Source: Alkalihalobacillus sp. FSL W8-0930 (lineage in GTDB: Bacteria; Bacillota; Bacilli; Bacillales; Bacillaceae_D). From it: a stretch of DNA of 64,000 bases. The notes beneath the pieces are model-generated. The model ran no database searches. It worked only from the letters and a program-made list of their open reading frames with translations, and had not been told where the DNA came from. Position numbers and translations under genes: made by a program. This document shows, piece by piece, positions 1 to 64,000 of this stretch. The first letter of the stretch is position 1; every line of letters starts with the position of its first letter. The DNA lies in NCBI GenBank assembly GCA_037965595.1, contig CP150183.1:434001-498000 (forward strand), in the 5' to 3' direction.

Positions 1-43
1 CAGAACATGACAATACTGCAAAGTTGAGAGGGGGACGTTTTAG

Positions 44-1558
44 ATGTTTAGAGGGAAAAAGGCAAAGCTAGGCTTGTCCTTATTTAGCGCAGGAGTAGTA
101 CTTCTTGTAGGCTGTAGTGAAAAAGGATCTTCTACTGAAGGTGGTGAGGAAGGTGCATCTATCGAAACAATCGATATTATGACGATGAGCTACACACCAG
201 AGCCTCCGCAGAATGATAGTCTGGTTATTAAAGAACTGGAAGAGCTGACAGGTAAGAAAATGAACATGTTATTTGTTCCTTCTACAACGTATGGTGATCG
301 ATTTAATGTAACACTCGCTTCAGGAAATCTTCCTCATGTGATGCTTGGCGATAAGAGTCCAAGTTATATAAGTGCCGTACGTGACGGTGCTTTTTGGGAT
401 TTGACGGACTATCTAGATGACTATGAGAATCTCAAGATCAACGATATTGTAAAAGAAAATGTTTCCATTGAAGGTCGTGTTTATGGGATTCCACGGGCTA
501 GACCTCTTGGTAGAAATGCTGTGGTCATCCGGAAAGATTGGCTTGAAAACCTAGGAATGGATATGCCGGAAACATTAGAAGACTTTCATGAAGTTTTGAA
601 AGCGTTTACTTATGATGATCCAGATGGAAATGGTGAGGATGATACGTACGGAATGGCGATATCAGAATTTGAGGGTCCTTGGGATATCATGCAAACGTGG
701 TTTGGTGCACCAAATAAATGGGGTTTTGATGAAAGTGGCGAACTCGTACCAGACTTTACAACAGATGAGTACCGCGAAGCGATTAAGTGGTTCAATCAAA
801 TTTTTGAAGAAGGTTTGATTAATGAAGACTTTGCTATTATGGATCCAACGCAATGGACCAATCCAATGGTCAACGAAGAAGTTGGATTAATTGTTGATGT
901 GGCGGACACGGCTGGTCGAATGAACAAAGCGATGACGGATCGAGATCCAGAGCTAGATGACGTTCTAGATGTCTTTGGTGCGGTCAGTGGGGACCATGGC
1001 TTAGTCACCAAACCAACAACAGGTTATCACAGCGTATTCTCTGTTTCAAAAACATCGGTAAAAAATGAAGAAGAGTTAAAAGAGGTACTGCAATTCTTAA
1101 ACGATCTAAACTCTGAAGAAGCTCAGAACCTTACGATTAATGGAATCGAAGGCCGTCACTATGAGGTAGAGGATGGTAATTTAGTGAGCCTCGTTGCTGA
1201 TGATGAGAAAAAGCGCAATGAGTTTCAGGATTTAAACCAAATTCAAATGTACCTTCCTGAAGAGAAATTCTTAAAGCCAGAGGAATCAGAGCTAACAAAA
1301 CGTTCAAATGTTGTGATGGTTCAAAACGAAGAAATTGTGCTCCCGGATCCAGCGTATCCACTCGTATCAAAAGTTTATGCTCAACGTGGTCAACAGCTTG
1401 ATAACATCATCGGAGACGCACGTATTCAATACATTATTGGCGAATTGGATGATGCGGGATTTGACGAAGCCGTTCAAACGTGGATGAGTTCTGGTGGTGA
1501 GGACTACGTAAAGGAAATAAATGAATTATACAAAGAAGCCCAATCTGGGTCGAATTAA
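44..1558 (+). CDS. Extracellular sugar-binding lipoprotein of ABC importer (LplA-like)
   Basis: Family-1-type solute-binding protein of a carbohydrate ABC transporter, anchored outside the membrane. The N-terminus is a lipoprotein signal (MFRGKK, hydrophobic stretch, lipobox LVGC with Cys about residue 24) followed by a Ser/Gly/Glu-rich linker. At 504 aa it has the usual length of the large LplA/YtcQ-type binding proteins. The ribosome binding site GAGGGGGA lies about 8 nt before the ATG. Two permeases follow at once, so this is the binding component of an importer with no ATPase gene in the cluster; such systems usually borrow a shared MsmX-type ATPase (family knowledge). Substrate is inferred to be a plant oligosaccharide from the GH106-like neighbour. 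Confidence 0.9.
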   Translation: MFRGKKAKLGLSLFSAGVVLLVGCSEKGSSTEGGEEGASIETIDIMTMSYTPEPPQNDSLVIKELEELTGKKMNMLFVPSTTYGDRFNVTLASGNLPHVMLGDKSPSYISAVRDGAFWDLTDYLDDYENLKINDIVKENVSIEGRVYGIPRARPLGRNAVVIRKDWLENLGMDMPETLEDFHEVLKAFTYDDPDGNGEDDTYGMAISEFEGPWDIMQTWFGAPNKWGFDESGELVPDFTTDEYREAIKWFNQIFEEGLINEDFAIMDPTQWTNPMVNEEVGLIVDVADTAGRMNKAMTDRDPELDDVLDVFGAVSGDHGLVTKPTTGYHSVFSVSKTSVKNEEELKEVLQFLNDLNSEEAQNLTINGIEGRHYEVEDGNLVSLVADDEKKRNEFQDLNQIQMYLPEEKFLKPEESELTKRSNVVMVQNEEIVLPDPAYPLVSKVYAQRGQQLDNIIGDARIQYIIGELDDAGFDEAVQTWMSSGGEDYVKEINELYKEAQSGSN

Positions 1559-1573
1559 ACGACGTTCCTAAGG

Positions 1574-1610
1574 AGGCACAGTTCACGTGTAGTCGACCTG
1601 TGCCTTTTGT
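1574..1610 (+). terminator. Intercistronic hairpin between binding protein and permease
   Basis: Eight-bp stem AGGCACAG (1574-1581) with CTGTGCCT (1598-1605), followed by a short T run. It sits between the binding-protein stop and the permease start. Hairpins here commonly stabilise the upstream message or partly terminate it so that binding protein is made in excess. The loop holds GTG-TAG preceded by AAGGAGG. Confidence 0.6.
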
Positions 1611-1639
1611 ATAGGAAAAAAGATGATGGAGGTGGCTCT

Positions 1640-2599
1640 GTGACGAGGCTAAAAGGTGAACCTGCACTTCAAGCACCGGTAAACGTATCACCAAAAAGAT
1701 CAAGATTTCAAAGGATCTTACGAGATAAATGGATGTATCTGCTGCTTTTACCCGGTGTGATCTATTTTCTCTTATTTAAAATCCTGCCAATGTGGGGTGT
1801 CTTACTTGCCTTTCAGAATTACTCGCCCTTTCTTGGGTTTTGGGGGAGTGAATGGGTAGGGTTTGAGCATTTTCAGCGATTCTTTAGTGATCCCGACTTT
1901 GTCAGGTTGATGAGAAATACAGTGATTTTAGCGATTTACGATTTGATCTTCTTCTTTCCGGCACCAATCATTTTAGCTCTATTGTTAAATGAAGTAAGAA
2001 TATCGATCTATAAACGAACCATTCAGACCTTGGTTTATGTGCCGCACTTTATGTCGTGGGTGATTATCGCTAGTATTTCGTACGTGTTCTTAACAACAAG
2101 CGGAGGGATCATCAACGTTTTAGTGGAACGGTTAACAGGAAGTCAGATTTCATTTCTTTCCCATCCTGATTGGTTCAGACCCATGATCATTGCCCAGATT
2201 ATTTGGAAGGAAAGTGGTTGGGGAACGGTTATCTTTTTAGCTGCTTTGGCGGGTGTAAGCCAGGAGCAATATGAAGCAGCTATTGTGGACGGGGCAGGAC
2301 GTTTCCGGAGAATGTGGCATGTGACGCTTCCGGCATTAAGAAGTACGATTGTCATTCTACTCATTCTGAGACTAGGGAATTTCTTAGATCAAGGGTTCCA
2401 GCAAATTTATCTAATGACAAATTCATTAAACCGTGATGTAGCTGATGTATTTGATACGTATGTGTACTTTATGGGGATTACTCAGGGTGCCTTTAGTTAC
2501 AGTACCGCGGTTGGTTTATTTAAAGCCGTCGTAGGAATTATTTTAATCTTTGGAGCAAATCATTTAGCCAAACGATTTGGTCAAGGCGGTATTTTCTAG
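1640..2599 (+). CDS. Sugar ABC transporter permease (LplB-like)
   Basis: Inner-membrane permease of the binding-protein-dependent family (MalF/LplB branch), about six membrane segments, 319 aa from the chosen GTG. The conserved cytoplasmic EAA loop is visible near residue 213 (EAAIVDGAG). An upstream in-frame TTG at 1607 would lengthen the protein, but it overlaps the intercistronic hairpin and has no ribosome binding site; GGAGGT at 1628-1633 sits 6 nt before GTG 1640, so that start is preferred. It pairs with the next permease as a heterodimer. Substrate is not readable from the sequence. Confidence 0.9.
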   Translation: MTRLKGEPALQAPVNVSPKRSRFQRILRDKWMYLLLLPGVIYFLLFKILPMWGVLLAFQNYSPFLGFWGSEWVGFEHFQRFFSDPDFVRLMRNTVILAIYDLIFFFPAPIILALLLNEVRISIYKRTIQTLVYVPHFMSWVIIASISYVFLTTSGGIINVLVERLTGSQISFLSHPDWFRPMIIAQIIWKESGWGTVIFLAALAGVSQEQYEAAIVDGAGRFRRMWHVTLPALRSTIVILLILRLGNFLDQGFQQIYLMTNSLNRDVADVFDTYVYFMGITQGAFSYSTAVGLFKAVVGIILIFGANHLAKRFGQGGIF

Positions 2600-2615
2600 A
2601 AAAGGAGGAAAACAG

Positions 2616-3491
2616 GTGAAGATTCATAACACTCCTGCAGGACGAGTTTTTGACGTATTTAATCATATCATTCTATTATTCATTGGGCTGGTGACCTTTC
2701 TTCCATTTGTCTATATTGTTGCTGGTTCATTTGCTACAGAATCTGAAGTGATAGAGCGATCCTTTTTTATCTGGCCCCAAACCTTTTCATTAAATGCGTA
2801 TGAATATATCTTTTCAACAACAACTTTTGTTCGGAGTATTGGAGTATCCGTCTTAGTTACGATTGGTGGAACAATTGTCAGCTTGTTTCTCACTTTGACG
2901 ATGGCTTATCCGCTTTCTCGAAAAGGATTAATCGGGCGAAACATGCTGTTGAACATGATTATTTTCACTATGGTATTTAGTGGAGGAATGGTTCCTACCT
3001 ATATGGTTGTTCGTACACTAGGTTTACTTGATTCATTGTGGGCATTGATTCTTCCCCTTGCCATCAATCCGTTTTACTTAATCATTGTGAAGAACTTTTT
3101 TCAAATGCTTCCCCATGAATTGGAGGAATCAGCCAAGATTGATGGGTGTTCGGAGATAGGCATCTTTTGGAGAATTGTTCTTCCTCTCTCTAAACCGGTG
3201 ATTGCAACATTCACATTGTTCTATGCTGTCTTTTACTGGAACGACTTCTTTCAGGCGCTTCTCTACATTAGTGATAGTAGCAAATGGCCGGTACAGCTTT
3301 TGCTTCAGCAAATCATGAATGTTGCGGATACGCGTCTTGGTGGAGAGGTGGATACAATGTTCCAGGAACCTCCAGCTGAGACCTTAAAGCTCGCGGTGAT
3401 TGTCGTTGCAACATTACCAATCTTATTATTCTATCCGTTCTTGCAGAAACATTTTGCGAAGGGTATTTTGATTGGATCGGTTAAAGGGTAA
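2616..3491 (+). CDS. Sugar ABC transporter permease (LplC/YtcP-like)
   Basis: Second permease of the importer, MalG/LplC branch, about six membrane segments and an EAA loop near residue 168 (EESAKIDG). The start GTG 2616 has an excellent ribosome binding site AAAGGAGG (2601-2608) and lies 16 nt after the previous stop; an ATG at 2577 inside the preceding gene would be an upstream alternative with no such site. The C-terminus GILIGSVKG is typical of this permease class. No ATP-binding subunit is encoded nearby. Confidence 0.9.
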   Translation: MKIHNTPAGRVFDVFNHIILLFIGLVTFLPFVYIVAGSFATESEVIERSFFIWPQTFSLNAYEYIFSTTTFVRSIGVSVLVTIGGTIVSLFLTLTMAYPLSRKGLIGRNMLLNMIIFTMVFSGGMVPTYMVVRTLGLLDSLWALILPLAINPFYLIIVKNFFQMLPHELEESAKIDGCSEIGIFWRIVLPLSKPVIATFTLFYAVFYWNDFFQALLYISDSSKWPVQLLLQQIMNVADTRLGGEVDTMFQEPPAETLKLAVIVVATLPILLFYPFLQKHFAKGILIGSVKG

Positions 3492-3524
3492 CCTATAAAA
3501 ATTGGAAAAGACTTCTTTCCTGAC

Positions 3525-3574
3525 CTCTCGTGCTATAGAATAGAATGTACAAGTCTCTAGCCGCTATACGAGAG
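3525..3574 (+). promoter_or_regulatory. Promoter plus inverted repeat upstream of AraC-type regulator
   Basis: An extended minus-10 (TGCTATAGA, 3531-3539) lies inside the left arm of an imperfect inverted repeat: CTCTCGTGCTATAG (3525-3538) against CTATACGAGAG (3564-3574). The right arm abuts the ribosome binding site of the next gene. It could be an operator for the downstream regulator. No good minus-35 was found, which is common for extended minus-10 promoters. Confidence 0.45.
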
Positions 3575-3585
3575 GAGGAATCAAG

Positions 3586-5892
3586 TTGAACCTGATTAAG
3601 CGAGTTAAGAGAGGGTGGAGTCGAGAGTACTTTAGAAAGAACTTTTTGCTCATCTTAATTATTGCGTTTATACCAGGAATCATTTCAGGTGTAGGAATTC
3701 AATGGTTTGGGGTCACGACCGTTAAAAAAGAATTGAGAGAACGTCACACGATTCAGATTGCGGAGACCGCTGAAATGGTTGATGACCAACTTGAATATCT
3801 TGAACTATCACTCTCCTATTGGGCGTTTGAAAAACGGTTTGGACCTGATTTAATGGACCGTAACTTTGTAAAAGACATTCTTGAAACAAGAGATATGATG
3901 CAGCTGCTTACAGTGATCCAAGGGAGTCATCCTCTAATTGAACGAGTGGAGCTATACATTAATAAAGACGATGAACCGCTCTTATTTAGTCCATTCTATA
4001 GTAAGGTAAAACCTGTAGAATACGCATATTATCAATCATTATTAAAATCCGACCATTCAATGGGCTGGGCTCATACACAACAGCCACGTTCAGATAGAGA
4101 AGAGTCTACCATATTAAGTCATTCCATTCCGGGTGCAAGTCAAATGCCGCTTGGTTTGCTTAGTGTGACACTCGATCAGAAGAAGTTTGGTCAACTCATT
4201 CAAACATTAAAAACAGATGAGCAAGGAATCACCTTTCTGATGAATAGTCGTCAGCAGATGATTGTGCCTGAAACCGACTCAAGTAACACTTATTTTGTAA
4301 GCGCTTTAAAAAATGAATTGACCCAGCTTGAAGATAGCTCAGGTTCCATTGAATATGTCTATAACGGCCACAGTTACTCTGTTTCCTTTGGGCAGTTTGA
4401 CCGAGTGAATGATGAATGGACCTACGTATCTGCTGTCCCTTTGTCAGCCATAACTGCTCCTATTGAATGGATTTCAAGGAGCATTGTTATCATCTCAATA
4501 ACTGGATTAGTGGTTGCGCTGATCTTGACCTGGTTTGGATCACAAACGATTTATCGTCCGGTAGAACGCTTAATTGAAAAGGTTCAGAAGGAAAACGCGG
4601 GAGATGAGTCCATTAATCCTCAAGGCGAGTTCACCTTGTTAGAAGAAGGGTTTACCCAACTCTATCAAGAAAGGCAACGACTCAAATCAAGATTAACATC
4701 TGAAACACCGCAGCTTCAAAAAAGCTTTCTGATTCAACTGAGTCAAGGGTACTTGTACCAACAAACGAAGCAGCAATTAACGGACCGGATGGAGAACTAT
4801 GGATGGAAGATTGATCAGCATGTTTTTAGAGTGATAGATATTCAGGCAATTGGGTTAGAAGAAGGAAATCATAGTTTTATAACAAGTGATGAAGGGTTAA
4901 TTACGTTTTCGATTCAAAATATCGTCGAAGAGCTTTGTGAAAAATACTTTGATCAATTTTCAGTACTGGATAACTACGATTTGTCTGTTAGCTTGTTTTT
5001 GATTGAGCAGCCATCTCAGACAAAAGAGATGCGCTCCTTTGTGCAGGAGTTAACCTCCCTTGTGAATCGACTTTTGAAGCTTCAACTCATTATTTCAGTA
5101 AGTGAGCCATCCAGTCAGGTTAAACGAATCCATGCACTGTTTGAAGAAACCAGGCAAGGCAAATACCAGCGGAGGTTTAAGAATCAAAACCAGATCCACT
5201 TTTTAGAAGAAACGCAGATGGAGCATAAGCGTAACCAGGCAAGCTACCCTTTTGAAGTAGAACGTGAGGTGGTTCAATCCATTCGCAAGGGTGATCGAGA
5301 GGAGATCCATCATCAACTTGAGCGATTCCTAAACCAATTAGTCGCAGATGCAAAAACGTGGGAGAACATTCAAATGGGGATGTTGCAGTTATTTAGTCGG
5401 ATTCAGCACGAGATTCTTCATTCAGATATTCATTTAGAAGAGATCTTCTCAAACCGAAATCTGTACGCGGAGCTGAGTGTGATAAAAGAACCTGTGCGAA
5501 TGTTAAATTGGCTAGAAACGAATGTGATTGAACCTTACCTAGCCCATCTAAAAGAACGTGTAAACCAAGAGGTGAAGGGTCTGGTGGAGAATGTCATTGA
5601 TTATCTAAAATCTTCGTATATGCATGATATCTCACTTGATTACTGTGCAGAGAAATTCGAAACCAATGCACACACATTAAGTCGTAGCTTTAAAAAAGTA
5701 ACTGGAATCAAATTTATTGATTATCTGACAGATCTTCGAATTGAGCACTCCAAAAGATTGCTTATTGAAACCAACCTGAAGATTCATGAAGTAGCAGAAC
5801 AAGTCGGCTACAGACATAGTTATTTTAATCGAATCTTCAAAAAATCGGTGGACCTCTCACCGAGTGAGTTCCGCAAAAAGTTTGGACAATAA
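3586..5892 (+). CDS. Membrane-anchored AraC-family sensor/transcription regulator
   Basis: 768-aa one-component regulator. Visible layout: membrane segment about residues 18-40, extracellular sensor region to about 295, second membrane segment about 296-320, a cytoplasmic linker, and a C-terminal AraC double helix-turn-helix from about residue 662 (DISLDYCAEKFETNAHTLSR, then IHEVAEQVGYRHSYFNRIFK). This is the architecture of regulators found with LplABC-type importers in Bacillus and Paenibacillus. The start is TTG 3586 with GAGGAGGA at 3572-3579. It likely senses an external sugar, or the loaded binding protein, and activates the surrounding island (inference from position). Confidence 0.88.
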   Translation: MNLIKRVKRGWSREYFRKNFLLILIIAFIPGIISGVGIQWFGVTTVKKELRERHTIQIAETAEMVDDQLEYLELSLSYWAFEKRFGPDLMDRNFVKDILETRDMMQLLTVIQGSHPLIERVELYINKDDEPLLFSPFYSKVKPVEYAYYQSLLKSDHSMGWAHTQQPRSDREESTILSHSIPGASQMPLGLLSVTLDQKKFGQLIQTLKTDEQGITFLMNSRQQMIVPETDSSNTYFVSALKNELTQLEDSSGSIEYVYNGHSYSVSFGQFDRVNDEWTYVSAVPLSAITAPIEWISRSIVIISITGLVVALILTWFGSQTIYRPVERLIEKVQKENAGDESINPQGEFTLLEEGFTQLYQERQRLKSRLTSETPQLQKSFLIQLSQGYLYQQTKQQLTDRMENYGWKIDQHVFRVIDIQAIGLEEGNHSFITSDEGLITFSIQNIVEELCEKYFDQFSVLDNYDLSVSLFLIEQPSQTKEMRSFVQELTSLVNRLLKLQLIISVSEPSSQVKRIHALFEETRQGKYQRRFKNQNQIHFLEETQMEHKRNQASYPFEVEREVVQSIRKGDREEIHHQLERFLNQLVADAKTWENIQMGMLQLFSRIQHEILHSDIHLEEIFSNRNLYAELSVIKEPVRMLNWLETNVIEPYLAHLKERVNQEVKGLVENVIDYLKSSYMHDISLDYCAEKFETNAHTLSRSFKKVTGIKFIDYLTDLRIEHSKRLLIETNLKIHEVAEQVGYRHSYFNRIFKKSVDLSPSEFRKKFGQ

Positions 5893-5917
5893 AGACATTG
5901 GGGCAGGAGGATCATTG

Positions 5918-8242
5918 ATGACAACTCTTAGAGAACAGTTTCTTCATCCACCAAGTGAATTCACCCCCGTTCCTTTCTGGTTCTGGAACGATACGCTTAC
6001 ACATGAAGAGATCAAGAGACAGATACACCAATTCTATGAAAAAGGAGTTGAAGGGTTTGTGATTCACCCTCGACTCGGACTTCCGAAAAATATTCGTTAT
6101 CTATCAGATGAGTTTATGTCCTATGTGAGGACAGCAGTGGCAGAGGCGAGTTGTTTGTCCATGAATGTCATGTTATACGATGAGGCAATGTATCCATCGG
6201 GCTCTGCACATGGCCGTGTCGTACAGGATGATCCTATATTTGCAAGCAGAGGACTTGAGATGATTAAGATACAGCCAGGGGAAGGGCTGGAGTTGGCCCG
6301 AGATGAACGGTTAGTCTCGCTTCAACTCATTGAAGAAGTAAACGAAGATCTAATGGTTGAGATCCTGTCTTATCAAGCGTTTAGAACGAACCCTCCAAAT
6401 AAGCTAGTCTATGCATTTGTTGATAAGCCATCAAATGGAACGATTCGAGGTGTACATGTCGGGGAGGACGACGGGGAACCAGAGGCACCAGCTTCAGCTG
6501 ACTTACTGAACCCATTAGCTGTTCAGTCATTTATCCATCACACACATGACGTGTACAAACGATACGTCGGAAAGTGGCTGGGGACAACGATCACTGCATT
6601 TTTTACCGATGAACCAGATATTCTCGGACGAAATTCATCAGAGTCCTTAAGACCATGGACGGAGAATTTCCTTGAAGACTTTAAAAACCATGGTGGTAAG
6701 GAGGAAGAATTAGCTGCCTTATGGCTCGATTGCCGAGCTTCCGAAACGGTTCGCTGTCGCTTCAATCAAGCAGTTAACGAACGGTTATCTACGGTTTATT
6801 ACAAGCAGTTAGCTAGCTGGTGCGAAGAAAACGGCATCGCATTAACAGGACACCCCGCAGCGAGTACAGACATTGGACTGTTAAAGCATTTCCACATTCC
6901 CGGTCAGGACGTCGTCTGGAGGTGGGTGGCACCGGAAGATCATAAGGCATTGGAAGGGCCACATTCAACAGCCGCAAAGTGTGGTGCTGATGCAGCAAGG
7001 CACGCTGGTAAACGCCGAAATTTAAATGAGTTTCTAGGTGTGTGCAGTAAGGAGGGGGATTGGACACTGACAGCGGACGATATGAAGTGGTATATCGATT
7101 GGTTAGCCGTTAGAGGAGTTAATCTCTTTTGTCCACATGCCTTCTACTATTCCGTTTCAGGGATGGAGCGAAGTCATGAGCGACCACCTGATGTTGGTAT
7201 GCACAATAGCTGGTGGCCCTATTACAATCAATTCTCAACCTATATGAAGCGGTTAAGCTGGCTGATGACCGACTCTGTAAACCAGGCAAATATAGCTGTG
7301 CTCTGCACAGAAGACAATTTACCATCTACTTCCATTAAGTCTCTCTATGAGCATCAAGTTGAGTTTAACTATTTGGAGGAGAATCTATTAGATCAAGCTT
7401 CAATAGTGGAAGGAACACTTGTGATCGGTAACCAACGCTATCAAACGGTGCTTGCTCTGGAAGAAATGATGGTAAAGGAAAAAACGAAGGATTGGCTACA
7501 TGCCTTTAAGCAACGTGGGGGAAGCGTCATTCATTATGCAGATCCGCTTTTAGACTGCACTTTAAAGCTTACTAAGCACTCTCCTGACATTCGGGTCACA
7601 CATGTGAAGAAGGGCGGGCAATCCTTTTATCTCCTTGTAAATGAGGGAGAGGAGCGTTACGAAGGGACATGTGCGATCGATACGTCTTCACTACAAGCGT
7701 GGAATGCGTGGACTGGGACCATTGCCCTTGTGAAGAAACAATCGAATGATTTGTTTGAGTTTGAACTTGGACGCCGCGAAAGTCTCATCCTTGTTCCTAC
7801 ACAGGATACCGCAACAAAGAAAAGAATAGACACCGATCAATCTAGTTCAGTTCTAATGATACCAAATGAAGGCTGGGAGATCGCCTGCTGCGAGGAGCAA
7901 CTAGACCATACAAAGCTCGTATCATGGACAACATGGGGACAGGATTGGTCTCATTTCTCTGGAACGATTCAGTACAGGGTAAAAGTGGATCTCACTCGCG
8001 AACAATGTTCTCTTTTTAATAAGCTTGATGCTGGCGCACTGTTTGAAATAGCGGAGCTTTGGATAAATGATCTCCATATTGGTAATAAGCTTTGGTCCCC
8101 GTATCAGTTCCACATACCAGGTAGTGTGCTAAAGGAAGGTCAAAATAAAATCGTTCTGATCGTCACGAATAGTAAAGCAAACGAAATGGATCAGGTTGCA
8201 AAAGAATCTGGATTACTTGGACCTGTTCTGCTAACCAATTAG
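5918..8242 (+). CDS. GH106-like glycoside hydrolase (alpha-L-rhamnosidase-type)
   Basis: 774-aa protein resembling the glycosyl hydrolase 106 family, whose known members release alpha-L-rhamnose. Family-like motifs: VPFWFWND near residue 19, FVIHPRLGLP near 47, MLYDEAMYPSGSA near 86-98, and FFTDEPD near 229-234, which carries likely catalytic acids. The C-terminal ~100 aa look like a galactose-binding-type beta sandwich. No signal peptide, so it is cytoplasmic and would act on imported oligosaccharides. Start: ATG 5918 with GCAGGAGG just upstream; an in-frame start at 5864 overlaps the regulator gene. Substrate could be rhamnogalacturonan fragments, but that is inference. Confidence 0.75.
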   Translation: MTTLREQFLHPPSEFTPVPFWFWNDTLTHEEIKRQIHQFYEKGVEGFVIHPRLGLPKNIRYLSDEFMSYVRTAVAEASCLSMNVMLYDEAMYPSGSAHGRVVQDDPIFASRGLEMIKIQPGEGLELARDERLVSLQLIEEVNEDLMVEILSYQAFRTNPPNKLVYAFVDKPSNGTIRGVHVGEDDGEPEAPASADLLNPLAVQSFIHHTHDVYKRYVGKWLGTTITAFFTDEPDILGRNSSESLRPWTENFLEDFKNHGGKEEELAALWLDCRASETVRCRFNQAVNERLSTVYYKQLASWCEENGIALTGHPAASTDIGLLKHFHIPGQDVVWRWVAPEDHKALEGPHSTAAKCGADAARHAGKRRNLNEFLGVCSKEGDWTLTADDMKWYIDWLAVRGVNLFCPHAFYYSVSGMERSHERPPDVGMHNSWWPYYNQFSTYMKRLSWLMTDSVNQANIAVLCTEDNLPSTSIKSLYEHQVEFNYLEENLLDQASIVEGTLVIGNQRYQTVLALEEMMVKEKTKDWLHAFKQRGGSVIHYADPLLDCTLKLTKHSPDIRVTHVKKGGQSFYLLVNEGEERYEGTCAIDTSSLQAWNAWTGTIALVKKQSNDLFEFELGRRESLILVPTQDTATKKRIDTDQSSSVLMIPNEGWEIACCEEQLDHTKLVSWTTWGQDWSHFSGTIQYRVKVDLTREQCSLFNKLDAGALFEIAELWINDLHIGNKLWSPYQFHIPGSVLKEGQNKIVLIVTNSKANEMDQVAKESGLLGPVLLTN

Positions 8243-8258
8243 TGAGGAGGGTTGCCAA

Positions 8259-8900
8259 ATGCTAGGTCAAGGAGTAACAGGTGGAATCTACGCGGTTGGC
8301 GAAATCTTTTTATTTCTAGTGAAATTAAACGTACTGTGGTTAATCGGAACAGTTGCAGGGCTGCTGCTCTTTGGATTTGGACCAAGTACATTAGCCATGT
8401 GTGATGTGATCAGGCGATGGATGAGAAAAGAGGCAGATGTGCCTGTGTGGCGAACATTTTGGCAACAGTATAAAACGTATTTTTTAAGAGGAAATGGATT
8501 AACGTTTGTGCTAATCCTTGGCGCTTTGATGATCTATGTGAACACCACCTTTTTTATAGTGGACTCTGCATGGGTAGTCATCTTTGTCCGATATGCTTTA
8601 TTTCTTGTAGCGGCGTTATTAGTACTCACAGCCCTGTATGTCTTTCCGGCAACCGTTCATTTTGACCTTACGCTGTTGGATTCATTAAAGCAGTCATTTT
8701 TCATTGCGTTGTATATGCCGCTACGTACGCTATATATGGTTGCGGCCGTCCTGACGGTTTATCACATTCTCTTCTTGTTTCCAGTGCTTCTCTTTCTGTT
8801 TGGAATCAGCTTTTTTTGCTTTATTCAGCTCTACATTGTCTTACGTACCTTTGCGAAATTAGAGTTAAAGCAGGCAAGCATGACATCTGCTCCTGCGTAA
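8259..8900 (+). CDS. DUF624 (YesL-family) membrane protein
   Basis: 213-aa polytopic membrane protein with four to five hydrophobic segments and the family-typical stretch FGFGPSTLAMCDVIRRWMRKE near residues 34-55. DUF624/YesL proteins are almost always found beside LplABC-like sugar importers and glycosidases, as here; their function is unknown. The ribosome binding site GAGGAGGG precedes the ATG and the gene follows the hydrolase by 16 nt, so it is co-transcribed. Confidence 0.85.
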   Translation: MLGQGVTGGIYAVGEIFLFLVKLNVLWLIGTVAGLLLFGFGPSTLAMCDVIRRWMRKEADVPVWRTFWQQYKTYFLRGNGLTFVLILGALMIYVNTTFFIVDSAWVVIFVRYALFLVAALLVLTALYVFPATVHFDLTLLDSLKQSFFIALYMPLRTLYMVAAVLTVYHILFLFPVLLFLFGISFFCFIQLYIVLRTFAKLELKQASMTSAPA

Positions 8901-8978
8901 CGTTCGATGCAAAAGTTTAGTATAGGACCTGCTCGTGACACTTATACTTTGTGTATAGAAGTGAAACGGGGTGTACGT

Positions 8979-9560
8979 ATGCTGAACATGCTGCCTAATG
9001 TGCCACAATCATTTGTAACTGAAAGGCTCTTTATTAGACTCCCTATGCCTGGTGATGGAAAAGCCGTCTATGAAGCGCAGCAAGCTTCATTAAAAGAAAT
9101 GCTGCCATGGATCCATTGGGCCCATTACCAGACGACCGTAGAACAAACGGAAAATGGAGTCAGGTATGCGCACGAACAATTTATGCGAAAGAAAGACTTA
9201 CGACTTCACTTATTTGATCGTCAAACAGGCGTGTTTATAGGCTCATCCGGCCTTCATAATATTAACTGGTCTGTGCCAAAGATGGAGATTGGCTACTGGA
9301 TGGATACGCGTCATAGTGGAAAAGGCTACATGACAGAAGCTGTAGCAGGCATTACAGGCTTTGCCTTTCAACAACTGGGCGTACATCGTCTTGAAATTCA
9401 CTGTGATCCTGCAAATACATTAAGTAGAGCGATTCCTGAGAAGCTAGGCTACGAACTAGAAGCCATCTTAAAGCAAAACAGCCTTTCCACCGATGGCAGA
9501 TCTTATCGTGACACATGCGTTTACGCCAAACTAAAGATAAATGGAAATAGCATGGGGTAG
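8979..9560 (+). CDS. GNAT acetyltransferase, RimJ/RimL type
   Basis: 193-aa GNAT-fold N-acetyltransferase. The N-terminal pattern (TERLFIRLPMPGDG) and the acetyl-CoA-binding region IGYWMDTRHSGKGYMTEA are typical of the RimJ/RimL branch, which acetylates protein N-termini or small molecules. The preferred start is ATG 8979; an in-frame ATG at 8907 immediately after the DUF624 gene lacks a ribosome binding site. It may be a passenger of the sugar island. The real substrate cannot be told from sequence. Confidence 0.85.
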   Translation: MLNMLPNVPQSFVTERLFIRLPMPGDGKAVYEAQQASLKEMLPWIHWAHYQTTVEQTENGVRYAHEQFMRKKDLRLHLFDRQTGVFIGSSGLHNINWSVPKMEIGYWMDTRHSGKGYMTEAVAGITGFAFQQLGVHRLEIHCDPANTLSRAIPEKLGYELEAILKQNSLSTDGRSYRDTCVYAKLKINGNSMG

Positions 9561-9592
9561 CTGAACGTCCCCGTGCACGAGAGGGGAAGGGA

Positions 9593-10564
9593 ATGAAAAA
9601 GGTAAAAGCTATACAAGTTGGGTTAGGTGGTTTTGGCAGGTCGTGGCTGGATCTGCTGCTTGCACATCAGGAAGTAGAGATTGTTGCGGTGGTTGATCAA
9701 CAGCTGGACCGTCTAACCGAGGTTCAGTCATATCGACTGTTCACTTCTTTTGAGGAAGCGCTAAGTGAGGTCTGCGCAGACTTTGTATTAATCGTTACGC
9801 CACCTAAATCACATAAAGCATTAGCAGAGCTTGCATTAAAGGCTGGATTACATGTCATGATGGAAAAACCCCTGACAGATACAGAGGAAGAAGCAGAAGA
9901 ACTTTTAACCTTTAGTCGTTCCTTTAATCAGCACGTGATGGTCAGTCAAAATTATCGTTGGAACTCGCAAATTCAAACAGTGAAGCAGTTAATCTCAACA
10001 GGAGAGCTAGGCTTCATTGAATACGTTGATTACGATTTTAATAAGGCGACACGCTTTGGTGGCTGGAGAGATGAGTACGAGGAAATTCTCCTTCAGGATA
10101 TGGCCATTCATCACTTTGACTTGCTCCGATACGTGTTAGATGATGAAGCCGAATCAATTCAGGCTGCAAGCTTTAAGCCCTCCTGGAGCTGGTTTAAAGG
10201 GAATCCTCATGCAGATGTAGCGATCCATTTTAAAAAGGGGACACGTGTTCAATACCGGGGTAGATGGGCTGGGTTAGGAAAGAAAACGACATGGAATGGA
10301 ACCATTCGTTTTGTTGGTGAGAAGGGAGCCATCGAGCTGGTTGATGATCGTTTATTTTACTATAAAGGAGAGATAGATGAGCCGGTCGAGATGCCTCTTG
10401 TTACACTCTCAAAATCAGACCGAATGATCTCATTAGACACATTCGTTCAATCGATTAAGCACAACACTGTTCCACCTACCTCGATTGAAGATAACATAAA
10501 GAGTCTACAATTAACTTGGGCAGCTATCGAATCATCACGAACTGGCGAACGTATCAACCTCTAA
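9593..10564 (+). CDS. Gfo/Idh/MocA-family oxidoreductase
   Basis: 323-aa NAD(P)-dependent sugar or cyclitol dehydrogenase-like protein. A Rossmann nucleotide-binding motif is visible at residues 8-15 (VGLGGFGR) and the family signature MMEKPLTD near residue 92. The C-terminal half is the alpha/beta dimerisation and substrate domain. A strong ribosome binding site (GAGGGGAAGG) precedes the ATG. By context it may oxidise a sugar released by the GH106-like enzyme, but the family is too broad to name a substrate. Confidence 0.88.
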   Translation: MKKVKAIQVGLGGFGRSWLDLLLAHQEVEIVAVVDQQLDRLTEVQSYRLFTSFEEALSEVCADFVLIVTPPKSHKALAELALKAGLHVMMEKPLTDTEEEAEELLTFSRSFNQHVMVSQNYRWNSQIQTVKQLISTGELGFIEYVDYDFNKATRFGGWRDEYEEILLQDMAIHHFDLLRYVLDDEAESIQAASFKPSWSWFKGNPHADVAIHFKKGTRVQYRGRWAGLGKKTTWNGTIRFVGEKGAIELVDDRLFYYKGEIDEPVEMPLVTLSKSDRMISLDTFVQSIKHNTVPPTSIEDNIKSLQLTWAAIESSRTGERINL

Positions 10565-10570
10565 TCTCTC

Positions 10571-10604
10571 TATCTTCTGCCATTCATGCTATAGTAATAG
10601 CAGA
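10571..10604 (+). promoter_or_regulatory. Extended minus-10 promoter between inverted-repeat arms
   Basis: TGCTATAGT (10587-10595) is an extended minus-10, flanked by complementary arms ATCTTCTGC (near 10572-10580) and GCAGAAGAT (near 10600-10608). The minus-10 lies between the arms, so this may be the kinase gene's own promoter with an operator. It closely resembles the element at 3525-3574 (TGCTATAGA). Confidence 0.4.
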
Positions 10605-10629
10605 AGATGAAGAGGCGGAGGGGATGAGG

Positions 10630-11589
10630 ATGGGAAATCAGAACGGAGTCATTTCGCTCGGGGAACTGTTGGTTGATATGATTCCAATAGATCAAGAAAA
10701 TACTACTTATCAAAAAAGTCCTGGTGGTGCTCCTGCAAACGTGGCAGTAGGAGTAAGCCGTCTGGGTGTAGAGAGTTATTTTATCGGGTCTGTTGGCTCG
10801 GATCTCTTAGGAAACTTCCTGAAAAAAACACTGCAATTCTTTGGCGTGCATACGCATGGATTAAAGCAAACAACGCTTGCCAAGACACCACTTGTATTTG
10901 TGGAGCTTGCTGAGGACGGCGAGCGCAGCTTTGAATTCTTAATTGATCAAAGTGCAGATCAACTGCTTTCTGCAGATGATTTGGACGAATCACTTTTTAA
11001 GCAAGCTAAGATCTTACATATCGGCTCGATCTCAACCATTCATCAAACAAGTCGTGCTGCCACCCATAAGGCTATCCACCTTGCAAAAGAAAATGGAATG
11101 CTTGTTTCCTTTGATCCAAACATACGTCTTTCTCTTTGGCCGGACGAGCTTTCTGCGCTAGAACAAATAAAAGCTGTCCTGCTTACAAGTGATATTGTGA
11201 AGCTGTCCGAGGAGGAGCTTGAATTTCTAACAAGTGAAACTGATGAAACAGCAGCAGTGTTAAAGCTGAAGGATTATGCAATTCCCTTACTCATCATTAC
11301 AAAGGGTGAGCAAGGCTGCTCCTTTTACACCAATACTCATAAAGTAAATATTCCCGCTTTTAAAGTGAGTACAGTGGATACCACAGGTGCAGGAGACGCG
11401 TTCGTTTCAAGTGTTCTTGCCGAACTGAATCATTCAAAGGTTGCACTGCAGGAGCTTCAACCAGAGACACTCAAACAGATTGGTACGTTCGCCGCTGTCT
11501 CGGGTGCACTCACTGCCTCAACAAAAGGTGCCATGACCGCTTTGCCAACACGTGAAGAAGTGCTCGCTTTTTTGGAGCGTGAGCGATAA
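10630..11589 (+). CDS. PfkB-family carbohydrate kinase (fructokinase-like)
   Basis: 319-aa ribokinase-fold sugar kinase. It shows the N-terminal PfkB signature PGGAPANVAVGVSRLG near residues 33-48 and the C-terminal anion hole with catalytic Asp in DTTGAGDAFVSSVL near 251-264. The sequence most resembles bacillar YdjE-like fructokinases, but a 2-keto-3-deoxygluconate kinase role cannot be excluded and would fit the hexuronate genes at the other end of the window. Start: ATG 10630 lies 6 nt after GGAGGGG; ATG 10624 is too close to it. Confidence 0.85.
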   Translation: MGNQNGVISLGELLVDMIPIDQENTTYQKSPGGAPANVAVGVSRLGVESYFIGSVGSDLLGNFLKKTLQFFGVHTHGLKQTTLAKTPLVFVELAEDGERSFEFLIDQSADQLLSADDLDESLFKQAKILHIGSISTIHQTSRAATHKAIHLAKENGMLVSFDPNIRLSLWPDELSALEQIKAVLLTSDIVKLSEEELEFLTSETDETAAVLKLKDYAIPLLIITKGEQGCSFYTNTHKVNIPAFKVSTVDTTGAGDAFVSSVLAELNHSKVALQELQPETLKQIGTFAAVSGALTASTKGAMTALPTREEVLAFLERER

Positions 11590-11641
11590 AATAAAGAATG
11601 TCAGATAATTTGACAAGTGTCGTATTTTGGCGAATTTCGTA

Positions 11642-11650
11642 TGATATACT
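11642..11650 (+). promoter_or_regulatory. Extended minus-10 promoter of the codBA leader
   Basis: TGATATACT is an extended minus-10 (TGnTATACT). A TTGACA occurs at 11610-11615 but is too far away (29 bp) to be its minus-35. Transcription would start near 11657, just ahead of the structured leader. Confidence 0.5.
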
Positions 11651-11669
11651 TCCATCAAACATATAGTAA

Positions 11670-11795
11670 GCATCTCAGGGTTCCGCTCAATTTTCATACA
11701 TAAGAGGGGTCAGGTCCGGGGAAGCGGCATCTTTGATGCTTAAACTGGGAGGAAAAGTCCGGTGAAGAATCCATTGATTCTTCCCGGGCTTTTTT
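11670..11795 (+). ncRNA. Structured leader of codBA, ykkC-family riboswitch-like, with terminator
   Basis: The leader carries, in order, the ykkC-like blocks AGGGTTCCGC (near 11678), CAGGTCCGGGGAAGC (near 11711), a GCATC-TTT-GATGC hairpin, and CTGGGAGGAAAAGTCCGG (near 11745). GGGTT near 11679 can pair with AGTCC near 11756 as P1. The same 3' strand also forms a strong terminator: GTCCGG-T-GAAGAATC (11757-11771) with GATTCTTC-CCGGGC (to 11789), then six T. Aptamer and terminator are mutually exclusive, which predicts an ON switch. Known ykkC subtypes bind guanidine, ppGpp, PRPP or nucleotides; the ligand here is not assignable by eye. Confidence 0.6.
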
Positions 11796-11821
11796 GCTAA
11801 GAATGAATGGAGGAAGTAAAG

Positions 11822-13048
11822 ATGGGTAAGGATTATGTAGATCATGATTTTGCACTGGAGGCTGTAGCAGCATCGCACAGAAGAGGTTTCTGGAAAATGG
11901 CGATGCTGATGGTAGGCTTTACGTTTTTCTCAGCAAGTATGCTCGCAGGAGGGACACTCGGGCAAGGACTGACATTTTCACAATTCATTATCACCGTTCT
12001 TATCGGAAATCTTCTGCTTGGCGCATACACAGGCACGTTGTCATATATCGCTTCGAAAACAGGATTATCCACACACTTGTTAACACGATATTCATTTGGG
12101 CATCAAGGCTCTTATCTTCCTTCGTTTCTGCTTGGTATCACACAAATTGGCTGGTTTGGGGTTGGCGTTATGATGTTTGCGCTCCCCTTTCAAAAGGTTA
12201 CTGGAGTTAATATTTGGCTTGTTATTATTGTGGCGGGCATCCTAATGACTGCGACCGCCTACTTAGGCATACGCGCATTAACAATCCTTAGCTTTGTGGC
12301 TGTACCTGCCATTGCTGTTCTTGGAACCATATCAAGTACTCGAGCTGTAAGCTCAATGGGTGGGTTTGAAGAATTAATGGCCTACCAGCCACTGGAAACA
12401 ATTGGGATTGCTGCTGCCATTTCGATTTGTCTCGGCTCCTTTATTAGTGGCGGAACACTGACACCAGACTTTGCACGATTTGCTAAAACTAAAAAGATCG
12501 CCGTGTCGACCACACTGCTTGCCTTCTTCCTTGGAAACTCCTTAATGTTTTTATTTGGAGCGATAGGAGCCATTTCAACAGGACAAGCAGATATTTCAGA
12601 AGTGATGTTCACGCAGGGACTTATCATACCCGCACTCATCATCTTAGGTCTTAACATTTGGACCACTAACGATAATGCGTTATATGCATCAGGACTTGGC
12701 TTTGCAAATATTACAAAGCTACCTAAAAAGATACTTGTGATTTTTAACGGCATGCTCGGTACATTACTAGCTATGTGGTTGTACAACAACTTCATGAGCT
12801 GGCTAAACTTTTTAAATTTAACCTTACCTCCAATTGGAGCCATCCTCATCGTTGACTATCTTATTCGGAGCAAAGGTCAGAATGGAAAGCTTGAGGAGAG
12901 CTCTGTCCCTGTTCGTTATCAGGCCATTGTTGCTTGGTTCATTGGGTTACTATGCGCCTTATTCATACCAGGCATCCCGCCGCTCAACTCGCTACTCGGG
13001 GCCGGTATTAGTTATGTAGTTATTAGCAAGCTAACAGAGAAGAAATAA
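11822..13048 (+). CDS. codB: Cytosine permease (CodB-like, NCS1 family)
   Basis: 408-aa NCS1-family transporter with about twelve membrane segments. The start ATG 11822 has GGAGGA 7 nt upstream and follows the leader terminator. Identity as a cytosine rather than a hydantoin or purine permease rests on general NCS1 features (FISGGTLTPDFARFAK, TTNDNALYASGLG) plus tight linkage with an unmistakable codA 24 nt downstream. It would import cytosine with a cation. Confidence 0.9.
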   Translation: MGKDYVDHDFALEAVAASHRRGFWKMAMLMVGFTFFSASMLAGGTLGQGLTFSQFIITVLIGNLLLGAYTGTLSYIASKTGLSTHLLTRYSFGHQGSYLPSFLLGITQIGWFGVGVMMFALPFQKVTGVNIWLVIIVAGILMTATAYLGIRALTILSFVAVPAIAVLGTISSTRAVSSMGGFEELMAYQPLETIGIAAAISICLGSFISGGTLTPDFARFAKTKKIAVSTTLLAFFLGNSLMFLFGAIGAISTGQADISEVMFTQGLIIPALIILGLNIWTTNDNALYASGLGFANITKLPKKILVIFNGMLGTLLAMWLYNNFMSWLNFLNLTLPPIGAILIVDYLIRSKGQNGKLEESSVPVRYQAIVAWFIGLLCALFIPGIPPLNSLLGAGISYVVISKLTEKK

Positions 13049-13072
13049 ACCAAACAGAGAGAGGGACCAGAG

Positions 13073-14326
13073 ATGATTATTAAAAATGCAACCTTACGAG
13101 ATCGCGAAGGTAAATGGGATCTACTTATAAGTGACAAGGCAATCGAAAAAATCGATCGTCGTATTGAGGTGGAAGGAGAGGATGTACTAGATGCAGGTGG
13201 AAATATGGTCCTTCCGCCATTTATTGAGCCTCATATCCATCTAGATTCAACGATGACAGCTGGAGATCCAAATTGGAACCAGTCCGGAACTCTCTTCGAA
13301 GGCATTCAACGCTGGACCGAACGAAAAGAAAAGTTAACGCATGAAGACGTTAAACAGCGTGCGAAGAAAGCATTGACGTGGCAAGCTGCACAGGGAATTC
13401 AATTTGTACGCACACACGTTGATACAACAGACGAAAACCTAACAGCGTTTAAAGCACTTCTTGAAGTAAAAGAAGAAATGAAGCATTTAGTAGATGTACA
13501 GCTCGTAGCCTTTCCACAAGAAGGCATTCTCTCTTATCCAAAAGGAAAAGAACTTCTTGAAGAAGCTATTCAACTAGGGGCTGATGTGGTTGGTGGTATT
13601 CCTCACTTTGAAATGACAAGAGAAATGGGTGTCGAGAGCATCAATATTTCCTTTGCCCTAGCCGAAAAATATGGCAAGCTCTTAGATTTCCATTGTGATG
13701 AAATCGATGATGAACAATCTCGTTTTGTAGAAGTAGTCGCAGCAAAAGCCTACCAAACAGGTCTGGGCTCTAAAGTCACAGCTTCACACACAACAGCGAT
13801 GCACTCTTACAATAACGCCTATGTCGCTAAACTCATGCGTGTATTCAAGATGGCAGACCTAAACTTCGTCGCCAATCCACTAGTCAACACGCATCTTCAA
13901 GGACGCTTCGACAGCTATCCAAAGCGCCGCGGCATTACAAGAGTAAAAGAACTTCAAGAAGCAGGACTCAACGTCTCCTTTGGACACGATGACATCTTTG
14001 ATCCATGGTATCCACTTGGAACAGGCAATATGCTGCAGGTTCTGCACATGGGCCTACATGTCACACACCTAATGGGATACGATCAAATTAAACAATCCAT
14101 TGATTTCATCACAACCAACAGTGCCAAAGTACTCAACATCCAAGACCAATACGGAATCGAAGAAGGCAAACCAGCAAACCTCATCATCATGGGTGCACCA
14201 GACGAATTCACGATGATTAGACAGCAAGCGCCTGTCCTCTACTCCGTACGAGCAGGAAAAATCATCGCCCAAACAAAACCAGCAGATAGAATGGTTGATG
14301 GGGACGAAGTAGAATTTACGATATAA
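13073..14326 (+). CDS. codA: Cytosine deaminase
   Basis: 417-aa metal-dependent amidohydrolase closely matching Escherichia coli CodA as remembered. It deaminates cytosine to uracil, which uracil phosphoribosyltransferase then salvages. Diagnostic motifs are in place: metal site EPHIHLD near residue 57, [25 protein letters not shown] near 206, [12 protein letters not shown], and [10 protein letters not shown] with the catalytic Asp near 302. Full length, no frameshift. A ribosome binding site (GAGAGAGGG) precedes the ATG and it is in an operon with codB under the structured leader. Confidence 0.96.
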
Positions 14327-14332
14327 GATGTG

Positions 14333-14358
14333 AAGATCGCCCTTGGCGATCTTTTTTT
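14333..14358 (+). terminator. Rho-independent terminator of codBA
   Basis: AAGATCGCC (14333-14341), loop CTT, GGCGATCTT (14345-14353), then a T run. Strong terminator 7 nt after the codA stop. Confidence 0.9.
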
Positions 14359-14407
14359 GTTGTGGTGGCGGGGAGGAGAGTGCGCGGGGATGAGGGTGCG
14401 GAGCGGA

Positions 14408-14686
14408 ATGCGCAAAAAAGCGGGGTCCATGCTCAAAAAAAGCTAAGGTGCGCAAAAAAGCAGGGTGCATGCTCAAAAAAAGTTAAGATGCGTAAAAAAG
14501 CAGGGTGCATGCTCAAAAAAAGCTAAGGTGCGCAAAAAAGCAGGGTGCATGCTCAAAAAAAGTTAAGATGCGCAAAAAAGCGGGGTGCATGCTCAAAAAA
14601 AGCTAGAATGCGCAAAAAAGCAGGGTCCATGCTCAAAAAAAGTTAAGATGCGCAAACCCCCGCAGCACCCGCTCAAAAAAACTACA
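14408..14686 (+). repeat. 40-bp tandem repeat with phased A-tracts, about 7 units
   Basis: CGCAAAAAAG recurs at exactly 40-bp steps (14411, 14451, 14491, 14531, 14571, 14611), and a decayed seventh unit starts at 14651. Each unit has two A-tracts, one A6 after TGCGC and one A7 after TGCTC, about 20 bp apart, so A-tracts occur roughly every two helical turns along ~280 bp. Units differ by a few substitutions (GCTAAGG versus GTTAAGA alternate). The period is not a multiple of three, so it is not a coding repeat. It fills most of the 529-bp gap between codA and the two-component system. Confidence 0.92.
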
Positions 14687-14741
14687 TGCATAAATAAACT
14701 CAAGCCCTCCTCCTCACCTAATACGGCACAATTCCCAATCA

Positions 14742-14819
14742 TTCTTAAACTCTCCAGCGATTTCTTAAGAATTTCTTCAGTTTTTCAGTACTGGAAACTT
14801 CAGATATGGGGGGTACAAT
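14742..14819 (+). promoter_or_regulatory. Candidate promoter and direct repeats upstream of two-component system
   Basis: TTCTTAA occurs at 14742-14748 and 14762-14768 (20 bp apart) with a related TTCTTCA at 14773-14779; direct repeats near this spacing are usual for OmpR-family regulators. A minus-10 TACAAT (14814-14819) with a weak minus-35 CTGGAA (14791-14796, 17-bp spacer) follows. The system may autoregulate. Confidence 0.4.
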
Positions 14820-14855
14820 AGGACTATGAAGAACAGGTTGAGCGGAGGTTAGACA

Positions 14856-15563
14856 ATGGCAGATTACACAGTCATGGTTGTGGATGATGACAAAGATATT
14901 CGTGACGGCATTGATATCTATTTAAAGAATGATGGATACCGGGTGCTCCAGGCGGAAAATGGGCGAGAGGCACTAAATCTACTTGAAATGAATGAGGTTC
15001 ATCTTCTTATTTTAGATATCATGATGCCCGAGATGAATGGAATTGAGGCTACATTTAAAATAAGGCAGGAACGAAATATACCGATTATTATGTTGAGTGC
15101 GAAGTCTGAGGAAACAGACAAGATTCACGGTCTATCGATTGGCGCGGACGATTATATCACAAAGCCATTTCATCCAATGGAGCTGATGGCACGGGTGAAA
15201 TCGCAAATGAGAAGATATACACAGCTTGGCACGTATGAAAAAAAGGATACAGTTATAAGAGTAGACGGACTGACCCTTGATCAAGAAGCAAAGTGTGTCC
15301 AACTTGATGGGGTTACGATCAAGTTGACTCCTATTGAATATCGCATAACTGAGCTACTTATGAGACATCTTGGACGTGTGTTTTCGATTCATGAAATCTA
15401 CGAGAGAGTGTGGAATGAACCTGCTTATAACTCTGAAAATATCGTTGCTGTTCATATACGCAAGATCAGAGAGAAAGTCGAAGTCGATCCTAAAAATCCT
15501 CGTTATGTAAAAGTAGTTTGGGGCGTAGGCTATCTGATTGAAAAGGAGGCGAATCGATCATGA
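14856..15563 (+). CDS. OmpR/PhoB-family response regulator
   Basis: 235-aa two-domain response regulator. The receiver domain has the acidic pocket VVDDDKD near residues 8-14, phospho-acceptor Asp54 in LLILDIMMPEMNG, and Lys near 103 (ITKPFHP). The C-terminal winged helix (IEYRITELLMRHLGRVFS ... VHIRKIREKVE) is of the PhoB class. Its last bases overlap the kinase start by 4 bp (ATGA), so the pair is translationally coupled. It most resembles VanR-like regulators of Firmicutes; the stimulus is unknown. Confidence 0.94.
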   Translation: MADYTVMVVDDDKDIRDGIDIYLKNDGYRVLQAENGREALNLLEMNEVHLLILDIMMPEMNGIEATFKIRQERNIPIIMLSAKSEETDKIHGLSIGADDYITKPFHPMELMARVKSQMRRYTQLGTYEKKDTVIRVDGLTLDQEAKCVQLDGVTIKLTPIEYRITELLMRHLGRVFSIHEIYERVWNEPAYNSENIVAVHIRKIREKVEVDPKNPRYVKVVWGVGYLIEKEANRS

Positions 15564-17101
15564 GAGAGCATTTTGGAAAAACGATTAGTTGGAGTTTGTT
15601 GTTGGGAATTGCGCTTGTGGGTGTGTTCAGTCTGTTAAACAATATTGGCGACATAGGATCTCTTGTATATGCTGTATTTAATTTTATGGATTTTACGACT
15701 CCTTTAATCATAGTACTTGGAGTCGCAGCAATCTTCTTTTTAGCTACTTCCTTTAAGCTTGACCTTGACTGGTTTGAAGATAATTCCATGAGGGGAAATT
15801 ATAAAAAAATTTCTCTTGATGTTCGTTTAATCATTTTAGCAGTAACATTGATGTTCGACTTTTTCTTTTTCTTAGGAGCAGGTTTGGATTCCTTTAGTAG
15901 TCTAAATTATATCGATATGGGCTTCTTTATCATCTTCGCCCTCTACATCTTTTTCATCTGGCTCGCACTTCACCAAATAGTATGGCTTTATCTTGAGATT
16001 AACGATAGCACTTATTTAATCGAGGGATTAAAACAAGGAGTTGTTCTAAGAACGTATCGAACCATTCGCGACGCTTTCTCAAATATAACTTTGTTGTTTA
16101 AGTTACTCGTTTTTATACTTGTTATTTTTGTATGGGGAATTGGTTCGATATTCTTAGCCATTGCTCCGAGCGATACATCAGCAATCCTGTTTATATTGTG
16201 TACGTTATTCGTAGGCATACCAACCCTCATACTCTTCCTACTAAGACTCGGCTACCTTAACCAGGTCATCAAACAAACCGAGCAGCTCACAAACGGAACG
16301 CTTCGTGCACCTTTAGAGATAAAAGGGCATTCATTTATCACCACTCATGCTAAACATATCAATCAGCTGCGTGAAGGCATTTCAACCTCAATGAATGAGC
16401 AGGCAAAAAGTGAACGGATGAAGACAGAGCTTATTACAAATGTCAGTCACGACTTACGAACTCCGTTAACATCAATTATTACGTACACGGATCTACTGAA
16501 AAACCCTGACTTACCAACAGAGGAGAGACAATCGTATGTGGACGTTCTTGCGAGAAAGTCTGAGCGATTAAAAGTTCTTATTGACGATTTGTTCGATGTG
16601 TCAAAAATGGCAAGTGGTCAAATTGAGTTAAAGAAAGCTAATATTGAGTTGAAGCAGCTGATTCAACAAGCGATTGTCGAGCATCAGGAAGCTTTCGATC
16701 AGGAGCAGTTAGATTTGCGCTTGAACATGCCGGATGACGAGTTGTTTGTGTATGTAGATGGGCAGAAATGCTGGCGTATGCTCGATAATCTTTTATTGAA
16801 TGTCTCAAAGTATTCGCAACCGGGTACGCGTGTATATTTAACAGTAACGGAACAAGACGAACAAGTAGACATTGTGATCAAAAACATCTCGCGCTTTGAA
16901 CTAAGTGAGAATCCTGAGGAATTATTTGAGCGCTTTAAGCGTGCTGATGAAGCTCGTCACACAGAAGGATCAGGACTCGGCCTGGCTATTGCGCAATCCA
17001 TTGCTGAACTACATGGTGGTCAATTAAATCTGGACATTGATGGTGATTTGTTTAAAGTAACCATTCATCTAAATAACCAAAGAGAGCTTCGTTCTAACTG
17101 A
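15560..17101 (+). CDS. Sensor histidine kinase with six-segment membrane input domain
   Basis: 513-aa kinase. The N-terminal ~240 residues contain about six hydrophobic segments with short loops and no sizeable extracellular domain, so it probably senses membrane state or a membrane partner. The H-box with phospho-accepting His near residue 297 reads ITNVSHDLRTPLTSI; N-box DNLLLNVSKYS and G-box GSGLGLAIAQS are intact. It partners the overlapping response regulator. No obvious target operon is adjacent downstream on the same transcript, since a terminator overlaps its stop codon. Confidence 0.92.
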   Translation: MREHFGKTISWSLLLGIALVGVFSLLNNIGDIGSLVYAVFNFMDFTTPLIIVLGVAAIFFLATSFKLDLDWFEDNSMRGNYKKISLDVRLIILAVTLMFDFFFFLGAGLDSFSSLNYIDMGFFIIFALYIFFIWLALHQIVWLYLEINDSTYLIEGLKQGVVLRTYRTIRDAFSNITLLFKLLVFILVIFVWGIGSIFLAIAPSDTSAILFILCTLFVGIPTLILFLLRLGYLNQVIKQTEQLTNGTLRAPLEIKGHSFITTHAKHINQLREGISTSMNEQAKSERMKTELITNVSHDLRTPLTSIITYTDLLKNPDLPTEERQSYVDVLARKSERLKVLIDDLFDVSKMASGQIELKKANIELKQLIQQAIVEHQEAFDQEQLDLRLNMPDDELFVYVDGQKCWRMLDNLLLNVSKYSQPGTRVYLTVTEQDEQVDIVIKNISRFELSENPEELFERFKRADEARHTEGSGLGLAIAQSIAELHGGQLNLDIDGDLFKVTIHLNNQRELRSN

Positions 17102-17115
17102 ACGGAGTTTTTTTT
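17087..17115 (+). terminator. Terminator overlapping the histidine kinase stop codon
   Basis: CTTCGTTC (17087-17094), loop TAACT, GAACGGAG (17100-17107), then eight T. The kinase stop codon lies at the loop/stem junction. Confidence 0.8.
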
Positions 17116-17188
17116 CTGTGACATTTGCGAAACGCAAAGAGCCTCAGTTCGTAGAAATAAGTGAGATATTGTTAAAGATGGGGATTGT

Positions 17189-17380
17189 ATGAAGTGTGGA
17201 AAGTGCGGAACTGAAACAATTGAATGTCATGTAGATCAAGGGTTATCAGGATTTATCGTTAAAAATCCTGAGGGAGCAAAGCTATTTACTAACAGCAAAC
17301 TCTCAGTAATTAAGCCCATCGTTTGTATACGCTGTGGATACACTGAATGGTATGCTGAAACGCCTGAAAAACTTTTATAG
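17189..17380 (+). CDS. Small zinc-ribbon protein
   Basis: 63-aa protein with CGKC at residues 3-6 and CIRC near 46-49, the spacing of a small zinc ribbon. The C-terminus reads RCGYTEWYAETPEKLL. GGGGA stands 7 nt before the ATG. Possibly a nucleic-acid-binding or assembly factor; no function can be named. It precedes the MepB-like gene by only 17 nt, so the two are probably co-transcribed. Confidence 0.7.
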   Translation: MKCGKCGTETIECHVDQGLSGFIVKNPEGAKLFTNSKLSVIKPIVCIRCGYTEWYAETPEKLL

Positions 17381-17397
17381 AAAGAGAGTGTTTGTAC

Positions 17398-17889
17398 ATG
17401 CATTCAGAGTTACTTATTCGGGCCATTCTTCAAGAGAATTATACATTAGAAAATCTTATAAAAGAGAATAGTAACAAAGACTATGAAGGCTTTTCTGTAC
17501 GTATTGATGGTGTTGCTTTTCGGAGTCGCCTTGCAAAAGCTACTCCGAAAAAGAAAGGGTACTTTGTAGCTGTCTGGTTAAAAGACAATCAAGGAATAAA
17601 TCAAGCTTATTCAGAAGATCAAACCCCTGACAAGACCATTATCTCAGTTATCGATGAGACACTTCACATGAAAGGACAATTTGTCTTTCCGAAAGAGGAA
17701 ATGATAAAACGAGGGATCATCAAAACGGAAAGTCAAAAAGGAAAAATGGCTTTTAGAGTCTATCCAGATTGGGTCACAGGATTAAATGCTACCGCTAAGA
17801 AAACGCAGGATTGGCAAAGCCTATACTTCATAGACTTATCAGATCATCAACCAGTAAAAGAGATTGAGCTATTATATTTTCACAAATAA
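17398..17889 (+). CDS. MepB-family protein
   Basis: 163-aa protein matching the MepB family (named after Staphylococcus aureus mepB in the mepRAB multidrug locus; biochemical role unknown). Typical features are GYFVAVWLKDNQGINQAY near 56-73, a KGQFVFPKEEMIKRGI block, and KMAFRVYPDW. ATG 17398 is preferred over the in-frame TTG 17392 because it is better spaced from GAGAG. It sits directly upstream of an MFS efflux-type transporter, echoing the family's usual efflux-pump context. Confidence 0.75.
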   Translation: MHSELLIRAILQENYTLENLIKENSNKDYEGFSVRIDGVAFRSRLAKATPKKKGYFVAVWLKDNQGINQAYSEDQTPDKTIISVIDETLHMKGQFVFPKEEMIKRGIIKTESQKGKMAFRVYPDWVTGLNATAKKTQDWQSLYFIDLSDHQPVKEIELLYFHK

Positions 17890-17903
17890 TCCAAAAGAAA
17901 ATC

Positions 17904-17953
17904 TTGTAAAGTGACAACCTTGTCGTTTATAATAACGACAAGGTTGTCACTTT
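17904..17953 (+). promoter_or_regulatory. Promoter embedded in a 46-bp perfect palindrome (TetR operator pair)
   Basis: A 20-bp arm (17908-17927) is perfectly repeated in inverse at 17934-17953, and the 6-nt centre (17928-17933) is TATAAT. With TTGTAA at 17904-17909 (18-bp spacer) this is a promoter whose minus-10 is the loop of the palindrome. Each arm contains its own 12-bp palindrome, GACAACCTTGTC and GACAAGGTTGTC, with centres 24 bp apart. Likely paired operators for the TetR regulator encoded two genes downstream. Confidence 0.75.
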
Positions 17954-17973
17954 TGTTTTCTGGAGGGATTTAG

Positions 17974-19254
17974 TTGGAAAATGTAAAGGCTAAAAAGCTG
18001 TTTCAAAACAAGGGATATGTGTACATGATTGCTGCACAAACGTTATCATCGCTTGGAAGCTGGCTGGATATGCTTGCTTTAATGGGGCTTGTTGCTTTGA
18101 AGTGGAATGCGTCGCCACTTGAAATGTCTGGAGTGATCCTGATGCTTGTGGCTCCAATGGTACTTCTAGCGCCAATTGCTGGAGTGTTAGCAGATCGGTT
18201 TGAACGGAAGCACATTATGATCATCTCAAACGTCGTTTGTATTGTTCTTGTTCTTGGCATTGCATTTTCCACTGCTCTTTGGCAGGTTTATGTTCTGTTA
18301 TTTGTGCGAGGATTTTTTGAGTCGCTTTTTGGACCCGCTAAAAGTGGAAAGGTCAAAGAAATCGTTGGCATGGATCACATTCAAGCAGCGATGGGAATCA
18401 GTGGAATGATTGATAATGCGTCTAAAATCATCGGGCCTTTTCTCAGTGGGCTGTTGGTTGCTGTGATTGGAATTCAAGGTTCTTTTATCACAAATGCTAT
18501 TGTAATTGGGGTCTCTACATTAATCCTATTAAAAGTACCGAAATCGATTCAAACTCCTCAAAAAGATCAAACAGTAAAAAAGAGCTGGATGACTACATTA
18601 CAATCTGACTTACGAGAAGGATTTGCGTTTCTCCGTACCATACCCGTTGTGTTAATAAGTGTGTTGTTGCTCAGCTTTATGATGCTAGCTCTTCAAATTG
18701 CAGACACTCAAATCATCATTCTCTTACGTGATATTTTTTCAGATCCGACAAAGGTCATGGGCTACGGCATCGCTTGTGCTGGAACAGGGACGTTTTTAGC
18801 GAGTGCGTACTACGCAAGGAGGAAAATTCGCTCAACACTAACGATTTTATTTATAGCTACGTTAACTATGGGATGTGTTCTAGTATCTGTTGCGTTGCTT
18901 AAAGGTCTCCCTATTCCAACACTTTACATCGTGTATCCCGCATTATTTTTTATCATGGGCTTTTCGATTGGAGCCGTCTCCATTACGACCACCATTCTGA
19001 CTCAAAAACAAACACCTGTGGATAAGACGGGGCGTGTCTTTGGATTTATTAACAGTTTAACCACATTCGGCATGTTACTCGGTATTATAACGGGTGGACT
19101 ACTATCGGAAGGATTCGGAGTTGTGGTAGCATTTATTTTATCAGGGAGCTTGCTTATTGTTCTTGGGCTTGTCACAATCCCTGTTAAATACGTGGTAGAA
19201 AGAAGGCACATCCATGTCTCCGAAAGTATCGCAAGCGTACAAGGAAAAGCGTAG
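17974..19254 (+). CDS. MFS transporter (drug or siderophore exporter type)
   Basis: 426-aa major facilitator with twelve predicted membrane segments and the motif-A-like loop GVLADRFERKHIM near residues 69-81. It resembles the MFS_3/enterobactin-exporter-like group. Start: TTG 17974 with TGGAGGG 6 nt upstream. Regulation is visible: its promoter is wrapped in a perfect palindrome, and the next gene, overlapping its 3' end by 41 bp, encodes a TetR regulator. Inferred role is efflux of a toxic compound that also induces the operon. Confidence 0.88.
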   Translation: MENVKAKKLFQNKGYVYMIAAQTLSSLGSWLDMLALMGLVALKWNASPLEMSGVILMLVAPMVLLAPIAGVLADRFERKHIMIISNVVCIVLVLGIAFSTALWQVYVLLFVRGFFESLFGPAKSGKVKEIVGMDHIQAAMGISGMIDNASKIIGPFLSGLLVAVIGIQGSFITNAIVIGVSTLILLKVPKSIQTPQKDQTVKKSWMTTLQSDLREGFAFLRTIPVVLISVLLLSFMMLALQIADTQIIILLRDIFSDPTKVMGYGIACAGTGTFLASAYYARRKIRSTLTILFIATLTMGCVLVSVALLKGLPIPTLYIVYPALFFIMGFSIGAVSITTTILTQKQTPVDKTGRVFGFINSLTTFGMLLGIITGGLLSEGFGVVVAFILSGSLLIVLGLVTIPVKYVVERRHIHVSESIASVQGKA

Positions 19255-19825
19255 AAATGAAATTATTGCAGCGGCTAAAACCGTTTTTATCCGAAAAGGA
19301 TTTGAAAAAACAACAATGCACGATGTAGTAGAAGAATCGGGAATGAGCCGAGGCGGCGTCTATCAATACTTCTCAAATACTGAAGAGATGATGAGAGCCT
19401 TGATGGATCAAGGTGAAGAAGCATTCACGGGGCAAAAAGACAGACTTTATGAAAAGTATGAAACGAGTTGGGGCGTACTCAATTCGGTCGTAGAGGCGCA
19501 TAACATCGTACCAATGGATCCAGTTGGCTTAGTGATTTACGAATATTTTGTTGCGGGTTTCAGAGAAGCAAGTAAAGAACGAACACAGTTTTTAAAAAAG
19601 CGCCTACAGAACGTGAAGGGCTTTTACATTGATGTAATAGAAAAGGGAACAGAAGCAGGAGAGTTTAACCCGAAACAAACACCGGATGTCATTGCATCGT
19701 ATCTCATCATCCTGACAGACGGTTTAATTCTTCATCGGAATTTAGGCGAAGAGATGGAGACAGACATAGGTGGACTAATTGAAGGGTTAAAAATGTATTT
19801 GAGAAATGCGTTAGGTATGGATTAA
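19214..19825 (+). CDS. TetR/AcrR-family repressor of the MFS operon
   Basis: 203-aa TetR-type regulator with an N-terminal helix-turn-helix (RRNEIIAAAKTVFIRKGFEK, then SGMSRGGVYQYFSNTEEMM, residues about 13-61) and a ligand-binding helical C-terminal half. The gene starts inside the MFS gene, 41 bp before its stop, suggesting translational coupling. It probably represses its own operon through the palindrome at 17908-17953 and is released by a substrate of the pump. Confidence 0.9.
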   Translation: MSPKVSQAYKEKRRNEIIAAAKTVFIRKGFEKTTMHDVVEESGMSRGGVYQYFSNTEEMMRALMDQGEEAFTGQKDRLYEKYETSWGVLNSVVEAHNIVPMDPVGLVIYEYFVAGFREASKERTQFLKKRLQNVKGFYIDVIEKGTEAGEFNPKQTPDVIASYLIILTDGLILHRNLGEEMETDIGGLIEGLKMYLRNALGMD

Positions 19826-19848
19826 ACATCCTGTCAATTTAAAAAGAG

Positions 19849-19897
19849 TTGCATAAACTAATCGAATTAGTTATTATAAAACTAATTCGATTAGTTT
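19849..19897 (+). promoter_or_regulatory. Promoter with paired palindromic operators around the minus-10
   Basis: Arm AAACTAATCGAATTAGTT (19855-19872) is perfectly inverted at 19880-19897; the 7-nt centre ATTATAA holds the minus-10. TTGCAT at 19849-19854 is the minus-35 with an 18-bp spacer. Each arm contains a 15-bp palindrome ACTAAT-N3-ATTAGT, centres 24 bp apart. Same architecture as the promoter at 17904; the likely repressor is the TetR at 20625. Confidence 0.72.
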
Positions 19898-19917
19898 ATT
19901 TGAAAAGGATGATGAGA

Positions 19918-20628
19918 ATGAAGGTAACAAAGATCAATCATGTCTATCAGCTGACTTTTATGCCTACGTTGTTTCCAGTAAATTGTTACCTTATCGAGGA
20001 AGAAGAGTACCTTACACTCATTGATGCGGCCTTACCGTCTAGCTACAAGAAAATAATGAAGACCGCCGAGAGAATTGGAAAACCGATTCAGCAGGTTATC
20101 TTAACACATGCACATAGTGATCATATTGGGTCGTTAGATAAACTAAAAGAACTGCTGCCACATGTTCAAGTTAGCATATCAAAAAGGGATGCCCGGTTAT
20201 TAAAAGGTGATAAAGGACTTTTACAAGGTGAAGATGATACACCTATTCGGGGCGGTGTTCCAACATCGATTCAAACGTTACCAGATCGGTTGCTTGTAGA
20301 AGGCGACCAAATTGGTTCCTTGACTGTTGTTGAAACTCCGGGGCATACACCAGGATCTATCAGTCTTCTTGATACACGAACAAATGCAGTCATTGTAGGG
20401 GATGCGCTTCAAGTAAGAGGAGGCATTGCTGTATCAGGTGTCATGAAATGGCGTTTTCCAGCTCCTGCATTCGCAACGTGGAGTAAAGTAAAGGCTCTTC
20501 AAAGTGTACTAAAAATCCGTGAGTTGAATCCAACACTACTTGCTGTTGGACATGGACAAATGATAGCGTCTCCTGAAGAACAAATTAATTTGGCAATAAA
20601 GGAAGCGGAAAGAAGGCATATGGGATGA
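19918..20628 (+). CDS. MBL-fold metallo-hydrolase
   Basis: 236-aa metallo-beta-lactamase-fold hydrolase with the zinc-binding THAHSDHIGS near residues 62-71, ETPGHTPGSISL near 139-150, VGDALQ near 160 and a final GHG near 216. No signal peptide. These enzymes hydrolyse esters, lactones or thioesters; the substrate is not readable. The chosen ATG 19918 lies 9 nt after AAGG; two other ATGs (19909, 19912) are nearby. It is coupled to the TetR gene by a 4-bp ATGA overlap. Confidence 0.85.
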   Translation: MKVTKINHVYQLTFMPTLFPVNCYLIEEEEYLTLIDAALPSSYKKIMKTAERIGKPIQQVILTHAHSDHIGSLDKLKELLPHVQVSISKRDARLLKGDKGLLQGEDDTPIRGGVPTSIQTLPDRLLVEGDQIGSLTVVETPGHTPGSISLLDTRTNAVIVGDALQVRGGIAVSGVMKWRFPAPAFATWSKVKALQSVLKIRELNPTLLAVGHGQMIASPEEQINLAIKEAERRHMG

Positions 20629-21203
20629 CTCCAAGAAGAGGTTTAACAATATCAGACATAGTAGACTCAGCATCTAACATTGCTGATGAGCAGGGGCTAA
20701 AACAGTTATCAATCGGAGTATTGGCTGAGAAATTAAAGATCAAGCCACCCTCTTTATATAATCATGTTCGTGGCCTCGATGAGCTTCATGATTTACTTGC
20801 CGTTCATGGATGTCAAAAGCTTTATGAAAGGTTAGAAGAGAGCGTCTTAGATGTGAGTAAAGAGGATGCTGTTAAGCAATTTAGCTATGCTTACGTTAGA
20901 TTTGCCAAGGAGCATCCTGGACTATATGAAGCGACCTCTCGTGCTGCGGAGGAGGAAAACGTTGAGCTGAAACATGCGCAAGAACAGATCGTATTTGTGA
21001 TTTTGCGAGTACTAGAGGCATTTGACTTAGAGACTGATCATGCGATTCACGTCATTCGGATGCTGCGCAGTATGTTACATGGTTTTGTTACGCTTGAGCA
21101 GGCGCAAGGATTTGGTTTGCCATACGACTTAGACCAAACACTCGATGTGATGATTGGTACATTTTTGAAGGGGTTAACGGATGCTACTGATGATTTAGCT
21201 TAA
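20625..21203 (+). CDS. TetR-family regulator with WHG-type C-terminal domain
   Basis: 192-aa regulator. The helix-turn-helix covers about residues 9-52 (IVDSASNIADEQGLKQLSIG, then LKIKPPSLYNHVRGLDELHD), and the C-terminal half resembles the TetR_C WHG domain. It starts within the stop codon of the MBL hydrolase. By analogy with the preceding module it should repress the hydrolase-tetR operon at the ACTAAT-N3-ATTAGT sites; that link is inferred from position and architecture. Confidence 0.88.
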   Translation: MTPRRGLTISDIVDSASNIADEQGLKQLSIGVLAEKLKIKPPSLYNHVRGLDELHDLLAVHGCQKLYERLEESVLDVSKEDAVKQFSYAYVRFAKEHPGLYEATSRAAEEENVELKHAQEQIVFVILRVLEAFDLETDHAIHVIRMLRSMLHGFVTLEQAQGFGLPYDLDQTLDVMIGTFLKGLTDATDDLA

Positions 21204-21498
21204 TCGTATGTACTAACGTGACAGCGGTTGTTATAAGAATAAAAGCGGTATAGAGGTATACAATGTTTTCTCCTAAGTGTGAAATGACAAAAGGCATACT
21301 AAAAAACGTCAACGCCATCATTAGAGAGTAAATTCCTAGACCTTTTGCAATCTGGTCATGGTTCGCCTTAATCATATGTCTTGAGAAACCTAAGCTAAAA
21401 AAGGTAACAAAGGAAAGGTTCCTCTTTATACCTAAACCATAAGCTATGATTAGTAAAAGGATGGATAAGATTAAACACACGAAAAAACCATCTGGCAT
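21184..21498 (-). CDS. Small three-segment membrane protein (DUF3784-like)
   Basis: 104-aa protein with about three hydrophobic helices (residues 5-23, 53-72, 79-98) and a short basic linker. It resembles small DUF3784-type membrane proteins, but the match is weak. A ribosome binding site (GGAGGCATC) precedes the ATG on the minus strand. Its 3' end overlaps the convergent tetR gene by 20 bp. Function unknown. Confidence 0.6.
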   Translation of the reverse strand: MPDGFFVCLILSILLLIIAYGLGIKRNLSFVTFFSLGFSRHMIKANHDQIAKGLGIYSLMMALTFFSMPFVISHLGENIVYLYTAFILITTAVTLVHTIKLNHQ

Positions 21499-21560
21499 GA
21501 TGATGCCTCCTTACGTTAGAGGAAACTGTTCGTATATCCATTTTATACCTTCATTCATTC

Positions 21561-21917
21561 TCACTCAACGCTTTTTAAACCTAACACTCTCACACCATCT
21601 AGCGTAATGAAATACGTCACCACAATATTACCTTCAGGGGGATTGTGTGCCCCGGTGTAAGTGTTGTATTTAACGGAAAGCTTGATGGAATAATCTTCGT
21701 TATTAACGTTATTCATAGCTAGGATCTCTGCATTCCAAAGGTCAAAGCTTCGATCAGGGAACTGCTTCTTTATTTCTTTTACTGTCTCTGGAAACAGCAG
21801 GGTAAGGATGGCTTTTGTTTCAGGGTCTTGAGGGGATTCCGCAAGACTTACACAGTTAAAACCGAAGCTTATAGACAAGCTCAGAATGATCATTAACAGG
21901 GTTCGATTTTGTTTCAT
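21561..21917 (-). CDS. Exported DUF3888-like protein
   Basis: 118-aa secreted protein: signal peptide MKQNRTLLMIILSLSISFGF with cleavage probably after SLA near residue 25, then a small alpha/beta domain. The pattern DPETKAILTLLFPETVKEIKKQ is typical of DUF3888 exported proteins of Bacillus, whose role is unknown. Start ATG 21917 is preferred to 21935 because AAGGAG stands 9 nt before it. It is separated from the upstream small membrane gene by about 60 bp. Confidence 0.7.
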   Translation of the reverse strand: MKQNRTLLMIILSLSISFGFNCVSLAESPQDPETKAILTLLFPETVKEIKKQFPDRSFDLWNAEILAMNNVNNEDYSIKLSVKYNTYTGAHNPPEGNIVVTYFITLDGVRVLGLKSVE

Positions 21918-21982
21918 GCATGCATACTCCTTCATTTAATATAAAGGTAATATGTTACAAAGCAACTCCCTCCATACGAAAC

Positions 21983-22026
21983 AAGAAAAAATGGCGAAGG
22001 ATTCAACAATTGAATCCTTCGCCATT
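21983..22026 (-). terminator. Terminator of aldo/keto reductase gene, hairpin shared with repeat family
   Basis: Perfect 16-bp stem (21991-22006 with 22010-22025), 3-nt loop, and a T run on the minus strand. The stem sequence ATGGCGAAGGATTC is nearly the same as the hairpins at 26000, 35490 and 57130, so it may derive from the same repeat. Confidence 0.88.
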
Positions 22027-22035
22027 CACGTTTTC

Positions 22036-22968
22036 TTATTTAAAAATCTCATCAATTGCCTTCCACTCTTCAGCGGTAAGGGTGACGTCGAGTGTTTTTA
22101 GGTTATTTGATACTTGGTCAGGGCGTTTGGCACCTGGGATGAGGGCATCGATTCCGTCTTTTTGAAGATACCATGCAAGTGTAAGGTGGGCGGTTTCTAC
22201 GCCTTTGCTTGAAGCAATTTCTTTTAAGGCTTCGACCTTTTCTAAATTGTGTTCAAATGCATCTCCTTTAAATAAAGGATGGTTCGCTCTGATGTCATCA
22301 AACGTTGAATTCTTGTCGTACTTTCCGCCTAGTAATCCAGCTGCAAGAGGGAAGTAGGGGATGAATGAAAGCTTGTTTTCAACGATATACGGAAGCACGT
22401 CATTCTCGGCATCACGCGTGAACAAGTTGTACTCGCCTTGTAAGACGTCTACATATCCATCTTTGTTTGCTTCTTTCAGTTGTTCGATGGAGAAGTTTGA
22501 TACACCAATAGAGCGGATTTTCCCTGCGTCCTTTAATTCTTTTAGCGCACCAACTGCTTCGTCCTTTGGTGTGTCTTCATCTGGAAAATGAATGTAAAAC
22601 AAATCGATGTAATCCGTTTGTAGACGGCGAAGGGCATCATCCACCGATTGCTTTAGAAAAGCTGGAGAGTTGTCCATTTTTACATCACTACCTTCAAAGC
22701 GATGTGCTGCTTTGGTCGCGATGACAAGATCCTCGCGATTGCCTGCTTCCTTCACAACCTCACCAACAAGTCGCTCCGAATGCTCAGGACCATAAATGAA
22801 AGCTGTATCCAGAAAGTTTATTCCTTCTGACAGACCTGTCCGAACGAGCTCTTTCCCTGTTTCTTCATCTAGATTGTTAAACAGATTGTGTCCACCAACT
22901 GCATTTGTACCAAGACCAATAGGGTTTACAAATAAACCTGATGTACCAAGTTCTACTTTTTTAGACAA
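22036..22968 (-). CDS. Aldo/keto reductase (IolS/YccK-like)
   Basis: 310-aa aldo/keto reductase, a TIM-barrel NADPH-dependent carbonyl reductase. Catalytic tetrad elements are visible: DTAFIYG (Asp, Tyr), VIATKAAHR (Lys) and LFYIHFPD (His). The opening [13 protein letters not shown] is typical of the IolS/YccK group. TTG 22968 is proposed as the start (8 nt after AAAGGA, giving MSKKVELG); ATG 22977 lies directly against the ribosome binding site and is the alternative. Physiological substrate unknown. Confidence 0.88.
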
Positions 22969-23085
22969 TGTCAACATCCTTTCATTTATAGAGGTTCACA
23001 TCTATGATAGCAAAGCTTTCCAAGTGGGACGAAGAATATGCTTAAGGCTTCCGGGGCACCTTACTAAAAAAATGGAGTGGGATTA

Positions 23086-23187
23086 TTGTTTCAGTTGTTT
23101 AACGTAGGTGTACCCGTCTTTTTCTGGATGATTATGATTGTGTCGGTGATTCTGACAAGTAAGCTGCCATCAAATAAAAAAAAGTAG
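23086..23187 (+). CDS. Possible 33-aa single-span membrane peptide
   Basis: A short frame with TTG start at 23086, 5 nt after GGAGTGG, encodes a peptide with one hydrophobic helix (NVGVPVFFWMIMIVSVILTS) and a basic tail SKLPSNKKK, followed 16 nt later by a strong terminator. Ribosome binding site, composition and terminator make it a plausible small protein. No family is recognised. It could be non-coding. Confidence 0.45.
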   Translation: MFQLFNVGVPVFFWMIMIVSVILTSKLPSNKKK

Positions 23188-23203
23188 GGACTTGTTTTAG
23201 ATG

Positions 23204-23237
23204 GGCTGTACCATGACAAATGGTACGGCCTGTTTTT
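23204..23237 (+). terminator. Rho-independent terminator
   Basis: GGCTGTACCAT (23204-23214), loop GACAA, ATGGTACGGCC (23220-23230), then TGTTTTT. Ends the transcript carrying the 33-aa frame. Confidence 0.85.
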
Positions 23238-23259
23238 CATTTCAACACAAAGGCTGAAA

Positions 23260-23275
23260 CTTACATGATTGTAAG
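23260..23275 (+). promoter_or_regulatory. Palindrome upstream of BceAB-type genes
   Basis: CTTACA-TGAT-TGTAAG, a perfect palindrome 83 bp before the ATP-binding gene. Position fits a regulator-binding site; no consensus promoter was confidently found between it and the gene. Confidence 0.4.
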
Positions 23276-23357
23276 CTAGATGTTAGTTAAATCGATTCGA
23301 GTGGTCGCATAGTGCGTGTTATCTTTTGAGTACAAACAAACATAGGAGGACGGCGCA

Positions 23358-24116
23358 ATGACACATTCAGTGGTACATGTTTCAAACGTGGAGAAAGTAT
23401 ACGGCAAAAAAGGGGAGAATCAATATAAGGCTTTAAACAATGTCAGTATGGAGATAGACAAAGGAGAATTTGTAGGCATCATGGGGCCATCAGGGTCTGG
23501 TAAAACAACATTACTAAATGTGATTTCGACTCTTGATGGCATATCAAACGGCAAAATTCAGATTGATGGAACGGATATTACAACGATGAATCAAAATCAG
23601 CTTGCTGATTTTAGAGCGCAGAAGCTCGGGTTTATTTTTCAGGACTTTAATTTGCTTGAAAGTATGACGGTATACGAAAACATTGCATTACCGCTTTCAC
23701 TTCAAAACGTATCAACAAAAGAGATCTCACCAAAAGTACATGCGGTTGCAAAAACGTTGGATATTGAATCCATCTTACAAAAGTATCCTGCTCAACTATC
23801 AGGGGGGCAAAAGCAACGATCAGCAGCGGCACGTGCGCTTGTCCACAACCCTAGCATGCTACTTGGGGATGAACCGACGGGAGCTCTTGATTCAAAGAAT
23901 GCACAGAGCTTGCTTGAGACCATGACCCATTTACATGAAGATCACAGCATTACGATTATGATGGTCACTCACGATGCAAACGCGGCAAGCTATTGCAAAC
24001 GAATCATCTTTATCCAAGATGGGGAGCTTTATAAGGAAATTACTCGAACAGGGACACGTGAAGAATTCTTTAGGCAAATACTCGACGAATTAGCTGCACT
24101 AGGCACACAGGCGTAG
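23358..24116 (+). CDS. ABC transporter ATP-binding protein (BceA-like)
   Basis: 252-aa ATPase of the LolD/MacB-like group that works with FtsX-type permeases. Walker A GPSGSGKTT near residues 42-50, signature LSGGQKQRSAAARAL near 145, Walker B with LLGDEPTGALD near 170, and H-loop MMVTHD. Together with the next gene it forms a Bce-type module, usually giving resistance to cell-wall-active peptides by freeing lipid-cycle targets (family knowledge). AGGAGG precedes the ATG. Confidence 0.92.
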   Translation: MTHSVVHVSNVEKVYGKKGENQYKALNNVSMEIDKGEFVGIMGPSGSGKTTLLNVISTLDGISNGKIQIDGTDITTMNQNQLADFRAQKLGFIFQDFNLLESMTVYENIALPLSLQNVSTKEISPKVHAVAKTLDIESILQKYPAQLSGGQKQRSAAARALVHNPSMLLGDEPTGALDSKNAQSLLETMTHLHEDHSITIMMVTHDANAASYCKRIIFIQDGELYKEITRTGTREEFFRQILDELAALGTQA

Positions 24117-24130
24117 AGAGGAGGAGTAGC

Positions 24131-25960
24131 ATGTTATCAAAACTCGCAATATCCGGAATTAAAAGTAAGCTAAAAGATTATATCGTCTTGTTAGCTGGCC
24201 TCATCATGTCCATTTCAATCTTCTATATGTTCCAAACACTTGCTTGGAACAAAGACTTTACATCTGAAAACTCGATGATTAATAGTATTCAGTTAGTATT
24301 CAACGTAGGCTCTGTCCTGCTTGCAGTCGTTACATTCTTCTATATCCTTTACACCAACTCTTTTCTTTTATCATTACGTCAAAAAGAATTTGGAATGTAT
24401 ATGCTACTTGGGGCAAAGAAAAAGCAAATTCAAAAAATCATGTTTTTAGAGACAGTTGTCATTGGAATTGTATCGCTTGCTATTGGAATTGGGATTGGGG
24501 TATTGCTTGCAGAAGTTGTTGGAAAACTGTTAATGCGTACATTAAACTTTGAAAGCACCACTTATTCTTCCTTCTTCTTGCCAGCAATAGCGATTACTCT
24601 TGGTTTTTTTGTCATCCTATTTTTGATAAACGGCATCATTAATTCGATCCGGTTAGCACGACTACAGGTTCTAGAATTGGTACATGCGGATGCACAAACG
24701 GATCGTGTACCTGTGAGAGGGAAAGGAAAAATCATTTCAGCAGTTCTTGGGGTTATCTCACTTGCGATTGGTTATTATGCCTTAATCAATATGGAGAATC
24801 TTAGGGAGTTAGGGCTGATACTCGCTCCACTTGCAACGACGCTTGGAACGTACTTGATTTTTTCATCCCTTATTCCAACGATCGTAAACCTCCTGAAAAA
24901 TACAAAAAGCTTAAATGAAAAGGGCATTCAAGCCTTTACGTTTTCTCAGCTTCGGTTTCGCATAAATGGACTCAAAAAAATGCTGGCAACTGTAACGATG
25001 CTCATTGCACTTGGAGCTGGTGCGATCTCAGCTGGAATGGCATTCCAGAACAATATCAGTATCTTAATTGAGTATACAGATGTCTATGATGTAACTATTT
25101 TTGATCCGAATGATGAGGAAAAGAGCGTCTTAGAGTCAGTTGATTTTACTGAGACAAATGAATACCGCTACAAGATCGATGACGAGTATTTATATTTCCT
25201 AGACGAGGACCTTGATACCCAACGTCCACTTATTTATGAAAATCAAATGATCAGAGAATTAAAGCCGGAAACAAAGCGATTAGAAGCCGAAATTCCTGCG
25301 GTCACTCGGGATCTTACGGATGATCAACAATACATGGATCCAGAATGGAGCGCATTTCTTTTCAGTATTAGTGAACCGAACTTTCCTGATTCTGGTCCCG
25401 TGGTTGTAACGAATGAAGACTTTTTAAACATAGATGAACCTGAGAAGACAGTGATTATCGGAAAAACAGAATCATTTACTGATTATTTACCTCAGTGGCA
25501 GCAAATATACGAAAGCCAACAAGAGCGTTTTGAATCAGTTATGTATTATAGTAAATATGCGAGTTACGAAATGTTAAACAGTTTTTCAAGTGGAACCGTC
25601 TTTATGGGCTTCTTTTTAGGAATTGCCTTCTTAGCGATGATGGCAAGCTGTCTAATGTTTAAGGTACTATCAGGTGCAACAAAGGACATTGGTCGTTATG
25701 AGATGCTACGTAAGATTGGTGTAAGACCAAGAGTTTTATCTGGATCCATTTATAAGGAACTGTTCTTTATCTTCTTGTTCCCAGGAATTTTTGGTATCAC
25801 GCACGTGCTAGTTGGGATGAATCTATTTTCCTTTATCTTGGTTGAACCTTACTATAAGATTTGGATCCCGATCATACTCTTTCTTGGAATTTACACGATC
25901 TATTATCTAATTACCGTTCATCTGTATAAAGGAATGGTTTTACCTAAGATAAAAAACTGA
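24131..25960 (+). CDS. FtsX-domain ABC permease (BceB-like)
   Basis: 609-aa permease with about ten membrane segments and the hallmark large extracellular domain between segments seven and eight (roughly residues 305-490), which binds peptide antibiotics or signals in BceB relatives. It follows the ATPase by 14 bp with GAGGAG as ribosome binding site. Unlike most Bce modules there is no BceRS-type kinase/regulator pair alongside; the two-component system at 14.9 kb is of a different type. Confidence 0.9.
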   Translation: MLSKLAISGIKSKLKDYIVLLAGLIMSISIFYMFQTLAWNKDFTSENSMINSIQLVFNVGSVLLAVVTFFYILYTNSFLLSLRQKEFGMYMLLGAKKKQIQKIMFLETVVIGIVSLAIGIGIGVLLAEVVGKLLMRTLNFESTTYSSFFLPAIAITLGFFVILFLINGIINSIRLARLQVLELVHADAQTDRVPVRGKGKIISAVLGVISLAIGYYALINMENLRELGLILAPLATTLGTYLIFSSLIPTIVNLLKNTKSLNEKGIQAFTFSQLRFRINGLKKMLATVTMLIALGAGAISAGMAFQNNISILIEYTDVYDVTIFDPNDEEKSVLESVDFTETNEYRYKIDDEYLYFLDEDLDTQRPLIYENQMIRELKPETKRLEAEIPAVTRDLTDDQQYMDPEWSAFLFSISEPNFPDSGPVVVTNEDFLNIDEPEKTVIIGKTESFTDYLPQWQQIYESQQERFESVMYYSKYASYEMLNSFSSGTVFMGFFLGIAFLAMMASCLMFKVLSGATKDIGRYEMLRKIGVRPRVLSGSIYKELFFIFLFPGIFGITHVLVGMNLFSFILVEPYYKIWIPIILFLGIYTIYYLITVHLYKGMVLPKIKN

Positions 25961-25972
25961 ATTAGAGTGGGA

Positions 25973-26222
25973 GAGACATAACTAAAAATCAAAAAGAGAA
26001 TGGCGAATGATTCGATTCAGAATCATTCGCCATTCTTGATTTTATCTGAACGAGCGGAGGGAGAACCCGAGACTCCTACGGAACAGAACGCGGTGAAGAC
26101 ACTGTAGCGGCGTTTTCCCCGCGGAGGGGGCTGAGGCCGTTCCCGTGGAAAGCGAGGGATTCTCCTGCAGCGGATTCGGTGCTATGTTCGTGTCTTGCTG
26201 TCCACATTAATGTTGTGTCCTC
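25973..26222. repeat. MITE-like dispersed repeat, copy A (full, 250 bp)
   Basis: Begins GAGACATAAC and ends GTTGTGTCCTC, which are imperfect inverted termini. It carries a strong hairpin (GAATGGCGAATGATTC ... GAATCATTCGCCATTC, about 26000-26037) that may terminate the upstream bceB transcript, followed by a GC-rich core with CCGAGACTCCTACGG, a motif widespread in Bacillus intergenic repeats. Compare copies B (35463) and C (57129). No coding capacity. Confidence 0.8.
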
Positions 26223-26265
26223 ACCTTTTCTCCGCGTACTTTTCTCACTATTTAAATAATTTATC

Positions 26266-26294
26266 TTGATGATTTTAAAGGCTTCGTGTACGAT
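26266..26294 (+). promoter_or_regulatory. SigA-type promoter of LacI-family gene
   Basis: TTGATG (26266-26271), 17-bp spacer, TACGAT (26289-26294), 32 bp before the ATG. Confidence 0.5.
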
Positions 26295-26326
26295 AACGGA
26301 AAGAAAGAAAAAAGAGGAGAGAGAAA

Positions 26327-27322
26327 ATGATAGCGGTTACAAAAACCACAGCCAAAACCATAGCAGAAAAACTAGGTTTATCTATAGCCACTGTAGACCG
26401 CGCTCTGAATAATCGAGGAAATGTCAAAAAGGAAACCTATCAGCGCATTATGGATATGGTGGAAGAATTGGGATACAAGCCAAATAAACTAGCTTCTGTT
26501 CTATCACGGAAAATGAACTATAAGATTGCTATTATCTATCCATCCTTTGGCCAATATTTCTGGGATCAAGTGGAGGTAGGGCTGAATAAAGCCATTCATG
26601 AGCTAACGGATTATGGCGCTGAGTTTACCGTTTTTCGAATGCACGAAGCAGAACTGTCTGCACAAACGCTCATACGTAACATTATGGATCAGGATCAGTA
26701 TCATGCCATTGCTATAGCTGCTGGTGAAGAACCGCTTGATGATGTGATCAGAGAAGCAATGGCTAAAGGCATAACGATTTGTACGTTCAATCAGGACATT
26801 CAAACGAGTGGTCGATTGTTTTATGTAGGTGTCGACTATGAGCAAGCGGGCAAGCTTGCAGCTGAATTAACATGCAAGTTTGTAGGCAAGAAAGGCCGTG
26901 TGGCGGTTGTCGGCAAAAATGATGACTTTCAGACGCGAACAAAGAATCAAGGTTTTCTTGATGCGGTTGAAGCTTATCCCGACGTAGAAGGTATTGGGCC
27001 ATTCTCTGTGGAGGAATTTCTCAGTCAAACCGACCCCATTGATGGCGTATATGTTTCAACCTCCGATATCTTTAGAGTCGCAGAGGCCTTGTCCGAACAG
27101 AAACGAACCCCCATCATAATCTGTCATGATTTAAATCAAGAAATCTATCAATATTTGAATACGGGAGTCATTACAGCTGCAATCACTCAAGAGCCTTTTA
27201 ACCAAGGGTACTTGGTTTTGACTCAATTATTTGGCTATCTTGCTTTTGAAGAGGATATAAAAGAGCATCAAATCATAAAGTTAGAAGTAGTGATGAAGGA
27301 AAATGCTAAGTATTATGTATAG
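26327..27322 (+). CDS. LacI-family transcriptional regulator
   Basis: 331-aa regulator with an N-terminal LacI helix-turn-helix (AKTIAEKLGLSIATVDRALN, about residues 8-28), hinge helix (YKPNKLASVLSRK) and a periplasmic-binding-protein-like sugar domain. The sugar domain suggests an aldose-type effector. It immediately precedes a GH31 enzyme gene, which it probably controls. A ribosome binding site GAGGAGAG precedes the ATG. Confidence 0.9.
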   Translation: MIAVTKTTAKTIAEKLGLSIATVDRALNNRGNVKKETYQRIMDMVEELGYKPNKLASVLSRKMNYKIAIIYPSFGQYFWDQVEVGLNKAIHELTDYGAEFTVFRMHEAELSAQTLIRNIMDQDQYHAIAIAAGEEPLDDVIREAMAKGITICTFNQDIQTSGRLFYVGVDYEQAGKLAAELTCKFVGKKGRVAVVGKNDDFQTRTKNQGFLDAVEAYPDVEGIGPFSVEEFLSQTDPIDGVYVSTSDIFRVAEALSEQKRTPIIICHDLNQEIYQYLNTGVITAAITQEPFNQGYLVLTQLFGYLAFEEDIKEHQIIKLEVVMKENAKYYV

Positions 27323-27381
27323 GCTTAGCTTTTCACTCACATAAATGAGGTACGGTCATCATTTTGTAAAGGGAGATGTCT

Positions 27382-29697
27382 ATGAAGTTTAGTAATGGAT
27401 GTTGGATGGATAAAGAAGGGCATATCATTAAAAGTCCAGCTGAGTTGTACGACTGGAAACAAGATCAGGGGAAGTTGACATTGTACGCCCCCTTTCAAAA
27501 AATTCACCACATTGGTCAGACCCTTGATGGAGGGGTCTTAACGGTCGAATTGTCATCACCAATAGAGAACGTCATTCGCGTGAAAGCCTATCATCATGTA
27601 GGTTCTGTTACAGAAGAGCCATCATTTGCTCGCGCAGATCAAAAGCCTAATGTGAATATAGAGGAAAAGGAAGAAGAGATCCTTGTTTCATCCGGACAGC
27701 TGCATGCACATGTGAAGCGAGATCCGTGGAAAATTGATTTCAGGTTTGATCAGAAGCTACTGACTTCGAGTGAATCTAGATCACTTAGCTATATTCATAA
27801 TGAAAAAGGCGAGCCCTACATGCGTGAACAGCTTTCACTTGATATTGGGGAACTGATCTATGGACTTGGCGAACGATTTACTCCATTTGTGAAAAATGGT
27901 CAGGTCGTTGATATCTGGAATGAGGACGGGGGAACGGGGAGTGAGCAGACTTATAAGAACATTCCTTTTTACATAAGTAACAAGGGATACGGCGTATTTG
28001 TGAATCATCCAGAACACGTTTCTTTTGAAGTGGCTTCTGAAAAAGTATCCAAATCTCAGTTCAGTGTGGAAGGGGAATGCCTTGATTATTACATCATTGC
28101 AGGTGAAGGGTTAAAAGAGGTACTACACAACTACACAGAGCTAACAGGAAAACCACCACTCGTTCCATCGTGGTCTTTCGGTCTGTGGCTTAGCACCTCT
28201 TTTCTAACAAACTATGATGAGAAGACCGTCCATTCGTTCGTAGATGAAATGATTGAACGAGACATTCCGCTTGATGTCTTCCATTTTGACTGCCTATGGA
28301 TGAAGGAACTAGAATGGTGTAATTTTGAATGGGATGACCGTGTCTTTCCAGACCCGGTAAATATGTTAAAGCGACTAAAAGAGAAGGGATTAAAGATTTG
28401 TGTCTGGATTAACCCATACATTGCTCAAAAATCTCCACTATTTAAAGAGGCAGCAGATCTTGGTTTTCTTTTAAAAAGAGAAGATGGACGTGTGTGGCAA
28501 TGGGATAAGTGGCAGGCGGGAATGGGCTTAGTAGATTTTACAAACCCAGCTGCGACAAAGTGGTACACAGATCATCTAGATAAACTGATTGATATGGGTG
28601 TAGACAGCTTTAAAACAGACTTTGGAGAGCGTATCCCCCTTGATGTTGTGTATGCAGATGGATCATGCCCGAAGAAAATGCATAACTATTATACACAGCT
28701 CTACAATGAAAGCGTGTTCGAATTATTAGAGAAACGATTCGGAACGTCTCAAGCTGTTGTCTTTGCGCGCTCGGCAACCGTTGGGGGTCAGACGATGCCT
28801 GTTCATTGGGGTGGTGATAGCTTCTCTAACTATTCATCTATGGCAGAAACCTTACGTGGAGGTCTCTCCCTGAGTCTGGCAGGCTTTGCTTACTGGAGTC
28901 ATGATATTGGGGGATTTGAGACGGGATCAACACCAGATCTATACAAACGCTGGACTCAATTTGGACTTTTATCCTCTCACAGCCGTTACCATGGTAGTGG
29001 TGATTACAAAGTGCCGTGGCTCTATGATGAGGAAGCGGTAGAAGTTACACGGCAATTCACTAAGCTAAAGTGTCGCCTTATGCCTTATTTGTATTCGACC
29101 GCAGTGGAGGCAACAAAAACAGGTGTTCCAATGCTTCGGCCAATGGTTCTTGAATTTCCTGAGGATGAAACATGTCATTATCTTGATCGACAATACACAC
29201 TTGGAAGCGAGCTTCTCATAGCACCGATTTTTAATGATCAAGGGAATGTACGCTACTACTTACCAAGAGGTGAATGGACCAACCTGATTACGAACGCTAA
29301 AGTGAGAGGAGAACGGTGGATCACTGAAACACATGATTACACATCCTTACCACTAATGGTTCGTGAAAACTCCATTCTGGTATATGGTCAAACCGACTCC
29401 ACGGCGAGCTACGATTTTACAGAGAATGTCTCGCTACATCTTTTCTCGCTTATTGACGGAGAGGAAGCAAAAGCAATTCTTGTGCGTGAGTCAGGAGATG
29501 CAGCTGGATATGTCATCGCGACTAAAGCAGGCTCAACGATTACCGTGAAAACAAGCGGATTCACATCTGTATATTCCATTGTTCTACGTAATGTACATTC
29601 CATTCGTTCTCATTCAAGTGGGGATCAGCAACAAACAGTGGATGGGACAGAGCTTACAATTGAATCGGGCGTAGAAGAAGTGGTGGTTGAGTTGTAA
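27382..29697 (+). CDS. GH31 alpha-xylosidase-like glycoside hydrolase (YicI group)
   Basis: 771-aa cytoplasmic glycoside hydrolase family 31 enzyme. The catalytic nucleophile Asp is in FKTDFGERIP near residue 412 and the acid/base Asp in HWGGDSFSNY near 478; both motifs match the Escherichia coli YicI alpha-xylosidase. The N-terminus MKFSNGCW also parallels YicI. It should remove alpha-xylosyl (or alpha-glucosyl) units from oligosaccharides such as xyloglucan fragments. ATG 27382 is preferred (GGGAG 6 nt upstream) over ATG 27376. No signal peptide and no transporter beside it. Confidence 0.9.
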   Translation: MKFSNGCWMDKEGHIIKSPAELYDWKQDQGKLTLYAPFQKIHHIGQTLDGGVLTVELSSPIENVIRVKAYHHVGSVTEEPSFARADQKPNVNIEEKEEEILVSSGQLHAHVKRDPWKIDFRFDQKLLTSSESRSLSYIHNEKGEPYMREQLSLDIGELIYGLGERFTPFVKNGQVVDIWNEDGGTGSEQTYKNIPFYISNKGYGVFVNHPEHVSFEVASEKVSKSQFSVEGECLDYYIIAGEGLKEVLHNYTELTGKPPLVPSWSFGLWLSTSFLTNYDEKTVHSFVDEMIERDIPLDVFHFDCLWMKELEWCNFEWDDRVFPDPVNMLKRLKEKGLKICVWINPYIAQKSPLFKEAADLGFLLKREDGRVWQWDKWQAGMGLVDFTNPAATKWYTDHLDKLIDMGVDSFKTDFGERIPLDVVYADGSCPKKMHNYYTQLYNESVFELLEKRFGTSQAVVFARSATVGGQTMPVHWGGDSFSNYSSMAETLRGGLSLSLAGFAYWSHDIGGFETGSTPDLYKRWTQFGLLSSHSRYHGSGDYKVPWLYDEEAVEVTRQFTKLKCRLMPYLYSTAVEATKTGVPMLRPMVLEFPEDETCHYLDRQYTLGSELLIAPIFNDQGNVRYYLPRGEWTNLITNAKVRGERWITETHDYTSLPLMVRENSILVYGQTDSTASYDFTENVSLHLFSLIDGEEAKAILVRESGDAAGYVIATKAGSTITVKTSGFTSVYSIVLRNVHSIRSHSSGDQQQTVDGTELTIESGVEEVVVEL

Positions 29698-29712
29698 AAG
29701 GGTATAGAAAGG

Positions 29713-29742
29713 CCGGATGAACAAATAGTTCACCGGTTTTTT
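29713..29742 (+). terminator. Terminator after GH31 gene
   Basis: CCGGATGAAC with GTTCACCGG (one bulged A), loop AAATA, then six T. Confidence 0.85.
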
Positions 29743-29755
29743 AGATTAATGCTTT

Positions 29756-29786
29756 TTGACATAAGTTTCTCCTTCCTTCATATACT
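29756..29786 (+). promoter_or_regulatory. SigA-type promoter
   Basis: TTGACA (29756-29761) with CATATA at 17 bp or TATACT at 19 bp (29781-29786), upstream of the SAM hydrolase-family gene. Confidence 0.5.
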
Positions 29787-29814
29787 AGGTGCAACTCATG
29801 CGTAGGGGGTCCAT

Positions 29815-30657
29815 ATGAATCAACTGCTTGTGTTGCAATCTGATTTTGGATTGAGTGATGGGGCGGTTAGTGCCATGTATGGTGTAGCCTTGTCTGTTAA
29901 TCCAGATTTAACAATATCTAATCTTACGCACGACATTCCACCTTTTCATATCTGGGAGGCTTCTTACCGATTGCTTCAAACCGTTCCTTATTGGCCAAAA
30001 GAAACGGTGTTTGTATCAGTTGTGGATCCAGGTGTTGGATCCAAGCGTAAAAGTATAGTTGCAAGGTTAGTTACCGGTCAATTTGTCATAACCCCCGATA
30101 ATGGGACTCTTTCACATCTGTTAAAAGGTGTTAGAGTTGATGAAGTCAGAGAGCTTGATGAAACGAAAAATCGCTTGCCGCATTCAGGGGAGTCGTACAC
30201 CTTTCATGGGAGAGACATCTACGCATACACCGGGGCGAGGTTGGCAAGTGGAGTTATATCTTTTAATGAGGTTGGAGGACGATTAAACTCAGACCAACTT
30301 GTTCGACTTGACATAAATGAAGCTAAGCTTTTCACAAACGAGGCAATAGGCCAGATTGATATCTTGGACATACGATACGGTAATGCGTGGACAAATATTC
30401 CGAGGACATTATTTACACAAACAGGTGCTACTTATGGTGATCAAGTGAAGGTTCTACTCACACGTGCACGTACAATCCTTTATCAAAAAACAATCCCATT
30501 TGGTCGATCATTTGCGGATGTTCCTGTTGGGCAGGATCTTCTCTATGTGAACTCTCTTGATTATCTAGCCATTGGAACAAATCAGAAATCATTTGCTGAT
30601 GCGAATGCAATAGGGACAGGAACCGGTTGGGTTGTCTCAGTTCAGCCACATCATTAA
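29815..30657 (+). CDS. SAM hydroxide adenosyltransferase (DUF62 family)
   Basis: 280-aa member of the S-adenosyl-L-methionine hydrolase/chlorinase/fluorinase superfamily. Motifs: LQSDFGLSDGAVSAMYG at residues 7-23, VVDPGVGS near 63, ITPDNGTLS near 91 and TFHGRDIYAY near 130. Family members without the fluorinase loop hydrolyse SAM to adenosine and methionine; the in vivo purpose is unclear. Full length; ATG preceded by AGGGGG. Confidence 0.9.
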   Translation: MNQLLVLQSDFGLSDGAVSAMYGVALSVNPDLTISNLTHDIPPFHIWEASYRLLQTVPYWPKETVFVSVVDPGVGSKRKSIVARLVTGQFVITPDNGTLSHLLKGVRVDEVRELDETKNRLPHSGESYTFHGRDIYAYTGARLASGVISFNEVGGRLNSDQLVRLDINEAKLFTNEAIGQIDILDIRYGNAWTNIPRTLFTQTGATYGDQVKVLLTRARTILYQKTIPFGRSFADVPVGQDLLYVNSLDYLAIGTNQKSFADANAIGTGTGWVVSVQPHH

Positions 30658-30745
30658 CTAATTTTGCATCTTGAGTTCATCTCCCTTCTTCTTTATACTT
30701 ACTTAGTAAAACGAAGTATTGAATGGTATAGAGAGAAGGGTAAGG

Positions 30746-31450
30746 ATGAAACAAAGGGTAGGAGAAAGTACGTCCATAAAAAGAGGGTTCACGACAATGC
30801 TAATTAAGTGGGCTGTTTTTTTAATGGGGTTACTTGTTTTAGCAACAGGTGGCGCGTTTATGATTAAGTCTGCGTATGGCTCGGCGACATGGGATGTTTT
30901 GCACATTGGTTTGTCCCTAAATTCAGGCTGGTCGATCGGCTTATGGGTACAACTTGTTGGATTAGTTATGATTGGCATATCTTGTTGGATTGACGGTAAA
31001 AAACCTCAAGTAGGTAGTTTCGTTAATATTATATTAATTGGATTCTTTTTAGACGGAATGCTGCGTTTGCCGATCTATCCCGTAGACATGCTCTGGTGGG
31101 AAAGCCTATTATTCCTACTAGGTGGCATTTGCATTCTCGGATTCGGGGCGGGCATGTATGTCGCTACTGGACTAGGTGCAGGGCCAAGAGATGGTATGAC
31201 GCTTGTTCTTGCAAAGAAAACGGGCTTATCGATTCGACTCGTACGTACGCTCCTTGAAGGTACGGCGTTATTACTTGGTTGGCTACTCGGAGGACCGGTA
31301 GCAGCAGGGACATTTTTATCGGTCTTTTTGATTGGACCAGTGATGCAGACATCCATAGGATTTTGGCGCAAACAGATGGCAAGGCTTGATGAAAAAGAAG
31401 AGAGCCTTATTCCTGTCACAGAACCTACATTGAAAATAAATGAATCATAA
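30746..31450 (+). CDS. YczE/YyaS/YitT-family membrane protein
   Basis: 234-aa integral membrane protein with about five helices. The conserved GLGAGPRDGMTLVLAKKTG near residue 146 and LLGWLLGGPVAAGTF near 180 are typical of the YczE/YyaS group. B. subtilis YczE influences surfactin production, but the mechanism is unknown. ATG 30746 (after AGAAGGG) is chosen over an upstream in-frame start at 30719. Confidence 0.82.
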   Translation: MKQRVGESTSIKRGFTTMLIKWAVFLMGLLVLATGGAFMIKSAYGSATWDVLHIGLSLNSGWSIGLWVQLVGLVMIGISCWIDGKKPQVGSFVNIILIGFFLDGMLRLPIYPVDMLWWESLLFLLGGICILGFGAGMYVATGLGAGPRDGMTLVLAKKTGLSIRLVRTLLEGTALLLGWLLGGPVAAGTFLSVFLIGPVMQTSIGFWRKQMARLDEKEESLIPVTEPTLKINES

Positions 31451-31452
31451 GC

Positions 31453-31490
31453 AAAAAGACGAATGCCTTAAATGCATTCGTCTTTCTTTT
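31453..31490. terminator. Bidirectional terminator between convergent genes
   Basis: AAAGACGAATGC (31455-31466), 7-nt loop, GCATTCGTCTTT (31474-31485), with T runs usable on both strands. Confidence 0.88.
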
Positions 31491-31494
31491 CATG

Positions 31495-32277
31495 TTATAC
31501 CGTTTTCTCTGTTTTAGTTGGGTTCAAGTAATGTAACAATAAGCCCATAAACACTGCTCCACCAACAAAGTTTCCGAGAGTTACCGGAATTAAGTTGTGA
31601 ACGATCCCGCCAAGTGTCAGATCAGGCGCACCGTGTAAGTAAGCAATCGCAAATGTACCCATGTTAGCAATACTATGTTCGTAACCAGATACGAAGAAAC
31701 TAAAAACTAGTAGAACCATGATAAAAATCTTAGCCATTTCATTCTTCATTCCTAGTGGAAGAAAGAAAGCCAGACAAACTAACCAGTTACAAAGAATTCC
31801 GCGAAAGAAAAGCTCATTCAAAGAGGATTCTGTTTTGTGTTGTGCGACACTCATCAAGAATCCATTTGCACTAGGGTCTTTAAAAATTCCCGTTGCAAGC
31901 AAGAAGTAAGCAAAAAGAATAGCTCCAATTAAGTTTCCGATATATGTCATAGATAGCAGCTTCAATGATGTAGACCAAGTCATTTTTCCTTTTAATGATG
32001 CATACGGGAAATAAAACGTATTACCTGTAAATAAATCTGCATTTCCATGTTTGATTAAGAGGATTCCCACACCAAACGTAAGTGCTCCAGCTATATACGC
32101 AAGAGACGACCCATCTTCATAGAAATATCCGCCTGTTCGGAAAGACACGATAATTCCAAGTCCCAAAAACATGGTTGCTAGAATTGAACGCATCAAATAT
32201 CTCATGCGATTGTCTGAGTATGCTTTTCCTTTGTTTAGTGCCATTTGTTCAACTTGTTCTAATGAAGCTTGTTCCAT
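31495..32277 (-). CDS. Formate/nitrite transporter family channel (FNT)
   Basis: 260-aa FNT protein with six membrane helices. Signature stretches: GNADLFTGNTFYFPYASLKGK near residue 78, the FxxGxEHSIANM motif (FFVSGYEHSIANMG) near 198, and the asparagine-rich NLIPVTLGNFVGGAVFMG at the end. It passes formate or nitrite (or a related small anion) across the membrane; which one is not clear, as there are no pfl, nir or nar genes near. Ribosome binding site GGAGTGG on the minus strand. Confidence 0.9.
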   Translation of the reverse strand: MEQASLEQVEQMALNKGKAYSDNRMRYLMRSILATMFLGLGIIVSFRTGGYFYEDGSSLAYIAGALTFGVGILLIKHGNADLFTGNTFYFPYASLKGKMTWSTSLKLLSMTYIGNLIGAILFAYFLLATGIFKDPSANGFLMSVAQHKTESSLNELFFRGILCNWLVCLAFFLPLGMKNEMAKIFIMVLLVFSFFVSGYEHSIANMGTFAIAYLHGAPDLTLGGIVHNLIPVTLGNFVGGAVFMGLLLHYLNPTKTEKTV

Positions 32278-32399
32278 TAAATTACCACTCCGCTATTCTA
32301 CTATTTGCGATAAAATCCGCTATCTGATTATACCCGTTTTTTATTAGATTAAAAGCTTTATTAACTAAAAAAAAGAGAATAGGGGAAATTTGGATTAAG

Positions 32400-32427
32400 T
32401 TGACAAAATATTGTTTCGATTTGTAAA
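32400..32427 (+). promoter_or_regulatory. SigA-type promoter of AAA ATPase gene
   Basis: TTGACA (32400-32405), 16-bp spacer, TGTAAA (32422-32427). The minus-10 is weak. Confidence 0.4.
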
Positions 32428-32490
32428 CTAATAAAAATATCATAAAAGCGATAAGATGATTCTGATCATCCTTAATGGGGGACATTCCAT

Positions 32491-33765
32491 ATGAACCAAG
32501 TTTCAGCTATTTATCAAACAAGAGATTCAGAGCATGGTGAAGCTTCTGGATATGCTTCATTTGAACGAATCATATCTGAGATTCAACATGTCTTAAACAA
32601 ACGGTACGGTAAAACGTATCAGCTATATGCAAGTGAGGATTCATTCTTTGATCATTGGAGTTTACTAGAGAAGGATGTTCAAACATCATCAGATCAGGTT
32701 CATCATGTATCGACAATTTTCGAAAAGCTACAACAACGGACATTTACATATGATGAAGAGAAGGATACGCCTGATTATTCGATCCATCTTTCTTTATTAA
32801 ATAATGTATTCTGCTATGAAAAAGAAGGGGTGGCATTCGCTCAAATCCCTGTCTTTGAAGAATTTGGAGCAAGTATTTTGAGTCGAAACTGCGTGTTTAG
32901 TATTGGAGATCAAGAACTGGCTGCTTTTCTTGAAACGGTCCAAACGAGAATTTGGGAAGAAAGCTGTAAGGAAGTAACCGTTTATACTGACACTGAAGAA
33001 GGAATGACTCGAAAAGAAGAATCCGTTACACACTCGGTTAAACGAAGTGAAGTCATTTTAGACTTAAGCGTAAAAGATGATATCTATCAATCCTTAGATC
33101 AGTTTTTTGATAAGGACCGTACGTTTTATCAAACATATAACATTCCATATAGACGAGGCATTCTGCTGTATGGACCGCCTGGAAACGGAAAAACAACTCT
33201 TGTCAAATCAATAGCTGGCTCGATTCATGCGCCAATTGCCTATTGGCAAATTACTGAATTTACGACAAGTGATTCAATTGAAGAAGTGTTCACTGCAGCC
33301 AGACGTTTATCGCCAATGGTTCTAGTCATTGAAGACATTGATTCAATGCCGGAGGGAGTACGTTCGTTCTTTTTAAATACGCTAGACGGAGCAACATCAA
33401 AGGAAGGAATCTTCTTAATTGGGACAACCAACTATCCCGAGAAGATTGACCCAGGCTTAATGAATCGTGGTGGGAGATTTGACCGTGCGTATGAGATTAG
33501 TCTACCTACCTTGGAGTTACGAACACAGTATATGAAGCAAAGAGGGTTCTTATCTTTCTTAGATAATGAGGAAGTTCAAGAGATAGCAGATGCTACGGAA
33601 GGTTTCTCATTTGCACAGCTTTCAGAGCTGTTTGTTAGTATGGTACTGGCCTGGCATAATAATGGAGAGGTTCATGCTCTTCATATCATTAAAAGCATGC
33701 AAGGTGAACATCAAAAAAGCAAAAAAGGCCACTGGATGAAGCAGAGTGGAAGGATGGGATTCTAA
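32491..33765 (+). CDS. AAA-family ATPase (BCS1/FtsH-like core)
   Basis: 424-aa protein. The C-terminal half is an AAA module: Walker A GPPGNGKTT near residue 229, Walker B VLVIEDID near 280, and second-region-of-homology NRGGRFDRAYEI near 328 with the arginine finger. The N-terminal ~190 residues are a separate domain of unknown function without membrane segments. No protease domain. Probably a protein-remodelling ATPase; the client is unknown. It is transcribed alone, with the MurJ-like gene 77 bp downstream. Confidence 0.85.
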   Translation: MNQVSAIYQTRDSEHGEASGYASFERIISEIQHVLNKRYGKTYQLYASEDSFFDHWSLLEKDVQTSSDQVHHVSTIFEKLQQRTFTYDEEKDTPDYSIHLSLLNNVFCYEKEGVAFAQIPVFEEFGASILSRNCVFSIGDQELAAFLETVQTRIWEESCKEVTVYTDTEEGMTRKEESVTHSVKRSEVILDLSVKDDIYQSLDQFFDKDRTFYQTYNIPYRRGILLYGPPGNGKTTLVKSIAGSIHAPIAYWQITEFTTSDSIEEVFTAARRLSPMVLVIEDIDSMPEGVRSFFLNTLDGATSKEGIFLIGTTNYPEKIDPGLMNRGGRFDRAYEISLPTLELRTQYMKQRGFLSFLDNEEVQEIADATEGFSFAQLSELFVSMVLAWHNNGEVHALHIIKSMQGEHQKSKKGHWMKQSGRMGF

Positions 33766-33842
33766 CACAACGTACCACCCAACAGTAGAGTATGATATTC
33801 TTATTCTAGCTGTGTATATGTCATGAAAAGGTGAGATCATTT

Positions 33843-35444
33843 GTGAAGAATCAATTTCTAAGAGGAACCTTCTATTTGACGGGAGCGACCTTTCTATCGA
33901 AAATTCTTGGATTTATCTATATTATGCCGTTTGTTCTTATTGTAGGAGACTCGGGCTATGCTCTCTATAAATACGCGTACGCGCCCTATACATTAATGCT
34001 AAGTGTGGCAACACTTGGTTTACCTATGGCTGTATCTAAGTATGTGGCCAAATACAATAGTCTGGGAGACTACCAGGCAGGAAGAGATCTATTAAATAAA
34101 GGATTAAAACTCATGATGGGCATGGGTGTCCTGACATTTCTGGCACTGTTTTTTTTAGCGCCATCTCTTGCGTCAGTTGTTATAAAAGAAGGAGATGTGA
34201 GTGGGAATACTCATGAAGATGTTGTCTACGTCATCCGACTCGTAAGTATTGCCTTATTAATTATTCCTCCAATGAGTATGATGAGAGGATTCTTTCAAGG
34301 GAATCAACAGATGGGACCCTCTGCATTTAGTACCGTTCTGGAGCAAATTGTCCGCATCCTCTTTATTCTAGCTGGTTCCTTTACCGTTTTATACATACTG
34401 GATGGAACGGCCACTCAAGCCGTTGGAATTAGTACGATGGGAGCGTTTGTTGGAGGACTGGCAAGCTTAGGGCTGCTTGTATGGTTTTTTGTGCGCAGAA
34501 AAGATTTATTTCCAGCCTTCAGAAATAAGCATGGTGAACATCAACCAATTGAATGGTTGCCGATGCTTAAGGAGCTGACAAGCTATGCTATACCTTTTGT
34601 ATTAGTTGGGCTTGCCATTCCGCTTTATCAAAACATCGATACCTTTACCATAAATAATTTATTAACAGATGCCGGCTATAGTCTAGTGGAGGCTGAGCAG
34701 GTAAATGCAATCATCGGTCTTGCTCAAATTCTTGTACTAGTCCCCGTTTCTCTTGCGACGGCATTTAGTATCTCACTTATCCCAAATATCACAGGATCCT
34801 TTAGTAAGGGAGACATGAAGGACGTTACAGACAAAATTAAACAAACGTTTATTTTACTTATGTTTGTCCTGTTACCTGCGGTTGTGGGGATGACATTATT
34901 AAGTGATCCGATCTATACAAGTATATTTGGCGAGAACAACCAGCCTGAACTCGGTGGACGAATCCTTGCGTGGTATGCGCCAATGGGCATTCTGTTTTCG
35001 CTATTCTCCGTAGCCGCAGCTATTTTACAAGGAATAAACAAGCAAAAGCAGGCGATCATTGGCTTAGGACTAGGAGTTGTAGTCAAGGTGGTGCTTAATG
35101 CGTTACTCATTCCTACCTTCTATGAGCTCGGTCCAATCATTGCAACATATGCGGGTTATTTTGTATCGGTTTGTTATTTAACAGCAGTCATTTACCGAAA
35201 CGTGAAGATTCCTGTTTTTAAACTTCTCAAGCCACTTGTTCCAATTGGTTTGATGGTTGTCCTAATGATGGTAGTTGTAGTAGCAACCGAGTTTCTCGTT
35301 CGACTTGCGCTAGCGGATGTAGTAGGGAACTATCCCCTTTCCTTTATTGTTACAGGAGTATCCGTACTAGCCGGAGCAGGTGTATATCTTGTTGTGAGTA
35401 AGCAGACTGGTTTGATCCGATTGATTGTTAGGAGAAATGGTTAA
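33843..35444 (+). CDS. murJ: Lipid II flippase-like membrane protein (YtgP/MurJ, MOP superfamily)
   Basis: 533-aa polysaccharide/lipid flippase with about fourteen helices. The pattern (LRGTFYLTGATFLSKILGF, MRGFFQGNQQMGPSAF, LVPVSLATAFSISLIPNIT, AAILQGINKQKQAIIGL) matches the B. subtilis YtgP group, which serves as MurJ. Related paralogues (SpoVB, YabM, YkvU) exist, so the symbol is a best guess. Start: GTG 33843, 7 nt after AAAGGTGAG; GTG 33831 lies too close to that site. Confidence 0.85.
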   Translation: MKNQFLRGTFYLTGATFLSKILGFIYIMPFVLIVGDSGYALYKYAYAPYTLMLSVATLGLPMAVSKYVAKYNSLGDYQAGRDLLNKGLKLMMGMGVLTFLALFFLAPSLASVVIKEGDVSGNTHEDVVYVIRLVSIALLIIPPMSMMRGFFQGNQQMGPSAFSTVLEQIVRILFILAGSFTVLYILDGTATQAVGISTMGAFVGGLASLGLLVWFFVRRKDLFPAFRNKHGEHQPIEWLPMLKELTSYAIPFVLVGLAIPLYQNIDTFTINNLLTDAGYSLVEAEQVNAIIGLAQILVLVPVSLATAFSISLIPNITGSFSKGDMKDVTDKIKQTFILLMFVLLPAVVGMTLLSDPIYTSIFGENNQPELGGRILAWYAPMGILFSLFSVAAAILQGINKQKQAIIGLGLGVVVKVVLNALLIPTFYELGPIIATYAGYFVSVCYLTAVIYRNVKIPVFKLLKPLVPIGLMVVLMMVVVVATEFLVRLALADVVGNYPLSFIVTGVSVLAGAGVYLVVSKQTGLIRLIVRRNG

Positions 35445-35462
35445 TTAAAGAATATGGTGCTT

Positions 35463-35592
35463 GAGACATAACTAAAAATCATTAAAAAATGGCGAATGAT
35501 TCAATTACAGAATCATTCGCCATTCGTTTTACCAAACAAGCGGATTCGAAGCTATGTTCTTGTTTTGCTATCCGCGTTAATGTTATGTCCTC
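35463..35592. repeat. MITE-like dispersed repeat, copy B (internally deleted, 130 bp)
   Basis: Same termini as copy A (GAGACATAAC ... GTTATGTCCTC) and the same ATGGCGAATGATTC hairpin (35491-35525 region), but the ~116-bp GC-rich core is missing. The junction is AAGCGGATTCG; copy A has AGCGGA at both edges of the missing block (26053-26058 and 26169-26174). The hairpin may end the murJ transcript. Confidence 0.8.
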
Positions 35593-35605
35593 GGCCTCGG
35601 TTATT

Positions 35606-37090
35606 TCATTCCATCTCAATAATCAACTTCGGATGCTGGTTCTCCTGCTTAATCTGCTTAAGCAGATGACGTTTGAAAAAGTACATGACCCATAGATGAA
35701 ATTTAGCTTGAGTGAATGTGTAAATAAACCAGGGCAGGGAGGGCTTATACTCATGTATCGCTATGATACATTCTTGAGAGTTCGGAATCTGTCTGAACTC
35801 AAGACGCCCTCTACCTGGTGTCTCTTCGCGTTTGGCAAAGGTTCCGCCTGAGATGTAGAAGAGTGCACGACTCTCACTACTACGATCATGAGAGTACGTA
35901 AGCGAAAGTAGCGGTTCGTTCCCAAGCATGTAGATCTTGGCACTACCATTCTGGTCAACAGATGTTCGAATCAGTGGTCGTCCAAACTCCCCCAGCCACT
36001 CAATGTAACGGCTAGCTGCCCACGAAGCTGTTTTGCCTTCAGGTAACAGCACGCGTTGAACAGATCGAACATCAGAAATGACTGGCTTTGAATGGGTGTT
36101 TTCACTAGACGAACCGTTCGACTGATTTTGTTGCTGTTCTTCTTTTTCCTTCTTTTCTTGTTCTTCTTGTTCAAGCGCTGACTTTGCAGCTTCTTTAAAA
36201 GAAATTTTCCCGTAGCTTAAGTCCTTATCCATGTTCTCCGGGTTCGCAACCATCGGATGAATTAAGCTTTCAATTAGTGGATAGACCATCTCCCGAGGAG
36301 TGCCGGTTGTCACACTGACCCACAAACGAGAGAGCTTAACTGTCATAAACGGAACGTTAAGAAGCTTTCTTTTTTTGCCCATGACTTCGGCGGTATCGAT
36401 CATCATTTCCTTATAGGTCATGATTTCTGGTCCACCGACATCAATGGATTCACCTGAGAGCTTCTTATTACCGATACTTCCTTTTAGGGCATGCAATACG
36501 TCTTGAAGAGCAATGGGATGTGTTTTTTGACGTGTCCATTTAGGAAGTGCCATCATTGGAAGTCTCTTGACAAGTTTCTTAACGATCGGGAACGAGGAGC
36601 CTTTAGGACCAACGATTAATCCTGCACGAACGGTTGTCACAGGCACACCGTAGGATGAGAGTACTTTTTCAACCTCAAGACGGCTGCGTAAATGCCGTGA
36701 AAGTTCATCTGCATCAGGTGGGATAATCCCACTTAGATAAATGATTTGCTTTACACCATTTTTCTTTGCGGCTTGAGCAAAATTATCGGCTAAAATAAGG
36801 TCCATGTCTTCAAACTTCGCCTGAGTTAATTTTGCGGAAGGCATCATGGAATGTACCAGGTATACTGCGTAATCTGCGCCTTCAAGTGCTTTTTCAGCAT
36901 CTTTAAGGGAGAATAAGTCAGCTGATCTCCAAGTCACATTCTCCGAGTCCTCATATTTGTCTCCATTTCTTGATAAAGCAATGATATCCGCTTGTTTTCC
37001 AAGTTTTTTAAGAAGGTTATTCCCGATGTACCCACTTGCTCCTGTTAACGCAATAACAGGTCTTGTTTCGTTTGATGGTTGGTTCTCCAT
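35606..37090 (-). CDS. NAD(P)-binding SDR/NmrA-like protein with DUF2867 C-terminus
   Basis: 494-aa two-part protein. An N-terminal atypical short-chain dehydrogenase/epimerase fold with GASGYIGNNLLKKL near residue 15 is followed, after a Glu/Gln/Ser-rich low-complexity linker (about residues 315-345), by a DUF2867-like C-terminal domain ending in a hydrophobic FIYTFTQAKFHLWVMYFFKR. Such fusions resemble NDUFA9-type proteins and may act on membrane lipids or quinones; no function is proven. ATG 37090 has GAGGAG 8 nt upstream; ATG 37117 lacks one. Confidence 0.8.
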   Translation of the reverse strand: MENQPSNETRPVIALTGASGYIGNNLLKKLGKQADIIALSRNGDKYEDSENVTWRSADLFSLKDAEKALEGADYAVYLVHSMMPSAKLTQAKFEDMDLILADNFAQAAKKNGVKQIIYLSGIIPPDADELSRHLRSRLEVEKVLSSYGVPVTTVRAGLIVGPKGSSFPIVKKLVKRLPMMALPKWTRQKTHPIALQDVLHALKGSIGNKKLSGESIDVGGPEIMTYKEMMIDTAEVMGKKRKLLNVPFMTVKLSRLWVSVTTGTPREMVYPLIESLIHPMVANPENMDKDLSYGKISFKEAAKSALEQEEQEKKEKEEQQQNQSNGSSSENTHSKPVISDVRSVQRVLLPEGKTASWAASRYIEWLGEFGRPLIRTSVDQNGSAKIYMLGNEPLLSLTYSHDRSSESRALFYISGGTFAKREETPGRGRLEFRQIPNSQECIIAIHEYKPSLPWFIYTFTQAKFHLWVMYFFKRHLLKQIKQENQHPKLIIEME

Positions 37091-37162
37091 TGTGCACGCT
37101 CCTCGTCTTAACTTCACTATCTGTATGGTTACCCTTGAACGAGCGGTTGTAATCTACTCATC

Positions 37163-38020
37163 TTATTTCCGTCCGAAGTTCATATGAACGTAGCGTCCAA
37201 AGAAATAGCCATATATACCGAACAGAATAAGTCCAACGGCTACAATACCAAGAAGCCATTGACCATACGGTTGTTGAGAAAGCTCATATAAAGCTCCATC
37301 CATTCCTTGTGTTTCATCAGCATCTGCATTAAGGGCTGTTTGGATGAGAAAGACACCAATCAGCGCAAAGACAATGGCACGTGAAACCAAGCCAATTCGT
37401 CCAATCATTCTCGTCAGATTCCATTCATGTTTGTTCATCTCAGACTTTTTAAACTCGTTTAAGAATTTGCCTGAAACGGCTTTATATCCTTCGTAGAGTG
37501 CATAGACGATAATACCAATACCGATAGCTCCAATGATCCATTGACCAAAGGGCTGTGATAGGAGCATCTGCGAGTACGTTTCCTCGTCACTCCCACCTGA
37601 TCCACCAGAATGAGTTGCAAAGGAAAAGGCATTGAAGGCCAAGCTGGCGTAAATAAGAGCACTTCCAACAAAGCCAACACGAACGAGAACTCCTTTTATA
37701 CCGTTACCAAAATGACCCGTATCAACGGAGGCACGAATAAACATCCAAATCACATAACCGGTTAGCCCAATTCCTACTAACCATAAGACCACTTCACCAA
37801 AGGGCATACTAGCAAGGGTTTGTAAGGCTCCGCTCGTATCCTCAGTATCTCCACCAACACCTGTTGCGGTCATAAAAGCAAGCACACCAATTAAAATATA
37901 CACGAAGCCTTGAGACATGTACCCAAATCGACCCAAGCGTCTAATCCAAGGTTTAGATTCTTTTTTGGCTTCAGACGCTTTTTGTTTAGTTTCTTGCTTA
38001 GTTGGAGTGTGCTTCGCCAC
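37163..38020 (-). CDS. DUF1206 membrane protein
   Basis: 285-aa membrane protein made of three tandem two-helix repeats, each with a PFG/PYGQW motif (MPFGEVVLWLVGIGL, QPFGQWIIGAIGIGI, QPYGQWLLGIVAVGL), the hallmark of DUF1206. The N-terminal ~25 residues are Lys/Glu-rich and cytoplasmic. GTG start at 38020 after AAAGGA. Function unknown; a SigB-like promoter lies upstream, which would suit a general stress role. Confidence 0.88.
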   Translation of the reverse strand: MAKHTPTKQETKQKASEAKKESKPWIRRLGRFGYMSQGFVYILIGVLAFMTATGVGGDTEDTSGALQTLASMPFGEVVLWLVGIGLTGYVIWMFIRASVDTGHFGNGIKGVLVRVGFVGSALIYASLAFNAFSFATHSGGSGGSDEETYSQMLLSQPFGQWIIGAIGIGIIVYALYEGYKAVSGKFLNEFKKSEMNKHEWNLTRMIGRIGLVSRAIVFALIGVFLIQTALNADADETQGMDGALYELSQQPYGQWLLGIVAVGLILFGIYGYFFGRYVHMNFGRK

Positions 38021-38053
38021 TGTTCTCAGTCCTTTCAGTTATCTGACTATAAG

Positions 38054-38078
38054 ATTCCCCATTCCCTGTAGACCAAAC
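38054..38078 (-). promoter_or_regulatory. SigB-like promoter upstream of DUF1206 gene
   Basis: On the minus strand, GTTTGG, 13-bp spacer, GGGAAT resembles the SigB consensus (GTTTAA ... GGGWAW). It ends 34 bp before the GTG start. A poorer SigA alternative overlaps it. Confidence 0.35.
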
Positions 38079-38080
38079 CA

Positions 38081-38120
38081 AAACAAAAAGCTAGTGACTC
38101 CAAGTGGAGATTCACTAGCC
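38081..38120 (-). terminator. Terminator of methionine aminopeptidase gene
   Basis: GCTAGTGA-CTCC, loop AAGT, GGAG-AT-TCACTAGC (38090-38119), with a T-rich run on the minus strand. Confidence 0.85.
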
Positions 38121-38131
38121 TTTATACCTAA

Positions 38132-38875
38132 TTATATTGTTAAAATAATTGGCTCATCCTTCGTCACAATAATTGTGTGCTCTTTTTGAGCGACGAAGCT
38201 TTTGTCTGCCGTGGTTAGGGTCCATCCATCGTCAAGCTGATAGACATCCTCAGCCTTTGTTGAAACGAAAGGTTCAAACGCGATGACTTCTCCATCCTTA
38301 AATAACTTTGTATCACGTGGGTTGTAGTAGTTGAAAATGTGCTCAGGTGAATCATGTAATGATAGACCAACGCCATGTCCTGTTAGGTTTTTAATAACGT
38401 TAAATCCATGCTCCTGAGCGGTTTGGAAAACGGTGCGACCGACACCATTTTGTTTGGAGCCTGCTCTAAACTTTTTAAGACCTGCATCAAATGTGTTTTT
38501 TGTCGCTTCAATAAGGTCTGTTAAAATTGGCTCACCTTTTCCAACAACAAAGGAATGACCGGTATCTGCGAAGTAGCCATTTAAGGAGCCGGATACATCA
38601 ATGTTTACAATGTCACCCTCTTTAATCACACGAGAACCAGGGATACCATGCGCCACTTCTTCGTTAACGCAGATGCATGTGTAGCCTGGGAAATCGTAGG
38701 TGCTAATTGGTGCGGAAATAGCACCGAATTTCTTGAATAGCTTTCCGCCGATCTCATCAATTTCTTTTGTGGTTACGCCCGGCTTTGTATGAAGAGTTAG
38801 CTCTTCACGAATTTCAGCAACAATTTTTCCAATTTCCTTTAACCCATGTAGATCTTTTTCGTTTTGTACGATCAT
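38132..38875 (-). CDS. map: Type I methionine aminopeptidase (YflG-like)
   Basis: 247-aa pita-bread metallopeptidase that removes N-terminal methionine. It matches the second bacillar enzyme (YflG type) rather than the ribosomal-operon Map: YTCICVNEEVAHGIPG near 67, metal ligands in NIDVSGSLNGYFADTGHSF near 94-112, LTGHGVGLSLHDSPEH near 167, and final IAFEPF / EHTIIVTKDEPIILT. ATG 38875 has GAAGGAG 9 nt upstream and is preferred over ATG 38893. Monocistronic by its own terminator. Confidence 0.93.
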   Translation of the reverse strand: MIVQNEKDLHGLKEIGKIVAEIREELTLHTKPGVTTKEIDEIGGKLFKKFGAISAPISTYDFPGYTCICVNEEVAHGIPGSRVIKEGDIVNIDVSGSLNGYFADTGHSFVVGKGEPILTDLIEATKNTFDAGLKKFRAGSKQNGVGRTVFQTAQEHGFNVIKNLTGHGVGLSLHDSPEHIFNYYNPRDTKLFKDGEVIAFEPFVSTKAEDVYQLDDGWTLTTADKSFVAQKEHTIIVTKDEPIILTI

Positions 38876-39024
38876 ACGTGCATTCTCCTTCATATATAGA
38901 TGTCACTCTTTATGCTATGTGTATTTGTCTATGGCTGAGTCTGTTACAACTTCACTACCATTTATTCTACGCCTAAGTATAGCGTACATCAATGGATTAT
39001 CAAAAACGATAGTGTTCCTCGCGA

Positions 39025-39059
39025 AAGAAAAAAGACGAGGATTCAATAATCACTCGTCT
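39025..39059 (-). terminator. Terminator of DUF2207 gene
   Basis: GACGAG (39034-39039) pairs with CTCGTC (39053-39058); T-rich tract follows on the minus strand. Confidence 0.75.
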
Positions 39060-39070
39060 CCAAACGCTCC

Positions 39071-40762
39071 TTAAAAAGCACCAGAACCACCGCCGCTTCC
39101 GCCAACTCCACCACCTGGAGAGCTACCGGATGGAGAGGAGGAGGGAGCTGCACTTGAACTCGCTGTATTCATACTTGCTTGTGCAACTACGGAAATGGCA
39201 ATAAATGTTGTCACATCAAACGAGTAGGCAGTCATTGCTTGAGGCTGACCCTTAAATACCTCTTCAAGCTCTGTGTTTTTCGCTTTTAAATTCTTATCAC
39301 CTGTGCCGATTCCGTAAATAATCGCACGCATCAAATCATCTTGCTTCCAGCTTGTCATTTCAGTAGCTGAAAGTGTAGCAGCTTGTTTGCTGAATTGATT
39401 CCACTCATACACAATTCGCGCGCCCTCGGTTGTCCGTGGGTGATAGAAAATAGCATACCCTATATACCCAATAAAGAGGAGAATTGAAAAGAATAACCAC
39501 ATCGGTAAGTCATACATTGGAAACAGAACAAAAAGTGGAACAAAGATCAGACTAGCGAGTCCGACTGTTAATCGATAAGCTTTTTTGTTTTGGTGCACGT
39601 TCGCTTCCTTCATCTCTTGTCCAATGGCGGTTTTCCACTTGTGATCATACTGTTGATACGTCTCGTGGTTTTTCTTATCTTTGGCGTAACTCTCTAGTTG
39701 TTGTAAGGTGAACGTCTTTTGATCACCAATCGTATCAAATAGCCATTCGATCAAGATATGCTCTGCTTTAGAGGCGCCATCTCGGTGAATCAGTGTAAAT
39801 TGATTTGTATCATGTTCTTTTACAAACCCTTTTCTCATCAAGTCCAGCAAACCGGCAGCCATTGCCTCAGGACGTAGCGTGCTTTTCGTATAAAGAATGG
39901 TTGCCAGCATGCTAAGCTTTTGTTTCGGAATACCTTTAGATGCTTGATATTCCTGCTCAAATGATTTGTACAGTTGTCTGCTTTTTAAGTACGACCCTAG
40001 AATTAGAGCAAATAGAACAAATCCGGAAAGCGGAATAAAAACGATCGCAAAGCTTGAAAGGCGATCCTGGGTGGATGCAAACGCAGCAGCCTCATCCTTT
40101 ACTTCCTGCTCATCAGTCAAGACGGTTTCTCTCAACTCTTGATCAACAACCGTTGCATTTGAAAATAATTCACTTGGATACGCCACTCGAATAAAACCGT
40201 TTGACCCTTCAGATACGTTTCCAATTGAGAAAGTGACGGTTCCATCTTGTTGGACGGCTTCTTTGTTAAACGTTTCATCCTTGCCGTAAGCAATTACTTC
40301 ATCCGTTTCTACTGGTGGATGGATAATCACTGTCATATCTTCGTAAGGAACCTCGCCACTCGAATCGAAGAATGACCAGTTAAAATCAGCGACATCCTGA
40401 TACACCGTTGCACCATTAGTGATCGTGTAACTAAGATCAAGAGTGACAGTCTCATAGCTACCTGGTCGCATGATTTTATACAGTGCACCTTCTTGTTCGA
40501 TTTCTAGAGGCTGACCGTTTTCTGAAGCCTCAACATTTGTAATTTCCGTGTTTTCTTTTTGATAAAGCGTTCTGGTTAATCCGTTAAAATCATCATCAAA
40601 GTCATACACATGTGTTTCGTTAACCAACACGTCCCCGTTCTCTAACAGGGTGGCATCAATCGTTGATTCTGGAATCGTGAAATCAATTGCTAACGCCTGT
40701 TGGGGAACGAATAGGAATGTAAGTATAAGGAATGGAATAAGCATTAGGATTCGTTTTGTCAT
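39071..40762 (-). CDS. DUF2207 membrane protein with Gly/Ser-rich tail
   Basis: 563-aa exported membrane protein. Signal peptide about residues 1-25 (cleavage near ALA), an extracellular beta-rich DUF2207 domain to about 235, a membrane helix near 245-265, a cytoplasmic domain, two close helices near 400-445, and a low-complexity C-terminus of Ser/Pro then Gly/Ser ending SGAF. The Gly-rich tail is a family trait. Function unknown. ATG 40762 is preferred over GTG 40771. It is divergent from the SigW-type ydbST operon. Confidence 0.85.
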   Translation of the reverse strand: MTKRILMLIPFLILTFLFVPQQALAIDFTIPESTIDATLLENGDVLVNETHVYDFDDDFNGLTRTLYQKENTEITNVEASENGQPLEIEQEGALYKIMRPGSYETVTLDLSYTITNGATVYQDVADFNWSFFDSSGEVPYEDMTVIIHPPVETDEVIAYGKDETFNKEAVQQDGTVTFSIGNVSEGSNGFIRVAYPSELFSNATVVDQELRETVLTDEQEVKDEAAAFASTQDRLSSFAIVFIPLSGFVLFALILGSYLKSRQLYKSFEQEYQASKGIPKQKLSMLATILYTKSTLRPEAMAAGLLDLMRKGFVKEHDTNQFTLIHRDGASKAEHILIEWLFDTIGDQKTFTLQQLESYAKDKKNHETYQQYDHKWKTAIGQEMKEANVHQNKKAYRLTVGLASLIFVPLFVLFPMYDLPMWLFFSILLFIGYIGYAIFYHPRTTEGARIVYEWNQFSKQAATLSATEMTSWKQDDLMRAIIYGIGTGDKNLKAKNTELEEVFKGQPQAMTAYSFDVTTFIAISVVAQASMNTASSSAAPSSSPSGSSPGGGVGGSGGGSGAF

Positions 40763-40821
40763 GAGTAGCACCTGCTTTCTTTCTCCTTTATACGATTCGT
40801 AGAAAAAAAGGTTTCAAAAAG

Positions 40822-40847
40822 TGAAACGTTTATTGGATAAATCCGTA
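40822..40847 (+). promoter_or_regulatory. SigW-type promoter of ydbST-like operon
   Basis: TGAAAC (40822-40827), exactly 16 bp, CGTA (40844-40847): a consensus match for the ECF sigma factor SigW. It ends 22 bp before the ATG. In B. subtilis ydbST belongs to the SigW regulon. Confidence 0.85.
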
Positions 40848-40869
40848 AATAAATAGAGAGGGGTGACTT

Positions 40870-41364
40870 ATGAAGCAGACAATTCAAAAGCCAGATCAGA
40901 AGATATCAGACAAAGCAACGAGTGTATGGAGAATTTCTTCAGCCATCTCACATGCCATTACTTTACTTATACTAGGTACAGCCATATTCTTGCAACATTA
41001 TTATGAATGGGTAGAGTGGATTAGGTATGTAGTCTATGCTGTCACAGCGATTGTGCTTCTTCATGCGTTATACAAGATCTTCATCTATCCTATCTATATG
41101 CAACGTACGTGGAGATATCGGGTGGATGATGAGTACATACAAATGAAGTACGGTGTAATTGATCAAGAGCATGTCATGGTTCCCATGGTAAAAGTCCTTC
41201 ACGTGAGTACAAACCAAGGGCCAATTCTAAGAAGGTATGGATTATCTACCATTACCGTTGGGACAACAGCTTCTTCGCATGAGATCCCAGCGTTACCGAA
41301 TGAGGAAGCAGAAGACCTCCGTGAAAAAATCGCCGTGCTCGCGAAGGTGTATGAAGATGAGTGA
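40870..41364 (+). CDS. ydbS: PH-domain membrane protein YdbS-like
   Basis: 164-aa protein with two membrane helices (about residues 27-65) followed by one bacterial PH (bPH2, formerly DUF304) domain containing YRVDDEYIQMKYGVIDQEHVMVP near 80-100. It pairs with the next gene, which starts before this one ends (8-bp overlap). In B. subtilis YdbS/YdbT protect against a membrane-active bacteriocin under SigW control (family knowledge). A consensus SigW promoter lies directly upstream. Confidence 0.88.
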   Translation: MKQTIQKPDQKISDKATSVWRISSAISHAITLLILGTAIFLQHYYEWVEWIRYVVYAVTAIVLLHALYKIFIYPIYMQRTWRYRVDDEYIQMKYGVIDQEHVMVPMVKVLHVSTNQGPILRRYGLSTITVGTTASSHEIPALPNEEAEDLREKIAVLAKVYEDE

Positions 41365-42916
41365 TCAAACGATCCAATTACATCAACCGTACCGGCTACA
41401 TGCGTCCTTTTTGTTGTCGGAGTTATTTTCTACAATTAAAAACTATTTCTTCCCGATTCTTTTGTTTTGGATCGTGAATCGAAACTCTGAATCTACGTTT
41501 ACCATGTTTGCTAAGTGGGGCGTGCTCGCTCTGATTGCATTATCAGTAGTCTCAGCCATCCTGCAGTGGATTCATTTTCGATATACATTCACGGAAACCG
41601 ATCTACAAATAAGGAAGGGCGGGCTTGTGCGGAAAGAACAATATATTCCATATCAACGCATCCAAAATGTTTCAAGAACAACAAACCTTATCGGCAAAAT
41701 CTTTCGTGTGACAACCGTTCAGCTTGAAACTGAAGCACAGGATGATGCAACCGTGCACCTAAAAATGGTGACACACACGCAAGCGGATGCGATTCAAACG
41801 TTTCTTGAATGGAAAAGCAATCATAAGACCCAAGATACGTTGTCTACTGAGGTGGCAGCTCCAAGCAAGGCGCTTCATTACAAAGTAACAAAAAAAGAAC
41901 TGGTTAAAGCATCCTTCACATCTTTTAGTATTGTGGCACTTATTCCAATTTTAATGACCATCTTCTTTAATATCGATGAGGTCTTTCCACTAGATGGTCA
42001 TGTTAATAGAGTTACGAGTTTTCTTTGGGATCACTGGATATGGCTAACCTTTGCAATCATTTGTTTATTAATGATTTCCTGCTTGTTTGGTGTGATCACG
42101 ACATTCCTACAGTTCGGACGTTTTGAGGTTCGGAGTGACGAGAAGCGTATCTATATCAAGAAAGGGATCATTCAAGAAAAAGAAAACGCCATCCTAAAGA
42201 GTAAGGTACAAGGAGTGGTTGTTTCAAAAAGCTTAATTAGGCGCTGGTTTGGTATGGCTAAGGTGAAATTAGTGTGTGCAGGAGGAGAAGGATGGGAGGA
42301 TGATTCGGAGTCCGCTGTGATCTTTCCTTTCATATCTGTTAAGCGAATCCCTGAGCTCTTACCCGAAATCATACCTGGGTTTGTATATCATCAGCCAGAA
42401 CGCAAATTGCCACGTCGTGCACTTCGGGTAAAATTGCTAAGGCCTAGTTACTTCTGGATCATTGTGACGGTTGTGATTGTGATCTTCTGGAGCAACTTGT
42501 GGTATCTGTCGCTTATCCTACTCGCATTAATCGGATTAAGTCGACTCATGGATTTCTATTTTACAAGGTACCAGATCACTGAGTCTATGACTCAGTTTGA
42601 AGTAGGTGGTGTGTTTAACGAATTAACAACAACCAGTATGAACAAGGTGGAAGAGGTTAAAGTCACTAGGTCGTGGCTTCAGCGGCGGTTTGGGCTTGCC
42701 TCGATTCAGGTTGCTACGCGTGGGAAACCAATTCACATCATTATGATTCATGATATCCCTGAGAGCGTAGCGGACGATTATTATATGTGGTTTGAGCAGT
42801 TTGTTCATGAGCGGTATCACTTTTATGTAGCGCAGAACCTTAAGCAAGAAACAATGAAGGATGAGGCTGAACCTAACGAATTCGATGCAGGGATAGAAGA
42901 AGAGACTTTAAATTAA
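41357..42916 (+). CDS. ydbT: PH-domain membrane protein YdbT-like
   Basis: 519-aa protein with three bPH2 domains separated by pairs of membrane helices. Repeated patterns are visible: RKGGLVRKEQYIPYQRIQNV near residue 85, IYIKKGIIQEKENAILKSKVQ near 265 and FEVGGVFNELTTTSMNKVEEV near 415. The start is ATG 41357 within ATGAGTGA, overlapping the ydbS stop. It forms a membrane complex with YdbS and is expected to respond to envelope stress. Confidence 0.9.
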   Translation: MSDQTIQLHQPYRLHASFLLSELFSTIKNYFFPILLFWIVNRNSESTFTMFAKWGVLALIALSVVSAILQWIHFRYTFTETDLQIRKGGLVRKEQYIPYQRIQNVSRTTNLIGKIFRVTTVQLETEAQDDATVHLKMVTHTQADAIQTFLEWKSNHKTQDTLSTEVAAPSKALHYKVTKKELVKASFTSFSIVALIPILMTIFFNIDEVFPLDGHVNRVTSFLWDHWIWLTFAIICLLMISCLFGVITTFLQFGRFEVRSDEKRIYIKKGIIQEKENAILKSKVQGVVVSKSLIRRWFGMAKVKLVCAGGEGWEDDSESAVIFPFISVKRIPELLPEIIPGFVYHQPERKLPRRALRVKLLRPSYFWIIVTVVIVIFWSNLWYLSLILLALIGLSRLMDFYFTRYQITESMTQFEVGGVFNELTTTSMNKVEEVKVTRSWLQRRFGLASIQVATRGKPIHIIMIHDIPESVADDYYMWFEQFVHERYHFYVAQNLKQETMKDEAEPNEFDAGIEEETLN

Positions 42917-42994
42917 GCATGAGTAAGCATGAGCAATATGTTAACGTTTTTTTCGTTTCTGATGAAAAATAGTTAGATTCCCGAAGTAAGCATT

Positions 42995-43038
42995 CCAATC
43001 TGATTTACGTTATAATGTTTCGATATGACTCAGATTGG
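42995..43038 (+). promoter_or_regulatory. Inverted repeat flanking a TATAAT minus-10
   Basis: CCAATCTGA (42995-43003) and TCAGATTGG (43030-43038) are perfect inverse copies; TATAAT (43011-43016) lies between. A convincing minus-35 is absent. Possible operator of the following MFS gene or a leader hairpin. Confidence 0.45.
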
Positions 43039-43049
43039 GATGAAATTGA

Positions 43050-44387
43050 ATGAATGATCGGATTATCGTGCCTTTATGGGCATTTGGACTTTTTATTGTC
43101 ATTATGAACACAACAATGTTTAATGTGTCGATACCAGGCATTATTGGACAATTAGATGTAACGGCTGAGCTCGGTTCTTGGATTATCTCCAGCTACTCCA
43201 TTGGCTACGCGTTGACAACGGTGATCTATAGCCGGTTGTCTGATTCCGTATCCATTCGGCTTCTTATTGCGATTGGTGTAGCGGTACTCACAACCGGTTC
43301 TGTTTCGGGAATCTTTGCCACTGACTTTAACACGCTTCTTCTGGCAAGAATCCTGCAATCAGCAGGAGCAGGGGCTATTGCGGGTCTTGGCATGATTATT
43401 GTAAGTCGTTACATTCCATACGAACGACGGGGAAGTGCACTTGCCTTAATTTCAGCGGCCAGTGCCATGGCGTTTGGGATGGGACCAATCGTTGGTGGGG
43501 TTGTTTATCAAACCTTTGGTTGGTCTGGCTTATTTGCCATCACTTGTTTGGTTATTTTAATCTTCCCTGTGATTATTCCACTTCTTCCTAAAGAAGAGCC
43601 AAAAGCGTTTCAATTTGATGTGATTGGTGGTTTGTTAACCGTCATTAATACCATCACGCTGTTACTTGCTGTCACTCAGCGCTCTATTTGGTTACTCATT
43701 ATATGTGTAGTCACTATCGTCATTCACGGCTTTTATGTGAATCGTGACAAGCCTACCTTTATACGAAAGGAGCTCTTAAAGCAGCCTCCTTACTTAAAGC
43801 TTTTAGCGGTAGGTTTTTGTGTGATGTCATTAAACCTAGGAAATCTGTTTCTCATGCCACTGGTACTTGCGAATGAATTTGGAACATCCGCGATGAATAT
43901 TGGCTTTATCATTGCACCAGGTGCGATTGTGACAGCTATCATTTCACGTTATGTTGGTCGAGGAATTGATAAACTGGGGAATCGAAAATTCTTATTATGG
44001 GGACATGTATTTCTCGCAGCAGTAGCAGCTGTATTTGCGCTGTTTACATCCGTGTCACCGCTCGTTATCTTAATTGGGTATCTCTTTTTCTCACCCGCTT
44101 TCTCTGCAACACTAAGCGCGTTAAATAATGAGGTATCAAGAATCCTTCCTGGTGAATTTATTGGTTCTGGGATGGGAATGATGCAGCTTGCTCAGTTCAT
44201 GGGTGGATCTCTATCTGTTGCAATCTGTGGCATTTTAATTTCCTTCCACGTCAATGTGTCTATCATTCATGAGTATGGGTTTGTGTATGTTTGTTTATTT
44301 GCTCTTATCTTGTGCTCATTGGTTATCTATTTATGGTTTCAATTCTCATTACCAAAAGAGGGTAGAGAGGAATCCTCTTTATCCTAA
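43050..44387 (+). CDS. MFS transporter (DHA-type drug exporter-like)
   Basis: 445-aa major facilitator with twelve to fourteen helices. Motif-A-like VIYSRLSDSVSIRLLIAIG near residue 57 and the antiporter motif GMGPIVGGVVYQTFGW near 147 point to a proton antiporter of the Bcr/TetA/EmrB kind. The start ATG follows TGGGATG; the next gene begins 14 bp after its stop. Substrate unknown. Confidence 0.87.
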   Translation: MNDRIIVPLWAFGLFIVIMNTTMFNVSIPGIIGQLDVTAELGSWIISSYSIGYALTTVIYSRLSDSVSIRLLIAIGVAVLTTGSVSGIFATDFNTLLLARILQSAGAGAIAGLGMIIVSRYIPYERRGSALALISAASAMAFGMGPIVGGVVYQTFGWSGLFAITCLVILIFPVIIPLLPKEEPKAFQFDVIGGLLTVINTITLLLAVTQRSIWLLIICVVTIVIHGFYVNRDKPTFIRKELLKQPPYLKLLAVGFCVMSLNLGNLFLMPLVLANEFGTSAMNIGFIIAPGAIVTAIISRYVGRGIDKLGNRKFLLWGHVFLAAVAAVFALFTSVSPLVILIGYLFFSPAFSATLSALNNEVSRILPGEFIGSGMGMMQLAQFMGGSLSVAICGILISFHVNVSIIHEYGFVYVCLFALILCSLVIYLWFQFSLPKEGREESSLS

Positions 44388-44401
44388 CGGGGGTTAATTA
44401 A

Positions 44402-44713
44402 ATGACTAAGCTTTCTTTTTTTGAACAAGTGTATGAGCTCGTTGAAAAGATTCCAGAGGGACGAGTAGCTACGTATGGTCAAATTGCACGGCTACTCGAA
44501 CAGCCTCACAACGCAAGAGTTGTGGGGTGGGCGATGCGCCAGGCACCAGATGGGCTCCCTAGTCATCGGGTAGTGAAACGATCAGGTGAACCCGCGCCTG
44601 ATCTTCTTTTATTTAAAGGAGGGTTCACACAACGTGAGCTTCTCGTGTCAGAAGGGATTCTCTTCCACCTGAATGGTCGAATTGATCTTTCATCCTGCAT
44701 GTGGGAAAGGTGA
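44402..44713 (+). CDS. Alkyltransferase-like protein with PSHR in place of PCHR
   Basis: 103-aa member of the MGMT/Ogt C-terminal family. It keeps VATYGQIARLLEQPHNARVVGWAMRQAP (helix-turn-helix and arginine finger) but the acceptor motif reads PSHRVV near residues 53-58, so the alkyl-accepting cysteine of PCHRV is replaced by serine. Alkyltransferase-like proteins (usually PWHRV) cannot transfer alkyl groups; they bind damaged bases and recruit nucleotide excision repair. This protein most likely works that way. Full length for the family. Confidence 0.85.
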   Translation: MTKLSFFEQVYELVEKIPEGRVATYGQIARLLEQPHNARVVGWAMRQAPDGLPSHRVVKRSGEPAPDLLLFKGGFTQRELLVSEGILFHLNGRIDLSSCMWER

Positions 44714-44778
44714 TTAGACAAGTTCGATTTTTCACCTTAAAATAGGAGAAGACTGTACGATGGAATGGGGAGAATGGT

Positions 44779-45306
44779 GTGACAAAAAGAAAATGGATTT
44801 CGCTTGGGATTGCCATTGTGGCTTTAATTGGGATTGCGATCTACTTTGTTGGATTTCATCCAACGCCTTCAGAGCGCGCGTTTGATAAAGGGCTTACATA
44901 TGTAAAGGAACAAAACGTTTCCATCCTTCAAATTCATAAGAAGCAAGAGCATGGTCCTTCTGTTTTTTTCTTCAGTGATACCGATCAAGTTGGGATGATT
45001 GAGGCGGCACCGGGAGAGGACTTGATTCAGGCAAAGGCACAAAAGAACAATGTGGCCGATGGAATCACTTTAGTCTCTTTAGCAGGAATTGAAAGACATA
45101 GTGGCATTCTTCTAGAACGAGAGGATGCAGCGGAGATTGAGCTTGTTACGTTTAAAGAAGACGAGGAAGAGCTTGCTCAGTTTGAAATAGAAGAGGACGA
45201 CGGCGATTATAGTGGATACTTAGATCAAAGCAGGAGCCTTTCTGATTTTAATGTAATCTCGCTAACGAAAACAAATGGTGAGATGGAAGTCATAATAATC
45301 GATTGA
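44779..45306 (+). CDS. Membrane-anchored protein of unknown function
   Basis: 175-aa protein. An N-terminal membrane anchor (WISLGIAIVALIGIAIYFVG, about residues 6-25) is followed by an extracellular, acidic domain; the region around residues 125-150 is Glu/Asp-rich (FKEDEEELAQFEIEEDDGD). No family recognised. GTG start with GGGGAG 6 nt upstream. Next gene starts 10 bp after the stop, so it is probably in an operon with the DUF4269 and cyclophilin genes. Confidence 0.7.
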   Translation: MTKRKWISLGIAIVALIGIAIYFVGFHPTPSERAFDKGLTYVKEQNVSILQIHKKQEHGPSVFFFSDTDQVGMIEAAPGEDLIQAKAQKNNVADGITLVSLAGIERHSGILLEREDAAEIELVTFKEDEEELAQFEIEEDDGDYSGYLDQSRSLSDFNVISLTKTNGEMEVIIID

Positions 45307-45316
45307 GGAGAGTGGA

Positions 45317-45850
45317 ATGATCTCACTGGATTCCCTAAGAGAAGGAACAAAGAAACAGCAGTCGGTCTATCGGGTGATTCAACACCTACATCTCATGGAA
45401 TCGTGGTCCATGTATTCTCCTGTTTTATGCGGAACGATTCCAATCGATATTGATTTAGAAACATCTGATTTGGATATCATTATGGAAATGGATAGCTCTC
45501 TTCATGTTGAAGTGCAGCAAGAGATGAAGAGGCTTTATGGAGATCTTCAAGGCTTTCGCACGAAGCGCTACAAAGTGAGAGGCATTCCTACTCTTAAAAC
45601 AAACTTTACGTATCAAGGGTTTGAGTTTGAATTATTCGCTCAGCCTGTTCCTGTAAAAGAACAGAATGCCTATGTTCACATGGTGATTGAGGCCGCTCTT
45701 CTAAAAGGAGATGATACCATGCGAGAGCAAATCCTTACGTTGAAGAGAGCTGGAATGAAAACAGAGCCTGCTTTTTGTGAAGTGCTTGGACTACAGGGAG
45801 ACGCGTATCACGAATTGATTCAGTATGGTAAAAAACAAGGAATAATCTAA
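45317..45850 (+). CDS. DUF4269 nucleotidyltransferase-like protein
   Basis: 177-aa DUF4269 protein. The stretch LCGTIPIDIDLETSDLDIIME near residues 35-55 resembles a nucleotidyltransferase (MNT/KNT-like) active-site loop with spaced acidic residues, and the C-terminal helices are typical of the family. Function unknown. Ribosome binding site GAGGAGAG. Co-transcribed with its neighbours. Confidence 0.8.
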   Translation: MISLDSLREGTKKQQSVYRVIQHLHLMESWSMYSPVLCGTIPIDIDLETSDLDIIMEMDSSLHVEVQQEMKRLYGDLQGFRTKRYKVRGIPTLKTNFTYQGFEFELFAQPVPVKEQNAYVHMVIEAALLKGDDTMREQILTLKRAGMKTEPAFCEVLGLQGDAYHELIQYGKKQGII

Positions 45851-45865
45851 GGAGTGGAACTCAGT

Positions 45866-46480
45866 ATGAAATGGACAAAAACAGTAGCTGCGGCTATCAT
45901 GACAAGCCTATTTATCATAAGTGGTTGTGGAACATCAGGGCCAGATGAAAATGAAGATGCATCGACTGCAAATGAAGTTGACATTGACCTTGAAAATCCA
46001 ACGGTTGTGACAATGACGATGGAAAACGGGGGAGAGGTTGTCATGGAGCTCTATCCTGATGTTGCACCAAAAACGGTAGAAAACTTTGTGAAACTCGCAA
46101 GTGACGGCTTTTATAACGGATTAACCTTTCACCGAGTGATCCCCGGATTTATGATTCAGGGAGGAGACCCGGATGGTAATGGTACAGGTGGCCCAGATCA
46201 CTCAGTTGAAGGTGAGTTCTCAAGTAATGGATTTGAGAATGATTTAAGTCACGAACGCGGAGTCGTTTCCATGGCACGCAGTCAGGACCCTGATTCAGCA
46301 GGAAGTCAGTTCTTTATTGTAGTGGACGACTCAACGTTCCTTGATGGAGAGTATGCGGCGTTTGGTAAGGTGACAGAGGGTATGGATGTTGTGGATGAAA
46401 TTGTATCTGTTGAAACAGACGGTAGCGACAAACCAGTTGAAGGTCAAGAACAAGTAATTGAGACGATTACTGTTCAATAA
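45866..46480 (+). CDS. Cyclophilin-type peptidyl-prolyl isomerase, lipoprotein
   Basis: 204-aa surface-anchored PPIase. Lipoprotein signal with lipobox IISGCG (Cys about residue 20), an acidic linker, then a compact cyclophilin domain: PKTVENFVKLASDGFYNGLTF, FHRVIPGFMIQGGDPDGNGTG (catalytic Arg/Phe/Gln), and SAGSQFFIV. It would help fold exported proteins. ATG 45866 is chosen over GTG 45854 because AAGGAGTGG is then 8 nt away. It ends at a strong terminator. Confidence 0.92.
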   Translation: MKWTKTVAAAIMTSLFIISGCGTSGPDENEDASTANEVDIDLENPTVVTMTMENGGEVVMELYPDVAPKTVENFVKLASDGFYNGLTFHRVIPGFMIQGGDPDGNGTGGPDHSVEGEFSSNGFENDLSHERGVVSMARSQDPDSAGSQFFIVVDDSTFLDGEYAAFGKVTEGMDVVDEIVSVETDGSDKPVEGQEQVIETITVQ

Positions 46481-46486
46481 TGATTG

Positions 46487-46527
46487 AAGAACCACCTTTT
46501 CAAAAAAGAAAAGGTGGTTCTTTTTTT
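46487..46527. terminator. Bidirectional terminator
   Basis: AAGAACCACCTTTTC, short A-rich loop, GAAAAGGTGGTTCTT, then T run; lies between convergent genes. Confidence 0.9.
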
Positions 46528-47029
46528 ATGGATTCAGGGGCTTTTCATAAAAGTAAAAGGGATTTTTTCGTTCGGGAAACGTTCGTTCACCTACAAAGGT
46601 ATAGTGGTGTTTTGTAAATAGTTCTTGTGCCTTACGATTTAACGAATACGTGTCTACCTTCATGGACGTCATACCATTCTCAATCGCATAGCTTTCGGCA
46701 AAGGTTATAAGTTTTGAAGCAATCCCTTTTTTTCGAATCATCGGGTTTACCACTAATCGATGAAAAATCATTGCCTGCTCAACAGGTTGATGCCATTCGA
46801 ATTCTTTATATGCATTGGAGAACTGTTGATCAATTGTGATTGATCCAGCGACCTCCCCATCAAGAATATATACGAAAATGGACTCGTTCATTACATCATT
46901 TTGAAAGTCACTAGCCAGTGGATAAAATTCATCCCACTGATCGTTTCGTTCTTCTTTCATTATGTCAACAGTTTCTGATGCCATTTTCGCTAAATATTGG
47001 ATGTCTGTAGATTGTCCTGAGCGTATCAT
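46526..47029 (-). CDS. GNAT-family N-acetyltransferase
   Basis: 167-aa single-domain acetyltransferase. The acetyl-CoA-binding motif is LVVNPMIRKKGIASKLITFAESYA near residues 90-113, and the C-terminus (KVDTYSLNRKAQELFTKHHYTFVGER) is typical of the family. A substrate cannot be named. The start ATG 47029 follows GAGGTGAC on the minus strand. Confidence 0.87.
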   Translation of the reverse strand: MIRSGQSTDIQYLAKMASETVDIMKEERNDQWDEFYPLASDFQNDVMNESIFVYILDGEVAGSITIDQQFSNAYKEFEWHQPVEQAMIFHRLVVNPMIRKKGIASKLITFAESYAIENGMTSMKVDTYSLNRKAQELFTKHHYTFVGERTFPERKNPFYFYEKPLNP

Positions 47030-47176
47030 GATGTCACCTCAAAAAAATAATATGTTCCAATTAAATGTATCACAGACCTTTTAGAATGTCTGTGTCTTGG
47101 CTTTTATCTCGCTATTGTACCGTATATTAGAAAAATACTGATTAATAATATATTTACTTAACAAAGTTTCATCAGG

Positions 47177-47205
47177 TTGACATGTATATATACGAGGTGT
47201 ATATT
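47177..47205 (+). promoter_or_regulatory. Strong SigA promoter of malic enzyme operon
   Basis: TTGACA (47177-47182), 17-bp spacer, TATATT (47200-47205), 55 bp before the GTG. The AT-rich region upstream (47090-47175) could hold a regulator site; none was identified. Confidence 0.75.
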
Positions 47206-47260
47206 TTGTGTCCCGAAGTAATAAGGAGTCATCCTTAAATTTACGAAAGAAGGTCCTATT

Positions 47261-48970
47261 GTGAATTCAACACAGGAATTATCTAAAGAAATGACCAAAA
47301 CCGCTTTAAAAGGGAAGGATCTATTAATGGATCCAAGCCTGAATAAAGGGGTTGCTTTTACGGAAGATGAACGAAAAGAATTAGAACTAGAGGGGCTACT
47401 TCCTCCAACTGTTCTAACGATCAAGGAACAAAGCGATCGTGCATATGAACAGTTTTTAGCGCAACCAACAAATCTTCGGAAGAATGTTGTATTAAGTGAT
47501 TTAGCGAATCGGAACCGAGTGTTATTTTATCGCTTGTTTAGCGAACACATCGCTGAAATGCTACCTATTGTTTATACACCGACTGTAGGGACGGCGATTC
47601 AAGAATATAGCCACGAATATTACCGTCCCGAGGGATTATACCTTTCCATTAATAACGTTGAGGGAATCTCAAAGGCATTTGAGAATATAGATCTTGGTCC
47701 AGATGATATAGATATCATTGTTGCAACGGATTCAGAAAGTATCCTTGGAATAGGGGATTGGGGCATAGGTGGAATTAAGATTGCGATTGGAAAGCTGGCT
47801 GTGTATACTGCGGCAGCTGGAATTGATCCAAGTCGAGTATTAGCTGTTGTCTTGGATGCTGGTACCAATAATCAAAAACTGCTCGATGACCCTTTATATA
47901 TTGGTGAACGTCATGAACGTGTTCGCGGAGAAAAATATGATCAGTTTATCTCTGCTTATGTTGAAGAAGCACTAAAGAAATTTCCTAGTGCATTGCTTCA
48001 CTGGGAGGATTTTGGTGGTGCAAATGCTCGTAAAATCATTGATGACTACAAGGAATCTGTTCTGAACTTTAACGACGACATTCAAGGGACAGGTGCTGTG
48101 ACATTGTCTGCAATTGTCTCAGCATTAAAAGTAACGGGTGAACCGATAGAAAAGCAACGAGTAGTTGTCTTTGGACCGGGGTCAGCTGGAATTGGGAATG
48201 CTGATCAGATTGTTGGAGCAATGAGTTTGAATGGAATCACGGAAGAGGCTGCGTACCAACAATTCTGGGCGGTCGATCAATTCGGACTGCTGACAGAAAA
48301 TAGAGGAAACACAGCAGACTTCCACAAACCATATCTGCGTCCAGACTCTGAGGTAACCAATTGGGCTAGAAATAATGAAGGTCAAATTGAATTATTAAAA
48401 GTGATTAAACAAGTGAAGCCGACTATTCTTATTGGGACTTCTGGAACAACAGGTGCTTTTAGTGAAGAGATTGTGCGTGAAATGGCAGCTCATACTGAGC
48501 GACCGATCATCATGCCGATGTCTAATCCAACCCCGCTTGCAGAAGCCGTTCCAGAAGACTTAATCAAATGGACGGATGGGAAAGCTCTCATCGCAACGGG
48601 TAGCCCATTTTCTCCAGTAAGCTACAAAGGTGTAGACTATGAGATCGGTCAGGCGAATAATGCGTTTGTGTTCCCAGGACTCGGACTTGGAGCTGTTGTC
48701 GTAAAAGCAAAACTGTTTACGGAGAAAATGTTTGCTGCCTCTGCGGAAGCTGTAGCAAATGCCACAAAAGGATCTGGAGAAGGCGCAGCCATTCTGCCAA
48801 GAGTAGAGGATCTTCGGTCTGTATCGATAGATGTTGCAGTGGCTGTCGCTAAAGCAGCCATTGAGGATAACGTTGCTCAAATAACACCTGACAACATTGA
48901 AGAGGCAGTGAAGGAAGCAATGTGGGAACCAATCTATAAAACCATTGTATCCTCTAAAAAAGCTAACTAA
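47261..48970 (+). CDS. maeA: NAD-dependent malic enzyme
   Basis: 569-aa large-type malic enzyme, decarboxylating malate to pyruvate with NAD. Motifs: [16 protein letters not shown] near residue 103 (catalytic Tyr), [20 protein letters not shown] near 164, [31 protein letters not shown] near 272 and the NAD loop [15 protein letters not shown] near 305. Malolactic enzymes share this scaffold and cannot be fully excluded. Together with the next gene, a malate-type AEC carrier, it matches the B. subtilis maeA-ywkB pair. GTG start with AAGAAGGT upstream. Confidence 0.9.
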
Positions 48971-48987
48971 AATTGGAGTCCTGAAAA

Positions 48988-49935
48988 GTGGGAATAAGTG
49001 AAATCTTCATCATCCTGATACCAATATTCTTCGTTATTTTGCTAGGGTATCTTGCAGGATATTTAAATGTATTTGATAAACATTCATCAAAGGGAATTAA
49101 CACACTCGTTACAAAGTTTGCCTTACCAGCTCACTTATTTGTTGGTGTCACAACAACACCAAGAGATGTCCTGATTGCCCAATGGCCGTTTTTAATCGCA
49201 TTAGTGCTTGGAATCTTTGTTTTTTATCTTGTGATTTATATGATCATGAAGTTTGGATTTAAGTTCACTCTTTCGAATGCGGCTATGTTTTCATTGAACT
49301 CCGCACAACCAACGTTTGCGTTTATGGGTATCCCTGTATTAGGTAGCTTATTTGGTTCAGAAGTAGTAGCTGTTCCAATTGCTGTAACTGGAATTGTTGT
49401 GAATGCACTACTTGATCCAACAGCAACCATTATGGGAACGATAGGTCAAAGAGAAAAAGTAGAAAATGAAAAGATGGGGAAAGTGATTGTTAAAACCTTT
49501 GCGCACGGACTACGTGAGCCATTAGCGCTTGTTCCGTTGATTGCAGTGGTCCTTACCCTACTTGGTTTTCATGCACCTGGTATACTTGCTGATTCGTTTA
49601 ATGAGATTGGCGATGTGACGTCGGGTGTTGCACTTTTTGCAGTTGGTGTAACAGTAGGAATTAGAAAGATTAGTTTTAATTTGTCTGCTTTCAGTATTGC
49701 GACCTTAAAAACAATCATTCAGCCAGCGCTAATGTTTTTCATTGCATGGGCGATGGGAATGTCGCAAGAAGATACGACGATGTTAGTCCTGCTCGTTGCC
49801 TTCCCTGGATCAGCAGTTGCTGCTATGATTGCCGTTCGTTTTGAATCAATGGAAGCTGAAGCGGGTTCTGCCTTTGTGTTAAGTGCCATTATTTCTGTAT
49901 TGACCTTACCTTTCTTAATTTCACTTCTGATGTGA
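48988..49935 (+). CDS. AEC-family transporter (malate permease-like, YwkB)
   Basis: 315-aa auxin-efflux-carrier-family transporter with ten predicted helices in two halves. It shows NSAQPTFAFMGIPVLGSLFG near residue 107 and VAFPGSAVAAMIAVRFE near 270, typical of malate/malonate AEC carriers. The gene lies 17 bp after the malic enzyme, so malate uptake and decarboxylation are co-expressed. GTG start with GGAGTCC upstream. Confidence 0.88.
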   Translation: MGISEIFIILIPIFFVILLGYLAGYLNVFDKHSSKGINTLVTKFALPAHLFVGVTTTPRDVLIAQWPFLIALVLGIFVFYLVIYMIMKFGFKFTLSNAAMFSLNSAQPTFAFMGIPVLGSLFGSEVVAVPIAVTGIVVNALLDPTATIMGTIGQREKVENEKMGKVIVKTFAHGLREPLALVPLIAVVLTLLGFHAPGILADSFNEIGDVTSGVALFAVGVTVGIRKISFNLSAFSIATLKTIIQPALMFFIAWAMGMSQEDTTMLVLLVAFPGSAVAAMIAVRFESMEAEAGSAFVLSAIISVLTLPFLISLLM

Positions 49936-49947
49936 GTGAAGACAAAC

Positions 49948-49990
49948 AAAAAGCCTTCAAAAATGATCAACATTTTTGGAGGCTTTTTGC
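49948..49990 (+). terminator. Terminator of malic enzyme operon
   Basis: 18-nt arms (49948-49965 and 49971-49988) with AAAAAGCC/GGCTTTTT ends and loop ATCAA; T run follows. Confidence 0.88.
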
Positions 49991-50013
49991 TTTTTAATTC
50001 AGCTTGAACGTAT

Positions 50014-50039
50014 TGGAACTTTTTTCATGCTGGTGCGTA
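50014..50039 (+). promoter_or_regulatory. SigW-type promoter of yxjI-like gene
   Basis: TGGAAC (50014-50019), exactly 16 bp, CGTA (50036-50039). One mismatch to the SigW minus-35. yxjI is a SigW-regulon gene in B. subtilis. Confidence 0.75.
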
Positions 50040-50070
50040 AATAAACACAGAAAAGAAAGGATGTGGCGAA

Positions 50071-50571
50071 ATGGACTTATATATTAAACAACGGATCTTC
50101 ACGTTTAATGACCAGTTTACTGTGGCTGACATGCAAGGAAATCAATTATATGACGTACAAGGGAAATTCTTCTCATTCGGAGACCAATTAACAATTTCCG
50201 AAGTAGGTGGTTCTAACCAAATTCAAATTAAACAGAAACTCGCCTCTTGGATGCCACGTTACTTAATTGAACAGGATGGCCAGGTTATTTGTGAGGTGGT
50301 TAAGAAATTTACTTTCTTCAAAGCAAACTTTGATATTCTTCCATACAATTGGGTGGTAGAAGGGGATGTGTTTAACCATCAGTACATTTTGAGGGACGGT
50401 ACAACAGAGATGATGAGCGTTCAAAAAGAATGGCTATCCTGGGGTGATACGTACCACGTTACCATTCACAAAGACGAGCACGTATTGCCTTGTTTAGCGA
50501 TTATGATTGTGCTTGATATGGTTCTGCATAATAAGAAGAATAATAATAATTCATTTATTCATAATCAATGA
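50071..50571 (+). CDS. yxjI: LURP-one/tubby-like protein (YxjI family)
   Basis: 166-aa LURP-one-related protein, a tubby-like beta-barrel fold. Family pattern: MDLYIKQRIFTFNDQFTVAD at the start, VQGKFFSFGDQLTI near 35, IKQKLASWMPRYLI near 61, and repeated short beta strands. These proteins may bind membrane lipids; function unknown. The C-terminus is Asn/Lys-rich (HNKKNNNNSF). Expression from the SigW-type promoter suggests an envelope-stress role. No clear terminator follows; a repeat array begins 18 bp after the stop. Confidence 0.85.
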   Translation: MDLYIKQRIFTFNDQFTVADMQGNQLYDVQGKFFSFGDQLTISEVGGSNQIQIKQKLASWMPRYLIEQDGQVICEVVKKFTFFKANFDILPYNWVVEGDVFNHQYILRDGTTEMMSVQKEWLSWGDTYHVTIHKDEHVLPCLAIMIVLDMVLHNKKNNNNSFIHNQ

Positions 50572-50589
50572 GATAGTATATTCCGGATT

Positions 50590-50890
50590 AAGAAGGATGA
50601 GTGTGGATTTAAGAACGAGAGCGTTAGCCAGAAGAAGGGGAAGGAAACCAAGAAGCAAAGCACCTTAGCAAGAACAACGAGAAAAGTACCAAGCCCAGAG
50701 CCCACTCCACCAAGAAACGGGTGCTGATAACAAGAAAGGCGGGCGGGCAACTAAGCTCGCCCCTTTGATATCAAGAAGAGTGAGTTCCGGACTCAGAAGA
50801 GTAAGAGCGGCACCAAGAAGAATGAAAACTCAACCAAGACCCTACAGCGTTAGCGGAAGGACCACCAAGCCCAGCACTCGGCAGCGGGGC
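50590..50890 (+). repeat. Degenerate 20-21-bp purine-rich tandem repeat, about 13 units
   Basis: Units begin AAGAA and tend to end ACC (consensus like AAGAAnnnnGAGnnnnnnACC). Starting at AAGAAGGATGAG near 50590, I counted unit lengths 21, 19, 20, 20, 21, 21, 20, about 41 (double), 22, 20, 21, 21 and 21. The double unit contains a hairpin (GGGCGGGC ... GCTCGCCC), and the last part carries AAGCCC/GGGCTTG then TTTTT near 50870-50897, which may serve as a terminator. No convincing coding frame; it fills the 330-bp gap between yxjI and the tetR gene. Confidence 0.7.
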
Positions 50891-50902
50891 TTGTTTTTAC
50901 GT

Positions 50903-51490
50903 TTATGGCGCAAGTGTTTGATACATATAGGTGTAGAACTGCTCCTTGAGTTTAGGTGTTCTCTCCGGCGAGATAATATGCATGACCCTTAACCCATAAG
51001 AGTACGTCAAAAAAGAGGAGGCACAAAGGACTGGGTCAACGTTTGAGTCAATGACTCCCCCCATTTGTCCAGCTTTAATCCAACTTACTGCTTGGCTCTC
51101 ACTAAATGTATAAAAGTTCTCTAAAACCTTTTCTACCTGAGGATTGTCCTTCTTACTAAGAAGATATGTGAAAATGGCGTTCGTTACATCTTCTTCATCC
51201 AAAAAGAAGGTTAATCCCTCTGTTATAGCTGAAAGAGGTTCTTCTAGTCGGGTACAATTGTCTTCTAAAATAGACCAGAACGTAGCATCGATTTTACTAA
51301 TATGACTCTGCAGTAACATACCAAATAATTCGTCTTTACTGCTCACATAATGATAAATCGCGCCTTTTGAAACAGCTGACTGCTCCATAATCATTTTTAA
51401 AGTGGTATTCGCACACCCGTGTTCTTTAATAAGCTGCTCTGTTTGAGCTAAGATATGTAGCAAGCTAGCTGGTAGTTTTGGAGTCTCCAT
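50903..51490 (-). CDS. TetR/AcrR-family repressor, divergent from DUF4188 gene
   Basis: 195-aa TetR regulator with an N-terminal helix-turn-helix (NTTLKMIMEQSAVSKGAIYH and YVSSKDELFGMLLQ, about residues 25-60). The start used is ATG 51490, 13 nt after AAAGG; ATG 51511 is an alternative with no ribosome binding site. Between it and the divergent DUF4188 gene lie two ACCGAC/GTCGGT palindromes, its likely operators. Typically such repressors answer to aromatic or lipophilic compounds. Confidence 0.88.
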   Translation of the reverse strand: METPKLPASLLHILAQTEQLIKEHGCANTTLKMIMEQSAVSKGAIYHYVSSKDELFGMLLQSHISKIDATFWSILEDNCTRLEEPLSAITEGLTFFLDEEDVTNAIFTYLLSKKDNPQVEKVLENFYTFSESQAVSWIKAGQMGGVIDSNVDPVLCASSFLTYSYGLRVMHIISPERTPKLKEQFYTYMYQTLAP

Positions 51491-51518
51491 AATAATAAAT
51501 AATCCTTTCATAAAGTTA

Positions 51519-51567
51519 TTGACAAACCGACGGTCGGTACTTTAATCTAAAACCGACCGTTGGTTTG
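51519..51567 (+). promoter_or_regulatory. Promoter with paired palindromic operators around the minus-10
   Basis: TTGACA (51519-51524), 16-bp spacer, TTTAAT (51541-51546). Arm CAAACCGACGGTCGGT (51523-51538) is inverted, with one mismatch, at 51552-51567, so the minus-10 lies in the 13-nt centre. Each arm holds a 13-bp palindrome ACCGAC-N-GTYGGT, centres 26 bp apart. Fits repression by the divergent TetR. Confidence 0.75.
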
Positions 51568-51619
51568 TTTAAGATTATCTTGCAAAGAGATTAAAGTCAA
51601 ATGGATAGGAGTGGGCAAT

Positions 51620-52036
51620 GTGAAATGGAATGAAGGAAGAGTGAAACCTGAAACTGATCAACCCATAACAATCTTTGTGATAGGAATCAAGATTAATAAG
51701 TTTTGGGCCGTGCATAAGTGGTTTAAGACATTTATGGCGATGGGACCAATGCTTACTGAACTATCCAAGCATAAGCAGGAGTTAGGCTTTTATCACTCAG
51801 AATTCAATTTAACCTGGCGCGGGGTAACACTGATTCAGTATTGGAAATCAGAAGAGGCGCTCATGAGTTATTCCAGGTCGCCTAAACATTTGCAGGCATG
51901 GAAACACTTTAACCAAAGAGTAGTTGCTGACTACAGCATTGGTATTTTCCATGAGGCATACAACGTTCCGGCTCATCAGTATCATTCTATTTTTGTTAAT
52001 ATGCCAGAGATGGGTTTAATGAAGGTACCAAGATAA
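51620..52036 (+). CDS. DUF4188 protein (monooxygenase-like, dimeric alpha/beta barrel type)
   Basis: 138-aa DUF4188 protein; the pattern FVIGIKINKFWAVHKWFKTF near 20-40 and TLIQYWKSEEALMSYSRSPKHLQAW near 75-100 is typical. These are small heme- or cofactor-free dimeric barrel proteins sometimes annotated as monooxygenases; the reaction is unproven. GTG 51620 has GGAGTG 7 nt upstream; the longer frame from 51560 would begin inside the operator. Its promoter carries the TetR operator pair, so it is the likely main target. Confidence 0.82.
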   Translation: MKWNEGRVKPETDQPITIFVIGIKINKFWAVHKWFKTFMAMGPMLTELSKHKQELGFYHSEFNLTWRGVTLIQYWKSEEALMSYSRSPKHLQAWKHFNQRVVADYSIGIFHEAYNVPAHQYHSIFVNMPEMGLMKVPR

Positions 52037-52110
52037 GATGAATTCAACGTGTACACTAACTAATTTCTGGGAATGGGTAAGCAGAAGCAAAGGAAGCGAG
52101 GAGAGATGGG

Positions 52111-53086
52111 ATGAACACTCGGGTCGGTCTACTGTTTACTGGTTTCTTACTGATAGGTTTAGTGGCGTGCGGAGACAATGATCAAACGGATACTTCAAAT
52201 GAAGAGAATGAGTCAGGTGACGAAACGGTTGTTCAAGAGCCAGCCATTGAAACCGATGCGGATCAAGAGGATGATGAAGAATCGGATGTTGCTGAAAGTG
52301 ACAACGAAGGGGAAGAGGAAGAAGGCCATTCTGATGTTCAAGAGCTTAAGAGATTCGATTCGAGCGAAGAACGAGAAGCTAAGACCACCAAAGAAGATGA
52401 ATATGTAGAAAATGGTTTGTTTGTCGGTGGTGAGATTACGGATGGCAAGGTCATTGATGATATGAATCATGGGATGCATGATGGATTTGAACGGCTTGTA
52501 CTGGATGTCTACGAAGGAAATTTTCAAGAAGTGAGAGGCCAAGCTGAGATGCCTAATTATTTTGAAGTAGCACTGGAATACTATCCTGCGAGGCTTGTTT
52601 ATACCTTAAATGGCATTCGTGATCAGGCTGACGAATTTCCGAGTTTTGACGAGTCTACTCTTTTTTCTTACATGGATATACTTCCTGTTTTTGATGATTC
52701 AGCGATGATACTTTCTTCTTATTTTAATGAATGAAAGCGTTGAATATGAAGTGTTTGAAATGCATGAGCCAGGAAAAATTGTTACGGATGTTCGATTGGT
52801 TGATGAGGATGAGCACCCTTCTGTATTTTCTGTGAGGACGAGGTCCATTCTTCCGGATGAAGAGACAGTGGAAGGGATTCAGCATTTTCTGAGCGATCTA
52901 GATTTCACTGAAAATGAACACGTACGAACCATTCATTCCACAGATGAAACGCTGTTTGTGGAAGAAGGATATTACCGGACAATGATAGAAGCTGAGGAAA
53001 GAGTTGCAGAGCTTCAAGATGGTTTGGACTTTGATCTTTATATTGAAGAGCGGGGGATGTTTGATCTACCTGAAATCATTGAATAA
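52111..53086 (+). pseudogene. Lipoprotein gene apparently split by a 4-bp duplication
   Basis: Two frames, 52111-52734 (207 aa) and 52727-53086 (119 aa), look like halves of one protein. The first has lipobox LVACG, a long acidic low-complexity linker (about residues 25-75) and the start of an AMIN-like beta domain (FERLVLDV ... ARLVYTLNG), and stops at FNE. The second resumes with NESVEYEVFEMHEPGKIVTDV, has no ribosome binding site, and continues the same fold. At the junction AATG is repeated (AATGAATGAAAGC); removing one copy restores a continuous frame. Either a recent frameshift or two translationally coupled genes. Confidence 0.65.
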
Positions 53087-53089
53087 CCA

Positions 53090-53130
53090 AAAAAGCGAGT
53101 GCCCTAATCAAAACGGGCACTCGCTTTTTC
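53090..53130. terminator. Bidirectional terminator between convergent genes
   Basis: AAAAAGCGAGTGCCC (53090-53104), 10-nt loop, GGGCACTCGCTTTTT (53115-53129). Confidence 0.92.
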
Positions 53131-53139
53131 GTATGAAGT

Positions 53140-54255
53140 CTATTCCTCAAAAGGTACCCAGCCACGGGCATTCATAATTAAATTCCAAAGTGGTTCTGGC
53201 AGTGTATAGGTTTCTTTTTTGCTAATCTTGATTACTGTTTGGATGTTGGCTTCTTCGCCGTTCTTCACCATGTTCACCCAGTTAGGCTCGATGAGTAGCT
53301 CTCTTCCCATGGCTACAAAGTCCATGCCTTCGTCTTCTAGTACAGCTACTGCTTGAGCGGGTGTATGGACAGAACCAACACCAACGAGCGGTATTTGTTC
53401 CCCAATGCGTTCTTTAATGAGGCTAAGTCTGCTTCTTGTTTCATCTGCACCTCTGCGTGCTTTTGAATGAGCTTCCATGAGAGAGACATGGAGATAATCA
53501 AGTTCTTTTTGTGCGAGCGCATCAACAAGTACAAAGGTATCCTCCATTGTTAAACCAGGTGTTTCCGGTTCCTCAGGAGAAAAACGATAGCCTACTAAAA
53601 AGCTCTCCGCGTTTGCTTTAGCTACTTCGTCTTTCACTGCATCAACAATAGCTAAAGGGAAAGCCAGTCGATCGGATGCGGACTCGCCGCCCCACGCATC
53701 TGTTCGTTTATTTGTATGGGGTGAAAAGAATTGTTGAATTAAGTAGCCATTGGCACCGTGGATTTCTACCCCGTCAAATCCTGCTTTAATGGCTCTTGTT
53801 GTTGCTGCCGCAAATCCTGCGATGATTTCTTTCACCTCTGCATCCGTTAGGCCACGAACCCCCTTTTCAGGAATATCGCTTGCACTTAATACATCTCCAT
53901 TGGGTACTAGATCTGTTGGACATTGCAAGCCACCGTGATGAATTTGAATCACAGCCTTTGCGCCTTTTGCATGAATCGTCTCAGCAAGTCTTTTAAGCCC
54001 AGGGATGTGTGCATCATCATAGATACCTGGCTGACCTGGAAATGCCTTCCCGTTTTCGTGAACATTGGCACAGGCTGTTATGACGATTCCTGGACCATCC
54101 GAACGTACAGAAATATAAGGAAGCTCTTGCTCTGCAATCGTTCCGTCATCATTTGAACTATAATGTGTCATCGGTGCAACCATGATTCTGTTCTCTGTTT
54201 GTACACCGCTTTTGAATGTAAATGGTTCAAAAAGAGGTTGATAAGCTGATTTCAT
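53140..54255 (-). CDS. NADH-dependent flavin oxidoreductase, old yellow enzyme family (YqiG-like)
   Basis: 371-aa FMN-binding TIM-barrel reductase closely resembling B. subtilis YqiG. Motifs: NRIMVAPMTHYSSNDDGTIA near 22, GKAFPGQPGIYDD near 69, IQIHHGGLQCP near 101 (His pair for substrate), DGVEIHGANGYLIQQFFSP near 160 and VAMGRELLIEPNW near 326. It reduces activated C=C bonds; natural substrate unknown. ATG 54255 (9 nt after AAGG) is preferred over ATG 54264. Confidence 0.92.
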   Translation of the reverse strand: MKSAYQPLFEPFTFKSGVQTENRIMVAPMTHYSSNDDGTIAEQELPYISVRSDGPGIVITACANVHENGKAFPGQPGIYDDAHIPGLKRLAETIHAKGAKAVIQIHHGGLQCPTDLVPNGDVLSASDIPEKGVRGLTDAEVKEIIAGFAAATTRAIKAGFDGVEIHGANGYLIQQFFSPHTNKRTDAWGGESASDRLAFPLAIVDAVKDEVAKANAESFLVGYRFSPEEPETPGLTMEDTFVLVDALAQKELDYLHVSLMEAHSKARRGADETRSRLSLIKERIGEQIPLVGVGSVHTPAQAVAVLEDEGMDFVAMGRELLIEPNWVNMVKNGEEANIQTVIKISKKETYTLPEPLWNLIMNARGWVPFEE

Positions 54256-54482
54256 CTTCAACATCCTTCTTTCATTAGTTATATGGGTTTCTTGATCAGT
54301 TTAGGTGGTTAACCGATTCTCTGCAAAGTATCTGCTCATGTTCGGATATATGACAGTATATTTGCTTTTTTTCTTGAAATCCTTCATCTATCGAGGGCAT
54401 TTGCATAGGATAAAGCACCTGAATATCTGTCATGACTATAGAAATCAAACGATACAAGCATCGAACTGGGAGGTGAACGCAC

Positions 54483-55277
54483 GTGAAATTACGTATTCAA
54501 GAGTTGGGAAATTCATTTCATAAGGATGGCCAGATCACAGAGGTATTAAAACCGGTCAACCTGCAAATAGAGAAAGGCAAGTTTGTCAGCGTACTTGGTC
54601 CGAGTGGATGTGGGAAATCTACACTTTTTAATATCATTGCAGGACTGACCACACCAACGTCCGGTGATGTGCTAGTTGATGGCCAAAGTATTCTCAACAA
54701 AAGCGGTCAGGTCGGTTACATGCTTCAGAAAGATCTACTTCTGCCGTGGCGTACGATTATCCAAAATGTCATTCTCGGACTTGAATTAAAAGGAATGAAG
54801 AAAAAAGAAGCGATTCAAGAAGCACAACCTCTTCTTGAACGCTACGGGTTAAAAGGATTTGAGAACCATTTTCCGAGTGAATTGTCAGGTGGAATGAGAC
54901 AACGGGCGGCTTTATTACGAACGTTCTTGTACGATGCTGACATCATGCTATTAGACGAACCGTTTGCAGCGCTTGATGCTCAGACAAAAGGTCAAATGCA
55001 GTCCTGGCTCCTTAAAATGTGGGCTGATGTGGAGAAAACAATCATGTTTGTCACACATGATATTGATGAGGCTATTTTTCTATCAGATACGATCTATGTT
55101 CTATCTGCAAGACCAGGATCCATTAAAGCAGTGATTGACGTTGAGCTTGAGCGTCCCCGCCACAGAGAAGATCTACTAACGGATGAATTTCTAGAGATGA
55201 AACGAACACTCTATCATCTACTCTCGCAAGAAGAAAAGGAGGGACAGTCTATTGAACGCGGTAAACAATCAGAATAA
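54483..55277 (+). CDS. ABC transporter ATP-binding protein (SsuB/TauB type)
   Basis: 264-aa ATPase: Walker A GPSGCGKST near residues 40-48, Q-loop YMLQKDLLLPWRT, signature LSGGMRQRAALLRTF near 138, Walker B IMLLDEPFAALD near 160 and H-loop MFVTHDIDEAIFLSD. This is the nitrate/sulfonate/taurine/HMP importer class. GTG start with GGAGGTG upstream. The permease begins inside its 3' end (26-bp overlap). Confidence 0.92.
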   Translation: MKLRIQELGNSFHKDGQITEVLKPVNLQIEKGKFVSVLGPSGCGKSTLFNIIAGLTTPTSGDVLVDGQSILNKSGQVGYMLQKDLLLPWRTIIQNVILGLELKGMKKKEAIQEAQPLLERYGLKGFENHFPSELSGGMRQRAALLRTFLYDADIMLLDEPFAALDAQTKGQMQSWLLKMWADVEKTIMFVTHDIDEAIFLSDTIYVLSARPGSIKAVIDVELERPRHREDLLTDEFLEMKRTLYHLLSQEEKEGQSIERGKQSE

Positions 55278-56073
55278 AAAGGCGGGTGAAGGACAGGAAG
55301 GATCGGGCAAGTGGTTCTCGTTTTATACCATACTAGGACGATGTCTAGTTGGCATCCTTTTGATAGCTGGCTGGGAGCTAGGTGTTCGTTTCGGTTTAGT
55401 TGATTCATATTACTGGAGTTCACCTACGGTTATCTTAGAAAAAGGCTGGTTCCAATTAACGGAAAGCACATTGATTCAAGATCTGCTGTTCACATCTGGG
55501 GCTACTATCTATGGATTTGTACTTGGCACAGTTATTGGAGCAATGATTGGTCTTTCCTTCTGGTGGTCAAAATTGTATGCGGCGATTAGTGAGCCATACT
55601 TAGTTGCCTTTAATGCCATTCCAAAATTAGCACTGGCTCCCGTTCTTGTAATTTTAATCGGTATAGGGTTCTCCTCAAAGGTCGTACTCGCTTTTAGTAT
55701 GACGGTGATTGTAACAGCACTTGCCGCGTATAGCGGCGTGAAACAGATCGATCCGGACATGGAGAAGCTACTATATACGCTAGGGGCGAAAAGGCGACAT
55801 GTTTTTTCAAAGGTAGTTATTCCTTCTTCCTTGCCTTGGATTATTAGTAGCCTGCGGATTAATATTGCGCTTGCTCTGGCCGGAACGATTGTCGGTGAAT
55901 TTATTGCATCTAGAGAAGGAATTGGCCGCATGATCCTATATGCAGGGCAAATCCTCGATATCGATTTGGTTTGGGTTGGTGTAACGGTGCTTTCACTACT
56001 GGCCTTATTTATGTATTGGTTTGTCGGACTAATTGAACGATGGCTACTTAAAAAAATTGGGCAAAAAGCTTAA
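55252..56073 (+). CDS. ABC transporter permease (SsuC/TauC type)
   Basis: 273-aa permease of the BPD_transp_1 family with about six helices and an EAA-like loop (LLYTLGAKRRHVFSKVVIPS) near 173-192. TTG start at 55252 with GGAGGG 8 nt before, inside the ATPase gene, so translation is coupled. N-terminal ~20 residues are polar (Asn/Lys/Gly). Partners with the ATPase and NMT1-type binding protein. Confidence 0.9.
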   Translation: MNAVNNQNKKAGEGQEGSGKWFSFYTILGRCLVGILLIAGWELGVRFGLVDSYYWSSPTVILEKGWFQLTESTLIQDLLFTSGATIYGFVLGTVIGAMIGLSFWWSKLYAAISEPYLVAFNAIPKLALAPVLVILIGIGFSSKVVLAFSMTVIVTALAAYSGVKQIDPDMEKLLYTLGAKRRHVFSKVVIPSSLPWIISSLRINIALALAGTIVGEFIASREGIGRMILYAGQILDIDLVWVGVTVLSLLALFMYWFVGLIERWLLKKIGQKA

Positions 56074-56088
56074 GGGGGTATGGAACCG

Positions 56089-57102
56089 ATGCGAATCCAA
56101 TCATTTAAAACAAAAGCAACGATTGTATTAATGGCTGTGTCTGGATTACTACTTGCTAGCTGTAGTGGGAGTAATGAAGCTGAACTCGAGAAGGTATCGA
56201 TTGCTGAGCCGGCACATCTTACTGGATATTTACCATTATATATTGCGATTCAGGAAGGGTACTTTAAAGAAGAAGGTCTCGATGTAGAAATGGTTACAGC
56301 TGCTGGAGGAGCTCATGTTACATCACTTGTCAGCGGAGAGGTATGGGGGAACATTGCTGGACCTGACTCAAATGAGCTTGCAAATGATGGGAGTAGTGAT
56401 CCAATTGTCGCCGTAGCAAACGTTGTGAACCGGGCGAATGTCTATTTAATGGCTGAAAAAGGAACACAGCCTGCTGGAGATAGTGATGAGGACCTTGCTG
56501 CTTTTATTATGGGGAAAAATATTGCCGCAAGCAGATACGGAGGAAGTCCAAATCTGTTAACACGATCACTATTCATCGATCTTGGCATTGATCTGGAGAA
56601 CGACGTAACACTTGAGGAGCCGGCGGATGTAACGGCGGTTATTGCTTTAGTTGAACAAGGAAAGTCTCAAATAGCTAATGGAGCAGAGCCGACGATTGCT
56701 GAAGGAATCAACAAAGGTATCTGGGAAGAGCCGTTCTTTGGATTTCCTTCACTCGGAGATTACCCTTACTCTGTAATCAGTGTAAAGCAATCAACGATTG
56801 ACGATGACCCAGAACAGGTTCAAGGCTTTGTTCGAGCAATCTTACGTGGACTCGAAACCGTATACGAAGACCCGGAGCTTGCTGAAGAAGTACTACGGAA
56901 AGAATTCCCGACACTTAGCGACGAACAAGTAGAAGCCACACAAGCCAGAGCATACGCGGATGAGCATTGGAGCAAAGACGGAATCATCACAGAAGAAGCA
57001 CTAGCCAAAACAATGGATATCCTAAAGAAAACAGGCATCTACGACCAACCATACTCCTACGAGAAAATGGTGGATATGCAGTTTGTTGAAAAGAATGAAT
57101 AA
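56089..57102 (+). CDS. NMT1/THI5-like substrate-binding lipoprotein
   Basis: 337-aa binding protein of the SsuA/NMT1 fold. Lipobox LLASC (Cys near residue 24), then IAEPAHLTGYLPLYIAIQEGYFKEEGLDVEMV, the usual family opening. Candidate substrates are sulfonates, pyrimidine thiamin precursors or other small anions; no metabolic gene next to it decides between them, and I recognised no TPP riboswitch upstream. ATG 56089 is favoured (10 nt after AGGGGG); ATG 56080 is too close to it. Confidence 0.9.
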   Translation: MRIQSFKTKATIVLMAVSGLLLASCSGSNEAELEKVSIAEPAHLTGYLPLYIAIQEGYFKEEGLDVEMVTAAGGAHVTSLVSGEVWGNIAGPDSNELANDGSSDPIVAVANVVNRANVYLMAEKGTQPAGDSDEDLAAFIMGKNIAASRYGGSPNLLTRSLFIDLGIDLENDVTLEEPADVTAVIALVEQGKSQIANGAEPTIAEGINKGIWEEPFFGFPSLGDYPYSVISVKQSTIDDDPEQVQGFVRAILRGLETVYEDPELAEEVLRKEFPTLSDEQVEATQARAYADEHWSKDGIITEEALAKTMDILKKTGIYDQPYSYEKMVDMQFVEKNE

Positions 57103-57128
57103 CTAAGAATTTAACTTTGGAATAAACA

Positions 57129-57242
57129 TTGGCAAATGGTTCTATAACTGAATCATTTGCCATTTGTGGTTTTTAAATTAAACAAGCGGAATGAGAATCC
57201 GAGACTCCTACAGAAAATTACGCGGTGAAGACTCTGTAGCGG
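57129..57242. repeat. MITE-like dispersed repeat, copy C (3'-truncated)
   Basis: A decayed hairpin (TTGGCAAATGGTTC ... GAATCATTTGCCA) followed by AACAAGCGGAATGAGAATCCGAG-ACTCCTAC and CGCGGTGAAGACTCTGTAGCGG, matching the first half of copy A (25973-26222). Both termini are lost or unrecognisable. It sits just after the ABC operon. Confidence 0.7.
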
Positions 57243-57310
57243 ATAAGTTGCTCAGATATATTTTTAATGCCTATTCTAGGACAAGCTATTCTACAAAAAA
57301 GTTGTTTACT

Positions 57311-57333
57311 AATGTTCGTTTTTGTTCGATAAT
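57311..57333 (+). promoter_or_regulatory. Operator-like direct repeats at the DeoR-gene promoter
   Basis: GTTCG at 57314-57318 and GTTCGA at 57324-57329, 10 bp apart, overlapping a minus-10-like GATAAT (57328-57333). On the other strand these read TCGAAC/CGAAC repeats, the same motif found at uxaC (58174). Confidence 0.55.
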
Positions 57334-57366
57334 AGAAATAGAACGTCCGTTAAAAGGAGAATACAC

Positions 57367-58125
57367 ATGTTGTCATTAGAACGTCACGAAAAGCTATTAG
57401 CATACCTCGATAAGCATAAAGCACTCAAGGTATCTGTAGTTAGTGAACTACTTAACGTCACTGAAAAAACCATTCGTTTAGATCTAGAAGAACTAGAAAA
57501 ACGCCACTTACTGCAACGGGTACATGGCGGTGCGGTCATTCGCCAAGACCAAAAACGACTATTCCCTGAAAAGGAACGTCAGTCGAGTCACCAAAATAAA
57601 AAGGCCGATATTGCCAAAGCTGCACTAAAAACAATTGAACCAAATGAAGTGATCCTGTTAGACGGAGGCAGTACCACCTATGCACTTGCAGAGCTATTAG
57701 GTGAGTTTCCACTAGCTGTCATTACAAATGATATTGAGATCGCTCATGTACTCTATGCAAAAGAAAACATTCAATTGACAATGCTAGGTGGAACACAGCT
57801 TGGAGCGACCACTTCCTTGTTCGGAAACCAGACCATTGAAGCCTTATCCCATCTCTATGTTAGTCGATTATTTCTTGGGACAACGGGTGTATCCATTCAT
57901 CAAGGACTAACTGTACTTAATAGCTTTCACTATGATTGGAAGAGTACAGTGATCAAACGGGCGAGACATGTCACACTACTTGCCGACTCAACCAAGTTTG
58001 AGCAAACAGGCTTGATGACGTTTGCGACGCTTGATCAATTAGATCAGATTATAACGGATTCTGATCTGGATGAATCGATCTACCAGGCATTTAAAGAGCG
58101 CGTACCTCAAATCGAGTTAGCTTAA
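57367..58125 (+). CDS. DeoR/GlpR-family regulator of hexuronate genes
   Basis: 252-aa repressor: N-terminal DeoR helix-turn-helix (VSVVSELLNVTEKTIRLDLE, about residues 19-38) and a C-terminal phosphosugar-sensing domain of the ribose-5-phosphate-isomerase fold (LLDGGSTTYALAE near 97, and VTLLADSTKF near 200). ATG 57367 follows AAAAGGAG. It precedes uxaC, and its own promoter and the uxaC promoter share phased TCGAAC repeats, so it is the probable repressor of the uxa genes. The effector is presumably a pathway intermediate. Confidence 0.9.
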   Translation: MLSLERHEKLLAYLDKHKALKVSVVSELLNVTEKTIRLDLEELEKRHLLQRVHGGAVIRQDQKRLFPEKERQSSHQNKKADIAKAALKTIEPNEVILLDGGSTTYALAELLGEFPLAVITNDIEIAHVLYAKENIQLTMLGGTQLGATTSLFGNQTIEALSHLYVSRLFLGTTGVSIHQGLTVLNSFHYDWKSTVIKRARHVTLLADSTKFEQTGLMTFATLDQLDQIITDSDLDESIYQAFKERVPQIELA

Positions 58126-58135
58126 AATGAAAGCA

Positions 58136-58189
58136 TTGTAGTGTAAGCGCCAACATGATATAATCAAACCAAATCGAACGGATTCGAAC
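58136..58189 (+). promoter_or_regulatory. uxaC promoter with cre site and TCGAAC operator
   Basis: TTGTAG (58136-58141), 17 bp, TATAAT (58159-58164) with extended TG. A cre-like sequence TGTAAGCGCCAACA (58142-58155; one mismatch to TGWAARCGYTWNCW) fills the spacer, predicting CcpA repression. TCGAAC repeats at 58174-58179 and 58184-58189, just after the start point, match those at the DeoR gene. Confidence 0.75.
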
Positions 58190-58243
58190 AATTGTAATCT
58201 ATAAATCTTCGAAATGCGTTCAACCTTTGAAGGAGAGATACTG

Positions 58244-59662
58244 ATGATTACCACTGGTAAAGCGTTCATTCACGATGACTTTCTACTATCTAACGAGCCA
58301 GCTAAGAGGCTCTACCATGAATTTGCAAAAAATCAACCAATCTTAGATTATCACTGCCACGTATCTCCACACGAAATTGCTGATGATCGTCGTTATAACA
58401 ATATTGCAGAAGTCTGGTTACACGGGGATCACTATAAATGGCGGGGCATGCGTGCTCTAGGAATTGATGAAGCCTATATCACGGGTGAAAAGAGTGACAA
58501 AGAGAAGTTTCTAAAGTGGGCTCAAGCAGTGCCTAATACTATCGGGAATCCCCTTTATCATTGGACGCATCTGGAACTAAAGCGCTACTTTGGGGTTGAT
58601 GAGCTCTTAAATGAACAGTCTGCAGAGCGTATCTGGACTCAAGTAAATGAACGTTTGCAGGATTCAAATATGAGTACACGTGGCATTATCAACCAGTCAA
58701 ACGTAAGTGTGATCTGTACTACAGATGATCCGATAGATTCCTTAGAGTCACACAAAAAGTTGGCCGCAGAGAACGGAGACTTTAAAACGGCAGTCTACCC
58801 TGCTTTCCGTCCGGATAAAGTTTTAGCCATCAATACTGACTTGTTTAAAGGGTATGTCGAGAAACTAGGAGCAGCAAGTGATTTAGACATTAGTTCGTAT
58901 CAGGATCTACTTAATGCACTAGAGAAAAGAGCAAATGTCTTCCATGAAGCGGGCTGCCGTTTATCTGACCATGGAATTGATACGATTCCGTACACAAGTA
59001 CATCAGAATCGGAAGCAGGAGCTGTTTTCCAGAAAGCATTAAACGGAGAAAGCGTAACGCCTGAGGAAGAGCTTTCTTATCAAGCATACACGATGCAATT
59101 CCTTGGTCGTCTTTATCACAAATTAAACTGGACGATGCAGCTACATTTAGGTGCCGCAAGAAATAATAATACGCGCATGTTTAATCAACTTGGTCCGGAT
59201 ACTGGATTTGATTCCATGGGTGATGCACCAATGGCTGTTTCCCTTAATGGATTCTTAAATGAACTTGAAAAAACAGATCAGTTACCTAAATCGATCATCT
59301 ATACAGTGAACCCTATTTATAATGAAGTCATTGCATCAGCTATTGGCAACTTCCAATCTAGTGGAGCACAAGGCAAGATTCAATTTGGGTCTGGCTGGTG
59401 GTTCAACGATCAGAAGGAAGGTATGCTTAAGCAGCTTAAGGACCTTTCAAGCATTGGAATCTTAAGCACGTTTGTAGGAATGTTAACAGATTCAAGAAGT
59501 TTCCTTTCTTACACAAGACACGAATATTTCCGTCGTGTGCTATGTGACTTAGTTGGAAGCTGGATTGCGGCAGGAGAAGCACCTGAGGATTATGAGTGGA
59601 TTGGAGCAATGATTGAAAACATCTGCTACAACAATGCTGAGCGTTACTTTGAATTAGGGTAA
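58244..59662 (+). CDS. uxaC: Glucuronate/galacturonate isomerase
   Basis: 472-aa uronate isomerase converting D-galacturonate to D-tagaturonate (and D-glucuronate to D-fructuronate). The amidohydrolase-fold metal motif DYHCHVSPHEIADD near residue 35, the EVWLHGDHYKWRGMRALGI block and the C-terminal SFLSYTRHEYFRRVLCDLVG are diagnostic. ATG 58244 with GAAGGAGA 8 nt upstream is used, not the frame from 58214. First step of the intracellular pathway completed by uxaB and uxaA 1.3 kb downstream. Confidence 0.95.
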   Translation: MITTGKAFIHDDFLLSNEPAKRLYHEFAKNQPILDYHCHVSPHEIADDRRYNNIAEVWLHGDHYKWRGMRALGIDEAYITGEKSDKEKFLKWAQAVPNTIGNPLYHWTHLELKRYFGVDELLNEQSAERIWTQVNERLQDSNMSTRGIINQSNVSVICTTDDPIDSLESHKKLAAENGDFKTAVYPAFRPDKVLAINTDLFKGYVEKLGAASDLDISSYQDLLNALEKRANVFHEAGCRLSDHGIDTIPYTSTSESEAGAVFQKALNGESVTPEEELSYQAYTMQFLGRLYHKLNWTMQLHLGAARNNNTRMFNQLGPDTGFDSMGDAPMAVSLNGFLNELEKTDQLPKSIIYTVNPIYNEVIASAIGNFQSSGAQGKIQFGSGWWFNDQKEGMLKQLKDLSSIGILSTFVGMLTDSRSFLSYTRHEYFRRVLCDLVGSWIAAGEAPEDYEWIGAMIENICYNNAERYFELG

Positions 59663-59670
59663 GTGAAGAA

Positions 59671-59706
59671 AAAGGTCTGCCACATAAGAATGACAGACCT
59701 TTTTTT
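59671..59706. terminator. Terminator between uxaC and convergent pectate lyase gene
   Basis: AAAGGTCTG (59671-59679) with CAGACCTTT (59694-59702), then T run. Only 4 nt before the lyase stop codon, so it may serve both strands. Confidence 0.82.
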
Positions 59707-59710
59707 GAAT

Positions 59711-60721
59711 CTATTTGTTAAGTACACGCTCTGGCCAGTTACCAGCCCAAGCATATCCGTACCGTCTTTCTTGTTCAATCTCCATGATTTTGTGACGAAT
59801 AATACCGTCTCTACCAGAGAAAATAGGGCGATTTGTACCAATCTCGTAGAATCTATACCATGTCTGTGCACCTTGTTCATTAAAGAAGTGAGGTTCTACT
59901 CTTCTTTCATATCTCGTATTCTTTACTTTTGCCTTTTCAAACCATCTTAGTGCGTTGTTAACCGCATTTTTCACTTCAGGTGTTTGGTCAGGTCGTGATT
60001 GAAGCCACTCAACGACACCGACTGATTCGTCGGCAGAGATTGATACATGTTCGTAAGCTCTACCAGGCATAGGTTCATAGGTTTCAGGATGGTGCTGCTG
60101 GCCCCATGCAGTTGGTTTTCCTTGAGCAACAATTTGAGACTTGAGAATGTAATCTAGTCCAAGATCAATGGCGTCAAAGAGATCAGCGCGTAGCTCATCA
60201 CTTCCAAAGTCACCATCAAACGGTGCTTCTTGATTAGCGATTTGCTCCATGACTTCAAGGACATTGATCATCGCCTGGTCATTAAACGTTACGTAGTTTG
60301 AATACCAAACGTTATCAGATGGGCCAGTCCCACGTTCGGGATAGACTTGAGTGATTCCACCACTTTCATATTGAAGCTTAAACAAAAAGTCAATCGCTGC
60401 GTTAGCACTGTCTAGGAAACGCTGATCGCCAGTTAGTTGATACGCCTCGGCAACCACTAACAACTCAGAGACTGTTGCATCATTATCAACTGTTCCAAGT
60501 TCTTGTCCATTAGATATCCAAACCGATCGTGGCTCACTACCATCCCAATCGCGAGTGTAGATATGAGGTGAATCTTTTGTCCAGCCTCCGTGCTCCATTT
60601 GCCAAGTTAATAGGTGTTCAGCTTGAGTCACTACATCGTTTGCTTTCGCATTGGAGGGAGTAAACAATCCGAGCAAAATAACCAGTACAAAAATAGGGGA
60701 GAGGAATTTAATTTTTTTCAA
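59711..60721 (-). CDS. Secreted pectate lyase, PL10 family
   Basis: 336-aa exported pectate lyase of polysaccharide lyase family 10 (PelA/Pel-15E type), cutting polygalacturonate by beta-elimination with calcium. Signal peptide about residues 1-27 (KFLSPIFVLVILLGLF, ANA-type cleavage). Family motifs: AEHLLTWQMEHGGWTKD near 33, TVDNDATVSELL near 78, FNDQAMINVLEVM near 147 and PTAWGQQHHPETYEPMPGRAYEH near 200. TTG 60721 has GGAG 8 nt upstream; GTG 60730 lies against it. It is inserted in opposite direction between uxaC and uxaA and carries a perfect cre site. Confidence 0.93.
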   Translation of the reverse strand: MKKIKFLSPIFVLVILLGLFTPSNAKANDVVTQAEHLLTWQMEHGGWTKDSPHIYTRDWDGSEPRSVWISNGQELGTVDNDATVSELLVVAEAYQLTGDQRFLDSANAAIDFLFKLQYESGGITQVYPERGTGPSDNVWYSNYVTFNDQAMINVLEVMEQIANQEAPFDGDFGSDELRADLFDAIDLGLDYILKSQIVAQGKPTAWGQQHHPETYEPMPGRAYEHVSISADESVGVVEWLQSRPDQTPEVKNAVNNALRWFEKAKVKNTRYERRVEPHFFNEQGAQTWYRFYEIGTNRPIFSGRDGIIRHKIMEIEQERRYGYAWAGNWPERVLNK

Positions 60722-60805
60722 CAGGGTCACTCCATTCTTCTTTTTTGTTGGTATGAAACAAATCTACCGTTTCCCTCCTTTAGTATTGATATAATATAGA
60801 TTAAT

Positions 60806-60819
60806 AGTAAGCGCTTTCA
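60806..60819 (-). promoter_or_regulatory. cre site of pectate lyase gene
   Basis: On the minus strand TGAAAGCGCTTACT, a full match to the CcpA consensus TGWAARCGYTWNCW, about 85 bp before the lyase start. Predicts glucose repression. Confidence 0.8.
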
Positions 60820-60928
60820 TAAATCAATCATAATGTCGTAAAACGATTCCATTCAAGTGAAATGTGCGTAATTTTGTCAGAAAAAACTTGGGAAAATTCA
60901 GATCATATGTTGAAAGGGGTAATAAGAG

Positions 60929-62422
60929 ATGGATCATATTATTGTAAATGAACATGATCACGTGGTTGTTGTTTTGCGTGATTATCAAGCAGGAGAACAG
61001 CTTCAATTAGACAACGAGTCAATCACTCTACTAGAAGATGTAAAACGAGGGCATAAGGTAGCGCGGGAAGATATTAAGAGTGGAAGCCCTGTACACAAGT
61101 ATGGTTTTCCAATTGGTTTTGCAACCACAGACATTAAAAAAGGTGCCTGGATTCACACACATAATATTAAAACTACCCTTGAAGGAACACTTAATTACAA
61201 CACGTTTACGCCAAACGAAGTGGCTGTAAGTACAAGTGAACAAGTAAGTCCAAAAACGTTCCAAGGGTATGTACGTAAAAATGGAGACGTTGGTATTCGA
61301 AACGAAATTTGGATTGTTAATACGGTTGGCTGTATCAATAAAACGGCTGAAGTCCTTGCAAGACAGGGAGATAAGATGAATTTTGAAGGTGTAGACGCTG
61401 TTTCTCACTTTCCTCATCCGTTCGGCTGCTCACAGCTAGGGGACGATCTTCAGGCAACACAGAAAATCCTAAGCAATCTAGTAGCACATCCAAATGCAGC
61501 GGGTGTTCTTGTACTCGGACTCGGCTGTGAGAACAACTATATTGATGCATTCAAGCAAGTCATTGGAGACTATGATCCAGATCGCGTGAAATTTTTAAGT
61601 GTACAGCAAGTTTCAGATGAACTAGAGGCAGGCATGGACTTAATTGAAGAATTAGCAACCTATGCGGCTACATTTAAAAGAGAATCCATTCCTGTATCTA
61701 AGCTAAAAGTAGGCTTAAAATGCGGTGGCTCTGATGGTTTATCGGGTATTACAGCGAACCCACTTGTTGGAACCTTCTCTGATAAATTAATCTCGCATGG
61801 CGGCTCTACGGTCTTAACAGAAGTACCGGAAATGTTCGGAGCAGAAACAATTCTAATGGATCGTGCAGCTGATGAAGAAGTGTTCACAGGCATTGTTGAT
61901 ATGGTAAACGGATTCAAGGATTACTTTATTCGTCACGACCAAGTTGTCTATGAAAACCCATCACCAGGTAACAAAGAAGGTGGAATCACAACACTAGAAG
62001 AAAAGTCTCTGGGCTGTGTTCAAAAAGGTGGATTCGCACCTGTAGTAGACGTTCTTCCGTACGGTGGTCGCTTAAAGAAAAATGGTCTTAGTCTACTTCA
62101 AGGACCAGGAAACGATCTTGTCTCCGTAACAGCATTAGCTGCATCAGGTGCTCATATTGTTCTCTTTACAACAGGTAGAGGAACACCGTTTGGCGGACCT
62201 GTTCCAACAGTGAAAATGTCAACAAACACACCGCTCTTTGAAAGAAAGAAAAACTGGATTGACTTTAACGCAGGTGAACTGGTTCAAGGGAAGAAAATGG
62301 ATGATTTATCTAATGAATTATTAGATTACGTATTAGAACTAGCGTCTGGTGATGTGAGAACACACAATGAAAAGCACGGATTCAAGGAAATTGCGTTGTT
62401 TAAAGATGGAGTTATTTTATAA
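60929..62422 (+). CDS. uxaA: Altronate dehydratase
   Basis: 497-aa enzyme dehydrating D-altronate to 2-keto-3-deoxygluconate. It has the N-terminal SAF domain (residues about 10-90) and the large UxaA domain with GYVRKNGDVGIRNEIWIVNTVGC near 110-132, FPHPFGCSQLGDD near 156, GLGCENN near 190, LKCGGSDGLSGITANP near 258 and RGTPFGGPVPTVKMSTN near 418. Full length; AAAGGGG precedes the ATG. uxaB follows 8 bp later, so the two form an operon. Confidence 0.95.
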   Translation: MDHIIVNEHDHVVVVLRDYQAGEQLQLDNESITLLEDVKRGHKVAREDIKSGSPVHKYGFPIGFATTDIKKGAWIHTHNIKTTLEGTLNYNTFTPNEVAVSTSEQVSPKTFQGYVRKNGDVGIRNEIWIVNTVGCINKTAEVLARQGDKMNFEGVDAVSHFPHPFGCSQLGDDLQATQKILSNLVAHPNAAGVLVLGLGCENNYIDAFKQVIGDYDPDRVKFLSVQQVSDELEAGMDLIEELATYAATFKRESIPVSKLKVGLKCGGSDGLSGITANPLVGTFSDKLISHGGSTVLTEVPEMFGAETILMDRAADEEVFTGIVDMVNGFKDYFIRHDQVVYENPSPGNKEGGITTLEEKSLGCVQKGGFAPVVDVLPYGGRLKKNGLSLLQGPGNDLVSVTALAASGAHIVLFTTGRGTPFGGPVPTVKMSTNTPLFERKKNWIDFNAGELVQGKKMDDLSNELLDYVLELASGDVRTHNEKHGFKEIALFKDGVIL

Positions 62423-62430
62423 AGGAAAGG

Positions 62431-63906
62431 GTGAGAGGTTTGGAGTGGAAAAAACTATCAAGTGAACATGTTAATCAACCAGCAAATCAACCAAAGGAAA
62501 CCATCGTTCAAGTAGGGGAAGGAAACTTTCTTCGTGGCTTTGTCGATTGGATGATTCATCAGCTTAACGAAAAAGGTTTGTACGATGGGAAAGTGGTGGC
62601 CATTCAACCGACGCCTCATGGAAAGGTTGTACCAAAGCTAAATGCACAGGATGGACTCTATACCTCTGTGTTAAGAGGAGTGGAAAACGGAGAAACCGTA
62701 AACCGTGCCGAGCTCATTCAATCAATCTCAAGAGGAATTGACCCTTACAACAACTGGTCAGAGGTACTCGAGCTTGCTAGATCACCTCATATTGAATTTA
62801 TGTTCTCTAATACAACAGAGGCTGGCCTGACGTATCATCAAGAAGCTTTCGATGAGAGCAGCTCTCCCTTATCCTTTCCTGGAAAAGTTGTTGCTTTCTT
62901 ATACGAACGCTATAAAGCCTTTGATGGAGATACAGAAAAGGGGATTACACTCATCCCGTGTGAGCTTGTTGAAGGAAACGGAGATCTATTAAAAGAGATT
63001 GTCTTAAAACTCATTAAAGACTGGAATCTATCAAATGACTTTAAACAATGGGTAGAAGAAGCAAATCTCTTCTGTAATACACTTGTAGACCGTATTGTTA
63101 CAGGATTCCCTCGTGGGGAGGAAGAAGACTTCAGAGAACGTCTAGGATATGATGATATTCTTTTAACAGTCGGAGAGCCATATCACTTGTTCGTTATCGA
63201 TGCACCAGAGCATGTGGCGAAAAAGCTTCCATTTGATCAAGCTGGATTAAATGTGAAGTGGGGCGACACGACTCCATACCGCGAGCTGAAGGTACGCCTG
63301 TTAAACGGGACACATACAATGATGTTTGCAGCCTGCTACTTATCAGGAGTAGATACCGTTTATCAATCGATGACAAACGAAAAGCTAGCAGCCTTTGTGA
63401 AGGATGGGCTATTCAATGAAATCCTTCCAACGGTTGATGCGGACGATGAAGAGAAAGAGGCGTTTGCAACGTCTGTCCTGGAACGATTCAGTAATCCGTT
63501 TCTAGAGCACCAGCTAACAGATATCGGGATGAACCCTCTTTATAAATTTAAAACAAGAGTTGTGCCAAGCTTACTCGCTTACGTGAATAAGTTTGTCGAT
63601 CTGCCAGAGAAGCTCTCCTTCAGTTTAGCTGCACTCCTTGCCTATACAAAACCAGTCGGCAAAGAAGGAGCCTTCCTAGCAGGAGACAGAGACGGCACAC
63701 GTTACGTCATCCGTGATAATGAAGAAACGTTAACCTTCTTATCAGACGTATGGGCAGCTTATGATGCCAAAGAAGCAACGCTCGAAGAAACAGTCTACAA
63801 GCTGTTAGCGAACGAAGCCATCTGGGGAGAAAACCTCACTCAAGTCGAAGGACTGACTAAAAAAGTCGCTTCAGACCTTGAAAAAGGAATTCATTCACTT
63901 GTGTAA
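62431..63906 (+). CDS. uxaB: Tagaturonate reductase (altronate oxidoreductase)
   Basis: 491-aa member of the mannitol dehydrogenase family, reducing D-tagaturonate to D-altronate with NADH. Motifs: VQVGEGNFLRGFVDWMIHQL near residue 26 (nucleotide binding), SNTTEAGLTYH near 128, LIPCELVEGNG near 172, NTLVDRIVTGFP near 211, VRLLNGTHTMMFAACYLSG near 288 (catalytic Lys region upstream). GTG 62431 is taken as the start, but TTG 62440 (MEWKK) is possible since GGGTGAG stands before it. Full length inside the window. Confidence 0.93.
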   Translation: MRGLEWKKLSSEHVNQPANQPKETIVQVGEGNFLRGFVDWMIHQLNEKGLYDGKVVAIQPTPHGKVVPKLNAQDGLYTSVLRGVENGETVNRAELIQSISRGIDPYNNWSEVLELARSPHIEFMFSNTTEAGLTYHQEAFDESSSPLSFPGKVVAFLYERYKAFDGDTEKGITLIPCELVEGNGDLLKEIVLKLIKDWNLSNDFKQWVEEANLFCNTLVDRIVTGFPRGEEEDFRERLGYDDILLTVGEPYHLFVIDAPEHVAKKLPFDQAGLNVKWGDTTPYRELKVRLLNGTHTMMFAACYLSGVDTVYQSMTNEKLAAFVKDGLFNEILPTVDADDEEKEAFATSVLERFSNPFLEHQLTDIGMNPLYKFKTRVVPSLLAYVNKFVDLPEKLSFSLAALLAYTKPVGKEGAFLAGDRDGTRYVIRDNEETLTFLSDVWAAYDAKEATLEETVYKLLANEAIWGENLTQVEGLTKKVASDLEKGIHSLV

Positions 63907-63911
63907 AACGA

Positions 63912-63947
63912 AAAGAACCAGTCGAGAATTCGACTGGTTCTTTATTT
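63912..63947 (+). terminator. Terminator of uxaAB
   Basis: AAAGAACCAGTCGA (63912-63925), loop GAAT, TCGACTGGTTCTTT (63930-63943). Confidence 0.9.
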
Positions 63948-63956
63948 AGTGAGAGA

Positions 63957-64000
63957 TTGAGAAGTCCTACCAAGAAATCTGAGTAGAATACCAAGATCCG
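63957..64000 (+). repeat. Start of a second 21-bp purine-rich repeat array
   Basis: The window ends in GAGAAGTCCTACC, then AAGAAATCTGAGTAGAATACC (21 bp), then AAGATCCG. The 21-bp unit fits the AAGAAnnnnGAGnnnnnnACC consensus of the array at 50590-50890. It is cut by the window edge. Confidence 0.45.

Follow-up and report, generated by a model that had tools for sequence, protein, structure and literature searches.

A ykkC-scaffold RNA overlapping a transcription terminator precedes the cytosine operon codBA in a few alkaliphilic bacilli

The full 64-kb stretch of DNA (hereafter, the window; C1:434001-498000 of a 3.89 Mb genome) carries genes for a cytosine permease and a cytosine deaminase (Table 1). 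Because both products exceed curated cut-offs, these are true CodB and CodA, encoded directly downstream of the leader as the original prediction had it. CodB is 96% identical to its counterpart from Alkalicoccobacillus gibsonii. The leader contains an RNA built on the ykkC scaffold and a terminator (together 11670-11795); codB begins 27 nt further on, with an ATG at 11822 and GGAGG at 11809-11813, and codA is followed by a terminator at 14332. This ykkC-scaffold attenuator before codBA is new, that is, previously unannotated, whereas the ykkC fold and codA as a target of ykkC subtype 2b are known.

Table 1. Features of the codBA locus; positions are those of the window.
Feature	Positions	Strand	Remarks
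TnrA/GlnR-type candidate operator, TGTCAGATAATTTGACA	11599..11615	+	exact TGTNAN7TNACA
Probable -10, TATACT	11645..11650	+	TATGAT/TATGCT/TATACT/TATTTT at equal offset in relatives
P1, 5′ strand, GCATCT	11670..11675	+	pairs with 11720-11725; covaries
ykkC signature block AGGGTTCCG, 5′ part of P1a	11677..11685	+	invariant in 10/10 codB leaders; matches RF00442
ykkC signature CAGGTCCG, 3′ part of P1a	11711..11718	+	
One-nt junction and P1 3′ strand (GGAAGC)	11719..11725	+	located where known ykkC RNAs have an AGA/AGY/AGG junction
P2 hairpin, GCATC-TTT-GATGC	11727..11739	+	compensatory GC/AU, CG/UA
P3 hairpin, ACTGGG-AGGAAAAG-TCCGGT	11744..11763	+	paired in 98% of cells; loop GGAAAAG in 10/10
Intrinsic terminator, AAAAGTCCGGTGAAGAATC-CATT-GATTCTTCCCGGGCTTTTT plus T run; overlaps P3	11753..11795	+	-24.3 kcal/mol
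codB, cytosine permease	11822..13048	+	NF008241, 559.6 bits (cut-off 326)
codA, cytosine deaminase	13073..14326	+	NF006685, 729.6 bits (cut-off 483)
Terminator at the end of the codBA operon	14332..14354	+	

No better example exists than the ykkC RNAs of a single RNA fold adapted to unrelated ligands, which comprise guanidine, ppGpp, PRPP and nucleoside diphosphates, with the ligand of at least one subtype (2d) still unknown. At gathering cut-offs, no Rfam family was matched anywhere in the 64-kb window. With permissive filters, the top match for the leader among 4227 families was RF00442 (Guanidine-I), spanning the full model (1-107) but scoring 23.7 bits (E 0.046), which falls short of the guanidine-I gathering cut-off of 63; this model gives 30-38 bits to the codB leaders of other species. 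We collected ten homologous codB leaders, the window included, with three from the same genus (L059-L061), three from further genomes of the family (L062-L064) and three from genomes of other families (L123, L168 and L170). A covariance model built from 7 of these leaders (R1) scores the window leader at 115.9 bits, picks up the remaining three at 72, 55 and 46 bits, and independently recovers, from about 30 further genomes, guanidine-I RNAs at the sites that RF00442 also identifies; models of the codB leaders retrieve RNAs of the guanidine-I, ppGpp and PRPP classes from other genomes. Thus, homology to the ykkC fold is supported both ways, RF00442 finding the codB leaders and the codB-leader models finding ykkC RNAs. 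The elements of the superfamily scaffold, AGGGUUCC...GGUCC of P1a and an A-rich P3 loop, occur in order together with P1, P2 and P3, and the ykkC blocks on which the original prediction was founded are indeed present in the right order, at 11677-11685, 11713-11718 (GGTCCG) and 11745-11760 (CTGGGAGGAAAAGTCC), with the terminator at 11753-11795. The ykkC-scaffold RNA upstream of codBA is real: although the proposed check against Rfam models stays below the cut-off, the model of the codB leaders and the covariation described below, together with the reciprocal matches, bear out the ykkC-like aptamer.

In an alignment of the ten leaders produced by model-based alignment (A4), 98.6% of cells in the structure pair, 6 pairs show changes on both sides, and the covariation score was reached in 0 of 500 shuffles, with the reservation that several of the ten leaders are near-duplicates, so that the covariation stems from few independent events. 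When the partners are slid by one column, pairing drops to 41-53%. The P1a helix comprises 11678-11685 and 11711-11717. For P3, we adopted the register ACUGGR/UCCGGU; GGA/UCC, with a 7-nt loop, is broken by an A.C mismatch in L123 and L170, and yet another register (GG/CC with the loop AAAAGU), which keeps the S-turn and whose positions never vary, may also form. Candidates for a P0 helix at the 5′ end, CUUC/GAAG or AUCAA/UUGAU, were rejected as inconsistent among relatives; P0 is reportedly what Peselis and Serganov (2018) call an "add-on helix" in their title.

The arms of the terminator (11753-11771 and 11776-11794, followed by TTTTTT) are conserved with compensatory change in L062, L064, L168 and L170. 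The 3′ strand of P3, UCCGGU (11758-11763), lies inside the 5′ arm, and therefore P3 and the terminator are mutually exclusive. Thus, the terminator does share a strand with the aptamer, as originally proposed, but this strand belongs to P3 rather than to P1, the 3′ strand of which is at 11720-11725. The full leader folds with the terminator at -48.5 kcal/mol, compared to -31.2 kcal/mol with P1, P1a, P2 and P3 forced and -43.0 kcal/mol with P1, P1a and P2 only; forcing P3 costs about 12 kcal/mol relative to the terminator fold. Across species, the 5′ arm AAAAGUCCRGUGAAG (11753-11767) is 97% identical, whereas the 3′ arm drifts, varying in step with terminator pairing. Because of this asymmetry, the 5′ arm appears to be constrained beyond the terminator, which points to a second role in the aptamer. 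The shared-strand layout is that of validated ykkC ON switches, and given that the published guanidine-I and PRPP switches work in this manner (PMC5912903), the codBA leader would, by analogy, have the same polarity, formation of the aptamer preventing that of the terminator. The ON logic of the original prediction accordingly gains support from an intrinsic terminator that excludes part of the aptamer.

The ykkC subtypes are distinguished by residue 49 (A in guanidine-I, a pyrimidine in PRPP and ppGpp RNAs), the A74-C78 stretch, G96 and the P0 tails, and C75-A76-C77-C78 (ACACC, in J2/3) contacts PRPP and pairs with G96 (PMC6031431). We compared the codB leaders with 67 reference ykkC RNAs sorted by downstream gene, namely, 34 guanidine-I (SMR transporters), 14 ppGpp (ilvE, ilvB, ABC transporter), 12 PRPP (purE, purB, codA-like, pbuX) and 7 NDP (NUDIX) RNAs. 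The triplet 3′ of GGUCCR is AGA in 31 of the 34 guanidine-I RNAs, AGC or AGU in 13/14 ppGpp and 12/12 PRPP RNAs, and AGG in 7/7 NDP RNAs. The codB leaders instead have GGG (4, among them the window), GGA (3), AGA (2) or AGG (1), and the triplet lies inside a lengthened P1 in at least nine of the ten, one pair switching between UA and CG. Hence the unpaired AGA of guanidine-I, with its marker A at residue 49, gives way in the window to a GGG that is base-paired in P1, and the pyrimidine 49 found in every PRPP RNA occurs in none of the ten leaders. The ACAC of J2/3, present in 24/34 guanidine-I, 14/14 ppGpp and 12/12 PRPP RNAs (with CAC in 7/7 NDP RNAs), is missing from nine of the ten codB leaders, the window included. 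By contrast, the P3 loop GGAAAAG is found in all ten codB leaders but in 0 of the 67 other ykkC RNAs. The codB leaders have no conserved 5′ tail complementary to their 3′ tail, GUGAAG, and hence no P0 tails.

Overall, the codB leaders have in common with guanidine-I RNAs (RF00442) the order of P1/P1a/P1b, P2 and P3, the AGGGUUCCG and GGUCCG blocks, an A-rich P3 loop, a P3 strand shared with the terminator and the lack of P0, and differ from them in the absorption of the junction triplet in P1, the loss of ACACGG, the changed P3 stem and loop (GGAAAAG), the genomic context (codBA rather than guanidine transporters) and scores of 23.7-38 bits against a cut-off of 63. With the ppGpp (2a) and NDP (2c) RNAs, they share the scaffold but neither the AGC junction, ACACCG and AUCAG/CUGAU P0 of the former nor the AGG junction, GCACC, GAAC/GUUC tails and NUDIX/HAD gene of the latter, and the associated genes (ilv, NUDIX) differ from codBA. 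Judged by these residues, the codBA leader combines the ykkC scaffold with none of the known pockets, and the idea of a PRPP- or nucleotide-sensing subtype loses its footing, the residue-level PRPP, ppGpp and NDP markers all being absent. The codB-leader model scores guanidine-I RNAs highest among the ykkC classes, PRPP RNAs reaching 14-28 bits. One leader, L170, retains ACAC (not ACACC) and the AGG triplet; it looks like an intermediate nearest to the ancestral state, which fits descent from a guanidine-I-like RNA.

Among 397 genomes of the order, R1 matches above 45 bits occur solely before codB, and searches at the level of the class (369 genomes) and of the phylum (353) yielded none beyond the window's own, in overlapping draws that add up to about 1,000 distinct Bacillota genomes and under stricter scan filters, such that rare instances may be missed. 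In none of the three draws did the variant precede a gene other than codB; the weaker matches examined are guanidine-I, ppGpp or PRPP RNAs. The variant is carried by a few alkaliphilic bacilli and, within these genomes, is associated with codBA only. The window's genome also contains two ordinary guanidine-I RNAs (L001 and L002, at 679654 and 3341667), both above the cut-off (84.7 and 80.2 bits) and followed by genes that read like small multidrug-resistance transporters. PRPP-type RNAs (L191-L195) precede a codA-like gene and pbuX; two of these, L194 and L195, appear to be guanine-PRPP tandem RNAs upstream of a xanthine permease gene of the pbuX type (TIGR03173, 543.8 bits), and purine uptake does not figure in the list of PRPP-riboswitch targets consulted.

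Most Bacillota relatives control codB through the PyrR-binding attenuator (RF00515), which likewise acts by transcription attenuation but is a different RNA of opposite logic; a PyrR box is present in 45 of 50 other CodB-like leaders of the order (L123-L175 set). Given that the window's genome still has PyrR-type sites, at 2.25 Mb, codBA appears to have moved from PyrR control to that of a ykkC-type RNA, which replaced the attenuator. In the codB tree, ykkC leaders fall into two clades, with 2 label changes compared to 9.5 in shuffles. Within the family, three genomes in which codB has a PyrR leader (G006, G030 and G032) carry a different codB clade, a contrast that suggests exchange of codBA together with its leader. 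In the loci compared, neighbouring genes differ outside the genus, and codB and codA alone follow the leader. The two-clade tree and the differing neighbours indicate that the leader and codBA travel as a unit.

The promoter region suggests a further input. The TnrA/GlnR consensus is TGTNAN7TNACA (PMC6191146), and the sole exact match in the 64 kb is the candidate box at 11599-11615, a number within chance expectation (1.9), so that it is positional conservation alone that supports the box: its centre lies 71-75 nt 5′ of GGGTTCCG in eight of ten leaders (5 exact, 3 with one mismatch). The probable -10 would place the transcript start near 11657, and not downstream of 11720, where the original prediction could not have accommodated it, and the box near -50. 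TnrA activates from around -50. No consensus -35 was found upstream of TATACT, as expected for an activated promoter; a classical sigma-A arrangement was considered, with TTGACA at 11610, 24 nt from TATGAT, but is a poorer fit than activation through a TnrA box. The box suggests that initiation at codBA is under nitrogen-limitation control and that cytosine serves the cell as a source of nitrogen; codBA would then resemble an operon for nitrogen acquisition on which the RNA imposes a second condition. The promoter of L170 lacks the TnrA box and has TTGACA-N-TATAAT instead, overlapped by a CcpA-site-like TGTAAGCGCTTTA.

What, then, does the leader sense? A divergent PRPP riboswitch (2b), in which PRPP would turn codBA on and uracil released from cytosine would be captured, was the subtype that we favoured first: codA is commonly found downstream of 2b RNAs, and a tandem guanine-PRPP RNA before codA of Bacillus megaterium has been studied (PMC5912903), so that, contrary to the original prediction, codA is a published ykkC target. 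Moreover, PRPP logic suits salvage, the scaffold and ON regulation by antitermination are shared, and the PRPP-type RNAs before codA-like and pbuX genes are compatible with this reading. However, it is contradicted at the residue level by the lack of pyrimidine 49, by the loss of ACAC in nine of ten leaders and by the absence from every codB leader of the P0-forming tails (GAAAG-type at the 5′ end, GGUAGGUUU at the 3′ end); the PRPP RNAs score no better than guanidine-I with the codB-leader model, and the Rfam search of the window found no guanine aptamer in tandem. We therefore consider this subtype unlikely. Model scores put guanidine-I nearest to the codB leaders, and it also has no P0 helix, but relocation of a guanidine-I riboswitch before codBA with guanidine sensing retained is very unlikely, considering that the marker-A junction positions are paired in P1 with UA/CG covariation, that ACACGG is lost and the loop AUAAAAG has become GGAAAAG, that codBA has no link to guanidine, and that the same genome has two normal guanidine-I RNAs in their usual context. 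The original prediction held guanidine and a new ligand to be equally open; a new ligand is favoured, and the equal standing fails with the absence of most guanidine-I pocket residues.

A ykkC relic that binds no small molecule, acting as a plain attenuator or read by a protein, would account for the missing pocket residues of every known class and for the strong terminators. Nevertheless, it seems improbable, given that P1, P2, P1a and the P3 loop persist, with compensatory changes, in leaders whose codB proteins are as little as about 60% identical, that the shared strand is 97% conserved where a terminator alone permits drift, and that invariant docking sequences in the loop and P1a are unexpected in a relic. 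Nor is it probable that the leaders belong to a group already described, either subtype 2d or part of the published 2b/codA set. Published work places subtype 2d nearest to guanidine-I (PMC5912903). However, 2d RNAs are associated with EamA/TauE transporters (PMC7266159), none of the matches examined is followed by a gene of this kind, and the literature search found no link between codB and a ykkC RNA other than 2b.

The codBA leader is thus probably a transcription-attenuating ON riboswitch of ykkC (guanidine-I) descent, a separate variant with a remodelled pocket. If codBA is indeed a nitrogen-source operon, cytosine or a related compound acting as an inducer would be a likelier ligand than a general nucleotide signal, and substrate induction by cytosine or a close pyrimidine is our leading, albeit tentative, guess. 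The complete scenario, in which a guanidine-I scaffold lost its old pocket, acquired a new one for cytosine or a close pyrimidine and became a natural riboswitch placed behind a nitrogen-control promoter, is more doubtful. If true, it would add a further ligand to the ykkC fold, and we know of no earlier natural riboswitch for a pyrimidine base. The combination of a rebuilt pocket with a single, well-understood target operon for cytosine uptake and deamination makes the list of potential ligands unusually small. The variant could show how a scaffold replaces its pocket yet retains a docking contact, and would be a case of a PyrR attenuator swapped for an RNA sensor at identical genes.

Under this putative riboswitch mechanism, the transcript would begin near 11657, and ligand bound as RNA polymerase passes would hold P1/P1a, P2 and P3 together, the P3 loop docking on P1a in the manner of other ykkC RNAs; UCCGGU would then stay in P3, and codBA would be read. 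Without ligand, 11753-11771 would pair with 11776-11794 and transcription would stop at the T run. With the TnrA/GlnR box tying initiation to nitrogen limitation, codBA would need nitrogen shortage and the ligand together.

Taken alone, the window aptamer has an unremarkable free energy (z -1.2), and a rival fold, in which 11667-11674 pairs with 11735-11742, is the one of minimum energy. In these segments (TAAGCATC/GATGCTTA), the 5′ strand of P1 perfectly complements the 3′ strand of P2; this fold, which is confined to the window and the relative nearest to it, could represent an OFF-state pairing.
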